DNA of 64,000 nucleotides, taken from Ischnura elegans. Taxonomy: Eukaryota > Arthropoda > Insecta > Odonata > Coenagrionidae. Under the pieces are notes generated by a model. It did no database searches, had not been told where the DNA came from, and saw only the letters and a list, made by a program, of their open reading frames with translations. The translations under genes were made by a program, and so were the position numbers. This document shows positions 1-64,000 of the stretch, one piece after another. The stretch lies in NCBI RefSeq assembly GCF_921293095.1, contig NC_060259.1, forward strand, positions 43,753,812-43,817,811, given 5' to 3'. Each line of letters begins with the position of its first letter. The first letter of the stretch is position 1.

Positions 1-54
1 TAATAAAATGAATGTGAATTATTATTATTTTTTTTTTGTTAACGGGCACAGGTC

Positions 55-186
55 TAGTAGTTGACACCAAGCGAAAACAAGAATATTTAGTAGTTGACAC
101 ATTTTATTTTCAGTAGTTGACATACTTTATAAAACTCTTTATTTCAATACACTCTTTATTTATTGACACTCTTTAGTAGTTTACAT
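55..186. repeat. Left cluster of TAGTTGACA subterminal repeats
   Basis: Four copies of TAGTAGTTGACAC-like sequence occur in 132 bp (55-67, 89-100, 111-123, and a TTTACA variant at 175-186), all in the same orientation. They mirror the reversed copies at 2377-2407. Confidence 0.8.
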
Positions 187-384
187 ATGTTTTAAATGAG
201 AAAAGGTTTAATAAATGAATTTTTGCCTACTTTGTATGAATACAGGGATGAAATGAATGATAAAAGTTGTAGAAAAATACAAAAATTGAATGTTAACGTA
301 TTACATAACTTAGGCTCATTCTCTGGGTTAATTAAGTTAAAAAAAATGAATATAAATTGTGCTAAGCTATCAGAATGCAAGAAG

Positions 385-1782
385 TTAATCCCATAAAAAT
401 TCAAGTTCCGGGACTGAGTAAACATTTCTCGTGGTACTCATTTTTAAAGGCTCGTCAATGTGGTATAATACAGTTTCCCATTCGTAGTCCAATTTATCCT
501 CTTTTTCTGGCCATTTCCAGAGTCTCCCAGATTTTTTCATAGCTGTAATAGTAGCAGCTGTTTCACAAACATCAGTTATAACCCCCGGAAATAACTCTTC
601 TTCATAAGAAAAAACTACATACTCCCCTACTTTCCTCTCTACTGGTTTTTTTATTGTTTTTCTCATGTATGTTTTCCTCATCGCTCTCATCTTTAAAATC
701 ACTGTCTGATGGCACCTCTTCTATGCCAGAGTTAGAGCTGTCTTTGTAATGAAGCACCCGCTTTGCAGTCCTTTTCTTATGCTGCCGAACTTTATCTTGT
801 TTCGCTCTTTCTTTTTCATCTTTTTTCCTTTGTCTCTCGGCAGCACGTTCCAGTTTTCTTTTTTCTAATTCTTCCTTTTTTGCCAACTTCTTTCTAAAAT
901 AATCTTGACACAGCTGTCCTGAGACAATGGCAGGCATTTTCTCCTTCATTGATCGTTTTTGTTTTGGTTCATTCTTGTCTTTCTGGAAAAAAAAGTGTCT
1001 TTTGAATGGGCTGGGGATTTCTGCAGATACTTTAGAAGTTCCAGCTTGACAAAGATCAGTATGATTAATACTATCTCTAGCAGGCTTATCGATACAAGTA
1101 AGGTTGTTCGTTCCAGATGGCATATTGTAATCATCAGTGGTATGATAAGTGGACTCATCGATAGCACTAGGAGTGAGTGTTGCAGATGACAGGTCCCCAT
1201 CCACAATGCTTAGGTTGTCTGGCTCATTAGTAGCACCAGATGCATTTAACAAATTACTTTCCAGTTCTAATTTTGTCTTCTGCCACAGTTCAAAGAGTGA
1301 AATATCTTTTTCCTCCAACTCTTTATTTGTATCCCTGTTACAAAATATTTTGAGCTTGCTTTCTGGAATACTCTCATTGAGAAATCGAAGTCCTTCTTTT
1401 AAAAATTGTCCACGTTCTTTGGCTTTTGTGACTTGATTATCACCTTCAATGTTTAATGGGAGAGTGATAGCTTCTGGGTTCCATGGAAACAATCCACATT
1501 TTCTAAAACCATTTTCCAGGATAGTCACTTGTAGCACATTGTCTATAACTTCTTTCAAAAGTTTTGGAAATTCTTTCTTCTTTAAGACTGGAGCCTCCAA
1601 ATTGGATAACCTCCATTCATGTACTTTCTTCTTCCAGTGCTCTTTAAGAGTCCTGAAAACCGAAACATCCATCGGTTGCAAGAGATGCGTCGCATTTGGG
1701 TACAGTGCAATGAGAATGATGCCATAGCTGCTTCCATTACCTCTTGAGTATAATTTCTAAAATTTCCCTTTGTTGGAGGCAT
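385..1782 (-). pseudogene. pogo/Tigger-type (DDE_1) transposase, internally deleted and frameshifted
   Basis: The relic starts at ATG 1782, just after an acceptor-like TTTTCAG. It opens with a pogo-type N-terminus (NYTQEVMEAAM), as in the helix-turn-helix that binds transposon ends. At about 1715-1725 it jumps, in another frame, to the end of the DDE domain: GIILIALYPNATHLLQPMDV, where the Asp in LQPMDV matches the family's last catalytic acid. The central region with the first two catalytic Asp residues is missing. A long Lys/Glu-rich tail runs to about 650. There a frame change, possibly in the T7 run at 646-652, leads into a final domain (VGEYVVFSYEEELFPGVITD) ending with the stop at 385. 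It cannot encode an active transposase. The family call is from recognised motifs. Confidence 0.75.
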
Positions 1783-1828
1783 CTGAAAATGAAAGAGGGA
1801 GTAATTCAGAAGTTGACACATTGTAACT

Positions 1829-1859
1829 CCAATAGTTGACACCCCCTGTCAACTATTGG
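1829..1859. repeat. Perfect inverted repeat of the transposon motif
   Basis: Two 13-bp arms, CCAATAGTTGACA and its exact reverse complement, flank a CCCCC spacer. They lie about 47 bp upstream of the transposase ATG, where paired binding sites could autoregulate transcription (inference). Confidence 0.85.
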
Positions 1860-1964
1860 ATACAATACTTTGAAAATGTTTTAGAGGTTATAATACACAG
1901 TTCAACAATGTAAGCAGTTAAATAACACTCAAATAAAGCAGAATTATTAAATTATATTACTCCT

Positions 1965-1993
1965 GAGTAGTTGACACACGGTGTCAACCACTC
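1965..1993. repeat. Second paired inverted motif
   Basis: GAGTAGTTGACAC and GTGTCAACCACTC face each other across a 3-bp spacer (one arm mismatch). This is the same motif pair as at 1829-1859, with a slightly different spacing. Confidence 0.8.
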
Positions 1994-2409
1994 AATACTA
2001 TGTCATCTAAAGTTTCAGTAGTTGACATGATGCCAAACAGCCATTTTTTTTTAATTTACAGGTTATTTTGAAAACTGTTTGTATACTTTAGAGTCTAAAA
2101 CAAAGTATTAAACATCTCCTTAATCAAAATTATAATTGGTGTTTAAATTTTCAATGCTTACCTTTTAGCTTGTTCTTAGCAAACTCCACAACGAAATCAC
2201 ATTAATCAATTGAAAAACATGGGCTGTTGTCATCAGATGATTGTGGTTAGACTGCTGTTAAAGATGGCGGTACAGTAGTTCACATACACACCACTAGAGA
2301 GCTACACTACACAGACAGAAAAATATTAATCATCTGGCACCTTTATTCCTCTTGTTATTGTATTTTTTTATTATAAGTGTCAACTACTAGTGCAGTGTCA
2401 ACTACTGGT

Positions 2410-2983
2410 GGTTTTACCTTACTACCCTTGGATGCATCGAACACCTACGGTTCAGTATGAGGCAGTGCCCCTAGCGGCGAATTTTGGAAAAGTTAGCAGG
2501 CTTGATGCATCAATGGAATGCAAGTGGTCGCTTGAATACCGGTACAGTAAATCATGGCCATCGCGCGTGCGCGCGAGGGGCGTCGAATTTTTGTAGCCCT
2601 TACACTGACGAAAGGTGAATAAAATCATCCCTCTATTCATTATCTGTAATTATTTACTGTATTAGATTGTCGAATAATCATTATTCAGGGACTGTTAAGT
2701 TGCCTCAATTAGTATTACCCCTAAGCTATTTCACGTAGTCAGCTTTCCAGTCTTGCGTTGCTTACTTGAGGCTATGCGATGGAAATATTTGATATTCCGA
2801 AATTATTTTAACTGTGGTTATTGCTGGTTTTCCTTAGGAACATGTTGCATCTGAATAATTTGGGGCGGTGATGAAGATATTTGCAACGTAATTGATTTTA
2901 CATTCAAGAGGGGAATTGGTGAGAATTTTGTTTCGCCCGTCGTGGATGAATGTGACGTTTAAAGTTACCATTTATTCCTCGTG
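2410..2983 (+). promoter_or_regulatory. Putative promoter and 5' UTR region of the Dok-7-like gene
   Basis: This interval separates the pogo-like element from the first coding exon. It contains a small CpG/GC-rich patch at about 2560-2583 (TCGCGCGTGCGCGCGAGGGG) in otherwise AT-rich DNA. An in-frame stop at 2960-2962 makes ATG 2984 the first usable start. No TATA box or initiator can be called confidently, and non-coding 5' exons further upstream cannot be excluded. Confidence 0.35.
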
Positions 2984-3040
2984 ATGGTGGATTGCAATGC
3001 TATAATTGAGGGAGCAGTGAAGATACGCGATGGAAAAAAG
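2984..3040 (+). CDS. Dok7: Dok-7-like exon 1 (start of PH domain)
   Basis: ATG 2984 follows an in-frame stop at 2960 and has G at +4. It encodes 19 residues, MVDCNAIIEGAVKIRDGKK, ending in phase 0 at the donor AAG|GTGAGG. The EGxVKxRDGKK string is the conserved beginning of the Dok-7 PH domain and continues directly into exon 2. Confidence 0.9.
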
Positions 3041-6000
3041 GTGAGGGAGTATCAACATTACAGCTAACGTGTTGTTCACTGTCGTGTATATAGTGCTTGT
3101 ATCATGTTAAACAACACAAGGGGTTTCCTTTGTCACACCCCCATGCATATGTCTAGTGTCTGCAACCTTTTATATGTCAACCTTAAAGCCTACTCTATCT
3201 TTTCAAGCTATTTTATGTGTATTTTTGACTTAGCTCGGGTTGGCAAGTAATTTAATGCCATTTCTTGTTGGTCCATGGGTACTAACATCTCCTGTTTACA
3301 ATTCTTTCAGTGGAAGTCACGGTGGTGTCTAATGACCAAACTCTCCCCTGTTGCCGGTAAGAATAATTAGCATAACTGTAACCTATCTGGAAGGTAAACT
3401 ATCTCATGGCCATCAATGGTTATGCATTATAAATAAGACAGATCCAGTAATTTGAATTGGTTATCCATTCTTATGTACGATGATGATCTCTAGGTCGTAC
3501 AACTGCCTATATTTGGTTTATTGTTGCTATAAAACTTAGTGGCCGTCAGTCCACGCGTTTTAATTCTCTCGTGGTTGGGATAAAACTCGATCGGCATAAG
3601 CTGTGTTTTTAATCATGAACTTAGCGGTATTATATTTATGCGTTGGTTAGGAATAGTCTTTAGTGTATTTTAATTGTGGATTGTGTGTACTCGAAACCAT
3701 TGGTTGATAATCATGTGCGCGCATGCAGATCTTCTAAATTTTCTGGGACCTTTAGGTGTTTTATAATCGATAGGAACGTGATTAATCTTTTCTCTTATAT
3801 TTCCGGATAAAATTTTGGAGTTTCAAATAGCCTTCTTGATTGTTGAGGGACCGTAATGAAGAAAATAGTTATATGGGCTCCATATCTCTGCGTAACTCTT
3901 TACTTAAAACTCAGTAGCATCATGTAGGTTGACAGTAGCAGTATTATGATAGTTATTCAGTCCCAATTTTGATGAGAAGACAGTTCCATGCTTATTTTTC
4001 ATTAAGTCCTATGAAATTTTTCTGAGAAAAGGGTTGTCACCTGCCGTTGTAATTTAGTTTGCTGATCTGCCTTTTTTTAGCATTTGTTAGTATCGTAGCA
4101 TTTAGTGATAGATGGGAAAGTTTGCAGTGAACACCAATGTCCTTTGAAATCTGAAACTTGGTACAGAGTGAAATTATTTTTCTGGGTACTGCTCGTAGTA
4201 GTGAAAGTTATTGAAAAGTAGTTTTTGTTATTTTCATTTATAACAACGACTAAATACCTTTAAAATATTGCCTGAAGGCTTTATAATGGTGCATAATGGA
4301 TCCAGCAAGGTTGGATGTATCAAATGTACTTAACATCATAGCTTGTTGATTATTGATTTTGTTTCATCTTTATTCCAAGGCTCTAAAAAAGGATCTTGTT
4401 TCCTGCATTTAAAATAGGTAACTCAATAGACTTGTGGCTGGGACAGCAGCTGCTTACGAGATAGATAGTGTGCATTGGAGTGATTTGACTCCTGAAGTTT
4501 CATCTAATATTTATTAAAGTCCTTAATGTTAATGGAAAAACAATATTCCTCTACCTATTCATTCCACAAAATATCTCTCTTATTTGATTTTTACCGTTTT
4601 ATGTGGAAATAAAGTGAATTTCTTGAATAATGTTGTGCATCCCTCTGAAAGATACCCGTTCTCAATTTCTCAAGCTATCTGAGCATGTTGCCTCTTAGGC
4701 CATAATGGCTCCCACTAAATTCATGTAAAAGACTGTGTAATTTTCTGTGTTCGCTCATCGCAGTTTTTTAAAAACGGCCACTTTCCCATTGCCAAAGTAT
4801 AGGGTGGCAATCCATGATAGTGAATGAATGTGGATTCCATTTATAAAACGAATACCAGTATATTCATTGGCACAATGGGAGTGTTTTTATGTAATATTTT
4901 GTTACCATACTATTTATAACTAATAACTTCAGGCTTTACTTGTGTACTTTTTGTATAAATATATGATGCATGCAAGATCAGTCACCTGACGATGTAACCA
5001 AGTTACGAAACCCGGGTCGTGCCCATAATTATATAACAGTGAACCTTACAAAGTTTTATTTTCTTACTTCCATACTATTTAAATTACTATTTATAAGATT
5101 GGTGGATATATTTTTTTTAAATATGTAAGCTAACTATCAGCACAACCAACACTCTTTTCCATTACCAATTTGCAGGCAAAATAGCAATGACAAGGAGATC
5201 TATTGCGTCATTTTTATGCCCAGATAATTAACACTTGTGAATACTGTGCATGTTCGTTGAAGATGTGATGTGAGTTTTTAATTCAGCAAACAAAAAGCTT
5301 TTTTGGCCAAATGGTGTTTGAGGAAAAATTAACACAGAGGTCATTTCCCTCAGAAATACCAGTTGTATGAATTTTTAAATACCCAAATATTAGTAACTAC
5401 AATTGACTCCCAGGGATTTAACTTGAATAATCAGTGTTTACTGGACTTGGCAAAAGATTACTACTTGAAGCAGGCATTTAAGAAGTAATCAAACCTTGAC
5501 TGCTTAGTGGGGTCAGTGTCACAATTAACTATGTCATAACAGAATGTATTTGAAATTTATTCATGCCCATTAGCAATAATATAGGCTCCTTGATTGCCTC
5601 TCAGGTGGAGACTTCATCAATTAGTGGAATATTTCTCGTAGTTAAGGTTTAATTGTTAAAATATTAGTTGGATAAAAATTTTAATCTTTCACTGGGATAT
5701 TTCTTGCCCTAAGCCCCAGTGCAAATGATTTACTTTTTAATCCTTTTGTTAGAATTAGTAGTAATTGATGGTAATGCATGCTCATATCTTTCTCAATGCA
5801 ATGTTTTAATATATTTTAAGTAGCCATAATATGTTGTTTTTGTGAGAGGGCATTTCATGGCTGCGTACCTAAAATTTTATTCGGGCCATTATGTTGGTTT
5901 CTGGTTCTTCCCTGTCTTTAGTTGTGATTGGTCGATTCCAAAATTTTAGCAATCCTGGTTCCAGTTCTGACATTTCAGTTGATTCTTATGCCTCAGGCTC

Positions 6001-9000
6001 CAAGAAAAATATCATTAAATTCCAAGCAACAAGACAACCACATTAATTCCACACATTCCACTCAACGATTCCACAGTATCGACATTACAATGCTTAGTAG
6101 AAGTTAACGACAATGTTGTGAACCTAGAAAACTTGTACTTGAATGTCTCTATGGGACTACGGCATGGAAGTAAAGGTCACTAAGCTGCTTCGAATATGTT
6201 TTTTTTTTACAATTACGTGGCTCGAAAATTCAAATGACTGTTGGAAGTACGGTAGTGTTTGTGGTTTGAAGCACTAATGGAATCAATTTTTCACCGTGGT
6301 AAATACTTACTTTTGATTCCAATTCTTAGCATAGAATTGAATAATTGTATTGACCCATCGCTAATTTTCACATTACAATGCAAATGTGGTAATAAACTTA
6401 CCAAAGCGTGTGGGCTACTTGTCACCAAAATCTTCATCTCAAAATTTCATCAGATATTTTTTAATTGTATGAGGTGATTTTTGAGAAAAAAAGGAAGAGG
6501 AATAACTTATTTTTGTTTTCATTTTGCATCTTCTATTGTGTTACGATCAAATAAAGTTCTTTTGTATTATAATGTTTATGTTTTTGTATTATTCTGTTTT
6601 TTATGTGTGTGTTTTCAATTAAAATGAAAACTGGATATCCAATTCTGTGGCCTTCATATAACAGATTTTTTGAATGTGCTACTCAAAATATTTTGCTCAT
6701 TTCTGTGGTTGCACACTAAGTCTACATTTATATGGAATGGGAAATGTTTGGAGTATCACTGAAAACAGAGAAAACACTATATTAAAGGGCTGTAAATTTT
6801 ATTTAATTTCAATTGATGAATTAAACAGACTAGATTACAGAGGTAATCTTACAAATATCCTGTCATTACATCAAGTTCATGAGTTTATTTTAATTTACTT
6901 CTGACTTGTAGAATGTCTTCTTTTAAAGAACTTCTCTTTTGCATCATGATGTTCTGAAGAGGTTTTGAGCATTATTGTGTAAATCTGGGCTAAGTTTTGC
7001 CTCCAGTATCACAAGTAGAAATCATATCGGTGTGCAATAAAATCATTTTTTCTGATAGCCTGTCGTTCTTGGGCCAAAATGTAACTTGAAAAATTCTATC
7101 TGGTTGCAGCGTGTTCCTCTTTTCACCTTATTAGTTTGAAACTAAATACCCCCAGCTTGATAGAAATGCATGTCATGGTGTCATTCCCTATGATGTCTGG
7201 GGAGTATCACCTTCACCGCTTTCTTGAATATAAATTTAAACGCTGAGCCTATCCTTACAGGCTCTGGGAAAATGCTCGACTCGGTGCCTGACGTGCTAAT
7301 ATGTGCATGCAAATTTGAAGGGTGAATTAGAATTAAATTCAGCAGTGAAGAGCGACTGAGAATTTAAATCCAACAGATACAGGTTAAGGAGGTTGGAAGT
7401 AGAGATGAACAGTCATTGAATCATGGAACCTCGTCATAGTGTAAGAGAAAAGTTGTGAAAGAGGAAAGATACAGGGAATTTGTGGTGGATGAATAAATAG
7501 AATGTTTCAAACAAATTAAACATGGATTATCTAATGTGCCAACATTCAGGTGACTAGTGTAAATTGCTCCCAGAACAGGCAAGCTTGTGGTGTTCCATCT
7601 CCTGGTAGCAAGGTGAAATATCGGCATATTTGAATTTCCTTCGTCTTGAATTTGGCCTAAATATATTCATTCAGGATACCATTTTTCCCTTTGTATGTTC
7701 TGGTGAATGTGCCAATTGGCTGTGAAAAGTTCACCATGTAAAGTGACTTTTCTGGATGATAAACATTTAAGTGAACATAAGCTGACAAAATAGTCATAAA
7801 ATGTTTTGATATTTCTCAGGTTTACCAGACCGCAGGAATAACTGTGTGCTTCAGAGCATACATTTTAGAACCTCTGTAAAGTGCCCCTCTTAGTATTAGC
7901 TTGTGTATAGTATATCAACTAGTGAAGGGAGAAGCAAGAAAGAAATTATCAGCAAAATAGCCAAGGCAAAGAGAGCATTCCACCAAAAGAAAGACTTGCT
8001 TTAAGCGGGAAACTTAAATATGGAAGTAAAGAAACAATTTATAAGGACCTACATTTGTAGTATGCTCCTATACGGAGTGAGGCATGAACGATGATTCTCT
8101 GTTGTATCTATTCCTCTTGAGGGTTGTCATGAGAAATGATCCTGAAAAGGACAGCGCAAGTAGAGAAACGCAACAGGACACTAGACAAGGAGAAGCAGCC
8201 AAATGAAAAGCCAGAAACATACGCTACCATCCCGTATGTCACCGGCACAAGTGAAAAGATCTCTAAAATCCTAAAGAAGAAGAATATCGTCACGAGATTC
8301 AAAGTCGTGACAAAAATAAACCAGATGATTCCAAAACCGAAAGACAAGATTCCAAATAATCTCAACGAAGGGGTATACCGCATACCATGCTCATGCGGTA
8401 AATCATACATTGGTGAAACATGCAGATCCATGATGATCCGCCTGCAGGAGCACAAGAGGGCCACACAGAACAAGAAATTCGACCTCTCAGCAGTTGCCGA
8501 GCATGCGTGGAGTGAGCCTGGGCATAATATAATATTTGACGAAGCGAAAATCATCGCAAAAGAAAAGAGGCATTACCCCAGGCTGATAAGGGAGGCAATA
8601 GAGATCATCAAAACGCCCAAAAATTTCATTAGAGAAGACGGATACAATATAACCAAAGCCTGGAAGAGAGTGTTTAGAAATCCAACCAATCACGGTGCAA
8701 CAGCAAGGGTAACCGGCCAACAACACCGCGGCCGCCAGGAGGGAGAGCTATATATACGCAGCAAAAACACCGAAAGCACCACTTCGACCTGAAGACGCCT
8801 GGTGGAATCCTGGCGAAACTGTCGTCACCTCTGACCACGAAACGCGGCGATAACCCGAAAAATGGAGAAATCCATCAATCCTAAGATTGTTGACCCGTGA
8901 TGATGATGAGATGTCTTCTTCCATTATTCACTGTTAGTCAGTGGCGGCGCGTGCGTATACGCATGTTAGCAAGTGCACACCCAAAGATGAATGAATTATA

Positions 9001-12000
9001 AAAGAAAACTATTCCTTTGCATCGAGGAGTATAAAAATCCTGTCTGCATATGCAAGAAACATGAGCCTCCGAACGCTACAACTGCCTCCTTTTCGAATTC
9101 ACCGCTCTACAAGTGTGCGATCCCGTGGCATCGTGCCGGGCGCATTTTCGGTCTGTGTGATCGCTTGAGGGTGCTCTGGCAGGACGAGGTAAGCGGGGGG
9201 GTATGTGCTGTTCAAATGGGTGATGGGAGCAGACTCAAAACGATGCGAATGCGCACGCGCATATTTTTGGTGACCGACTCGCAGGTAGTGTAGTGGTGTA
9301 GCAGCCACCTACACTACCTGCGCCCAGGATCCTAGTCCGTCAACAGAGTCATCTGTATGGTCGTTTTCTACACTACTTCCTCATAGGGTGTAAGGAAAGG
9401 AGAATGAATTTCACCTACCGTCACTTGTAAAGGCGTGTTTAGAATAATTATTTTCATGCATGCTAATATTATTTCTGTTCATGCAATTTTAAGGGTAGAA
9501 TATACCAGTGATATGTTTTGCTTGTCATGTATTCTACGACGAAATATGATGCTCATGGATTAGTATTAACGTAATATAATTAAAGCATCCTATATCTGCT
9601 CTAATGCACACCCTAGATATATTACCACCAGCCGCCACTGCTGTTAGTGCAAAAAACGAATGAAAAGCGCAGGAAAAAGAGGAGTGCGACACTGTCCATT
9701 CCAAAGTTTCTCGCCAATTTTCCCATTGATATTATCAGGTTGTATCTTAATTTTTTCCATGACGAGATCACTATTGATACATAGGTACTGGAGTCTCACG
9801 CTAAGTGCTCCCAGTGTATAATAGTTAACTAGGATATTAGTTAATTGCTAATTATTTCTATAAACCAGCCATTTCTTACCTATCAGTCATTGATTTATAA
9901 AAATTATTCTTTAGAACACTTTTTATGCAAGATTGACTGCAGTCTTTTTTTCTATTTAGCTGAATGAGGTTGTGCTGTTACTTGAATTTTTTTATTGGGT
10001 ATTAGCATATGGATGAATTTCCAAAAAATTCATAAGCATTTCCTCTTTTGATTTTTTACTAATGTGTTTGAGACCGTTGACTGTATGAGTTGTGATGATA
10101 GTCGTTCACTTATTGTGATTCCTTCTATTTTCATCACCATCATCAACATTTCCTTATTTTGTGATTTTTTACTTGGATTGTGTTTTCTTCTAGATTGTTT
10201 GCATCTTCAGCTCTACCGAGATAGTAAAGATCGATGGAAACTAGGCCAGGCAAAGACATCCCTTTCTCTCCAGCACTTCCTGGGAATTGAAACAGGTGAA
10301 GTGTTTTAAGCATTATTTAGCAAATTACACCAGCCACTTTTTATCATGTTTAATAGGTGCTTTAAGCTTATAGTCTTTATCAATTCTTCTACAGCACTTG
10401 GTATGCTTGAATACTTGAAATAAGAGCATTTGATAGATTTTTCATGCTTATGTTAGTAAAAGATGTTTCTATTGAAAGTGAAAGAAGTTTTCTCTGGCAT
10501 GTCTTGGTGGAGCTTGCTAATCATTGTAAATGAAAAGCTATGACTTTGTAATTACACATAATTTATTGAAGAGAGGATTGATACGAAAAATCTTGCCAAG
10601 GAAAGAGGTGTTGAAAGAAAGGGTATTTTCATTTATTCCTCATGATTGACATCCAAGTGTTGACATTGTATGATAAGGTTCTGGTTTATAAGTGGAAGAC
10701 ATCACTTGGCCTGCACAATAGTCAGTAAACATGTATAAGCTGTTCTCCATCAAGAAAGGCTTTTTTCCGTGTAAAAAAAATCTCACTTTTCGTGAAGGCC
10801 TATTGAAATGAGTCCAGCTTATAATGAAGTTGGCTCATGACAAGGTATACTTTCATCCTTTCCTAAGATGATGCGTATAAAACATTATGGCAATGTCATG
10901 TTCGCTTTAATACGCTGACAACTCTAACATTATCCAATTATTTTCACCCACAAATGCTTGATGAGAAATCTATCATGTACACCAGAACTCCTCTTCTCAG
11001 ACTAGAAGAGAAAAACACCCAAACTGCCATAGGCTGGGCTAAACCTACCCCTGTAATGTGCTGGGCAACTCCCTCCCCGATTCCAGCATTGACCCTTCCA
11101 TATAATTTCTTTGAAACCATTGTCAGTATGATCAGTGGCCCAACCCTAGTTCTGTGTTACCTAAGTGCACAATTGTATAGACATACCTAAGTGGCGATTC
11201 CAGAGAGGGTCTCGGGGGCTATAGCCCCCTCTTTGGCTATCCTATTTCCACTAGATGAAATGGTAATTTTGTCCTAAACCCCCCCCCCCCCCCCGTCCCT
11301 TTCCTGTATCCAGTGCTGATAGACGGTCTTGTGATATTGATCACTATGGAATGTGATAAAAGATGAAAAAAAAGTGTTTAGATGTCATTTAAATTTAAAT
11401 ACCAAATGAGTAATGTTTGTGGACATGGATGATGAGATGAATAAGACTAATGACTGAAAAAAGTATGAGATTTTACTCAGTACCTCAAGGAGAGTAAAAA
11501 TTGAGAGAAAATAGAAGAATGCAGTGAATGTGTGACTTTTGGAATTGAAGCTGCTCTGAACATGTGGATCTAGGCAATCATGTGCTTAAGTTGCCCCTAG
11601 TAAAAAAAATCTGAACATTCAAAATCCCCCTTTCCATTTCCTATCTGAAGTTTTGAGCAGTTAACCCGTTATAAAGATGATAATTCATTGTTAACATCAA
11701 AATATAATGATATTTCTGGGTAGGTAACTCCCAAGAAATATGGTGAACCATTGGGTAAATGAAGCTGCCTCATATTTTGTTCAGTCTGCAAATCAGGATA
11801 AAGTTTTTGTTTATTTTTTGTAAGCAAATGGCTCCGTGTAAGTATGCTATCCTCCACATTCTATTTTCTCTCATATGTTCTGAATTGATGATTGATTTCT
11901 TGTTTGAGTAAGTGAATTTAAATCAAAGGGTGTGCTGTGATCAGCCTTCTATCTGTCCTTATGATTGCTAATGTGGTTATTTAATGTATACCTATATCAT

Positions 12001-15000
12001 CCATCTCATAAATTTTTCATTCCATCTAGAGATTATACTATCTTTATACTTACCGCTTATTTTGTGATGCAGTATGTTCTAGAATAGGCAGTGTCACATA
12101 AAATGTCTAATGCTGGACCAGATGTATAAAGCTGTTGTTTACTAATACTTACTGATACATAATTACCCCGAGCAGAGGAAAGTTTTAGATCTATGAAGAT
12201 TATTTTTTTCATAGGTTTTACCTTGGACAAGGAATCCAATACTATAGCGATTATATGCCAAGACTCGACTGTAATATTAGGATTTGACTCTAGAGAAAGG
12301 CTTGTCCAGTGGCAAGTAAAGATTGCTAAGAATTTGGGTGAAGGTGAGTTGCTTTGAACTAATATCTTTGAAGAATTACCTTGTAAATTGTATCTAACAA
12401 TGCATGATTGCCTCAATAACTACTATTATCCATTTTTACTAACTGCCATTCAAATTATACTTGTTTTTAACTTCTTTAGCATGCTTTTAACATGATGTTT
12501 TGATGGTTCAGGTCAGAAGTTCACTGTGCAGATTGTTAGTGCGCCTCCCAAGTCTAAGTTACCTCTTGGTCCAGCACGACTGCATGTCAGAGATCATTGC
12601 TTCTCCCTAACATCTGGCTTACATCCTCGAGTCCTTGGCTCGTGGAATATTTCCCATCTCAGGTTTGTCCTTGACTAACATTTCTTATACTTTTGTCTGA
12701 TTTTCTGAATATATGTGTTTTAATATTGGCCAACTTTTTCACATTACTTCAAAAGTATTTCAAAGCAATAATCATTCTAATAACATTTCTTAACTGTGTG
12801 TGTATAGTCTTGGACAAAAAAATGATCAACATGGCAAAAGGTAGAACTTCCACAGAAAATTGTGCCATAGAGGAAATGACAACTGCGCGCCCACTTCATT
12901 TGCAACCTGCTGGGGCAATAAATGGCTCTTGTTTGGGCAATGAGCAGCTGTGTAGGGACTTGCCTCAAGTATGAGGGAAATTTAATATACCTGTTTGTAT
13001 TCCTTTCATGTTTCAGACTCAGTTGCTGTAGTTTTGATGACTCTCAAAATATGTATGTGAAATCACTTTTATTAATTGTGGTACATTGATCAAAAATCCA
13101 AAGCACAGCATACTCCCAATAGGGTAGTTTCCTTCATCAAAGAAAACGAAAGGCATTGATTGCGATTCGTTACCTACCATTAGTGTATTCATAATATACA
13201 AATTATTTGGTTTTAGAAATCCAAGTTAACACGAATGGCAATGGTCAATTTTATCCTCAGTTGAAAAAGTCCAGATTGGCGCCCATGCGATTCCACTCCA
13301 CGTGACATCACAGGGACCTAGTTTCTATACGAGTAGATAGGAGTTTTACATCGTCTGAGATTACCAATGCATGCATGAGGCACAGAGCTCAGGGAAACAT
13401 GTCTTAATAATCACCTATTAAAACTGCCTATGGTCGGAAAGTTTCCTTCGTTTGATAAGGTATTAATAATCCTTATTTAAGCCAAGCACTACCTGCTTGC
13501 AGGGTACTCTGCTACCTGCTAGCATCCTGCGTCGTATCAACACTCAAAGCCTCGGCCCAATGTCACCTCACTTGCAGCAGCGGGAACCAGAACGACGTCA
13601 CACGGGGTTTTCCCAGGGTCGCGTTTTAGCGCGCTTGAAATTTTTCACTTTTCATGTGATCGCGTAAAATAGATATCGTCATTTATAAATCTAAAAGCAT
13701 GAAATACGTACTCCAGGAGTAATAATCTTTTGATTAAGGCAATAAAAAAATAATGGGAAACCACCCTATTATATGGGCTAATGAAGGGGAGAGGTGGCAC
13801 GAATAATTGAAGAGCATGAATAATCCATACTTTCACTTTAATTTCATGTAATTTTCATATTTCACGTCAATCGAACGATTTATTATTATTTATGCTCATT
13901 GTCTGTTATTTTAGGCTCCCTTCTGGTATCATTCACGGCTACCTTTTCCTGACCACAATCATTTTAGCGGCGATAATGTGGTCACACTCTTATTCCTACC
14001 GTTCCATGTAATGCTTGGTTTCCGAAGACTGCGCACTCGTGTCTGCTAGATCACGGATACAGAAAATTGGTTGGCATGAATGCTTCAAAACTGCTGTGCG
14101 ACGTCTGAAACTACACTGTGAGGCACCACACTGCATAGTTGCGTCTCGCACAAGTAGCCTGGTATGCAACTGCTGCGGGGTGCATCTCGTGATCACTGAA
14201 CACAATCCCACTCCTTGATTTTTAGATAACATAAACATGGTGCTTCTGTGAAGGTAATGGGCGCATGATCATCCCATCGTGCTGCAGCGGTTATAAGAAA
14301 ACCAGGACTTTTGGCAATTTGTCTTAGACCCAGGCGAGTGCCTGGCTATAGCTCATGCTATCTCTTCTTCCACTTCCCCCTCTGCCTTCACTTCTACTAT
14401 TCCCTTCCTATCCAGTTTGACCTTGACTTGTCATGGCATAAATATGTCCGAGTGCGAAGAAATCTCCGGTTCCTTCAGGCCATATTCAACCGAATGCAAG
14501 GCCATGGCAATGATTTCGCATTTGTGATATGAAATATGCAATAATAGATCATGGACAACATTTCTCTTAATTTGCAATTGGTTAACTATTGAAGAATCTT
14601 CTAAAATTAATCTAGAGCTTTTTTTTGCCTCTTATCGTTGCCTGCATGCTAGGGCAGGTGTCCAAGTGAACTTGAAATATTCTTTGTCCAAAAGTAAATC
14701 ATTTATTCCCCATTGCAAAGAGGTTTCTATTGGAAATAATAATCCTGGTGTAGCCCTGCATTAAAATGAAAATATCCTGGTGCCTTTGCATCCGATTAAT
14801 TTTTTTATAAAGATAGCGGAAAATATCAAAGGAGTGTAAAACTTGTGCACAGATAAGCTGCAACATAGATAAACCACAGCCGGAGAATCGGGAGTCTGCA
14901 TTATTTGCCATAGGTTGAGGATAGTAATAAAATCCATGGTTAGCTTCTACTTTGCTTAGATAACACTCATTCTTTGGAGCCTATTGTCATGGAAGACTAT

Positions 15001-18000
15001 CACCAGTCAGAAAAACTAATCAGAGCAAATGAAAGGCAGAAAATTATTCTTACCCTAAAGTATACTGACATTGCTAGTTACAGCACTAATAGAAAACTTC
15101 CAATTAGTTGATCATGTGATTCGGTGTACAAGTAAATTTTCAGTTGGATGAAATTTTTTTTATGCAACATATGTGATAAAAACTGAATTTCATAATATTC
15201 ACATCTTATTACAAAGATTGTTTTCATCTATTGTCTTCCAAACTTGTTAGCATCAATAGTATATCCCTTTAAGTGTAAGTCCTTTAATGAAATTATGCTC
15301 TAATATGTAATCCATATGACGATCAAAAATAATTGATGTAATGCATTGGTAGATTCGAGATAATGAGCGTATGTGATGGAAAAATGGAAATCAGTCATTT
15401 GAAATGGATGTTAATGTTTCCAAAATTTCACTCAAGCCTTCTTCACCAAGTTCTTTTCACTAAGAAAATTTTCAATCATTAACCCTGGATGATTTTCTAT
15501 TCCTCCAACAAGTCCTTTCCTTGCAGATATGTTTGGGGTGGGACTTATATGAATGAGCCCTCCAAAGGCTAGGGTTGAGGGAGCAGCATTAAGAAATGAG
15601 GGCTGCTTGCAGAGCTTTCTAGAGTGGTGCCCCTGGAGCTCCAAGAGGCTCATTTTTTTGTCCAAGACTGTGCTTCTTATGAACTGTGTCTTTGAGAAAT
15701 TAGGTTTATCCAAGTAATGCCATGGCATCCTCCATGTGGTATCATTGATAGAATACTGAATTCATATCATTTGTTGGAATGTATTTCTTGAGATTGTAAT
15801 AAGTATGTATGTATAAGTTAATACTAAAAAGGAAATTTTATGTACTTCAGTGGCTTTTTTATTCCATTTAATTGGTGAAAAAATGTGTAACGTTCATGTA
15901 TCCTCACCTATGAGATCATTTTCCACTGATTCTGAATCTTATTGCAATTCAGCTGTGATAATAAATGAGTGTTGGAATGAATGAAGTTGTGGTATGCATC
16001 AGTGTTACCTTGTATTTTTGGGTTAATGTTCATTATTGTAGATGTTTAAGTATTTCTTGGATATTTTTTTTCTTTTCCTATGTTCATCTCATAAATGATT
16101 TTTAGCTTGTCAGATACCTACTTCTTCATCTCATCATAAGCCTACACATAGGTTGTTGTCTAGTAATATTGGCATAAAATAAGCTCTAGGGTAAACCAGA
16201 AAATATCCTGGCTTGCCAGCAAGACCTACTACAACCTAAAAAGGCCTGGTACATCAAGCATTCCTTGTGAATGCAGCTTCGTTAACCTTAAAGGACGTTT
16301 TACACGGTACACGTAATTGCGCAGTCTGACGTACGTGTGAAGGCGCAATCAAAATTGCGTCGTGTAAAGCGGTGAATTGCTAGAACACATGCGAGAATGC
16401 GTGGATGCGAGACGGCAAAATAGCCCCTGTTCTAATTTCGTTCATGCATTCGCGCAATTCCACGCCATTTTAGAAATTAATGCAGCTCTAGCCTGCGCAA
16501 TTCCGTGTACCGTGTAAAACGGCCTTAACAAAACAGAGAGCACCATTCAAAATGCATTCAACGATTGCATAGTTCATGCTTCAACGATCTTATCAAATCC
16601 GCAGAGGATATCCAGATCATGGCTATCAAGTAGAATTTTTTCAAATGAGGAATTTTATCCATTACATATGTGAACTCTGCGGTAAAAACCAAGCTGATAG
16701 AAGGAGGTGACAGAGGGTGTCCAGCGATAGGGAAAATAGGGAATTATGCGTGAATTTTGAGTCCCTGGAATTATTCATGAATTTTTTAATTGAAAAAATT
16801 TAAATTTTACATGCATTGTGTGTTCACTAACCTATTCCTTGCCCTTGTTAACGATTAAATATAATACTATTTACCAGTATTGAAGTAATTTTGGGTGTTT
16901 TAAAATTATTTTCTATCACATTAATCACGTAAGATTAACCTGGTATTTTGTAAAAAAAATTTCCCTGGAAAAGCGGGAGTTGTGCATGAATTTTTCTGCT
17001 TTGATTGGCTGGACACCCTGTGACAAAGTTATCCTTGGAAATGAAAGAATGGACTGCGAACAACACTGCTCTGCATTGTACGGAATCTAAACATTCATTC
17101 TGAAGAGGAATCCAGATTATTTCACTAAAATTTTGTGGTTGAAAACTTGAACAACACATCAGTTCTAGTATTTGAAAGGAAAGTGATATTTTTTAAAGTG
17201 AATGTTTTGCATAAAATTGACAGCATATGATTAATGTTGGCTAATGTGTAATTAGAGGTCGATGAAGAAGATGTTATGGGTTTGAAAATTAAATCAAGGT
17301 TCGGATTCTATTTTATTGATTTTCAATGAAGGTACAATTTTTGAGGGTAAGGATCTCTATACATAATACATCTATAGAAGTATCAGAAGTCTTGTAAAGA
17401 TCTATTTTTCTCGTAAAGTTTTAGGAATGGGTTTAAGTACTTGGAAACAAAATTAGCTAAATATTCATGGATGTAGAATATTTTATGTGTATTATATTTA
17501 CAAAATATGATTATTAAAATCATTCCTGTATTCTCAAATCTTTTTGGTGATCCATAATTATGTGCCTGTAAAAATTATGCTCAGAGTTCCATACATTCTG
17601 GTCATCAAATTTTTCATCAATAGTAAACAAGATGGTGCGCATTTTAACAATGGTGTGCAAACAAGGCAATGTCTGTGTTGGCAGTATAGGAAAATCATGA
17701 GGAAGAATCAGCACTTTGTTCTATGCTTATAATATGTTACCTTGTGGTGGTTTTGTCTAATATTGATTATGCTTTTACAGGCGCTATGGTGTTGTGGATG
17801 GGGGCCGATTCTGCTTTGAGGGTGGCTCTCGCTGTGGCAAGGGAGAGGGTGTCCACGTATTGGCCACCGCTGATGGCCAAGGGGAAGTCATTGCTCAAGC
17901 CCTTCGATTGGGCTCGCAAGGACGACTCCTTAGCCTACCTGCTCAGTCATCACCTACCTTATCGAGACATCATGTTCACAACTTTTCTGGTAGGTAGTTT

Positions 18001-21000
18001 AATTTTATGTGCACTTAATTTTAGTTGTGGTAGTACTCCAATTACAGCTTCTTATGGAAATGTTTACCTTCAGTTAATAAGTAATTGCTCACAAGTGGAG
18101 TTCAAATATTTTATCTGCATAGGAAATTACTTTGGGCATGCAGCTGTCTGGAATATCCATTGTGATTATTTTTTTAGGCTATACGTATGTAGTATTTCAC
18201 TGGTATCCTCTGCTTTTCTATGTTAGCTCAATACTGTCTTTTCAAGATCAGCAATGTAAGTCTTTTGTTGACTTAGACATGTAAATTATTTATGAAAATG
18301 TTACGCAATCACTTATTACCCTCTGGCTATGTAAGTTTTACAGATTGTTGCATAAAAAATTATTTATTTTGTTAAAGGCCTAACTACATAGTACTTTAGT
18401 AAACAAATGAGTTGATTTCTAAATGTATGAATGCAAAAATGCACTGTGTTATCACCAAACTTGAAATAATTCATTAGCAGAAAATGGAACCTTTTCTATT
18501 TTCTGGCTGTCAAAAGTTTGGCTGATCTTTGTTATTATGGTGTGTGTAAGTGCATTTCTGGAGTTGACATCAGTTTGATGCAATTTTCCCCTTGTTTGCA
18601 GCAGCAGAAAGTCCTCAGAGGCATGTGCACTCCATGATGTCAGATGTTGGATATGGCGATGGCCTGTCAGAGCAGCACGCGGTGCTATGCAGCTCGAATG
18701 CGAGGCTGGTGCAGAGCCTTGGGGAGATGTGCTCGGAGAGGGGAGCAAACTCGAGTTTGTCCGCCTGTCGAATGTCCACCATGAGGCCGACAGTTGAGTC
18801 ATGGGCGTGGAACTCATCAATGGAGTCCTGTTTCTCCCCATCTACCTCCCACTGGTGTTTCTCCCTGCATCATCACGTACACCATCACCCCTGCAACATA
18901 TCCCTGAGGACATCCAATGCCCCTGGCCCTTCCTCGCCCCCTATCCCAGTGCACGGCCATGAGGGTGCCATTGGTGGCGAGGTGTCTGGCAGGGACATGT
19001 TCGCAGGGTTTGTGACTGATGGTGAGGGGAGGGGTGGGGCCCTGATGAGTGGAGCAGGTGATGGCACTTCTATTTGCTCACAGGGAAGTGGTGGTGAGAG
19101 TGAATATTGTGTACCGGCTCGGTATACTCCGTGCACACAAGCCAAATCCAACTCTTCATCATCGTCAGCATCTACAGCCTCCAACTCAACTTGTTCATCT
19201 CTATCCTGTTCATGGTATGATAAGCCAAAGCCTGGCCAAGTAGGTGGAGTGACATCGCTGGCCACTGGGGATGATTCTTCACACATGGTATCACCTAGTC
19301 TGCCGAGAGTGGCAGGTGGCACTACCGTGGCATGTGCAAAGCATCTCCACCATCATCATCACCATCACCACCACCATCATGCCTCCGCAATGGCTACTAA
19401 TTCAGGAGACAACGTGGACATCTATGACACCCCAAAAAATGTTGCTAGTCATTCATGTGCAGCTGTGGTGAGTTATTTCTTCCTATTAAGGTAGTTGTCT
19501 TGAGCATTTGATTGTTGTCATTTGATATAATTTTAGTGGTAGCCTTTCCCCTTGCTGAGTGTGAAAAAAGCCAGCTTTAACTTTAAGGTAAATATTAGAG
19601 TAAAATATAATTGCACTTTTCCACAATTATTATAGTGCGTACTCTGTGTTTTGGCTCACAGTGCCATCATTTGGTACAAGACATCACAGTGCAGTAGAAC
19701 ATTTCGTTTGAGGGAGAGGCGCAAAACAGAAGTTCAGTGGAGAGACATTAAGAAAATGGGAAACAAAGGAGATGCAGAAAATCCAGTGTTAGTGGGACCC
19801 TTGGAATAGCATGGTGAAAAAATCAGGGAAAGGGGAAGTCAAGGGGGAAGAATAGAATGGATGGGGTGAAAGAAAGTTGCACATGTCATTTGAAAGGGAG
19901 AGGTGGGAGTTGTAGGTATGGAGGCAAGGAGGTGGGGTAGGGAAGTCCCTGAAAGGGTAACCAGGAAAGGAGTGAGGATGGGTTCAGCAGGAGTTCAGGG
20001 AAGGGATAGCTGGTGAAAAAATGGTCAGGACAAGACAGAGGGAAGTGGGTGGGTGGACGAGAAAAAAAGCCCATAGAGGTTGAAGTCTGCTAACACGTTC
20101 ACTGTTGTTTCGCTCATAATGAGCAAAGAAGTGGTCACTTTTTTGGCCTCTCATACCATGCTGTTGTTCACAGTGACTTCAGTGCCTTGTATATGATGTG
20201 ACCAACACGGCATATATAGCCGAATGCACACAGAAACTCAAATTGAAAGGATCAAAGTAATAAAGCGAAAGGAAAAAGAAAAACGCTTTGGAGCGATTAG
20301 TGAATTCAAATTCGCAGCAAGGAACGTGATAAAGAGAGGGCGAAGTAGGAATTTGAACATTTGTTTTCCAGGAGGGGATATAGGGGAGAGGCGAGTGGGT
20401 GATAAAAATTATTTCATTCATGAGCAAATTCATATCTATTTTTACTATTTCAAATTCCAAAATTTTTAGCTTTTTGCCCTTATTTTTAAGGTGGAGAATT
20501 TCCAGACAGAATTTTAAGGATGAGAATTTTGTAGCAAGTGTTTGGATGGAAGTAATATTTCATCACAATTTTTCCAACACTTTTTGTGTTCTTTCATACT
20601 AGTATTGAAGCTTGTACTGGTCTGTCCTGTGTAACACATGTTACGTAAATCACAATTTAGTTTGTATATGGTGGATTGATGTAGGTGTCTACTTTGTTAC
20701 AGAGCAGAATTTTTCTAAGACTACCAGGGTTGTAAAATGAAAGCGTTTTTCTCCTATTGTGTTTTATTTTCATATGTTGAGCTTCCACCATATCTCACCT
20801 GAATCAGTTGAATGGGTTTGGATTTTGAGGGAAGGTGTTCACCCAAACAGAATGAATAGAATAAAATAGTATCAGTCACAGAAAATTAGGTAAGGGTTTA
20901 GAATGGTTGTAATCAGTGAAGAAAGAAATGTTTATTTGATGTTGATTGATTCAGGAAGAAATAGAGAATATATTGAAGGCGAAGTTGGTAAAAAGTGTGT

Positions 21001-23452
21001 GGCAGTATTTCTTGGGAAATATTATGGTGTTACTGAATTTATAATACATGCTTATGTATATAATTGGTGCAGTGCAAAGGCTGGCTCGTCATGCAAATTT
21101 CTTTTGAAATATTATATGCACGTAACCATTTTTATTAACTTCTAACAAGTGTTTTGTTTTCGAAACTTAATGTTTGTAATTTTCATCACTTATTATTTGG
21201 TTTTAAAACTAATTTTTTTATGAAAGTCCATTGTAGTATATATTGTTGTGATTTGTTGATTTATCTTTTAAATTTCGTCTTAACAAAACCCCTGCTCGAA
21301 GTGAGATTTGGTTAAACATTTTTCCATATTATCAATATAGTCCATTTTATAAATATTAATTTATTTTGCTTGGTGAGTTCTTCAAAATGAAAATTCATAC
21401 ATGTGTATCTTATCTTATGTTGATGTATCATTGCAGGAAGGAAATCATAAATCTGTCCATCATCTTGCGGATAATCCATGCCATTCCTCTGCCGGCATGC
21501 ATTGTGAGCATTATGATACCCCACGCAAATTCAAGGAAGCACTCTCAGGTGTATGCCCCAGTGGAGCCTCTGGAAGTGACCATGTACCTGCTGCTGGCAA
21601 CTATGACATTCCATTGCGTTTCCATCACATTCCCTGTTGTTGTGCTGGCCACAATGCCGGCTCTTCAAATGCCTGCAGTATGCAACATGACGGGAAAGGT
21701 GATGGCAGGCAAGGGTCTGATGAGAAATGTCTAACCGTGAAGTCCCATCGCTTGGAATGTTCTGATTCCCATTCCCCATCCCCAGTGAGAATGAGTATGA
21801 ATGAGTCTTCTGCCTTGGACATGAAATCAGCACACAAAAGCAGATGTGGTGTCGTCTCCATGTCTGATTATTACAAATATCCCAATGCCCAAGAAATTTC
21901 TCATTGCATGTCAAGATCATGCTGTCATGCAGAGTCCAGCTGCTGCATGGGGAATTGGCCTGTAGGTATGGGCAAGGCTGAAAATCGAGAACATGCTAAA
22001 TTTAAGAGTAAATCTCCTGGGAAGAGCTCAAATTTGTATGAGAATCTCAATTTTGCACAGTCGTTGGAGCACTATGAAAATCTTAAGGAATTGTTGGTGA
22101 GGTCTGATGTGGACAGTGACCGTGATCAGACAGGATGCCTAGGGATGCAAGATCATGGGGATTCTGGAAGTGAGAACCATCCAAGTGGTACTTATCATGG
22201 TGGCAACAGTTCCCAGAATTTTTCCCAATTGATTTATGAGAAAGATGGTGTCAAGTTGTGTAAAAAGTGTGGACATAGTTTTTGGTGTCCGCTCAAAGAT
22301 ATGGAAACAAGACCCTGTAATGCATCAGGTGAACTCTACTCAAATTTGAGTGTGCTCAACCAGAGTCTAGCAGGTGCTTGTAACACAGATACTGAGAGCG
22401 CAGGTCATTCTCCTAAAAGAAGTTTCCTTGTAGGGAGAGTCTCGGAGAAGTCAGCCAGCATTCCTAGTCTTCATCATGTTAGTTCGCTGTTTGAAAATAG
22501 ATTGCTTCCACACAAATCGAGGTACCACGTGTGGCGGCACAGCTCTGCTCCAGCTCTCTGTAAGGCAGAAGAGAACTTCTCAAGCATCTGGGATTTTTCT
22601 CATCAGCAATTGGGCGTGAGAGGTCACCGGAATTTACTTGGGGAAGATTTGTTCTCCATGGTTGGGTATTACCCGTGCACGTGTCGAGACTTAATGACTG
22701 GCTGCATTCAGAGGGGTAAGCGTATTATCTCTCAATCTGGAGGAAAGTTTACTCCACATCTGCAGTCAACTGGCCCCACATCACTTAATTCGTCAGTGGT
22801 ATCCTCAACTACTGCCTCTGCTGTATCCCTCCAGCTTCCATCAAGTTCCAGGACTGAGTCATGTCTCCAACCCAAAAACACTATCGACGACAATAATACT
22901 TTGCCATCCAGTGCAGAGGAGTGTGCTGAGCCCTCATCCAGCTGTCACCAAGCAGCAGCAGAAAGCAACAAAGTTCATGCTCCTGCAAATAATGCTGTGC
23001 AGATAGTTAGGCGATCATCTGCTCACCCAGGAAGGCCTATCGCAGCTGGCAATGGTGGTAATCGAGACTCATCTGGGTCAAATGATTCTGGTGTCTCCTC
23101 CACTGGGTCGGTGGGCGGTGGTGGTAGCCTGGTGCCTGCTGCAGCACCCCCTCAATGCCCCAATAGGCCACCATCGCCATCACACTCACGATGCCGCCGA
23201 AGTCGGGTGCTGACGCATCCATCACCTTGGTGCTTCCACGCCTCTCTGCCACATCCCAGGTCCACTTGCAGCCTCAGGTCATCTTCGGTGCACTCGCATC
23301 CTCATCTGGAAACCCTTCGGTCCAGGTCGTGCTCAGACCCTCTTCGCACACTGGCTTGCTCTTCGCCATCGTCTCCATCCAGTGGAATGGCAGTAATGGC
23401 AACTTGTAGTGAGTCCTCAGATTCATCAGGCTCCGTGAAACCCAAGGACTGA
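2984..23452 (+). CDS. Dok7: Dok-7-like adaptor protein (PH + PTB domains, long tyrosine-motif tail), 8 coding exons
   Basis: Exons 2984-3040, 3311-3356, 10194-10295, 12215-12343, 12512-12662, 17781-17989, 18602-19467 and 21437-23452 join in frame through GT-AG introns to 3576 nt (1191 aa). Residues about 1-112 form a PH domain that starts with the Dok-7 signature EGAVKIRDGKKWKSRW...SPVADC. Residues about 113-215 form an IRS/Dok-type PTB domain (LRRYGVVDGGRFCFEGGSRCG). In vertebrates Dok-7 binds an NPxY motif of the kinase MuSK through its PTB domain, dimerises through PH, and recruits Crk at YxxP. Here candidate docking tyrosines are YDTP at 506 and 546, YDIP at 576, YENL at 721 and 733, and YSNL at 821. 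The tail is much longer than the vertebrate one. Dok-1/2 proteins are the alternative, but the PH start favours Dok-7. Only the family is firm; the insect receptor partner is unknown. Confidence 0.93.
3311..3356 (+). CDS. Dok7: Dok-7-like exon 2 (PH domain)
   Basis: Acceptor TTCTTTCAG|TGG and donor GCCG|GTAAGA bound 46 nt coding WKSRWCLMTKLSPVA plus the first base of Asp35. It is too short to be found as a reading frame alone. Its identity rests on the exact family match and on phase agreement with exons 1 and 3. Confidence 0.9.
3357..4904. other. Intron 2, first part: no recognisable feature
   Basis: AT-rich intron sequence following the exon 2 donor. I see no coding similarity, long repeat or RNA gene. 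Confidence 0.6.
4917..5069 (+). mobile_element. Short Penelope-like element copy with 12-bp target-site duplication
   Basis: The copy runs from TAACTAATAACTTCAGG to a 3' end of the form ...TTATTTTCTTACTT. It contains CACCTGACGATGTAACCAAG and the GTTACGAAACC end motif shared with the longer copy at 25881-26739. It is flanked by CCATACTATTTA at 4905-4916 and 5070-5081. It keeps only the two ends; the interior seen in the longer copy is missing. Confidence 0.75.
5082..7913. other. Intron 2, middle part: no recognisable feature
   Basis: About 2.8 kb of AT-rich sequence. The short open frames (for example near 6259 and 6674) are AT-rich, have no family motif and lie within the intron. No transposon ends or RNA genes were recognised. 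Confidence 0.55.
7914..8100 (+). mobile_element. RTE/Jockey-like LINE fragment (left part of a split copy)
   Basis: The sequence from ACTAGTGAAGGGAGAAGCAA to about 8098 matches, with few differences, the coding stretch at 31408-31590 of the better preserved LINE. It carries an in-frame stop (TAAGCGGG) and a frameshift, so it is dead. The matching 3' end reappears at about 8868-8910, after a Penelope-like segment. Confidence 0.8.
8136..8792 (+). pseudogene. Penelope-like element C-terminal fragment with GIY-YIG endonuclease domain
   Basis: The 218-residue open frame holds a GIY-YIG nuclease domain of the Penelope-like type. GVYRIPCSCGKSYIGETCRS gives the GVY...YIG pair with the inserted CxC typical of the group. 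RLQEH and the later LIREAIEI supply the expected Arg, His and Glu positions, and the frame continues into REDGYNITKAW, a typical tail. The reverse transcriptase that precedes this domain in complete elements is absent, so the copy is 5'-truncated. After the stop, GACCTGAAGACGCC... CCACGAAACGCGGCG resembles a Penelope-like 3' end. Confidence 0.85.
8868..8910 (+). mobile_element. LINE 3' end with TGATGATGATGAG tail
   Basis: ATCAATCCTAAGATTGTTGA followed by (TGA)n matches the 3' termini at about 31942, 47738 and 55892. It is the right-hand remnant of the LINE whose left part is at 7914-8100. Confidence 0.75.
8939..9640. mobile_element. hAT-type MITE with perfect 8-bp TSD
   Basis: The termini are CAGTGGCGGC and its exact inverse GCCGCCACTG. 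They are flanked by identical CTGTTAGT at 8931-8938 and 9641-9648, the hAT hallmark. There is no transposase. An internal hairpin (GCAGGTAGTGTAG at 9282-9294 against CTACACTACCTGC at 9310-9322) lies near the middle. It inserted beside the LINE/Penelope composite in intron 2. Confidence 0.9.
10194..10295 (+). CDS. Dok7: Dok-7-like exon 3 (PH domain)
   Basis: Acceptor TTCTTCTAG| and donor AACAG|GTGAAG bound 102 nt coding residues 35-68, DCLHLQLYRDSKDRWKLGQA followed by KTSLSLQHFLGIET. The split Asp35 and Gly69 codons agree with the neighbouring exons. It lies after a 6.8-kb intron full of mobile elements. Confidence 0.93.
10296..12214. other. Intron 3: mostly unremarkable, one degraded MITE-like patch
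   Basis: At about 11191-11320 there is a degraded patch with GTGGCGATTCCAGAG at one end, a run of 16 C at 11279-11294 and CTGTATCCAGTG at the other. It resembles an eroded hAT-type MITE, but no TSD is visible. The rest shows nothing recognisable. Confidence 0.4.
12215..12343 (+). CDS. Dok7: Dok-7-like exon 4 (end of PH domain)
   Basis: This 129-nt exon sits between TTTTTTCATAG| and GAAG|GTGAGT. It codes GFTLDKESNTIAIICQDSTV and then ILGFDSRERLVQWQVKIAKNL. The Trp in LVQWQVKI is the invariant Trp of the C-terminal PH helix. Confidence 0.94.
12512..12662 (+). CDS. Dok7: Dok-7-like exon 5 (start of PTB domain)
   Basis: This 151-nt exon between GGTTCAG| and CTCAG|GTTTGT codes residues 113-161, including KLPLGPARLHVRDHCFSLTS and LGSWNISHL. 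GPA.LH and W.I..LR are conserved in the first half of Dok/IRS PTB domains. Confidence 0.94.
13118..13770 (-). mobile_element. MITE family A copy 1 (AATAGGGTRGTTTCC termini)
   Basis: This 653-bp copy begins AATAGGGTAGTTTCC and ends GGAAACCACCCTATT. It is the reverse complement of copies at 49193-49859 and 60178-60840. The shared interior includes a CRE-like TGA(C/T)GTCACGTGG and a CAGGTAGCAG-type stretch. There is no coding capacity, and no clear TSD was found. Confidence 0.85.
13771..16288. other. Intron 5, middle part: no recognisable feature
   Basis: AT-rich sequence with only short, motif-free open frames. Confidence 0.5.
16292..16525. mobile_element. PIF/Harbinger-type MITE, 234 bp, TAA target duplication
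   Basis: The ends are AGGACGTTTTACACGG and CCGTGTAAAACGGCCT, with TAA on both sides (16289-16291, 16526-16528). It has exactly the same length as the copy at 37883-38116. Long inverted ends, a TWA target and the absence of coding sequence fit a Harbinger-type MITE. Confidence 0.87.
16529..17780. other. Intron 5, last part: no recognisable feature
   Basis: AT-rich intron sequence up to the exon 6 acceptor. Nothing was recognised with confidence. Confidence 0.5.
17781..17989 (+). CDS. Dok7: Dok-7-like exon 6 (PTB core)
   Basis: This 209-nt exon between TTTTACAG| and TTCTG|GTAGGT completes Arg162 and codes RYGVVDGGRFCFEGGSRCGK, followed by a C-terminal PTB helix region (GEVIAQAL). The RRYG...F.FEGG.RCG string is the most diagnostic part of the domain. 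Reading past the donor meets a stop within a few codons, which supports splicing here. Confidence 0.95.
17990..18601. other. Intron 6: no recognisable feature
   Basis: This 612-bp intron has a GTAGGT donor and a TTTGCAG acceptor. No repeats were noted. Confidence 0.6.
18602..19467 (+). CDS. Dok7: Dok-7-like exon 7 (low-complexity tail)
   Basis: This 866-nt exon begins at a triple CAG acceptor and ends at GCTGTG|GTGAGT in phase 0. It codes residues 232-520. Features are a Ser-rich run (19152-19210), an 11-His run (19350-19382) and the first YxxP motif (YDTP, Tyr506). No folded domain is recognised; the segment is probably disordered. Continuous coding over 288 codons and the phase match to both neighbours support it. 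Confidence 0.85.
20090..20186 (-). repeat. Repeat family C copy 1 (inside intron 7)
   Basis: Read in reverse, this stretch (GGCACTGAAG...GAGAGGCCAAAAAAGTGA...GCTCATTATGAGC) matches the copy at 62930-63066. It keeps a weaker version of that copy's palindrome. The rest of intron 7 (19468-21436) holds nothing else I recognise apart from purine-rich sequence at 19690-20060. Confidence 0.6.
21437..23452 (+). CDS. Dok7: Dok-7-like terminal exon 8 (tyrosine motifs, stop)
   Basis: The acceptor CATTGCAG| at 21436 opens 2016 nt with no stop until TGA at 23450-23452. It codes residues 521-1191. Docking-type tyrosines are YDTP (546), YDIP (576), YENL (721), YENL (733) and YSNL (821). A Cys pair motif, CKKCGHSFWC, lies at about 22259-22288, and CTCRDLMTGC at about 22677-22706. 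Near the end comes a Ser/Gly-rich stretch, SSGSNDSGVSSTGS. No catalytic domain is visible. A disordered scaffold tail is the simplest reading. Confidence 0.9.
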   Translation, partial: EGNHKSVHHLADNPCHSSAGMHCEHYDTPRKFKEALSGVCPSGASGSDHVPAAGNYDIPLRFHHIPCCCAGHNAGSSNACSMQHDGKGDGRQGSDEKCLTVKSHRLECSDSHSPSPVRMSMNESSALDMKSAHKSRCGVVSMSDYYKYPNAQEISHCMSRSCCHAESSCCMGNWPVGMGKAENREHAKFKSKSPGKSSNLYENLNFAQSLEHYENLKELLVRSDVDSDRDQTGCLGMQDHGDSGSENHPSGTYHGGNSSQNFSQLIYEKDGVKLCKKCGHSFWCPLKDMETRPCNASGELYSNLSVLNQSLAGACNTDTESAGHSPKRSFLVGRVSEKSASIPSLHHVSSLFENRLLPHKSRYHVWRHSSAPALCKAEENFSSIWDFSHQQLGVRGHRNLLGEDLFSMVGYYPCTCRDLMTGCIQRGKRIISQSGGKFTPHLQSTGPTSLNSSVVSSTTASAVSLQLPSSSRTESCLQPKNTIDDNNTLPSSAEECAEPSSSCHQAAAESNKVHAPANNAVQIVRRSSAHPGRPIAAGNGGNRDSSGSNDSGVSSTGSVGGGGSLVPAAAPPQCPNRPPSPSHSRCRRSRVLTHPSPWCFHASLPHPRSTCSLRSSSVHSHPHLETLRSRSCSDPLRTLACSSPSSPSSGMAVMATCSESSDSSGSVKPKD

Positions 23453-24421
23453 AGAAGGCAAGTATACTTTGCTCCATTGGGGCTCCTGAGACCTTGCCCC
23501 TTCAGTTGTTTAAAATCTGTAATCAAAACAACTTTGTTCTTACCAAAGTTTTGTGAAAAGAATCTGGGAAAAGCCTCCATCAAAAGCGATGGAAAATAGC
23601 AGATAACTTAACACATTTATTTCTGGGCTGCTGTTGTTGAATATGAGTGTTAGCTTAAGAATGCAATGAGTAAATTTGCCCTAAAGTACGTGACAAGAGC
23701 AGATGAAGCCGACATTGAGTAAAATATAATTGACAGTTGTTTTTCACTCACTGAAGTCCTTAGAAATTAAATTATTCAGTACCATCATGCTGCTTTAGTT
23801 GATCTGGTGAAGCAAATCCTAAACGCCAAATTTGTTGAGAATGTGTTGGGAAATGTGCAACGAAAGTTCAAGAATAGAGTACCTTGTGAGTACATATTTA
23901 GTAAATTATAACACAGTGCGATCCTCAGGAGGTATTTTCCCTTTACCACATGGGATAAATGTTCAAATTTTAAGATTGTTCTGAGGGTAAAGATCAAACC
24001 AGCAGACTTCATTTAAGTTTTTTAACAATCATAGTCAATGTTTTTACACAAAAATCTAAAAATAATGACTAAATTCTGTGGAGGTCAAGGAATTTCATTG
24101 TATTCAGAGAGAGAATGGGTTCAGAATGTATTAGGTACCTGTTATATGCACCATTGTTTCCTACCATTTTGCCAAAAAAAGAATATCATTTACTTCCCTT
24201 AAACATTTTACCATTTAAAATATTGTTTAGATTATCTGGAGTCGTTAAATTTTACAGAGACTGCTATATACAAGCCTGCAGTGATCCTCAATACTGTCAT
24301 CAATTTGTGGAACATTTGGCTGTGGTTAATATGGTCACAGTTACGATCTTTCTATTTTATACATATGTACCCCTGTGTGCTACATTTGAGAATTAGTACT
24401 CCATTATATTCATTACTATAA
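23453..24421 (+). other. Presumed 3' UTR and downstream flank of the Dok-7-like gene
   Basis: No canonical AATAAA occurs here. A variant ATTAAA lies at 23766-23771. The transcript end therefore cannot be fixed. A Tigger-like relic begins at 24424. Confidence 0.35.
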
Positions 24422-24423
24422 TA

Positions 24424-25499
24424 CAGTGGAACCTCGTTAAAGCAATTACGGGCTATTGCGAGACCCCCGCCATTACGAGAGATATCCGAAGCATCGTCAA
24501 TTGACCCTATAATTAGCATGCAAAAAACTCGCTTTTTAGAAGGCCCTTTTGATGTTACCACTCGCCATAGCGAGAGTTTCCATCGCTGGAAAATCTTCAC
24601 CTTGAGTCCCTAATATCTTTAATTGCTGGCGATCTGTTAGAAATGAAGTTAACGTGGAATTGTCACACTCAAATTCATGTGGTAAGCTGTCGTTCGATAA
24701 ATCAGAAGTTCATTTTGGTGAAAATATTGTGCCATTAACATTTGCGAATGCTTGATCTTCTTTTATTTCTCGGGCGGCAATAAGCAGTCGACAGTATATG
24801 CGTACTTCCGTGAGTTGTGTGAATAGAGAGCATTTGAAGGTAGACACCATGGCCAGAAAACGCAAAACTTGTCTAAAAGAAAATGAAAATAATAGAGCAA
24901 TACAAGAGTGGTGTGATTAATTTATCTTATCATATTCGCTCTTCACAAATTTAAAAAACAAAGAGAAGATTAGGTCTGCCATGGTGCGGGAGGGTAAACC
25001 ATCACAGCAAAAGCACCTGAGGAATGCAGAACATGTAGAGTTAGAAGGTGCTTTGTTTGGGTGATATTGCCCACTTCAATCTACGGGAACTCCTGAAAAA
25101 GGGGCTAGGTGTAAGGCTTAAGGGGAGTATTTCAGTGATGAATTGAGAATCAAGAACTTCAAGTGTTGGGAAGGTTGGTTGTATTAGGTAATTTAAAGCA
25201 CGAAAGCGTTATCTCCCTTCATAAATGTCTGCGCAGTAAACATGAAGCTGTGGAAGCAAGGACTCCTATCCTAGCGGAATATCTTAAGTAGTATTCTCCA
25301 CGTGATATAGTGCAAACAAAATGGAACTCTTTTTACTACCTACTCCCCGACAAAACCCTTGAAGTACGGGGTGTTACTAGTAATGATGCTTCTAGAGGCA
25401 GGTAATGCACAGTTAGCAATGACACTTTTGAATATCTATGGCAATGCACTATAGCAAGTGTTTATTAGAGTGTGGTCTCGTTTTATTGAGGTTGCACTG
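24424..25499 (+). mobile_element. pogo/Tigger-like element, internally deleted, TA target duplication
   Basis: The ends CAGTGGAACCTCGTTAAAGC and (inverted) CAGTGCAACCTCAATAAAAC are flanked by TA at 24422-24423 and 25500-25501, as expected for pogo/Tigger elements. Inside are scattered transposase remnants on the + strand. MARKRKTCLK at about 24850 matches the start of Tigger transposases, IKNFKCWEGW lies in the helix-turn-helix region, and FYYLLPDKTL at about 25331 comes from the DDE region. Stops and deletions make it inactive. Confidence 0.82.
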
Positions 25500-25880
25500 T
25501 ACATTAGGGTCATAGTCATAAATCTCGGGCTTTTGATTGGAAAATATTTTCCTCAAATTGTTTTTATTTCATTTCTGATGACTCATGTGAGAGTCCATTT
25601 GAACAAAATAAAGATTTTGGAGGCTGCATCTTCTAGATTGCGTGGCCTTGTTCTAGCCAGCATGATTGAATTCTCAGCAAATATTGCAATAGGTTGATTA
25701 ATTATCATTTGCACCTCCATTAATGGTGATGGCAGTCATTAAAATATGAGGAAATTTTCTTACATAAGAGCCTAATATCTTGGGTTGTCAAAGCCTTAAG
25801 CCCAGTGATCTAACATGCTTTACATCTTAGGTAAGTATTTTTGGCTTAATGCTGCTTGAGACTAAAAAGTGTCTATTAAA

Positions 25881-26739
25881 TATAACTAATAACTTCAGGC
25901 TTTACTTTGTGAAACCTCTCCATATTGGAAGTAAGGAAATAAAACTTTGTAAGGTTCACTGTTATTTAATTATGGGCAAAATAGATGGCAAACACAATAG
26001 TGATTTTAAGCGGGATATCCTACACTCAGAAGGAAACAGGAGGAGATTCGATGCCCTGGAAACGTTGGAGATTATACAACATTTAAAGAACAACACCCCC
26101 CTTGCCAACGAACAAGTGCTCCCCTCCCTCTCCCCTCTCTTTTATATCCCCATCAATGAACTCCTACAGTGACAGCCTTTAAATTTTCTAGTGCCTATCC
26201 ACCTGTGTGCCATTAAACTTTCCAAGAACGAATACTAAGCAGTGCCTTTACCAAAATTCCCCCAGTGACCCATGTCCTTCGGGAAAATCATTAACCCATA
26301 CCAGCACCTTCCACAGCCGGACTCAACGATCTTCCATAGACTATAGTGATTTAGAAAACTCAATGTACCCCGCTAATCCTCTCTTTCTTCCCCAACACCG
26401 CCACCTTCTTTAGCTCTCATCTCCTCACCCACTTTAACCCTGCCCTCCCCTGGCTGGTCAGATACCTACCCTCACAGGAAAAACCCTCGTCCCAAATCAA
26501 GGCTGCCCCTTTCCCCCACCCCCTCCCCCTATTTCAGTCCGTGTTTAACCCTCACCCCTGCTCTTTCAACCAGTCCTTTTCCTTCCGATAGATGTCCTCA
26601 CAGTCACTTGTGTACTTTGTGTATAAATGTATGATGTGTGCAAGATCAGTCACCTGACGATGTAACCAAGTTACGAAACCTGGGTCGTGCCCATAATTAA
26701 ATAACAGTGAACCTTACAAAGTTTTATTTCCTTACTTCC
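25881..26739 (+). mobile_element. Penelope-like element copy with 13-bp target-site duplication
   Basis: It is bounded by AGTGTCTATTAAA (25868-25880) and AGTGTGTATTAAA (26740-26752), which differ at one base. Its 5' part contains an inverted copy of its own 3' end: GGAAGTAAGGAAATAAAACT at about 25928 mirrors the sequence near 26720-26739. Inverted end copies of this kind are known in Penelope-like elements. The ends match the short copy at 4917-5069. Confidence 0.82.
25975..26172 (+). pseudogene. C-terminal piece of a Penelope-like ORF
   Basis: About 65 codons read NSDFKRDILHSEGNRRRFDA and LETLEIIQHLKNNT before a stop. This resembles the segment after the GIY-YIG core (LE..EI pattern) in Penelope-like proteins. 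The nuclease core and reverse transcriptase are absent. It is a fragment inside the element at 25881-26739. Confidence 0.6.
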
Positions 26740-26871
26740 AGTGTGTATTAAAGGTTTGTAAATCTTCAAGACTCGACCATCTATGAATATAAATTGTCTG
26801 TGTAATCCAAATGTACAAGTGAATGAGCCAAAAGCAGTGACTACTGGAGTCAACTGATAGGAAACCTGAGA

Positions 26872-28025
26872 TCAACTGACAGTAGATGTTTTACCTTGAA
26901 CCTCCATAGCATGAGACCAAAATGCTTTTGTGTTATCTCGTAACTGCATTACAAGTTTTTTTCTTTTATAATTCGTTAATGCATTCCTAAACGCTTCCTT
27001 TAAGGTGGCTTTAGGCTTCTTATATTTGTTAACAGGGCTCTCACTCAACGGTGTGAAAACCTTAAAACCGTGAATAAGCCGTGGATTTCGTCTACCGTGA
27101 AATAACCTGGAAAAGGCCGTGAATTTCGTCATTAAACCTTTAAAAATCTGTCAAACTTGATTTTAGATCTACGATTGACAGATCAAAAGAAAAATCGGTT
27201 TGTCGATCACATTTCAAGGTCAGTCACGACACTGTTTATGCATATATCTGCACAAGTATATTCTAAGTGCAATTAGGGGTCCATGTGCCATGATAACACA
27301 ATGATCTTAAGCCTGTACCAAAGCCATAAAACTGGTAACGAAAGTGTTCATTAACCCTGGCGAAAATTCAGAAACTTCTTAACTTCCCTCCACTGGTCCC
27401 TCCACTTTCCCACTTGCAGCCTTTAGCCGGAGCTGAATTTTGCAAACGATATGTGAATATGACGTCAGGAGAGATAGCAATTTCATTTCTGCGTTTGCAT
27501 TCACAGCATCTGTCACGTTTGTTAACTTTTTAGTTAACGTGCAGCCGATGAATGCGTGATCAATATTTCTGCGTAAGATGGTTTATCTACAAACCGTGAA
27601 TTTGACGGCATTTGGACCATGAAAACCTGAAAAAACCGTGAATTTTATAATTTAGTTTGATTGGGAACCCTGTTTAATTAATGACTTGCATTCATTAGCG
27701 GATAAATCAGTGCTGACATTTTTCATTTTAGCATGGCACGCTCTCTGCTGCCTCAATGTTTTTCTCTCTTCCGTGTCATACCATCTCGGTTCGCTACTGT
27801 CATACCATCTCGGTTCGCTACCTTCTCTTTTTTATTGTACAAGCGATGTAGCTTATTATTTCTGAAGTTATGAGCGAAAGAAAAGATTTCCAAGTACCCT
27901 CTACCTTTAACTTAACTATTGATTCTTGAAACCAGGAGAAAGTAATTTTCAGATGATTTTTTGGCGATATTTAAAGAAAACTTAGCAGTTATGACCGTAT
28001 GGTCACTGATTCCTTCGATGGACCA
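26872..28025 (-). pseudogene. LINE fragment (endonuclease to pre-RT region), split by a hAT-like element
   Basis: On the minus strand, IEGISDHTVITAKFSL (about 27967-28016) matches the end of an AP-type endonuclease of non-LTR retrotransposons (the SDH motif). A linker with SEPRWYD follows, then STDLSANECKSLIN up to 27673. The frame resumes at 27032 with KYKKPKATLKEAFRNALTNY and ends near KAFWSHAMEVQ. Frameshifts and a stop make it dead, and a 24-bp in-frame tandem duplication lies at about 27783-27830. The clade is not certain. Confidence 0.6.
27033..27672. mobile_element. hAT-type non-autonomous element nested in the LINE fragment
   Basis: CAGGGCTCTCACTCAA and (inverted) CAGGGTTCCCAATCAA are imperfect terminal inverted repeats. 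The flanks TTTGTTAA and TTTAATTA agree at 6 of 8 positions. Removing it rejoins the LINE reading frame on the minus strand. The interior repeats ACCGTGAAT-type words and codes for nothing recognisable. Confidence 0.7.
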
Positions 28026-28040
28026 GTGGGCCCAATGTAG

Positions 28041-28689
28041 ATGGGGACCGAGTCACTCTGGCTATGTTCCTACATTTGGCCCTCATATTTTCCCTTGTAT
28101 ACTTTTCTGCAGGACCTCTGTCATTGTTGGCTAGAGGTGCATCATTCATCAGTCTTGGAAAATGTTGGCCGAAGGATCCAAATATCGCTCCCACCCCAGA
28201 ATTTACCTTCAGCCCTTCTCAGCGTATGGAAATGGATTATCTACCTCCTTCTGTCCATAAAAATGCGTTTTTCTTTTTAGGAGAACTTTACTATTTTTTA
28301 GGTTTCCTCCCTCAGCAAAAATATTTGCAAAACCCATCATAGGCATCTCATCCGGAAAGACACAGTGAAAAAAAATTTGCCCAATAAACCACTCCCTCGC
28401 TAGTTTAAATTAGAGAAACGTAAATGTTGCTGACCGCTTTACATGATTTGGTGAAGTCATTAGAATTTTGGTTCTTTTAGTTGATCAGGACAGTGGAAGA
28501 TTGATGGGTGGCCCGTCCTGTAATCCCTAGTAAATTAGGGTAAATTGGTCATCATTCAGGTGGCTCTGCAATTATTACTATTATTAAAGTATTCTGCTAA
28601 TTAAGGTAGGTTTGTATGTAGCTTCACGAAGCATTCTGGCTGTCTCCCCTCCCTTCATGGACTTCCTCCTTCAATTCAAAAGGAAGCCT
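28041..28689. other. No recognisable feature
   Basis: About 650 bp between two LINE fragments. Short open frames have no family motifs. Confidence 0.4.
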
Positions 28690-29045
28690 ACTCCCTTTCA
28701 TTCTATCTAAACATCCTATTCTCTTCTTTCTCTCCCTCGTTTACCCAACATTCTACCCTCCAGCACCGTTTTCAATATCCCCTCCACGCTAAGTACGCGC
28801 TTCATCCAAACCCTCTGTCTCCTCCGTATCTCATCTAAAACCTGCCTCTCTTCACCCACCATGTCCGTTCGTTGCATTGCACTTCTTCGTCCCTCTACCT
28901 TTCTGTCCGCTTCACCTTCTCCATTCTTCTCCACACACACACATCTTGAACACCTCCAGTCTTCTCTCGTTTCTCCTTCATAAGTTTCCACATTTCCATA
29001 CCGTAGAGAGCTACACTCCAGATCAGACTCTTTACCAGCCTTTTC
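28690..29045 (-). pseudogene. LINE 3'-terminal ORF fragment
   Basis: The minus strand reads RLVKSLIWSVALYGMEMW and further on RRQRVWMKRVLSVEGILKTV and LEGRMLGKRGRERR. This follows the pattern after the reverse transcriptase in RTE/Jockey-like LINEs (IWS.LLYG.E.W...RR....GH.LR...L....EG). It is diverged and frame-disrupted, and distinct from the family at 30985-31975. Confidence 0.6.
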
Positions 29046-30984
29046 TTTAAACTCTTACATTACGTTCCTCTCATGAGCTCCTTCCTGTGGCTCTCTAATG
29101 CGAATTTTTATTTCAACAGCTCCACAAGCTATGTTTTAAATAATTAGAGAGTATCTAAAAAGTCACTTGTCCGTAAGTAGTGACATTATCGTTTACATGC
29201 ACTGCATCCCATCATGGCGCCACGGTAGGTAGTGCACATCTCTAACCCCAAAATAATGCCCCTGGTAGAGAAAACCTGTCTCTATCAATAGTTAAACACA
29301 TTCAATACTCACCATATTTTGAAAGACAATCCTCCGTGACTGAAATTTTGGTAAATTTTTTTATATTTTTCAATTTTATTTTAGCAAAGGGAACACCTGA
29401 GATTTGATGCTGGGATATTTATTTCCGTTCTTTTTTTTTAATAATACACATTAATTCAAAATTTTGAAATTACATTGTTGCACTTATCCTGCCTAACTTG
29501 GTGATAATTTCCCGCAAAATACGTCCTTATATCCGCTATTTTTCGCTCTTAATCAGTATTTTGGAGAAAATCCAATCAAGCCTCGTAATTTTGTGAATAA
29601 ACTCTTAGCAACATCATGACATAAAAAAATTATTAGCCAGGAAATGATAGGATATCATTTTCTAAGTTTTGTTGCACGAAAGCAAATATTACGAGCTTTA
29701 CGGATATTTTTACGAAATGTTTTTATTTTTATTTTGGATAATACGCCTAAGCACTCTTGTCACTCGCTAGCGGCCGCCATGACGTAGATGTTACGTCATG
29801 AATGTGTTAAGCAATTACGTACCACGCGAGGAGGAGAGGATTGTCCAGGCAGCGGTGACTTGCATGAGCTCATGACTTCATTGACCTTTTTTGCGAAAGC
29901 GTTACGGAAAACTGTTTTTCTCGCGAATAGCTCAAGAAGCATCCGACGGATCTTAATGTCACGAAATACAGATCTTCTTAATTTATGCACAATCGCAATA
30001 GGCACTTAAAAAAATCGAGATTGAGCCCATCATGGAATGCAACGGTTCCCACTTGTGGTCAAGTAAACAGATGCTGGGTATTTTCTCGATTCGTAGCCCT
30101 AATGTTCTTTACCCTAGTCAACATTTTGAGTGACTTTCTCCTCTATGAACTCGGCGGAAGGGTCATCCCCCGTTGATGTAGGGCGTCGGGACTGCTCGAG
30201 TCTCGCATTGATCGCGTCTGCAGCGTAGAAGATTATTCCTTCGTTTTCTGGAATTCACTTTGATCATGCACCAGTATTCAAACAGATATGTCCTCGTTCA
30301 AACAGAAACCCCCCTTCATGCACTTCAACATTACGGTAATCACTACCTCGGCGGAAAGCGTCACTACGGACCATCTTGATTTCCCATTTCGCCATGTACG
30401 CTTTTCCAGGGTGCACTTGAACGATTTATTTAATTTTAATGCCAGTTTGCGTGTTAAATTAACACGTACGAGTTAATATATAAATGCATGAACGATATTG
30501 GTGAACCGGAGCGGAATATGTACGAATGGATGAATCTAATTGGAGCAGGTTATATCTCCTCCGTGCATTTTAGTGTTCATTCACGCGTTCATACATTTAG
30601 ACATTCACTCATACGGGTTAATTTACCGATTAAACAGGCCTATCGGTAAGGATGAAGTTACGGAGTACTTATGAGATAGTGTTCATTCCTGAGTTTACAG
30701 TGAGCAGAAGTATACTTTTAAATAACGTTTGTTTCCGTTTTTCCATAATACATTTATACCGTTTCGACCCCACAGATAAAAACTATACGTAATACCTCCA
30801 AATATTGGACCTTGTTCGTCCAATCAAAATAATATAAATTTCTTCTTTTATGAATTAATAGCGGTATCAATGTAAATGCCAAAGATTATTTTTGTATTTT
30901 CTCCGAATTTTATGCGATGTTTTCGTCAGTGCTCCAAGTATGTGCTACTATTTCTATATTTCATATTCATTTCTTTATAATGAC
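29046..30984. other. No recognisable feature
   Basis: About 1.9 kb with short, motif-free open frames. No transposon ends were identified. Confidence 0.4.
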
Positions 30985-31975
30985 TGAAGAATCGTCCACA
31001 GTTTATGCAAAAACCCAGTAGCCGTGATAAAATCAGGGCCCAGCTGTGAAGAAGCAAGAATTAGGAAAGGAGTGCGACAAGGCTGTACATTGTCACCCGT
31101 AATTTTCAACGTTTACATTGATAAAGTCATTAATGAAATCAAAGAAAATGCATTGGGAGTGAATATCCATGGAGAAAAAATTAGCATGCTAGAATTTGCC
31201 GATGACATAGCCGTTATAGCAGAAACAGAGAAGGATTTGAAAAATATTCTGGTTAATATGGGTAGGGTAATGGGTAGAGATCAACTGAAAATAAGCACGA
31301 AGAAAACCAAGATCTTAGTATGCAGCAGAAGAGAAGAAGTCAAGACTAACATTAAAATAGGGAAGCAAAAACTGATAGAGGTGGATGAATTCTGTTATTT
31401 GGGAAGCAAGATAACTAGTGACGGGAGAAGCAAGAAAGAAATTATCAGCAGAATAGCCCAGGCGAAGAGAGCATTCCACCAAAAGAGAGATCTGCTTACA
31501 GCGGGAAACTTAAATATGGAAGTAAAGAAACAATTTATAAGAACCTATATCTGGAGTATGCTTCTATACGGAAGTGAGGCATGGACGATGACCGCAGTGG
31601 AGAAAGCAAGGATAGAGGCCTTCGAAATGTGGTGCTACAGAAGAATGATGAAAATCAAATGGATCGACCGAGTCAGTAACGAGGAAGTCCTAAGAAGAGT
31701 AGGAGAGAAGAGAAGCCTCATGAAAACCTTAATAAGAAGACGGAACAACCTTATAGGCCACATCTTGAGACATGATGGCCTGATGAAGACAATCGTCGAA
31801 GGACAAGTGGAAGGCAAGAATGGAAAAGGAAGACTCCGAACAAAATATATGGAACAAGTAAAGAGAGATGTGAAAGAGAAGAAATACGTAGGTGTGAAAA
31901 GATTAGCTGATAGGAGAATAGAGTGGAGAGCTGCGTCAAACCAATCCTAGGATTGTTGACCAATGATGATGTTAT
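30985..31975 (+). mobile_element. 5'-truncated RTE/Jockey-like LINE
   Basis: Best preserved copy of a family with four members in the window (7914-8910, here, 47057-47765, 55228-55924). Coding similarity begins upstream of 31024 (SLCKNPVAVIKSGPS). The 3' end is AATCCTAGGATTGTTGACCA followed by TGATGATG. No convincing TSD was found for this copy. Confidence 0.85.
31024..31950 (+). pseudogene. LINE reverse transcriptase C-terminal half (308 codons open)
   Basis: The frame holds the RT motifs GVRQGCTLSPVIFNVYIDKV and FADDIAV, the latter with the catalytic DD pair. The RT thumb follows (FCYLGSKITSDGRSKKEI), then the usual C-terminal region IWSMLLYGSEAWTM...FEMWCYRRMMKI...GHILRHDGLM. The N-terminal AP endonuclease and RT fingers are missing, so the copy is 5'-truncated as expected from incomplete target-primed reverse transcription. 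The frame is uninterrupted over 308 codons, suggesting moderate age. Confidence 0.88.
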
Positions 31976-32077
31976 AAATGCAGTGTTGCTTAGAAATTAC
32001 ATACAAAAAATACAGGAACAGTCGCTGACGTTTCTTTTGGTGCGTTGATTTCCGCCGAGGACGAGTATGTTCTTTTA

Positions 32078-32661
32078 AGGCCGTTTTACACGGGGCATGT
32101 CATTGCGCAGGTTTGCCCTGAAAACAGTTTTGAAATTGCGAGAATGTGAGCTCGCAATCAGAGCAGTGGCTGGCTTTTTTGCCATCTCGTACCATGCATT
32201 CTCTCATGCAAGGGCGGTTCCAGGATTTTTTGTGGGGTCTAACTGGCAAACGGTCTTCTCATATTTGGGATAAAAAGTGAAGTACATTCAACAATTACTC
32301 TACAAAATATACTCTTAATTTTAATGTAAAAGTTATTAATATGTAAGTATCGATAACTTTTATATTAAATATAAAATGTATTAATACTTGTATTAATAAT
32401 AATAGTAATATTGTAATAACAGCTCGTCTATTTGTTTGCGTCTGTGAGGGCACGTGCCCCTCCTATGTCAAAATCCCCTGGATGGCAGTTCTCGATACTG
32501 CTCCCTCATAGGGTATATGTAGTGTTATATCGACAATCCAGAGGACTCTGGCCTATGCTCGTATGCGTTTTAGCAATTCACCGCTGTACATGATGAAATT
32601 TTGACTACACCTTCGTGCATACATCAGATTGCGCAATGACGTGCCCCGTGTAAAACGGCCT
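32078..32661. mobile_element. Harbinger-type MITE enlarged by an inner insertion, TTA target duplication
   Basis: The ends AGGCCGTTTTACACGGGGCA and (inverted) AGGCCGTTTTACACGGGGCA are identical and flanked by TTA (32075-32077, 32662-32664). The copy is 584 bp instead of 234 bp. An unrelated block from about 32211 to 32560 (GGGCGGTTCCAGGATTTTTT ... CCCCTGGATGGCAG) interrupts it. Confidence 0.87.
32211..32560. mobile_element. hAT-like MITE fragment nested in the Harbinger MITE
   Basis: It starts near AAGGGCGGTTCCAGGATTTT and ends around CCCCTGGATGGCAG. It shares GGATTTTTT...CAAACGGTCTT with the block at 51085-51330. Ends and TSD are not resolved. Confidence 0.5.
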
Positions 32662-33060
32662 TTAAGGCATTTGACCCCGACGTAAACCCAGATCATTGAC
32701 GTCATCTTACTTTTTATATTTTTTCTGGGCTCTCTTGAACAAATTTTCATTCCGTGACCATTTTTTGTCCTGGTAACGCATCTGCTTATTACATGATTGA
32801 AGGGTAAATATGTCGTGAGGGTTAATTTTGATTGTGGTTACGCGTTGGAATAATGAATTCTTGCATGTACTTCTTCGCGGTGATGAATCTTCCCTATCCC
32901 CTGAAGCGTGCTCCTGAGGAGCCCATTCATGGTATAATTTTTGGCTAGTTGTTTCGGGTAGTTTCAAGTAGGTAATCATGAGGTGCGTGGCGTTAGTGTG
33001 TCAGGGTGGTAGCTCCTCAAGGAAAAGTTTTGACGATGACACCAATATTTTGTCTACAAA

Positions 33061-33278
33061 TATTACAAAAGAGGATCCTCAAGTCGGCCTCTAAAAGTGT
33101 TGTCACCCACCGCGCATTTAAATGGGTTTACAAAAGTCACCTCTCGTCGCTAACGGACGAATTGATCCGAGTTTCACGAGGAAATAAGGTATAATTGGGG
33201 GCGTAAACCGAAATGTATGGAAATGATTTGTGATTTATAAACTCAAAACTTTTGTACACTATTCCTCGCAACAACAGC
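33061..33278. repeat. Repeat family B copy 1 (uninterrupted)
   Basis: From ATTACAAAAGAGGATCCTCA to ACTATTCCTCGCAACAAC it matches 35676-36198. This copy is uninterrupted and so shows the empty site of the hAT insertion in the other one. Confidence 0.75.
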
Positions 33279-34396
33279 TAGAGTTATTTCTTCATTGTAA
33301 CGCGCTCAATCCACTCGTTGAAGTTTTAACGACTTGCTCTGCCTCTTATTATATTTATACTTTTTTCTCTGAGTGAATATTTATGTTACGTACCCAAATA
33401 ACCTTTTCATAAAAATAACCTTTTCAAACATGCTTGAGATGTGATATAGGGAGTTTTGAGAATCTTTCAGGTGATTCTCTCTTTAAGGTTCAACCTCAAT
33501 TGTTAAGCATGTCCTCTACCCAAAACTTCCTTCAATTGAACGAAATATTATGCCCGTCTTATTGCCGGGAATTTCGTTGATTGGTGGATATAAAACCCGT
33601 TCAATACAAAACGTTTGGTTTTAGGGGAATCAGTGTAGAATTTTCCCATGATGGCAATGATAAAATTGTGCTAATTTCACTTATAAATATTTATTGACAG
33701 CTCGACCTTAAAAAATTCATGTCATCTTCAGGTCCAGGTACAGATTTTCCTATCGTTTGAATCAGTCAATCAAGAACTCGACCCCTGCCCATTCTTCTTT
33801 GACGATGTATTGAGACCAAGCTCTATACTCCTGCCTCAAGATGGCAATCTATGTCGGAGTCAAAAAGTCATTTATAGTGAAATTGGTTTAATTTTATCAT
33901 TGCTATTAATGTCAGAGTATTTTTTGTGATATTTCCCGCCAAGTTATCGTCGTAGTTCAGTCTACCTAAGCTTTCCAGATATTCCAGAGCTCCCCATCTA
34001 ATCCAGTAATGGTAGCCTGCCGTTATCTGTGATTTGCGTAGTAAATTTACAGTCAATTAGAGCGCTCGCTACCAGCCATCACGCCTTCTCCTTAGCGTAC
34101 AGAATTGCAGCGCAGATTAAGCCTCCCTGAAGGCATATCTTGTGAGAAACCTCTTGTCGCCTCAGACAACCCACGCGGCTAGAAAACGCGGAAGGAGAAT
34201 ATAAGGAGCCACGAGAGCTCGTACTGACGCTTTCTTAACATGGATATTATAATATTTTTTTGTTTGGCAATAGGTGCGCTATCTATCGAAATTTGTCGCG
34301 TTCAGCGTAAGGTGTATTAGCTTGTATTAGTCTAATTGATTCAAAAAAATGTGAAATAGATGTAAGAATTGAGCATTTAAATTTCGTATGTCTGTA
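33279..34396. other. No recognisable feature
   Basis: About 1.1 kb of AT-rich DNA without recognised repeats or coding similarity. The 300-400 bp before the family B copy (32665-33060) is equally blank. Confidence 0.4.
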
Positions 34397-35589
34397 CGGG
34401 GGTGGTCTGGGTTGATTGAGAGCCCTCGGCTGGGGTTCATGATGGGGCCCCCCTTACCGGGGGATTTGAGGGTTCTCCTTCTGAAAATTTCAAGAAATTG
34501 CATGCCTGGAAGTGGATTTTGACGCTATTCTTACTCTCAAAAACAACACAGGTTAATGTTTAAAAACAGCCATTTCGTGAGAAAAATGCTATGAACAATG
34601 AGAATTTCACAGCTTATACAATAGTTAAAAGAACGATGGATATAATATCAATTAGGTATTTAGTGAATTTGTTCCTTGACATTGGGCTGAAATCTGAAAA
34701 AAATAACTAAAATAATCGTTTTCGAATAATCCTTTCGAAAAAGCATCAGGCCCTATTTTATCTTCTGACACTTTTATTTTATGTACTTTTTATATAATAC
34801 AGTGTGCGGCAACATAACTTCTATTTTTAAAATGGGTGCCATTCAGTCGGTTGTTGTCGTAGCGGAGCGCCAGTGGTCTCGTCCGAGAGGCGTGACTATA
34901 AAGTTTTGTTTCTACAAAATTCAATCGCTATCATGCGTCGATCAGTCGTCTCACACTTCAAAAGCATAGATGGCTGTTTTGAAGGAACCCTGAGCGCTTC
35001 ATCTCAACTAGGGGCGATTAGAAGTGGCCACCCCTCTCTCCTGATTTGGCGCCTTGTGATTTTTTCTCTGGAATGTTTTGATATTCCGTGCTTTTGTGCA
35101 CAGTCCAAGGACCCTGCAAGCTTTGAATACCAACATTCGGGATGAATTAGCCAGCATAACCTCTGATATGCTGGTAACAGTCATGCCAAATGCCAGAGAA
35201 CGGTGTACTCAGTATCTGGAAGATGGGGGAAGTCACCTACCTGGCATGGTCTTCAAAATTGTGTGAAACAGAACTGTAGATGTGTGCCTACATTGTAATG
35301 AACAAGTAGATAATGTCTGATTGATACAATGGGATTTAATAAGTTTTGAAAAAGGGAAATCATGTTTCCGGTCCCTGTATTTTTACAGTGAGTATGCATA
35401 CAGTGTAAAGCAGCTAATTAAAACGTAGAATTGTATAATCGCAACAAAAAAAACTTTGGATAACATAATCCGAGTCTTTGTATTACACCTTTCACCTTCG
35501 CCTCAAGATAGACACGAGCGTTTTAGGGGGCCACTAAGCTCGGAGCCCTCGCCGATTGCCGACCTGCCGACATGACCAGACCGCCCCTG
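34397..35589. mobile_element. hAT-like element family H copy 2, with a nested mariner-like fragment
   Basis: The left end CGGGGGTGGTCTGGGTTGAT and the right end ATGACCAGACCGCCCCTG are inverted repeats. Both flanking halves match the cleaner copy at 36752-37332 along their length. The unit is about 600 bp longer than that copy because of the block at 34780-35385. The TSD is ambiguous (TGTCTGT-like on both sides, out of register). Confidence 0.7.
34780..35385 (+). pseudogene. Tc1/mariner-class transposase 3' fragment nested in family H element
   Basis: LNTNIRDELASITSDMLV...VMPNARERCTQYLEDGGSHLP (35112-35250) resembles the C-terminus of the mariner-like transposases common in insects (NIR.E...I...ML..VM.N...R......GGHL). 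The preceding part is in other frames and degraded; catalytic residues are not seen. Family identity is by pattern only. Confidence 0.5.
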
Positions 35590-35675
35590 TGTGTCTGTCA
35601 TTTTCATTGCTCATCACCATGATGGTATGTGAGATCTGTGCCGGGATCTCTGCGCCAACTGTAGACCCACGAACA

Positions 35676-36198
35676 TTACAAAAGAGGATCCTCAAGTCGG
35701 CCTCTGAAAGTGTTGTCACCCACAGTGGTGCAGCGAAGGAGGGGTTTTGGGAGATAAAACCCACCCCAGGCCGCAGAGAAATTTTTAAGTTTATTCCATA
35801 TGACTTAACTGGATTCATATTACTTACGGAATATAGTTAGGATTAATCAAATATCCCTCAGAAAGCCGTAAAACTCGCCATTTTCAACCATCAATCTTAA
35901 AATTTTTCTGAAGGGCCCCCGCAACTCCCGCTTAACCTGGCGAGGATGCAGTCCCCCCACAACCTTAAGTATTAGTTGTGCCTAAACCCCCCTCAGCCTT
36001 TATTCATAGCTGCGCCCCTGGTCGACCACCGCGAATTTAAATGGGCTTACTAAAGTCGCCACTCGCGTCGCTGACGGGCCAATTTATCCAAGTTTCACGG
36101 GAAATATGGTATAATTAGGGGTGTAAACTGAAATTTATATTAATGATGATGTAACATATAAACTCATAACTTTAGTATACTATTCCTCGCGACAACAA
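35676..36198. repeat. Repeat family B copy 2 (interrupted)
   Basis: It matches 33061-33278 on both sides of the hAT MITE at 35723-36020. The nature of the family is unknown; it has no coding capacity or tRNA-like head. Confidence 0.72.
35723..36020. mobile_element. hAT-type MITE (298 bp) with 8-bp TSD
   Basis: The ends are CAGTGGTGCAGCGAAGG and (inverted) CAGGGGCGCAGCTATGAA. The flanks GTCACCCA (35715-35722) and GTCGACCA (36021-36028) differ at two bases. The paralogous copy at 33061-33278 shows a single GTCACCCA at the same place. Confidence 0.85.
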
Positions 36199-36751
36199 AC
36201 ATTGGGAAAAAAAGTTTATTGCATTGCACTCTTCACCGCGCCGTGGATAATTTTGAAAACCGATTAAATTGCGACGGAAGTGACTACATAAATCTGCCTT
36301 TCGTTGAATTGAATTGGCCATCCTCTATGTTGTTCCCCTAGTGTAGACCGATCCGGGTTCCACGTCGGTGGTGTCCACTGCTCAATGTAGGCAGTGACGA
36401 CCAAAAGTTGAGTTTCAATCGTTATTTTGTGCTCAATAAAGGCAAAACAATGAGCATTCATCCTTGTGTGAGTAAATTTTGGGAGATATACGATATTATT
36501 TTGAGCCGATTCTGGGTGTCATCGTTTCTCTGTTGTCAGTGTCAGCGGCGTACAGGTCTAGTATTTAAAGCTATTTTCTTATTACGAGATATAATTTACG
36601 AAGTAGAAGCTTTTGCCCCCGATATTCGTCGTGGTGAAAAGCTACGTTTGAATCTGAGTTTTTCTCTGAATCTTGTTTTGTCATTGGATGCTTTTAAGTG
36701 AATCTTTGTCTGCCTTTCTTTTAGAAACCTAACTTTCGTATTCACTACGCG

Positions 36752-37332
36752 CAGGGGCGGTGTGGGTTGATTGAGGGCCCTCGGCTGGGGTTCATGATGG
36801 GGCGGCCCCCCATATCAGGGGATTTGGGGGTCCTCTCTCGGGAAATTTCAGGAAATTTCATGTCCTGAAATGGATTTTGACGCTGTTCTGGCTCTTAAAA
36901 ACTGGATTAAATTTAGTAAAAAAATGCAATTTTGTAAAAAAATACAATGAAAAGTGAGAATTTCACAGCTCATAAATTTTATTCATGTGCTATGGTCCCA
37001 TTGTATATTAATTAGTGAATTTGTTCTTTGAAACTTTGCTGAAATCTAAAAAACTCTAAAATTACCTTTTAGAATAATCCTTACATAAAAGCAACTGGTT
37101 CTCTTTTATCTTCTGATACTTTTTTATTTTGCAAAATATTTTTACACTGAGTATGCATGCAGTGAAAGGAACTAATGGAAACGTAGGATTTTATAATTGT
37201 AAAAAAACTTTGTTTCAAGTAATCTGCGTCTTTTTTTGCACTTTTAATTATCGCTTCACGATAGTCGCGAGCGTTGTGGGGGGGAGGGTCGAAGGCCGGG
37301 GCCTTCGGCGTTAGCCGACCTGACCACCCCCG
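36752..37332. mobile_element. hAT-like element family H copy 1 with 8-bp TSD
   Basis: It runs from CAGGGGCGGTGTGGGTTGAT to GACCTGACCACCCCCG, flanked by ACTACGCG (36744-36751) and AGTACGCG (37333-37340), one mismatch. It is 581 bp with no transposase. Confidence 0.78.
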
Positions 37333-37814
37333 AGTACGCGACGAATCACGACTGATCTATTCTCAAACTCCCATACCAGAACTTTGAATTGAGTGGAGAA
37401 TTGGGTAAAATGTTTTTAACCAGTCTCCGTAAATGCCGATATCTCTCTCAAATGAGAATATTGGCTATTTTCAAGCTTTGGATTGACTTTTCTATTAGCT
37501 GCCATCGTTTATCAACAGAACGCGTATTTCTTTCCTCAATACGAATATGGAGTGAGCTATATACACAATTTTTGCTCGCAAATTAAGCTTCGTTAATGGC
37601 ATTCTTCTTTGGGAGTCAATTAATACGATGATTCAAGTGACGTTGTGATGGATATGACGATTTTTGTTCCAGAAGAGTTGTGCATAGGCTTTCAGTGATT
37701 CGACCTGAAGGTGTTTTGGATCTGAAAGGGTTGAGCTTGCCGCAGACTACGCCAAAGGCATGTGAATTTTACACATTCAGGGTGGAGTTGAAGGTCTTTT
37801 CTCTGGGCCAAGAA

Positions 37815-38145
37815 ATTATATTCGGAGTGTCTGAAGGCTTCGCCTGGGGTTTGAACTCGGAACCCTTCTGTCTGTCGCCTAAAGGCCGTTTTACACGGGG
37901 CACGGAATTGCGCAGGTTAGAGCTGCATTAATTTCTAAAATGGCGTGGAATTGCGCGAATGCATGAACGAAATGAGAGCAGGGGCTATTTTGCCGTCTCA
38001 CATCCACGCATTCCCGCATGTGTTCTAGCAATTCACCGCTTTACACGACGCAATTTTGATTACGCCTTCGCACGTACGTCAGATTGCGCAATTCCGTGTA
38101 CCGTGTAAAACGGCCTTAACGCTCTGCCCTCTTGGACCTCAGCTT
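37815..38145 (-). repeat. tRNA-derived SINE split by a Harbinger MITE
   Basis: On the minus strand an A-box-like stretch (AAGAGGGCAGAGCG, 38120-38133) and a B-box-like stretch (CCGAGTTCAAACCCC, 37846-37860) become adjacent once the MITE at 37883-38116 is removed. They are then about 20 bp apart, near normal tRNA spacing. A SINE body follows on the left. It could also be a decayed tRNA pseudogene. Confidence 0.6.
37883..38116. mobile_element. PIF/Harbinger-type MITE, 234 bp, TAA target duplication
   Basis: AGGCCGTTTTACACGGGGCA at the left and CCGTGTAAAACGGCCT at the right, flanked by TAA (37880-37882, 38117-38119). It is the same family and length as 16292-16525. Confidence 0.9.
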
Positions 38146-38165
38146 TTTCCTGATACATATGTACA

Positions 38166-41100
38166 TTAGGGCGGATCGCAAAAATCGATTTTTTTCAAAT
38201 CAATCTGGCCCAATGAAAAACAGTTGTGGGACCGATCAAAAATAAGGCCTGAAAAATTTGAGACCTGTACGTGAACCCCTGACCCTCGCTCAAATGCAAT
38301 TTAGGGGGGGAGGGTCAAAATTCGAAAAGTACAATATTTTATGGTCATTCCCTATAGATTTCGTCGAGTTACTGTTCTTCTAGGACAAAAATTTCGTGCA
38401 TTTTGACGTATCTGCCACCGTTTAGCCACAAAATGCCTAATTTGAGTCCGCGTCCGCGAAGAAAATATTCCAACGCCCACGCAGCGTCGCGGATACCAGA
38501 GCCGCAGGCCGATCCCTTCCCCTCCACGCTCGCTTCTCCCCCTCCCACGCCTCTAACACAGCAAAATTCATCCCGCGCATGCTGCTAGGAGGTCGTTTAT
38601 CTTTGATAATATAAATCAGAATATGGTAGAAGGTAAAAAACGATGCGTAGTGAGACGACTTGTCCCTCATTTGGCGCCTCGTCGGCGTTAAACAAATAGA
38701 TGTTACCAACTTTTAGAGAAGTGATGAAATAATTTAAACCTGCGTACGCAGGAAAGGAGACTACGGTCTATGAAGACGCCTCTCGAGTGGCTATGAAGGT
38801 GTGCGAACTATGGTGACGCGCTTCTCTTCCATTATGAATATGACTAAATAGATTTAGCGGTACCACAGGAAGTACTAAAACTTACGGAAAATCTAATACT
38901 AATAATAGGCCAAAAGTAGGGTTTTATTGAAGTATAAGACTCAAAAAATTTTAAAGGAACATTTTAAATTATGCGATATTTTTGCGTGTAAGTGCATGGA
39001 GGAGCATAAGGTTCCCCCAATGAGAAGTATTTTGAGAGACAATCTGACGAAAAGAAAGATGATGGCTGCTGGATTGAACCCTAAAGAAACTCAACAACTG
39101 AGGAAAAAAGGGAATCGTAGGACAGCGTTGAGTCATCATCGTCAATTCTTGTACGGGAAAATAGTATCAAAAATTTTCTTCATCAATTCATCCGAAGAAA
39201 ATTAAACTGGCGAGAAATTAGAAATTAATTTGTATCTCTACTTTCCTCATGAAATAAACATTAAGGACTATAACCTCAAATTGGAACTTCTTCGGGGAAA
39301 ATGCGTCTTCCAACTGTGATAGAGGTATATGCAAGAACCAAGCAACAGCAATGATCTTTCCCGCAACTTTAGCTGACGCAAAAGTCATAACTTCGTAAGA
39401 TATATCAGAGCTACTGTACCAGAATTACTTACGTAGACAGAAAAAGATGCAAATTACTGTGAATGAGAAAAGAGAGGTGTCATTAAAGGGCCTTTTTTTA
39501 TTGGAATGAAAGACTATTCTCTTGTGTGATGAAAAAAGGGAAGAGGACTTATCAATACAAGTTTAGAGGGGAATGTGTGGTGTTAGTTGAAGAAACAGGG
39601 TCCCACTTTTGGAGGTTTGCCTCCCCCGTCGGAGGATTAGCAAAAGTTATAAAATATGCTATTATCGATTCCTTTCTGAGTGAAAATCAGATACACAGAA
39701 TTAAATAGGATTTGATTATGATGGTACCAAGCGAATACCGCCCAAAAAGGAGGCATCATCCCTTTGCTATAAGCATAATTCCAACATCCCTTGCAGTGTG
39801 GGTAGACTCTTCTCGGGATTCCCACCGGGTTAATTTTTCCATAATGGCCAACATTTCAAGCTCCGACAGGGGGCTCATCCTAAGGGATAAATTTTGTTGA
39901 ACCCCGAAAAGAGTTTACCCACATCATTCGCCGGGAAAGCATCAAATCGTATTTCATCCCTTACAGTGGTCTATTTGCTAATTGCACTATGTTGACTTGG
40001 ATTGGCGACATAAACGTTGGGAGGGAAATCTAGGGACCCAATTTGCGTTTCTGCAAGGATGCGTTTGGCGACCAATCCGAGATTTTTTTAATTGCTGGAT
40101 TTTAATAACGACTTAAAGGCTGATGATATATTGGAGAGAGACTCCGGTTCCTTCGGCTATATCTGAGCTTAGCACTGTGGAATTTAAAAATCTATTGATG
40201 AAAGTTCAAATTTAAATTTCAATATTCCTTTTATTATACATACGGACGAGAGATTCGCGAAAGAATTTACCAAAACTTTGTTGACAGCAGCAAAAGACGA
40301 GGAATGACACTAACATAAGAAATACAGACTGGAAAGCAGGTAACTGAGTAATTCCTTCGTGATTGTTCCTCAATGGACGATGCTGATACATCAAATATTA
40401 GTAAGACTAACGAAGAAAGACGCACTTGGTGTGAATTTTGTTGCATCTGGGGCGTTCGAGAGGGGAGCGGGGAGGGTACGCCGGCGGCCTTCACCCTTAT
40501 TCATCCATTTAGTCACAGCTGTCGGACAGTACCGGAATAGAAGTGCATAACCTAAGTTCCCAAACCTTCATAGCCACTCGAGAGGCGTCTTCAAGACCGT
40601 AGTCTCCTTTCCTGCGTGCGCAGGTCTAAAATTATTTCATCACTTCTCTAAAAGTTGGTAACATCTATTTGTTTAACGCCGACGAGGCGCCAAATGAGGG
40701 ACAAGTCGTCTCACTACGCATCGTTTTTTACCTTCTACCATATTCTGATTTATATTATCAAAGATAAACGACCTCCTAGCAGCATGCGCGGGATGAATTT
40801 TGCTGTGTTAGAGGCGTGGGAGGGGGAGAAGCGAGCGTGGAGGGGAAGGGATCGGCCTGCGGCTCTGGTATCCGCGACGCTGCGTGGGCGTTGGAATATT
40901 TTCTTCGCGGACGCGGACTCAAATTAGGCATTTTGTGGCTAAACGGTGGCAGATACGTCAAAATGCACGAAATTTTTGTCCTAGAAGGACAGTAACTCGA
41001 CAAAATCTATAGGGAATGACCATAAAATATTGTACTTTTCGAATTTTGACCCTCCCCCCCTAAATTGCATTTGAGCGAGGGTCAGGGGTTCAAGTACAGG

Positions 41101-41198
41101 TCTCAAATTTTTCAGGCCTTATTTTTGATCGGTCCCACAACTTTTTTTCATTGGGCCAGATGGATTTGAAAAAAATCGATTTTTGCGATCCGCCCTAA
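38166..41198 (+). mobile_element. 3.03-kb DNA transposon with ~634-bp terminal inverted repeats
   Basis: Left arm 38166 to about 38800 and right arm about 40566 to 41198 are near-identical inverses. A 90-codon frame in each arm (38437-38709 minus, 40655-40927 plus) translates identically. The termini are TTAGGGCGGATCGCAAAAAT and its inverse, flanked on both sides by TGTACA. TGTACA is itself palindromic, so it could be a TSD or part of the TIR. The interior carries a decayed gene (38909-40210). Arm identity suggests a recent insertion or gene conversion. Confidence 0.85.
38909..40210 (+). pseudogene. Decayed ORF of an uncharacterised transposon-associated protein family
   Basis: Fragments in several frames follow one order. 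KILKEHFKLCDIFACKC then VPPMRSILRDNLTKRKMMAA (38954-39090) form a Cys-containing head. NSNDLSRNF-like and ATLADAKVIT-like pieces lie at about 39344-39400, and GECVVLVEETGSHFWRFASP then GGLAKVIKYAII at about 39571-39670. A GFDYDGTK-like piece is near 39711-39734 and ERLRFLRLYLS near 40137-40168. I recall arthropod proteins of unknown function with the same order (a CKC head, a VEE.GS...G.A block, a DGT block and an RLY block). That link is from memory and tentative. Stops and frameshifts make this copy inactive. No DDE triad can be assigned. Confidence 0.5.
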
Positions 41199-41204
41199 TG
41201 TACA

Positions 41205-42390
41205 TCCTATTTATATAATGATCCATTTTTGACGTATGAGATTGTTCCAGCATTTTTAATGGTCAATTATTTCATGGGATGGGCTGTATGAATACTATGG
41301 TGACACTCTTAGTAACTAACAGCTGTTGTCGATTGATTCATGGTTACTTCTGTCAATGTTTCAGGTCGAGTTTCATCTGCTACTCTCATGAATAATAATA
41401 TGCTGGCACAATTTTAACATGTACATATTTTATTTTGAGTTAATGGTTCGTTTTCGTTATGACTAAAATGAAGAGTAGTGGACTTAACAAGTGGAGGAAC
41501 GCTGGAAAATGAGTGCAATACAGCTTTATCCTTATCTGTGGCATGAATTCTTAATTTATTGGATCAAAATATATGGATGGTATTCGCTATCAGTGTTGTG
41601 TCTATTACATGTTATTATTATTTTAAAAGGTGTTTCTATTGGGCTTTTGGATGCTATCTGCTGAAACTTGGGAATAAAAGTACGTTTATCCATTTCAGGT
41701 CGTGAATATCTTCAGCAGCTGTACTTATTGTGAGGAGGAACCCAGCCACGATGATACACATTCAGTGGACTGAATGGTTGGTTACTTCTTGTCACTTCAG
41801 CGACCTATAACCTCTATGTTGTAGTATTTCAAATTCAGCCAATTGGCATTAGTCTCTACTTTGTGACCATAAAAAAGAAGCCATTGAATTTTCTAATTTT
41901 TTTGGTTCCTTTATGCTTAAACTAAAATATGAAAGCTATCAATGTTAATGAACTTTAGAAAGTCAACATATCAACTTTTGTGACAGGTGTATTGGAATGA
42001 CTTTGAGTGTGGTATATCAGAAATGAGTAAATTTTTCATTTCTCTGCATGTCAAACATTCCTACTTTCAGTGTTTAGTTCGAGGTGTTAAGTGTTTGTGT
42101 CGGTACCTGAAATGTGTAGGGTAAAATTTGATATCCTTTTTATTTGAGGGTATAATTCTAGTCAAATTATTTGTGCCGAGTAGTCTGTTAGGAAGCTGGT
42201 ATTTATTAGGTATCTTGAGAATTTTTTACAGCATTGATATGCATTTTCTGTGCTGGCAGCTCTCAACCCCATTTGTAACTAAATACATTTTTACTGTCTT
42301 TATTGTGTCTTTAATATAGTATTAATTCACCCTCCTAATCTAAGTTATTGTACTGATTTGGTAATTCTGACTAAATGAAATGTTGCTATG
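41205..42390. other. No recognisable feature
   Basis: AT-rich DNA between the long-TIR element and a SINE. Only short motif-free frames. Confidence 0.4.
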
Positions 42391-42667
42391 GTATATGGAG
42401 GAGGCCTCGGAACAACTGGTCATTTTTGATACGAAGGTAGGGTGGAGAGAAACCCGGCGTCAGCATTAGCCTGCTCTCAAGGAGAGGCGCCAAGGGGCCC
42501 ACGGCTTAACGTCTCATCTGGCGGACGGAATGCTGCTGTACTTGAAGTGCCCTACGCTTAACACTAAAGCAGGGATTGGGCAGTCTCTGAGAAATCTCTG
42601 CCACTGCTGATATTTGAACCTGGTCCGACTAAATGGGAAGTCAACACTCAAGCCACCTCACCAGCAC
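42391..42667 (-). repeat. tRNA-derived SINE, copy 1
   Basis: On the minus strand the head holds a B-box-like GGTTCAAATATC (42612-42623) after an A-box-like region near 42640-42665. The body matches, segment by segment, the split copy at 45965-46770. The left end is near 42391. Confidence 0.65.
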
Positions 42668-43328
42668 GAACCCCTGAATGAATTGAATTTTTGAATGAAC
42701 TCGAGGAAATAATGCTATCAATCGATCCAACCATCTGCGTATCATTTTTGATGGTTTTGTTTGTAGTAGAAAACTGGGAGGTAAGGTTGTCTGAATCATG
42801 ATCGATGAAAGGAAATGCGGAAGAAAAATCTCTTATCAGTTCTAGTCTCTTCTTGACAAAAGTTTGTTTCGTCCTCACGCCTTGTTATTTTTTGATGATC
42901 AAAGGGAGTGGAAATAGATTATTTTATCTCTATGAGTGAACAGGAATCAATCATGATATAGGTCATACAGCGTTACATTTAATTTCTACCAGCAACTAAT
43001 TTTGTTTCCAGCGCAGGGTTTTACGTAATATGAAATTGACGGGACCAAAATTAATGTGTATTAACGTTTAATGTTTGCCGTGGTATTGGAGGCACAGTAC
43101 CTGACAGAAAAATCTAACTACCCGGAAGCCGAAAAATGTCCAAGTCCCGAATTGGCAATGCCGCTGAACCACATCCCCGCTGCAGAGTATAGCAAACACT
43201 TGGAGCGTCGATCGAGGGCCTTCTCACTTGTCGGTGAAAAAGCCCACGAAGGAAGAAGTTTAGACCTGCGATTATAATGACGGATTGAGGGCCGAAACTC
43301 TCACCTCCGGCGCGTGTGAGAATTTTTT

Positions 43329-43801
43329 AGGCCGTTTTACACAGGGTACGTAATCAGTGGTTGATTCAGGGGGGATCACAGGGGTTATGCCCCTCCCCAA
43401 ATTTAATCAAAAATGTTGAATTTTTTGTATCCTAGCGAAGGATTACTGGGAGTGCATCTGCAGATGCATGGCTTCAAGTCCCAGTCGTGAGAGAAATTTG
43501 AGCTGTATTTATCGCAGAGCGTAGCATTCCCTGAAAAAAATTTACACGGGAGTTCGTCTCTTCTCTGCCCGGAAATATTCCATTTGATGCTGTATCCGGC
43601 CCTGCACGTAATAACACAATCTGACGTGTGAACGCGAAGTTGCAGTCAAGATTGCGCCGTGTAAACCGGTGAATTACGAGAATGCATGGACGAGAGCTGG
43701 CAAAATAGCCCGTTATAATTTCATTCGTGCTATTGCACGACATAATGAGAAATTAATGCAATTCTAACCTGCGCATTTACGTGCTTCGTGTAAAATAGCC
43801 T
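43329..43801. mobile_element. Harbinger-type MITE interrupted by a hAT MITE
   Basis: It starts AGGCCGTTTTACACAGGGTA and ends CGTGTAAAATAGCCT; TTA follows at 43802-43804 but the left target copy is eroded (TTT). The body matches the 234-bp copies once 43355-43612 is removed. Confidence 0.78.
43355..43604. mobile_element. hAT-type MITE (250 bp) nested in the Harbinger MITE
   Basis: CAGTGGTTGATTCAG and (inverted) CAGGGCCGGATACAG form imperfect TIRs. The flanks TACGTAAT (43347-43354) and CACGTAAT (43605-43612) differ at one base. The host MITE sequence is continuous across the site. Confidence 0.83.
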
Positions 43802-43804
43802 TTA

Positions 43805-45964
43805 CGGGGTCAAGGAACGAAGTTTTCTAAGGCCGTCCTTATATTCGCAGAAATAATTTTTGTGCGTATCCACAGGCAGAATATGCTACAACCCAAAATC
43901 CATTTTTGCGTAACTAGTGGATGTGTCGAATTGCATATTTTCAAATTCTTAATCAAGCGAGTTCAGCTGGGATGTCATACAAGTATGTTTTGCCTCTCGC
44001 AAACGGGACAGAGAGTTGGGGAACATGGGTCGTGGACAAATCACTTAATTCCGTAATTTAACGTGCATGTGACCTTTTTGTAGGTAGCCTTGTTTGTATA
44101 CGAGTTTTTTCCAATGGAAGAATCTTTGCTGTCCTCCAAAGTGGGGTTAATTAAAATTAGTAAAGACTTCGGTTTCATTTCGTGGGAAAAGCAATTAACA
44201 TGGAGCGAAATGTCTTATCCTGTGATTTCAGCTTTACGATTTGATATTTTATTAGTTATTTATTTATTATTTTTCTTTGAAATACTTTGGGTTTGGAAGT
44301 TTTTTACTCATTTTGGTTGCGTAGTCTCTCGAATTATCTTAAGGCTTCTCCTTTGATTCTACCGCTTATATCTATGCTATCTCTTGTCGTTACCGACCCT
44401 GGGTATAAGGGTACCATCAACTTGGCCCAACTTTTTATGATTTCTTTGAAAGAAACAAACTTATCTTACTTTAGAATTATTATTTGATGCATATAAAGTG
44501 GTTAAACTAATTAATAGATCATGAACCTTCAAGTTAAGGCTGTATATGAACCTCTAACTCTCTAAACAACCGGGGATTTTTTTATTTGGGCCAAAGTTAT
44601 CTTAAATTCTGGTAACTTTGACCCAGTCTAATAAAAACATGCAAATCTAGTTCTCGAGCATGAGTCGGAGCAAATATACCCCCGGCAAAATATCTCTTAG
44701 TACACTGTTTTCAAGTGCTCACTGATTTTAACCTATACATTTAATTTATTCTGCTCCATTTATGGGACGATTGAGGAGTGAAGCTGGTGAGGATGTTTGT
44801 CGACTACTACAAGAACTAAGTCGATATCTCAATGCAAGTATTTAAATGCAGAACAATAAATCTTTTTACGTTTCTGAGCTAAAGTTACCTGGAAAGGGCC
44901 GAAGTTACTCCAGTTGTCGGTGCCATGGGTGAATTCCTGTTGGGTATTCCGCCGGTCAAGCATCAAAATTACCCTGTAAGCTTCGGATACCGATGCCGTT
45001 TTGAAAACCTTGTCGCTTAAATGAGTATCTCTGGAGGAAATCTGGTAAGATTGCTATCAATGCCTACTAATTAGTTTCGATATATCACTGCTCTACCGTA
45101 ATAATAATAATAGGTTTATTGTCCTAGGATAATATCCTCTAGAACATATGAAGTATGAATTTACATAATTTAACTACGTAAATGAAAATGTAGGGTACTG
45201 TAAATAATAAAATGAGGAAAAAATGCCTTAAAAAGTAACTAAAAATAAAGGAGTAGGTACAGTATAAAACCAAAGTCATCAAAACAGAACAAAACTTGTC
45301 AATTAAGAATTATCTTAAGGATATGTAAAGTAGATTTTTGGTCTTGCACACACTGTATTGATGGTGGTTCATTGAAGAATGCATATAACAAACATCATTA
45401 ATTGATACATCCAGGAATATGTAAAGAACAAATACAATTCATGCACCGAATAGTATGAAGCACATAATTAGTGAGAGAATATTTACGGAAATGTAACATG
45501 GTGAAATTTAATCATATAAGGGTAATAGCAGATAATACACAAATCTCAGCATTTCGGAGAATGCTAAGAATACTTTAAATAAATTTCCAGCGTAGCACAA
45601 AAAAGTAAGTGCTCAATCAAAATGTAAACAACATAAAAATACAGAAGGCTGGATACATCAACTGATTTTAAAAGGTGGGTAACATATCGTGATGACACGT
45701 AGAATAAATAAGCTACTCATCAGAAACCCTAAAAGTTAGGTTTCGGGCTGAATCGATGTTGATAAATTTCTCTCATTTAATATATCGCATGGAAGATCGA
45801 AAGTTGCAAGTTTTCTTGTATTTATATAATCCCCGGAAATCACGTTTACAACGCGCCATGTAGTACTGAGGAAGCCGTTGACGTCCTTTTTGCTTCCTTA
45901 GCTGCGGATATTACACATTTACTGCGCGCATAGGCAGCATATAAATGCATGAAAAAGGTATAGT
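43805..45964. other. Largely unannotated; possible retroposon tail at 45103
   Basis: TAATAATAATAATAGGTTTA at about 45101-45120 looks like the reverse of a LINE/SINE tail with an ATT microsatellite, which would put a minus-strand retroposon at its right. No coding similarity confirms it. Confidence 0.35.
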
Positions 45965-46770
45965 ATGGTATTTGGAGAAGGCGACCGACAGGTAAGGTCA
46001 TATGCGCCATTAGGGAAGGAAGGGTGGAGTGAAATCCAGCATCGCCATTAGCCTACTCTCAACGGAAGGTGCCAAGAGGACCAAGCAAGGAGGTTGTAAA
46101 TATCTGGAGGCACTTTATAAGAGTTTTTAGCGTGGTCAGAATTCCGCCATCTTGGTTTGACAATTTTCGGACTTATTCTCAAACAGTTCAGATATATAAT
46201 CAAGTATTCTATTCCTTGGGCTGTAATCTTATTAATTACCAGTAGAAGTGCAGGGGAATGGATATTTTACAATTGTAAAATGTTATTTTCGGCTAAGCTA
46301 GTTGCGCAGCGGAACCGTAGTGATTGACAATAATTTTTCCTTGGGAAAAGATATTTGAGGCATATTTTCACGAAGCCTTCCCATACTTATAGAAAAAATG
46401 TTTACTGTGCTCGTTTGCGATGGTTTATTTTAGCATAAAAACGATCATGACCGATTATTTCACCAAATATGGGATTATCAATGTTTTGGTCAAAGTAGGC
46501 GTGGCTATCCTAGCCAAGCACCGCCATTCCTGCCACACTGCGCTCAACGCTCGGAACCAGTTATGCCCCCTCCAGTATATTTACAACTTCCTTGGGACCA
46601 AGGCTTAGCGTCCCATCTGACGGGCTAAGTAAGTGCTGCACTAGAAATGCCCTCCACTAGGCATTTAAGCAGGGATCGGGCAGCCTCTGAAAAATCTCTG
46701 CTACCGCCGGGATTTGAACCCAGTTCCATTAAGTAGGAAGCCAGCGCTCTATCCACCACACCAACCGCAT
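45965..46770 (-). repeat. tRNA-derived SINE, copy 2, split by a hAT MITE
   Basis: Minus strand: an A-box-like GTGTGGTGGATAGAGCGC (46745-46762) and a B-box GGGTTCAAATCCC (46709-46721) lie in a tRNA-like head. The SINE body runs to 46603 and resumes at 46085-45965. Both parts match copy 1 at 42391-42667. The interruption is the hAT MITE at 46086-46594. Confidence 0.75.
46086..46594. mobile_element. hAT-type MITE (509 bp) with perfect 8-bp TSD, nested in SINE
   Basis: CAAGGAGGTTGTAAATA and (inverted) CAAGGAAGTTGTAAATA form 17-bp TIRs with one mismatch. GGACCAAG is duplicated at 46078-46085 and 46595-46602. It has no coding capacity. Confidence 0.9.
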
Positions 46771-47056
46771 TTAAAAATGTAGCATTTGAAAAATATAGCG
46801 CAGAAAGGTGTTCAGTAATTATTTAATCGTTACGATTTGTTAACTTAAAGTTCGGACTCTTATTAAATGCCTCTTATTTAAATAAGGATATCGATGCGCT
46901 AGTCGAATGGATGGATTTAATATGATAGACCTAAGCGGCAGGAGATTGACAGGTTGAACTACAAATATTTCGGGGGAGTGACGTAGCCACAGGGGTGGCT
47001 TCCGGGTTATAAACCCCCAATGAGCCTTTATTACCTTATTTTATATATATTATATG

Positions 47057-47765
47057 TGAAGAGGATAATGGCCAGATATCAGCTGAAAATCGACAAAAAG
47101 AGGACTAAGATATTAGAATGCAGCAAAAGAGAGGAGGCTAATTGTAAGACAAACATTAACTTAGGAAAGCATAAGCTTGAAGAGGTGAACGAGTTCTCTT
47201 ACCTGGGAAGCCGAATTACCAACGATGGACGAAGCAAGAAAGAAATAGGCAGTGGAATAGCGCAGGCGAAGAGGGCTTTCTACAAAAAGAAGAATCTTCT
47301 TACAGCAGAGAATACAAACTTAGAAGTAAGGATACAATTCATCAGATGCTACATATGGAGCATATTTCTCGATGGAAGCGAGACTTGGACATTGACAGCA
47401 GCATAGAAGTGAAGAGTGGAAGCATTTGAAATGTGATGCTACCGAAGAATGATGAATATAAAATGGATTGACCGTGTAAGTAATGAGGAAGTGCTAAGAA
47501 GAGTGGGAGAAAAGAGAAGTCTCCTAAAAGCCGTAGGCAGAAGACGGAACAACTTAGTTGGCCACATTCTGAGACATGATGGGCTGATGAAAGCAATCGT
47601 AGGACAGGTGGAAGGGAAGAAGGACAAGGAACTGCCCCGAATGAGTTACATAGGACAGGTTATACAGGATGTTACAGATAAGAAATACGCCGCTATGAAA
47701 AGGATAGGAGAGAGGAAAAGAGAGCTGCGTCAAACCAATGTTAGGATTATGGACTAATGATGATG
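47057..47765 (+). pseudogene. RTE/Jockey-like LINE, diverged copy
   Basis: Translation from ARYQLKIDKKRTKILECSKR through FSYLGSRITNDGRSKKEIGS to IFLDGSETWTLTAA follows the RT thumb region of the 31024 copy at an intermediate level of identity. A stop at 47404-47406 and a frame change separate it from the C-terminal part at 47449-47757 (MMNIKWIDRVSNEEVLRRVG). The 3' end is TTAGGATTATGGACTAATGA followed by TGATGATAC. It is clearly older than, or a sister lineage of, the 31-kb and 55-kb copies. Confidence 0.82.
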
Positions 47766-49192
47766 ATACTTTATTGCAAAATATATACTCGCAAAAATTT
47801 TGAGTTTTTAAGTCGTGAAAATCACGTTGTCATCATCAAAATTAACCGGAGGACCCCCGAACCCTTTGCCCTGGGGTGTGTGGTGAGTTGGGGTAATCAG
47901 CTGATTTACTTTCCCATTTGATAGATCTTCTCATACATAAGTTCTGGGTGAGTCGGGGGTGGAGGGACCGAAAGGGAAGGGGTAAGCGCACCTATTTTCA
48001 TGTGAGGGAGATACCCTTGTCCACACACACTCGGAAGCAAGCGAGTGCACGGAATGTTAACAGACCTCGGTGACTTGGGCTGGGAGACGCGAGAGTCACG
48101 CTTAAGCCTTCTGCCGCGATATGACGGGAGATAACTCATGATGTTAACATTCATAGCAGTGGCGTTCTGAGTATCTACTTGAAAATGAAGTGGAACTTGA
48201 TGCATTTCTGATTCTGGCTATGGCGGCATGAGTAAACCATGAGCGTTTTAATCATTCCTGCCTCGTGCTTAGAACATATCTATCCCATCCTCAATCTCGC
48301 TCGTATTTTATGGAACCAAGAAAGAGAATGCTTTCACTGGCTTTAGATGCATTCATCAGTCGTCACAGTTATGGAGTCATAATGAGATATGAAAGCTTCC
48401 CGGTAAAGCTTGACTAATATTTAACATGCACATAAGATAGGGTATCTTTTCTTTTCGTTTTTCTAAGAATATTTTCCTTCTTTACACTAATGTGATTGTT
48501 GCTTTTCGAATGTGTCAACCCGATTTTAGGGATAAATTTCTCTTATGATTCTATAAAGCAATTTCCTTTCATATCATAATAATTACTGATATATTAGCTA
48601 CATGTAATACCGTGGAGCTTGAATACTTCGGACCTCAAAGGACCAGTCAAAAATTCCAATTAGGGAAGTTAATTATAAAGGCTATGAAAAACACTCAAAG
48701 TTCAATTTTAAACATAAATATCTTAATAGAGGAATTTTTTACAATATACAGTCGCTTTATCTGTAAATTAACTTTAAAAAATTGCAGTAGACGCCTTAAA
48801 TAAAATAACATATTGCCTGCGTATCTGGCCTGCCTTCCACCCGGAAACTCCGAACGTAGTTTCTCGGAAATTCCTTATGCGACTATTCATATTTTTACAA
48901 TATTTTAACACATAAAAATTTCTAATTATCCAGCGCAAAATTCGAATTAATCACGATTTTTTAGCATTTTTTACATAAAATGCTAGGGACCGAGTGATGT
49001 TTGAATTAGCCACGCACCACTGTAAAACTTTTATTCTATTTGGCTACGTATTTGTAACTTTATAATTTTCACTTACATTATCCTCATTTTCGTCTCTGAC
49101 ATATCAAATGATTTTAAAGTATTATTATTTATTTTCCCAAGAATTATGGAATTGCGATCGTGAAATCTAATGTATACAATTTACAATACCTT
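47766..49192. other. No recognisable feature
   Basis: About 1.4 kb. Short frames near 47906 and 48612 have no recognisable motif. Confidence 0.4.
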
Positions 49193-49859
49193 AATAGGGT
49201 GGTTTCCTATTATTTTTTTATTGCCTAAATCGAAAGTTTATTACTCCTGGAGTACGTATTTCTCGCTCTTAGATTTTTAAATTACGATATCTATTTTTCG
49301 CGATTAAATGAAAAGTGAACATTTTCAAGCGCGCGAAAACGCGATGGCTAAGTAGGAATGATGGGAAAAGTCCATGTGACGTCGCTCTGGTTCCCGCTGC
49401 CGCAAGTGAGGTGACCTTGGGGCGAGGCTTGGAGCGCTGATACGACGCAGGCTGCCAGCAGGTAGCAGAGTACCCTGCTAGCAGGTAGAACTTGGATTAA
49501 ATAAGGATTATTATTGCCATATCAAACGAAGGAAACTTTCCGAACTTAGGTAATTTTAATGGGTGATTATTAAGAGATGTTTCCCTGAGCTCTGTGCCTC
49601 ATGCATGCATTGGTTATCTCAGACGATGTAAAACTCTTATCTACTCTTATAGAAACCGGGTCCCTGTGACGTCACGTGGAGTAGAATCGCATGGGCGCCA
49701 ATCTGGCCTTTTTGAAATGAGGTTAAAATTGACCATTGCCATTTGTCTAAACTGGGACTTTTAAAACCAAATAAAGTGTATATTATGAATACACTAATGG
49801 TGGGTAAGGAATCGCAATCAATGCATTTCGTTTTCTTTGATGAAGGAAACTACCCTATT
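49193..49859 (+). mobile_element. MITE family A copy 2
   Basis: It starts AATAGGGTGGTTTCCTATTA and ends GAAACTACCCTATT, 667 bp, with the palindromic CRE TGACGTCA followed by CGTGG. It matches 13118-13770 (inverted) and 60178-60840. Confidence 0.87.
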
Positions 49860-49915
49860 GTCGTTCCGTAGTGACGTTGAAGGTGAAAGCAACCAGCAGA
49901 GAATGTATCCATCAT

Positions 49916-50006
49916 CAGGGCTGGGAAAAATATTGGCCGAGGAATATTTTAAGAACAAAGTACAAATATATTTTTAATAAGTATTTTGAAATTCTACCCA
50001 GCCCTG
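49916..50006. mobile_element. Very short hAT-like MITE (91 bp)
   Basis: The ends CAGGGCTGGG and CCCAGCCCTG are exact inverses. The flanks TCCATCAT and TCAATCGT match at 6 of 8 positions. It shares both ends and GCCGAGGA.TATTT with the 455-bp copy at 54166-54620. Confidence 0.75.
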
Positions 50007-50079
50007 TCAATCGTCATCACCTGTCAACAAAACCAAGATTGGTTACCTCCACATATCACTTAATCTGAGTGTCACTAAA

Positions 50080-50160
50080 AAATCTCCGTCATCCCTGGGA
50101 CTCGAATCCTGACCTACAGTGTGGGAAACCAGTTTTACATAGCCGCCATACCAACCCTAT
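50080..50160 (-). repeat. tRNA-like SINE head or tRNA pseudogene
   Basis: The minus strand holds a B-box-like AGGATTCGAGTCCC (50096-50109) and an A-box-like GGTATGGCGGCTATG (50139-50153) at tRNA-like spacing. No cloverleaf with a clean acceptor stem could be folded by eye. Confidence 0.5.
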
Positions 50161-51084
50161 CTCCACAATATTTCGTTGAAAAGTCTTGAAGATAATAGTG
50201 ATAAATCAATTTTGATTTGACTATTAATGACTTATATATTCTCCCTTTCCGTAGTATTTCTCTCGTAGAGCAATCACTTTGAGCATTTTTATTGTGAAAT
50301 GACTGGGTAAATTTAGTAGCCTTTGATTGAAGTAGGCCCTTTTCCCTATAAAAGTGGAGCAGTAAATGGACCATCTGCTAAGAATCCCATAAAGTTGGAG
50401 GGTTAAAAATTACCAAATGTTATCGGTTTTTATGGGAAGGGCTTCTCGATGAATCGTTATGAAGTTTCTTCCTGTGTGTCTTTCTTTACGATACAGTTCA
50501 CACATAACAATTCAAATCTCTGAATATTTTACTTTTATCTTCTTGCGCATCTCGTTTGTGTCTTTTTCCTTTTTGAATCAAATCGCCATCCTTTCTACGT
50601 CATCTTTTTCCCGGGCTCGTGTAAATCCTTTATGGTTGCTTTCCCCCTTCACATTGGCTTCATAATTTATCAGAGAACTCGAAGATGAATGCGATGGATC
50701 ACATCATTTCACCGCTTCTATATCTATCTTTGATTTATTGTTTTATACCGAGCTGAATATTTTTTCTGCGACTCTAAGCCTATTCACTATCTTTTGTTTA
50801 TTTATATATTTGTTTCCAAGACTCCTGAAAGCAGCACAATGCCGCCTTTACATAGGATAATATAACTACTAGCAATGTGTTATGATGGTTTAGTAAAACC
50901 ATGGACTAAATATGTATACTGGCATACTTTGTGGAAAATTTCGATTCCAGATAGACGAGGAAGGAATTTCCAAAGTTAGTTCATTTCATTTTCCTGCCAC
51001 AGGGGAATTTCATCAACCTCATTTCATAGCTACTTGTTTTGATTCTAACTCTTCTTATTATACAATGAAGCAAGAGTGTATATG

Positions 51085-51330
51085 TAGGATTTTTTCTGGG
51101 AGGGGTGAGGCACAAGGGTCTGACAAGCAAACGGTCTTGTTATATTGGAGATTAAAAATAACATACAACTATTAGAGTACGAAATATTCTCTTATTTCAA
51201 TATGAAATGTATTTATATAAAATTAACATACTGAGGTTCCGTAAAATACAAAAAGGAGCGTTATGATAACAGTATTAAAAATCTTGTATAGCTTTAAGCG
51301 TTTGGGGGGGCCTAAATCCGCCCCTGCAGC
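51085..51330. mobile_element. hAT-like MITE fragment
   Basis: GGATTTTTTCTGGGAGGGG near the left and GGGGGGGCCTAAATCCGCCC CTG at the right resemble the hAT-type CAGGGGCGGATTTAGG end. It shares CAAACGGTCTTGT with the insert at 32211-32560. The left end is eroded. The DNA before it (50161-51084) shows nothing. Confidence 0.5.
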
Positions 51331-53134
51331 GAAGGATCCTTAGTTACTCCTAAGCCCGTTATATTTATCTTAATTCTTATTCTGATAGCGGATAATTTCG
51401 CTTTATTCCTCGCAATCAAGAGCGGACCAAGACATTTTTTCAATTTTTGGCACGGTGACGTTCAGAGAAGATTCGATGGAAAGATAAAATTAAGATTGAA
51501 GGAGTAGAATGCTTTGAGATTCAGAGGGGAAGAAGCCTAGCTACAAGAGAAATTAGCAAAGGAAACTGATTCGAATTATTGTAAGGAAAAAAGTGTTCAG
51601 AAATTTATCATGATATGTTAGAGGGTAAATATTAGGCGCGGAGTGCTGACAGATATCAAACTAGAGATAAGTGAGTTCAGATGGATGGATTGCTGTGGAT
51701 GCAGTACCTGGGAAACTAGTTCAGAGATGGAATCACGATCATGATAATTTCCCGGAATTTTTTCATTTAAATTAATAAAAATGGAATGCAATGAGTTCGT
51801 AGAAACCGTGGCAAAAAAGATAGGAATTATAAATAGGATGTTGGATGAATGAGTCGGCCCTTCTGCCTTATGCTTTCAATTTTGAAACTTATATAGTTTG
51901 AAACATTGAAAAAATAGGGTTTTTTCATTTTTTGATCCGAATTCTATCTCTTTGGGCCAACGGCAGGGAAACATCTTGAGTTCGTTCCATTTCACGGAGA
52001 GTTTTTGACGTCACTCGCTGATTCCGGCCAATCGTCGGGCAGCCGTCTCCCTCCCTCTCCCATCCATCATCGCTCAAGGTGCCATGAACTTTTCGAGGTG
52101 ACAGCAATTTTATCGAGCTTTTGTTTTCAAATCACGCGTGAATTACTGAATTTGGAGAAGTTTACGCATAAATTCTTTTATATTATCTACCTTCAAATTT
52201 CGATGAATGCTTTCGCGGAGTTAGTTTTTTAGTAGAATTTGATCAGAAGGAATTAAGGCTATAATTTCTTGGGAAAAGTCACTCAAGTTTTCAGTTACAG
52301 CTCCTCAGGACGTCTATCGCATTTATATCCAAAGGCGGCACCAAGGTACCGCGCTGGAGAAAAATGTAGGGGTTCAAATAATGAAAAAATATTCATTTAC
52401 GAGCAGCCATTTTACTTATTGTTGGGCAATAGAGGAGGTTAAATTTAGAATATAAAATAAAGTATTTCGCCGAATCTTAGATGGAATATTTAAGAAATGC
52501 TAGTTCTCCCACCTCTCCACTGGTTCCTGCTAACCTTTTGTTATTTATATATTTCTTCTTTTTAAAATCCTTGACACACCGCATGCAATTCATTCGGGGC
52601 CGTCCTTTGCACTTCTTCCCTTACACTAGTTCCTCGATGAAATTCTTCAACGGGTATTCATGTCTCATGATGTGGTCAATTGAGTTGCCTCGTCTCCTCA
52701 TTTGAGTCGGTAATAATTTATAATAGAATTTAATTCATTTGATAGATATTTAATATCTCAAGAAAAATATTAGATTTAAAATGAGAGATAAATAATTTCT
52801 TCACTACTAATCAGTGGAGAGATACGAGAGAATTCGTATGATTCAGGGAACATTTTTGAAAAAATGTGACAAAATATTTATGTACATAAATAGCACATTT
52901 TTTCAAAAAGCTATCTCGGGATATTAACTGTGTACCAACATTGGCTTTTTGATCTAAATTTAACACCCTAAGAGTCAATCGTTTGTTGAATTGAAGTGGA
53001 ATAACACACATGTTAAAACAAGCGCTATAACACCTATAGACCGCATTCACGGAGGAAGAATCTACTTGGAGGGCATTCGGAAACCTTACCCAAGCAGCAG
53101 ACGATATCAATCGAATACATGAATAAGGTTGATA
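51331..53134. other. No recognisable feature
   Basis: AT-rich, with short motif-free frames only. Confidence 0.4.
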
Positions 53135-53560
53135 TATCCAAAATGTGTTGTTATTTCACGATGGATATTTTGACAACATTACATGGATATCCAAGCTGTA
53201 AAATTCGTGAGATTAAAATATTGTTATTCCAAAGAGTATCCATAGGTAGCATACGTTCTGCATAGTATTGAAGAGCTTAAATGTGTTGTCTGTCTATCTG
53301 CGGACTACCAAAAACCATAATAAGTGCACCCATTATCTACCTACTCATTAGATGCCGTGAAGATCCCTAAGATATGTTGTAATATGGGCCTCCATGTCCA
53401 CTGTTGGATATCCCTGCAACGTTGTTTGGCGTGTCCGCTGGATATTTGACAGATATCCACGCAACGTGAATTGGATTAACATGGATGTTGCTTGGATGTT
53501 ATATGTTATCGCCGAAAACGTTGACTGGATGATTTTTGGGATATTGATTGCTGCTTTGGT
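53135..53560 (-). repeat. Repeat family G (GGATAT-rich) copy 1
   Basis: It runs, reversed, from CCAAAGCAGCAATCAATATC (53560 side) to GGATATATCAACC-like sequence near 53135. It matches 56539-56870 and the two halves of 57911-58625. The unit is dense in GGATAT/ATATCC words and has no coding capacity. Confidence 0.7.
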
Positions 53561-54165
53561 ATTATCTCTTTAGTGAAAATATGATAATTAAAGGCTGACT
53601 CGAGTTACCACTCCTTCATATTTTGACGGAAATAGATTGCCATATTTTACCTTCCCGTGAATTTTCTCTCAAAATGCTTCTTGGTCTTCACCTGCATATC
53701 TTCTGGATCAATATAGGTTAGCATTTAATTATTTTCAAAATTCATTATACATTTTTTAGTTCGAAGGAAGATAAATACATTTCAAAGTTGCCCCTTTTTA
53801 ACAAGCATTTGTGAAATGGAAGAAATTTTCCATGGTTAGGAATAATGAGAATTTTGGCCACCAAATTGTCCTCACCCTTGCTTTTAAAGGCAGCATGTGA
53901 TCCAAATTTGAAAAACTATTAGGGTGAGCGAATTGAATCATATCCGCAAGAATCATAAGGATTTCGCTACTAAAAACATTTCAAATCGAAGTTATCCTTA
54001 AAAACGAGGTGAGAAATATATTGGGAATATCCTGTTGTAATTATTTTTGCAGATTGTGTTTTAATTTACTTATTTTATCCCTAGTGTTTGTCCTTTCATT
54101 CTTCAATGAGACCCCCTGGAGATTGAATAACGATAATTAAATGTTGTCTCATACCGAGGTTCGAC

Positions 54166-54620
54166 CAGGGCAGGGAAAAATACGAGCCGAGGAGTATTTG
54201 AAATGCAAAATAAACTTTTATTGGAAATAAACCTTTGACTTGGCTATTCGAAAACCAAACTACATAATAGTATTTTAAATACCTTTTAAAATAAAAATAT
54301 ATATTAGTATGGAAACTAAAAGATCTTAAAAAATTATAACCTGCCTTGATACGTTACGGATATTGTTGCAAACATGAAGAAAACGATTGTAACGAAAACG
54401 AAATAATCTCTGAAGCATTATGTTACAAAAGTGTTATCACAGCTACTTCAAAAGTATTATTTAAAAAGAAATAGGAAAAGAGAATAGGGAAATGCCAAAA
54501 ATCTGAGCTTGAAATGCAAAATACATTCAAGTCGTACATTTGAAATACCAAGCACAAATTAAAAATGTATTTCAAATGCGTGTTTCAGAGAAGTTGTTTT
54601 TGAAATATTGCCCAGCCTTG
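54166..54620. mobile_element. hAT-like MITE, longer copy of the 49916 family
   Basis: It starts CAGGGCAGGGAAAAATACGA and ends ATTGCCCAGCCTTG. The flanks GGTTCGAC (54158-54165) and GGTTCAAT (54621-54628) differ at two bases. It is AT-rich inside. Confidence 0.72.
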
Positions 54621-55227
54621 GGTTCAATCGCCAATGATTAGAGAGTCGGCTCCTGCGGTTGCCGCAACCTGCGTGGCGCGCCTTCACTATCCATGCCATG
54701 GTTGATCGCTAGCACGGGGCAGTTCATATGAGCAGGAATTCCGGACAAACCGGTTCGAATGTGTACCTGATTCAGGCAACGAAGCTGAAGTTATCCGTTT
54801 CATAGCTTCAATTTTTGTCAAAAATGAAATGGAATTTATTCAATGTTCTGGGTGCATACCCCTAAAACAACAAATACATGTTGTAACATGATATTTGAGT
54901 TAATGTTAGGTAAAGAAATGCTGAATAACGTAATATAATGTAAATAATGAAGAACATGCATGATTACATACTCTTAATATAACCGTGACTTAAAGTAAAA
55001 ATAACAAATTTGATTAATGATGCAGCAAATATTTGTAACATTTTTTTTCTTAAAAGATTCCACGTTCGCACATGTTTTCGTATAGCTGCAAATTTTATTC
55101 TGCGCAATTTTAGATCTGGCTGCGAACGATTTATCGTAATTTGTAGTTTTATGTAACGGTAAGTAAGGGTTAGACGGTTCACCCCGCGTTATCATTGATC
55201 TGGTTTTAGCCGCGTACTGCAAGAGGT

Positions 55228-55924
55228 TGCTGAAAATAAGCACGAAGAAAACCAAGATCTTAGTATGCAGCAGAAGAGAAGAAGTCAAGACCAACATTAA
55301 AATAGGGAGGCAAAAACTGATGGAGGTGGATGAATTCTGTTAATTGGGAAGCAAGATAACTAGTGACGGGGGAGAAGCAAGAAAGAAATTATCAGCAGAA
55401 TAGCCCAGGCGAAGAGAGCATTCCACCAAAATAGAGACCTGCTTACAGCGGGAAACTTAAATATGGAAGTAAAGAAACAATTTATAAGAACCTACATCTG
55501 GAGTATTCTCCTATACGGAAGTGAGGTATGGACAATGACCGCAGCGGAGAAAGCAAGGATAGAGGCCTTTGAAATGTGGTGCTACAGAAGAATGATGAAA
55601 ATCAAATGGATCGACCGAGTTAGTAACGAGGAAGTCCTAAGAAGGGTAGGAGAGAAGAGAAGCCTCATGAAAACCTTAATAAGAAGACGGAACAACCTTA
55701 TAGGCCACATCTTGAGACATGATGGCCTGATGAAGACAATCGTCGAATGGCAAGTGGAAGGTAAGAATGGAAAAGGAAGACCTCGGACAAAATATATGGA
55801 ACAAGTAAAGAGAGATGTGAAAGAGAAGAAATACGTAGGAGTAAAAAGATTAGCTGATAGGAGAACTGAGTGGAGAGCTGCGTCAAACCAATCCTAGGAT
55901 TGTTGACCAGTGATGATGATGATG
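55228..55924 (+). mobile_element. 5'-truncated RTE/Jockey-like LINE with perfect 12-bp TSD
   Basis: ACTGCAAGAGGT flanks it at 55216-55227 and 55925-55936. The insert starts inside the RT region (GCTGAAAATAAGCACGAAGA, equal to 31285 on) and ends TTGACCAGTGATGATGATGA. It is nearly identical to the 31-kb copy. A TAA at 55340 and an extra G near 55370 break its early frame. Confidence 0.92.
55463..55897 (+). pseudogene. LINE ORF C-terminal remnant (144 codons open)
   Basis: MEVKKQFIRTYIWSILLYGS to RTEWRAASNQS repeats the C-terminal part of the 31024 frame with few substitutions. The start is only the first internal Met; upstream codons of the same ORF are present but frameshifted. The FADD catalytic site is not included, so no activity is possible. 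Confidence 0.85.
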
Positions 55925-56538
55925 ACTGCAAGAGGTAAAATAATATTTTGGTGTTTTGTTTTTGAACAGAGCAAATAAAAAGATACACAGGAGGTATTTC
56001 CGCTGAGAGGAAATATCCAGCCAGTTAAATTTTTCTTTGTGAGGGGAAATGTGTTCATCCCAGCGAAGGTCTACGATGAATCTGACACACATGATGTGAG
56101 ATGACTGAAGGCCTGCATCAAAAAAGCCGTGGAAAGTATATTCACTAAAACCCGATCGTCCTGCGATATTGAATAATACGGTTTTAGACATTAGCGCATG
56201 CTTTTTAATTTTTACCGACTGTAAAAAATGAAGCCGATGTCCTATAAATTGGTTTCGAGTATTTCTTAACCTTTCTTAGAAATAATTAAAATTTTCTCTT
56301 GACCGAACTTTATTTATACTTTAACCTTCACCTTTCATTTCAGCTTTGGTTGAACTTTCTTCTGGCCATATCAATCGAATGTACCAATCCTCCAGATAAC
56401 TTTTTTATCAGTAAATAGTTCACAATCAGTAAATATAAATGTCACGTATGAGCGGTAGGAGTGAAGTTTCATTTGGTTTTATTTATTTATCGGTGATTTA
56501 AAAAAAAATTACTCTTTTACCCTAGAATGTACGCTTCT

Positions 56539-56870
56539 CAAGCAGCAATCAATCCCAAAAACATCTAGACAACATTGTTGGCGTTAACATATGGCATCCG
56601 TGCAATATCCTTGTTAATACAGTTAGCGTTGTATGGATGTGTGTCAGATATCCAAAGGATCCACAATACAACGTTGCTGCGATGTCCAACACTGGGCATC
56701 GAGGTCCATATTACAACATCTTTTAGATATCTTCACAACATCTAATTAGTAGATAATGGGTGTGCTCATTATGGTTTTTGACAATCTCCAGACATACAGA
56801 CAAAACATTTGTGCTCTTCAATCCTATACAGAACATATGTTAACTATGGATATTGTTTGAAATAATTTTT
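56539..56870 (+). repeat. Repeat family G copy 2 (3' truncated)
   Basis: It starts AAGCAGCAATCAATCCCAAA and matches copies 1 and 3 up to the ATACAGAACATATGTTA region, then diverges. Confidence 0.68.
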
Positions 56871-57910
56871 TTCAAGGTAATAGTTACTAATTCTTGAATT
56901 GTTAGTAAAGGTGATGAAAAAGTAAAATTAAGCACATTTTTTTCCACGTTAATTATTTTATCAATCCTCATTGTGTTAACACTTTATATCTCCTTGGTTT
57001 TTCCTTGGTTTAATACGCATGGACTCTATTCATGTCAATTCATCTATTCATGTCAATTAAGAATATCGTGAATATTATAACTTCGATATCTGTGTAAAGT
57101 TATTTTTACAGCTTGTCGTAGATGTAACAGATAGGATATCTAAAGCAGAGTCAAGCATTTGAAATGCAATTATTTCATTATTTGAATGTATTAAATCCTT
57201 CTCTGATCTCGTTTCTTGCTGCTCCTGAGACAGTATGACCGGAAAAAAGTTATTCGGTGACGTAAACACGCTGTTGAAGTGCGCATGGAGCTGAGAATCA
57301 ATAATTTTGTGACGTCAGCTCACTGACATCGCGCTGTAAATCGCATGACCTTTCGGAGTTATCGCTTCATTGTTAAAAAGAGCACAAATATATTCAATTG
57401 GTGTAAAGAAGAAGTACTTGCACTATTATTTGACCTGTACATTACTAATTTTATATTTCATCATGTGTTATCAATTCTTCTCTCCCATAGAAATGAATGC
57501 ATTAAGTAAATGATGATGCATATATCTCCCATATAACTTACCGTGCTGACCTACACTTACAGCAACTTACGTGCTGTACTGTAGATCTATACCCCAGTGC
57601 AGTCCATTTTCAATACTTTTATATTACTTCTTAAAAGACAACCTTTGATGTGAGGAATAGGTGTTTGGCATCATTTTAAAGAATGAATATTGCTTTTGTT
57701 TTTTCATTTGTCTATTTAGAGTTTAGAACCAAAATTTAAAAAATCGCTTTGTTAAAAAATGGCAAAGTATGATTTTTCAGGAGACGAATGTCGTAATATT
57801 ACGCCCTTTGATTTGTGCAAAAATAGTATTATTATTTTAGCAGAAATCGAAGGATTTCCCGTGGCGTAATATTACGCTCATTTCACACAAAGTGTTGTAA
57901 TATCTATATC
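56871..57910. other. Unannotated, with two CGTAATATTACG palindromes
   Basis: Perfect 12-bp palindromes CGTAATATTACG lie at 57792-57803 and 57865-57876, 62 bp apart. Nothing else is recognisable. Confidence 0.4.
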
Positions 57911-58625
57911 AAGCAGCAATCAATATCCCAAAAACATCCAGACAGCCTTGTCGGCGTTAGGATATAGCATTCGTGCAATATCCACGTTAATTCAATCAAA
58001 GTTTTATAGATATCTGTCAAATATACAAAGGACCCGCCAAACGTTGCAGGGATGTCCTACAGTGGATATTGAGGTCCATATTACAACATCTCTTGAATAT
58101 ATTCGCAGCATCTAATGAGTGTGTGTGCTTATTGCGGTAGTAAAGGCTGTTCGGGTTCTCCACCGGGTAATCTCCTTCTTGCATGGAACCTGAGATCCCG
58201 GCACCGCTATACAAGACGAACACTTTCCGAGAAACGACATTCAGCCCTGAGGGTGGAGTACGACTCGTACCCCGAAACGTCAAAAGCAGCCATGAAGGAG
58301 ATTACCCGGTGGAGGACCCGAACAGCCTTCACTACCAGCATACTCCGGGAAAACATCAGATCTCTCTTCTTATAATGGTTTTTGGCAATCCCAAGACATA
58401 CATGCAAGCATGCGTGCTGTTCAATTTTATACAGAACATATGCTACCCATGGATACTATTTAGAACTACTGTTTTATTTATCCCAGATATTACAACTTGG
58501 ATATCTTTGTAACGTTATTTTCATAACTCATATTGGATGTTGGAAATATGATATATAATGTTGATAAGGTGCATGATAAGGTTGTCAAAATATCCACCGC
58601 GTGATAACAATGTGTTTTGGATATA
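57911..58625 (+). repeat. Repeat family G copy 3, interrupted
   Basis: Its halves 57911 to about 58135 and about 58371 to 58625 match copy 1. The gap holds a foldback segment (58137-58335) plus about 35 bp. Confidence 0.68.
58137..58335. mobile_element. Foldback insertion, probable Penelope-like tail in inverted form
   Basis: Two 42-bp arms (58137-58178 and 58294-58335) are inverses with about three mismatches. Between them GCCCTGAGGGTGGAGTACGA then CCGAAACGTC resembles the CTGA-GATG...GAAACG 3' ends of Penelope-like elements. The family call is tentative. Confidence 0.5.
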
Positions 58626-60177
58626 AGATAAAGATAAAGATATTTATTTCACTGCCCCAAAATATTACAACATATGCATACATTAACAGTGAAATTAGAC
58701 ACCCCTTAAGATAAGTCTTGATTAGGGGTTGCCATTACATACAAATAAGGCAATGCTCGGCAGTACATTTTATAATAACCTTTAAACAAAAGTGGCTCTT
58801 CTATGAGTCCTTCATAGAAACATTTGTCCATGTGCATGTAAACAGTCTTGAAAACATACAAAATACGATTAGAATAGGGTAATAGGAAAATTAACATGAA
58901 CTGAAATTATAATGAATTTTGTAACAAAATAAGTTTAAGCAATTAATCGAACAGATTATTTAATTGTCTCAAATAAAAATTCATATATCCTTATTTAGAT
59001 ATCCGATGAATATCCTCTTCTGATTGGGATCTATCTTTCCACTCCCTTACAGTATTTTTACAACCTTCCAATCCTAGTCTTGAACCCATAAACCACTTTC
59101 CGCCATCAGGTGTTGCGGATGTAGGCTCTCCCCGTTTCTTTCATCCCCCCCTTTTTCTCTACGGCTGAGCAATTTTGCTAATTGGAGGGTATGAAAATTA
59201 TATTTATTCAAATGGAGAAACTGTGATGATATATTAGATTTTCTATGAGATACATGAACCGTGAGCGAAAATTTTCATCGCCATAATCATTTTCTTTTCG
59301 TTCAAACGTAATGGTGAACCATTTTTTATCCATGCCTGCTTTTTCCATAGCTTTTAAGTGTTATTTTAAGACCGATATAGCAGTATATAATCCAAGGGCA
59401 AAGAGAATCATGTTATCTCTTCAGACCTGAAAGTGTGTTTATAAAATTATGTATAAGTCTAACTACCATAATGAATTAAATACGAATTAGTTTTAGGTTT
59501 TGGGCCTATTTTACACGATTTTGGTATGTTGGAGTCGGAATCGAAACTTGCCTACTTGCGAAGCCGGAGAAATAATCACGCGTCGGACGTAACCGAAAGT
59601 AGTACTTCGGGGTTAGGGAGCATGAGATAAACCTTCGCACTAACTTTGGTTGCAATCCGTGCAGCCGTATGGAAACGCATAGTGACCAGAAAAACATCTT
59701 CTTTCCCATATCGACAGATTAGTTTAAAACCGTCATTTTTTATTCTCGAAAATCCAAAATTTCTAAAATCCTCGAGCCCCATCTCGGCTGAGGGGAATTC
59801 CCCGGTTTGCCCCCCTTCCTCTCCCCAACTTGGTCCAAGCCTCGATCCACCACTGCTCATGAGTCTTTATATATACTCGGTGATTCAATAACTTTGAACG
59901 GATCGATCGTGAACGACCCATCCCAATTTGGTACCTCCTCTAAAAAAAAGCATTTTCACGAGATTCTACCCTCAGAAAACTTTTGCACTTTCCTCCGTGA
60001 AACCTTCGCTTGGCGAACAAAATCATTTTATGCTTGACTTGGTGGAAGTGTCCGCGTTAAAAACTAAAAATAGTAATTCCCACGCTTTAAACCAAACTTA
60101 ACTACTTTAAAATACCATCGTTTCGATATTCTAGGCATGTCATTTTCAATGTGATACAATCCATCCATCTGAAACTC
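58626..60177. other. Mostly unannotated; possible retroposon tail at 58626
   Basis: GATAAAGATAAAGATATTTA at 58626 on looks like a reversed retroposon tail. No coding similarity supports it. The rest is blank. Confidence 0.35.
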
Positions 60178-60840
60178 AATTGGGTGGTTTCCTATTATTT
60201 TTTTATTGCCTTAATCGAAATATTAGTACTCCTGGAGTACGCATTTCACGCTCTTAGATTTTTAAATGACGATATCTATTTTTCGCTATTAAATGAAAAG
60301 TGAACATTTTCAAGCGCGCGAAAACGCGACGGCTAAGTATGAATGATGGGAAAAGCCCGTGTGACGTATTTCTGGTTCCCGCTGCCGTTGTGTGGGGTGA
60401 CCTTGGTGCGAGGCAATGAGCGCCGCTACGATGCAGGATGCTAGCAGGTAGCAGAGTACCCAGCTATCAGGTAGCGCTTGGCTTAAATAAGGATTATTAT
60501 TACAATATCAAACGAAGGAAACTTTCCGACCTTAGGCAGTTTTAATAGGTGATCATTAAGAGATGTTTCCCTGAGTACCTCATGCATGCGTTGGTAATAT
60601 CATACGATTTAAAACTCCTATCTACTCGTATAGAAACTAGGTCCCTGTGACGTCACGTGGAGTGGCATCGCATGGGCGTCAATCCGGCCTTTTTCAAATG
60701 AGGTTAAAATTGGCCATTAACATTCGTCTAAACTGGGATTTCAAAAACCAAATAATTTGTATATTATGAATACACTAATGGTGAGTAAGGAATCGCAATC
60801 AATGCCTTTCGTTTTCTCTGATGAAGGAAACTACCCTATT
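60178..60840 (+). mobile_element. MITE family A copy 3
   Basis: It starts AATTGGGTGGTTTCCTATTA and ends GAAACTACCCTATT, 663 bp. It is closest in layout to 49193-49859, including the TGACGTCACGTGG core. Confidence 0.87.
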
Positions 60841-61045
60841 GTGAAGTAGTCATCTTGTATTATGACCAGCACTCTCTCAGTATTTATACCCAGAGCCATG
60901 GTAGGAGGTGGGGGTATATGGAAGTGGCGTGAAGGGAGGGGTAGGGGGAATACTTTGGGTGAACAAATGGATGAAGGCCGATACCAAGAAACAGACAATA
61001 AGTGATGTGTAAGTGAAGGTCAAAGTTTTGTGTCGTGGGGTTGCT

Positions 61046-61258
61046 TTACAAAGTTGATTCGGTACTGAATAAAACGTCACTACAAAGTCCATCCGGGTTT
61101 TGGTCAATTTCAATTTTTTTTGTTAAATCCACCTTAAGCTCTTTGCCGTTAAAATGTAAAATATCTTTGTCAAAATTGCTAAAATGATTGCTCCTGCACA
61201 AATGATTTTCAAAACAAGATTTTCCGTCATTGTATATAAAACTTCTACGTTCTTTCAC
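61046..61258 (-). pseudogene. Possible Penelope-like C-terminal fragment
   Basis: NHFSNFDKDILHFNGKELKV then DLTKKIEIDQNPDGLCSD follows the H..NF..D..ILH....K..L...EI pattern after the GIY-YIG core. A downstream region (60850-61045, minus) has the pyrimidine-rich then TATAAATACTGAG layout often seen near such 3' ends. The similarity is weak and no nuclease residues are present. Confidence 0.35.
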
Positions 61259-61829
61259 TCTGGCAGTAGAGTTTTGTATTGAATTATGGAAAGAACCATT
61301 TGTAGTTTTTTATCGTGGGTACTCGTTTGGCACCCCTGACTTCTCACTAAAGGCATTGCCAGAGGTTATCCAGCCCTCACTGTCAAAATTGACGCTCAAA
61401 AACTTTGAATCGCACTTAATCTGCCTTCCCATGTTGTCCTACGAGCGTATGATGTCTTGTGTCTTTCATAACTGTATCTTTACTGAAATTAAAGGCCCAG
61501 CTTCAATTCGATCACTGGTTCCTCGTATTATATGATCGCTCGATGATAACTTTAATTGAATTGATTTCTGAAAGAAAGCGTTTCATCCCGAAGAAGGCTG
61601 CGTGAAAATTGTTCCCTTTATTCATCATATATAAATGATCGTTTTCTGTCATTCCGTGTATGTTCCATGAATACTGCACCTACAGTGATAAATGAGGTAT
61701 CATTTAAAACGTTGAATCAAGGGCTTTTGATGAAAAATACAGTCTCAACCTCAAAATTCAATATTTACATATTAATTTGAATCAAAATTTTCGATTTTTC
61801 CATGTCGATTACTCACTCGAGGAATATCG

Positions 61830-62098
61830 CCTCCACACTTTTTATTATTCTAAACTTTAAATAAAAAATTTAAAAACCCGTTCAATCCATAACTAAACCA
61901 AATAAACGTAACATAACGATATCTCCACTGCATAAACGCTCAACAATCGCCCACCGAATCAAATCTGCTCATATAGATAGCCCTTATAGTACTGGATGAG
62001 CGGATTTGATTCGATGGGCGATTGTTGAGCGTGTATGCAGTGGAGGTAACGATAAGCAGGAAAAATTTTTTAGAATAAAATCTAAGAAGTGTGGAGGA
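61830..62098. repeat. Foldback repeat with 50-bp near-perfect hairpin arms
   Basis: Arms 61923-61972 and 61996-62045 pair at 47 of 50 positions across a 23-nt loop. Outer blocks (CCTCCACACTTTTTATTATT at about 61829, and its inverse near 62060-62098) extend the symmetry with gaps. It could be a foldback MITE or a hairpin RNA source. The DNA after it (62099-62929) is blank. Confidence 0.8.
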
Positions 62099-62929
62099 TG
62101 TTAAACGTTCTCTAATTGAGAAATGGTGTGTAAGGAACTTAAAAGATAACGTGTATCACGAATAAGTAAAAATATCGTGTTGAAAGTATTCAAGAATTAT
62201 TATCAATAGAAATTGACTAAAAAAATGAAAATAGTACGAAATGCACATAGCCATTGTACATGGTATTAATGAATGATATTAAATTTTATATTTGAAGATG
62301 TTGTGTTTATTGCGTGCCATTATTCAATAACAGGCGACGTTATTGTTCCTACTGGTACCAAACTCTCTTGCCTATGTTGTATTCATATGTTTTGTATATT
62401 TTTGCAAGACAACAAGAATAAATAAAGTGCTTTATGATGCACCTTACTTATTCCCTGATAGCGTGAAAGAGCGAAATTTTCGCACGGGCTACCTAGTTTC
62501 TCATTATTTCTAGCTTATTACTCCCCCGAGAAAAATTCCTTCCCATTCACCGATGAGAAATCCTCTTGCTATGTGGCGCACTCAATACTTACTAACGCTG
62601 TAACTGAAATATTTACTGGAAATACTTACTGGTCTGCGTCACGTAAAATATCCTTCCTATCGCCTCCAGTAAGCATATTTCCTCGCCTGGTTTCCAATGC
62701 GTGGTCATCACGTCTGAGTATTTCCGATTGAATTGACAAATAGCTTTGACCCCCAATGTTTTTCAACTTCCCATTCCTGCATTTTAACACGTTCCCTGCC
62801 GCGAATATTTAGACGAATTCACCCATTGTGCAGAAGTGTTTTTCATTTTTCTTTCGTTTTAATACTTGGATCATTTCCATTTGAGTTTCCGTGTGTATTC
62901 GGCCACGTGCGCCGTGTCGGTCACGCGGC

Positions 62930-63066
62930 ACTGAAGCAGCAATGATCAACGGCGCACCGGGAGAGGCCAGAAAAAGTGACTCATTCTTCGGTCATTATGA
63001 CCGAAGCGGCGTGAAGATGAAGTACTCGATTCGGTCATAATGACCGAAACGCCATTGAATGTGTTG
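62930..63066 (+). repeat. Repeat family C copy 2 with paired GGTCATNATGACC palindromes
   Basis: CTTCGGTCATTATGACCGAAG (62985-63005) and TTCGGTCATAATGACCGAA (63031-63049) are odd palindromes differing at the centre base. The frame around them matches 20090-20186 in reverse. Confidence 0.65.
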
Positions 63067-64000
63067 ATCGTAGAAATGCATTTTTCAAATTAAAATGATG
63101 ATTTGTCCCTTGCTTCTCGATTTATCACGCGAAACAACGGTAATTTGGAAATGTTCTCCACATATACATCGAAATCTTCATAATACCGTGCGAGCCGCCT
63201 CTGTGTTGGCCATGGGGTGACCAATAATAATAATAATATATGCCTTTATTTGGGCGATTTTGAGACTGAAAAGTCCCCTCTTCAACCGAACCCCTCGTTA
63301 GCGTCAATACAAACACATATATAAATGTACATAAACATTTTCAATATAAAAATACACATTTGCAATAGCAAAACGTACAATTACAACATACATTATTAGT
63401 GAAATGTCAAACAAGATAAACAAGTATATGTGGAAATTATGTGTAAAAAAGATTTGTTTTGTGGGAAAAAAAGATGAGGATAAGGAATTAATATTCTTCA
63501 TCCAAAAAATCCACTGTAAGAAAACGCCCACACAAGAAGGAGGGGCGTAAAAAACCTGCTAAAACCTACTGAGTGAAAACTAATGTTATGATACATTCAA
63601 AATACAACATATTCAAAACATATTCAAAGAGGTACTACATATTATACACATATAGATCAGTACTGGCATGCAGCACGCAACAGGATTATGCACTAGTAGA
63701 TATCGTCAATTACCCATGCATTCATCCCGTTTACTCTGGATAGCGCGAATTAACGTTTCTTTATTTTTTTATCAAATTTGTTACGAATCGGTTGGGCCCT
63801 TGAATCCAAGCAAACCTTTTTTTGGAAACCATTTATTTCCCTCGATTTCCCCCGTTATATCCTCTTCCCCGCTCCCTTTGCAATTTGCGATTGCTAATTT
63901 TGCCATAATTTTGTGGCGTTGTGCTCCAATGTTTGTTTCAACTGCAAGAACCCTCTACGAGAGGTTTTTTTCAAAAGGAATGCACTGAGGAACAATTTTC
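63067..64000. other. Window end: possible minus-strand retroposon tail, otherwise blank
   Basis: CCAATAATAATAATAATATA (63220 on) followed by TGCCTTTATTTGGGCG looks like the reverse of a LINE 3' end with an ATT tail. Following open frames are short and motif-free. Confidence 0.35.

Follow-up and report, generated by a model that had tools for sequence, protein, structure and literature searches.

A non-autonomous DNA transposon family with long, homogenised arms in Ischnura elegans, and a candidate transposase among its relatives

A 64,000-nucleotide stretch of the Ischnura elegans genome (assembly GCF_921293095.1, contig NC_060259.1, positions 43,753,812 to 43,817,811; hereafter the window) contains two long inverted arms enclosing what appears to be a ruined gene. 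An initial annotation, made from the sequence alone, proposed that the gene fragments keep the order of an uncharacterised arthropod protein family, that this protein might serve an undescribed group of DNA transposons and that the arms look younger than the gene, through arm homogenisation or mobilisation in trans. The locus therefore poses three questions: whether it is a transposon, whether the protein is the transposase of such elements and why the arms are so alike around so decayed a gene. In the reading we favour, to which we give a probability of roughly 0.87, the window copy is one of hundreds in a non-autonomous cut-and-paste family, spread from a dead master by transposase supplied in trans and with arms that interconvert.

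Ends, arms and gene remnants of the window element

Comparison with other copies fixed the element, a non-autonomous DNA transposon, at 38167–41197 on the plus strand (3031 bp; TAGGGCGG...CCGCCCTA), with TAGGG at 38167 and CCCTA at 41197. It is flanked by an exact, palindromic 8-bp target site duplication (TSD), ATGTACAT, at 38159–38166 and 41198–41205. An inverted-repeat search with alignment revealed complementarity between 38159–38830 and 40534–41205 (577 nt at 99%, 37 nt at 95% and 60 nt at 87%), the outermost 8 bp of which are the TSD and not terminal inverted repeat (TIR); a TIR beginning with ATGTACAT was rejected on comparison with other copies. The near-identical arms, previously put at about 634 bp, are thus real (~98–99% alike), as is the element, although the bounds first given for it (38166–41198) were one base too wide at each end because the palindromic TSD prolongs the inverted repeat. 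The window contains two occurrences of a 29-nt end pattern (≤3 mismatches), with 0.00 expected in shuffles.

Alignment to an intact relative elsewhere in the genome (L069, described below) identified the left outer TIR at 38167–38546 (plus strand), which is common to the 378-bp TIR of that relative (87%), and the right outer TIR at 40818–41197 (minus strand). The left inner arm (38547–38830, plus strand) consists of subterminal sequence and the start of the predicted transposase gene, and is an arm by virtue of an inverted duplication: inside the right outer TIR, arm matching and alignment placed an inverted copy of the gene start (40503–40729, minus strand; 72% to L069), by which the right arm is lengthened. 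Directly upstream of the element, at 37877–38122, lies a MITE-like palindrome with 38-nt arms that are 89% complementary and 170 nt apart.

The decayed plus-strand gene proposed to lie between the arms was borne out by tblastn with the protein of L069 (E 1.4e-25); DNA identity to L069 is ~87% in the outer TIRs and ~69% in the gene remnants. By alignment, the 5′ and middle parts of the gene occupy 38635–39798 (plus strand), where protein pieces fall between residues 4 and 418, with many stops and frameshifts. Two of the blocks originally singled out match the intact protein, namely the FACKC head (frame 38909–39205; residues 104–209, 46%, E 1e-20) and the VEE.GSHFW...GGLAK block (frame 39487–39708; residues 328–381, 63%, E 9e-20), and a frame at 39258–39398 matches residues 253–278 (E 1e-4). 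The DGT-like block fared less clearly: DGTK stands at the collinear place, followed in other frames by NTAQKGGIIPLL and then PLQWSIC*LH, but the short frame alone gave no significant match at that place of the intact protein. The LRLYLS block was rejected as an out-of-frame coincidence, since the corresponding LRLYVS segment (residues 526–531) lies within a deletion; the in-frame homology at the supposed place (40123–40188) is MIYWRETPVPSAISELSTVEFK against LINWAETTVPPAISDRSEEEIQ. The protein family is presumably an arthropod one.

A foreign insert of ~161 bp (39797–39957) splits the DGT/CxxH region. The remaining remnants, all on the plus strand, comprise the CxxH region (39958–39996, by alignment; PLQWSIC*LHYVDLDWRH at 39958–40011), the C-terminal part (40077–40303; residues 656–728 matched at 40123–40340) and, also by alignment, a remnant of the relative's stretch from the last gene codons to the right TIR (40348–40464). 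By eye, the insert has imperfect inverted ends (TGGGTAGACTCTTCTCGGG and CCCGAAAAGAGTTTACCCA) and a repeated CATCCCTT(G/A)CAGTG flank.

Elsewhere in the window, a 384-residue open frame at 605–1756 (minus strand), presumably pogo/Tigger-like, matches DDE_1 (E 4.4e-5), and a reverse transcriptase frame at 30988–31950 (plus strand) matches RVT_1 (E 6.6e-19). Fragments at 46987–47406 and 55367–55897 resemble the latter by eye, and so does a tail inside two longer variants of the transposon (L020 and L029).

Copies, target sites, lesions and arm homogenisation

In the 1.72-Gb genome searched, the 34-nt terminus has 936 exact occurrences (453 forward and 483 reverse; 0 for a reversed-pattern control). 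The first 100 of these places listed formed 41 pairs and 18 singles: 31 pairs span 2.98–3.46 kb, two 2.8–2.9 kb, three 0.8–0.9 kb and four are longer, while the remaining pair, at 4253 bp, is the autonomous-type relative. Querying the genome with one arm yielded 42 matches, many as inverted pairs ~3.0 kb apart (40 scored of 2615 first-look candidates). Copy counts from similarity searches are lower bounds, and identities are biased upward, the copies having been picked as best matches. No match to the terminus pattern, the protein bait (see below) or the family alignment was found in viral contigs.

As the initial annotation had suggested, genomic copies were collected and their ends compared. 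Of 61 stretches (60 loci, L009–L068, plus the window copy), both ends were present in 49; four of these were duplicates, leaving 45 distinct copies with the same ends. Of these, 42 have a perfect 8-bp TSD and 44 one with no more than a single mismatch; when flanks of different elements were mis-paired, 118 of 1980 pairings reached the latter level, a rate raised because the copies have a common target preference. Letter by letter, the 42 perfect TSDs most often read (A/C/G)TGTACA(G/T/C), and 32 of them fit nTnnnnAn, the target of Ac-type hAT elements. One locus (L015) is a 1395-bp copy with a perfect 8-bp TSD and most of its interior missing, a shorter deletion class.

Six junctions of the window element recur among these 45 copies: that of the shortened 5′ part in all 45, the two edges of the ~161-bp insert in 43 each, and two deletions and the start of the inverted duplication in 41 each. 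None of the six was found in either of the two autonomous-type copies. The ancestor of the 3-kb copies already carried a broken gene. Because deletions, insert and lengthened right arm are common to the copies, they descend from a master that was already dead and was moved in trans. Mobilisation in trans, one of the two causes offered for the young-looking arms, accordingly holds, and a simple difference in age between arms and gene is rejected.

The other cause, homogenisation, holds as well. Arm clustering was examined in 41 elements of 2.9–3.7 kb among the 45, where arm identity is 99.15% within elements versus 96.59% between them, and the nearest relative of an arm is the other arm of its own element in 73 of 82 cases. 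Had there been no exchange, left arms would be expected to group with one another, the duplication being older than the copies; instead, the two arms of one element are sister tips in 37 of the 41 elements and not in the other four. This holds for 19 of 22 elements picked by arm similarity and for all 19 picked by interior similarity. Arms are therefore homogenised within each element. Interiors of 18 copies are 95.6% alike versus 98.3–98.5% for outer arms, a comparison that is biased because those copies were chosen by arm similarity.

A protein family paired with long TIRs and its affiliation

The protein was sought with a composed bait sequence, not a database record. This bait matched 93 places in the genome; the best match (51% identical over its main part) lies in an uninterrupted frame at C1:153780744–153782603 (minus strand). 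Nine bait matches with a 383-residue frame have near-equal stop counts (for example C12:94476403, C5:48684790 and C5:131600627) and may form a second non-autonomous family of the same protein.

The intact relative, L069, is a 4253-bp element with 378-bp TIRs (99.2% identity), the same ends as the window family (TAGGGCGGATCG), the TSD CTGTACAG and an intact frame of 742 codons. Its sister L070 (97% protein identity; TSD TTACACAG) has two in-frame TAG codons. More divergent proteins were found in L071, extended by L077 (38% identical in a partial match; TIR ~630 bp, TSD GTATCCAT), L074 (35% over residues 384–740; TIR ~525 bp, TSD GTGGGCAA) and L076 (32% over the longest piece; TIR ~375 bp, TSD ACGCACAG). 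Both ends start with TAGGG in the window family, L069, L070 and L074, with TAAGG and TAGGG in L071 and with TAGGG and TAGGC in L076. No match to the intact protein or the family alignment was found in prokaryote genome contigs.

In total, both TIRs and an 8-bp TSD accompany the protein at five of the eight protein-bearing loci fetched outside the 3-kb family (L069, L070, L071 with L077, L074 and L076), and no recognisable ends were found in the stretch fetched at the other three (L072, L073 and L075). The worry that other copies of the protein family would lack such TIRs is thus not borne out in general. Beyond a TAGGG or TAAGG start, in place of which one end of L076 has TAGGC, the TIR sequences of the divergent families differ, yet the pairing with the protein is kept, which means that the association has outlasted deep divergence. 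Long TIRs, TAGGG-like ends and 8-bp TSDs still accompany proteins of 32–38% identity. The protein is therefore almost certainly the transposase, and these pairings strongly suggest that the unnamed family is the enzyme that moves the elements, as the initial annotation had supposed. A passenger protein in elements moved by another enzyme would accord with the scarcity of intact genes, a single full-length frame free of stops having been seen in 71 matches (60 scored of 7621 first-look candidates), but the constant pairing across such divergence and the conserved D..D..E-like chain of the protein render this highly improbable.

It had been conceivable that the interior fragments would match a known transposase superfamily or no protein at all. 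They clearly match the intact protein, which itself has no significant match in Pfam, NCBIfam or PDB; single-protein searches gave weak matches only. Four family members as queries likewise gave no significant Pfam match, and hAT models such as PF05699 (Dimer_Tnp_hAT) were not listed for any of them at E ≤ 10, under HMMER filters that drop most matches above ~0.1; ordinary hAT elements of the same genome do match PF05699. A four-member profile gave no significant match in PDB, only an L23 ribosomal protein (E 0.017) that we took as chance. The motifs of the intact protein are D319 (YFDGR), D393 (CDGT..N), C422xxH425, R518W519 and P691..T...E698R699. The chain running from D393 through CxxH and RW to the ER block arose in 0 of 200000 shuffles, for a pattern written after the protein had been seen. 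These motifs are all kept in L069, L070, L071 (with S for T694) and L072; one or more are lost in the decayed L073–L076.

With no profile match, membership of hAT rests on motifs and ends. TIRs of hAT elements start with (T/C)A(A/G)NG, which fits every end compared except the second end of L076, and the 8-bp TSD recurs not only in the 3-kb copies but also in L069, L070, L071, L074 and L076. The CxxH, RW and ER motifs, a 4.25-kb single-gene element and non-autonomous deletion derivatives likewise recall the Hermes, Ac, Buster and Tip groups. Differences lie in the nTGTACAn target, the lack of any Pfam match and the length of the TIRs, 375–690 bp here against the 10–25 bp given for hAT in PMC3942097. 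TSD length, TAGGG start and ER block favour hAT, with long TIRs and missing profile match counting against it, and the protein probably belongs there as a distant branch. A superfamily of its own within the C/DxxH group (hAT, MuDR, P, Kolobok and Dada), combining a Pfam-less transposase, long TAGGG TIRs, 8-bp nTGTACAn-like targets and continually homogenised arms, would explain the failure of even the four-member profile as well as the TIR length; we regard it as possible but unlikely, as the ordered motif chain and the ends, mostly TARNG, are hAT-like and TIR length is judged an unreliable guide to classification (PMC3573991). The idea of an undescribed transposon group has partial support: Pfam, NCBIfam and PDB contain no significant match, and the open-licence PMC text that we searched yielded no description of the family, but motifs and ends point to hAT.

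Two other superfamilies with long TIRs are both very unlikely homes for the element. Mutator-like elements (MULEs) often have long TIRs, and their TSD is usually 9 bp (range 8–11). The exact 8-bp TSD in 42 of 45 copies falls inside that wider range but off the usual length, the ends begin with TAGGG and no MULE or Transposase_mut Pfam match was obtained; CxxH and the W between the second D and E are common to hAT and MULEs such as Muta1 (PMC5225508), and so agree with either. For the P superfamily, in which TSDs of 7–8 bp occur, the C-terminal ER block is unlike that of P transposases, and there was no THAP or P-transposase Pfam match. Galileo of Drosophila, a P-superfamily element, nevertheless has long TIRs that are 98–100% identical within a copy and are extended by inverted recruitment of internal sequence, along with many deletion derivatives (PMC3573991), but it has a 7-bp TSD (PMC3573991) and a THAP-domain P-type transposase (PMC3573991, PMC3688188). 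Kolobok and piggyBac, which duplicate TTAA, were rejected on the 8-bp nTGTACAn TSD.

A proposed history and its implications

In the history we propose, the autonomous-looking 4253-bp relative would encode the transposase, probably hAT-like, in its single uninterrupted gene. The enzyme would bind the outermost ~380 bp of each arm and cut at TAGGG, and insertion into 8-bp sites resembling nTGTACAn would give rise to the 8-bp duplications. Long ago, one copy may have lost about one third of the gene and gained the ~161-bp insert. Its right end would then have been repaired from the left, copying the gene start into the right arm and producing arms of ~660–690 bp; Marzo et al. propose that Galileo TIRs are extended when one TIR is repaired from the other (PMC3573991). 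The resulting dead 3-kb master would have given hundreds of copies through transposase acting in trans, and gap repair or conversion between arms would keep those of each copy alike. In high copy number, absence of coding capacity and movement in trans, the family is like MITEs and other non-autonomous deletion derivatives; it differs in its 3-kb length, its recognisable gene ruin and the origin of the examined copies from one rearranged master.

These results give a function, that of predicted transposase, to a protein family unnamed in the libraries searched, and annotations may therefore wrongly list such genes as belonging to the host. They would also add a branch with long TIRs and 8-bp TSDs near hAT, and the 41 elements serve as natural replicates of homogenisation between the two arms of a transposon, a process proposed for Galileo.
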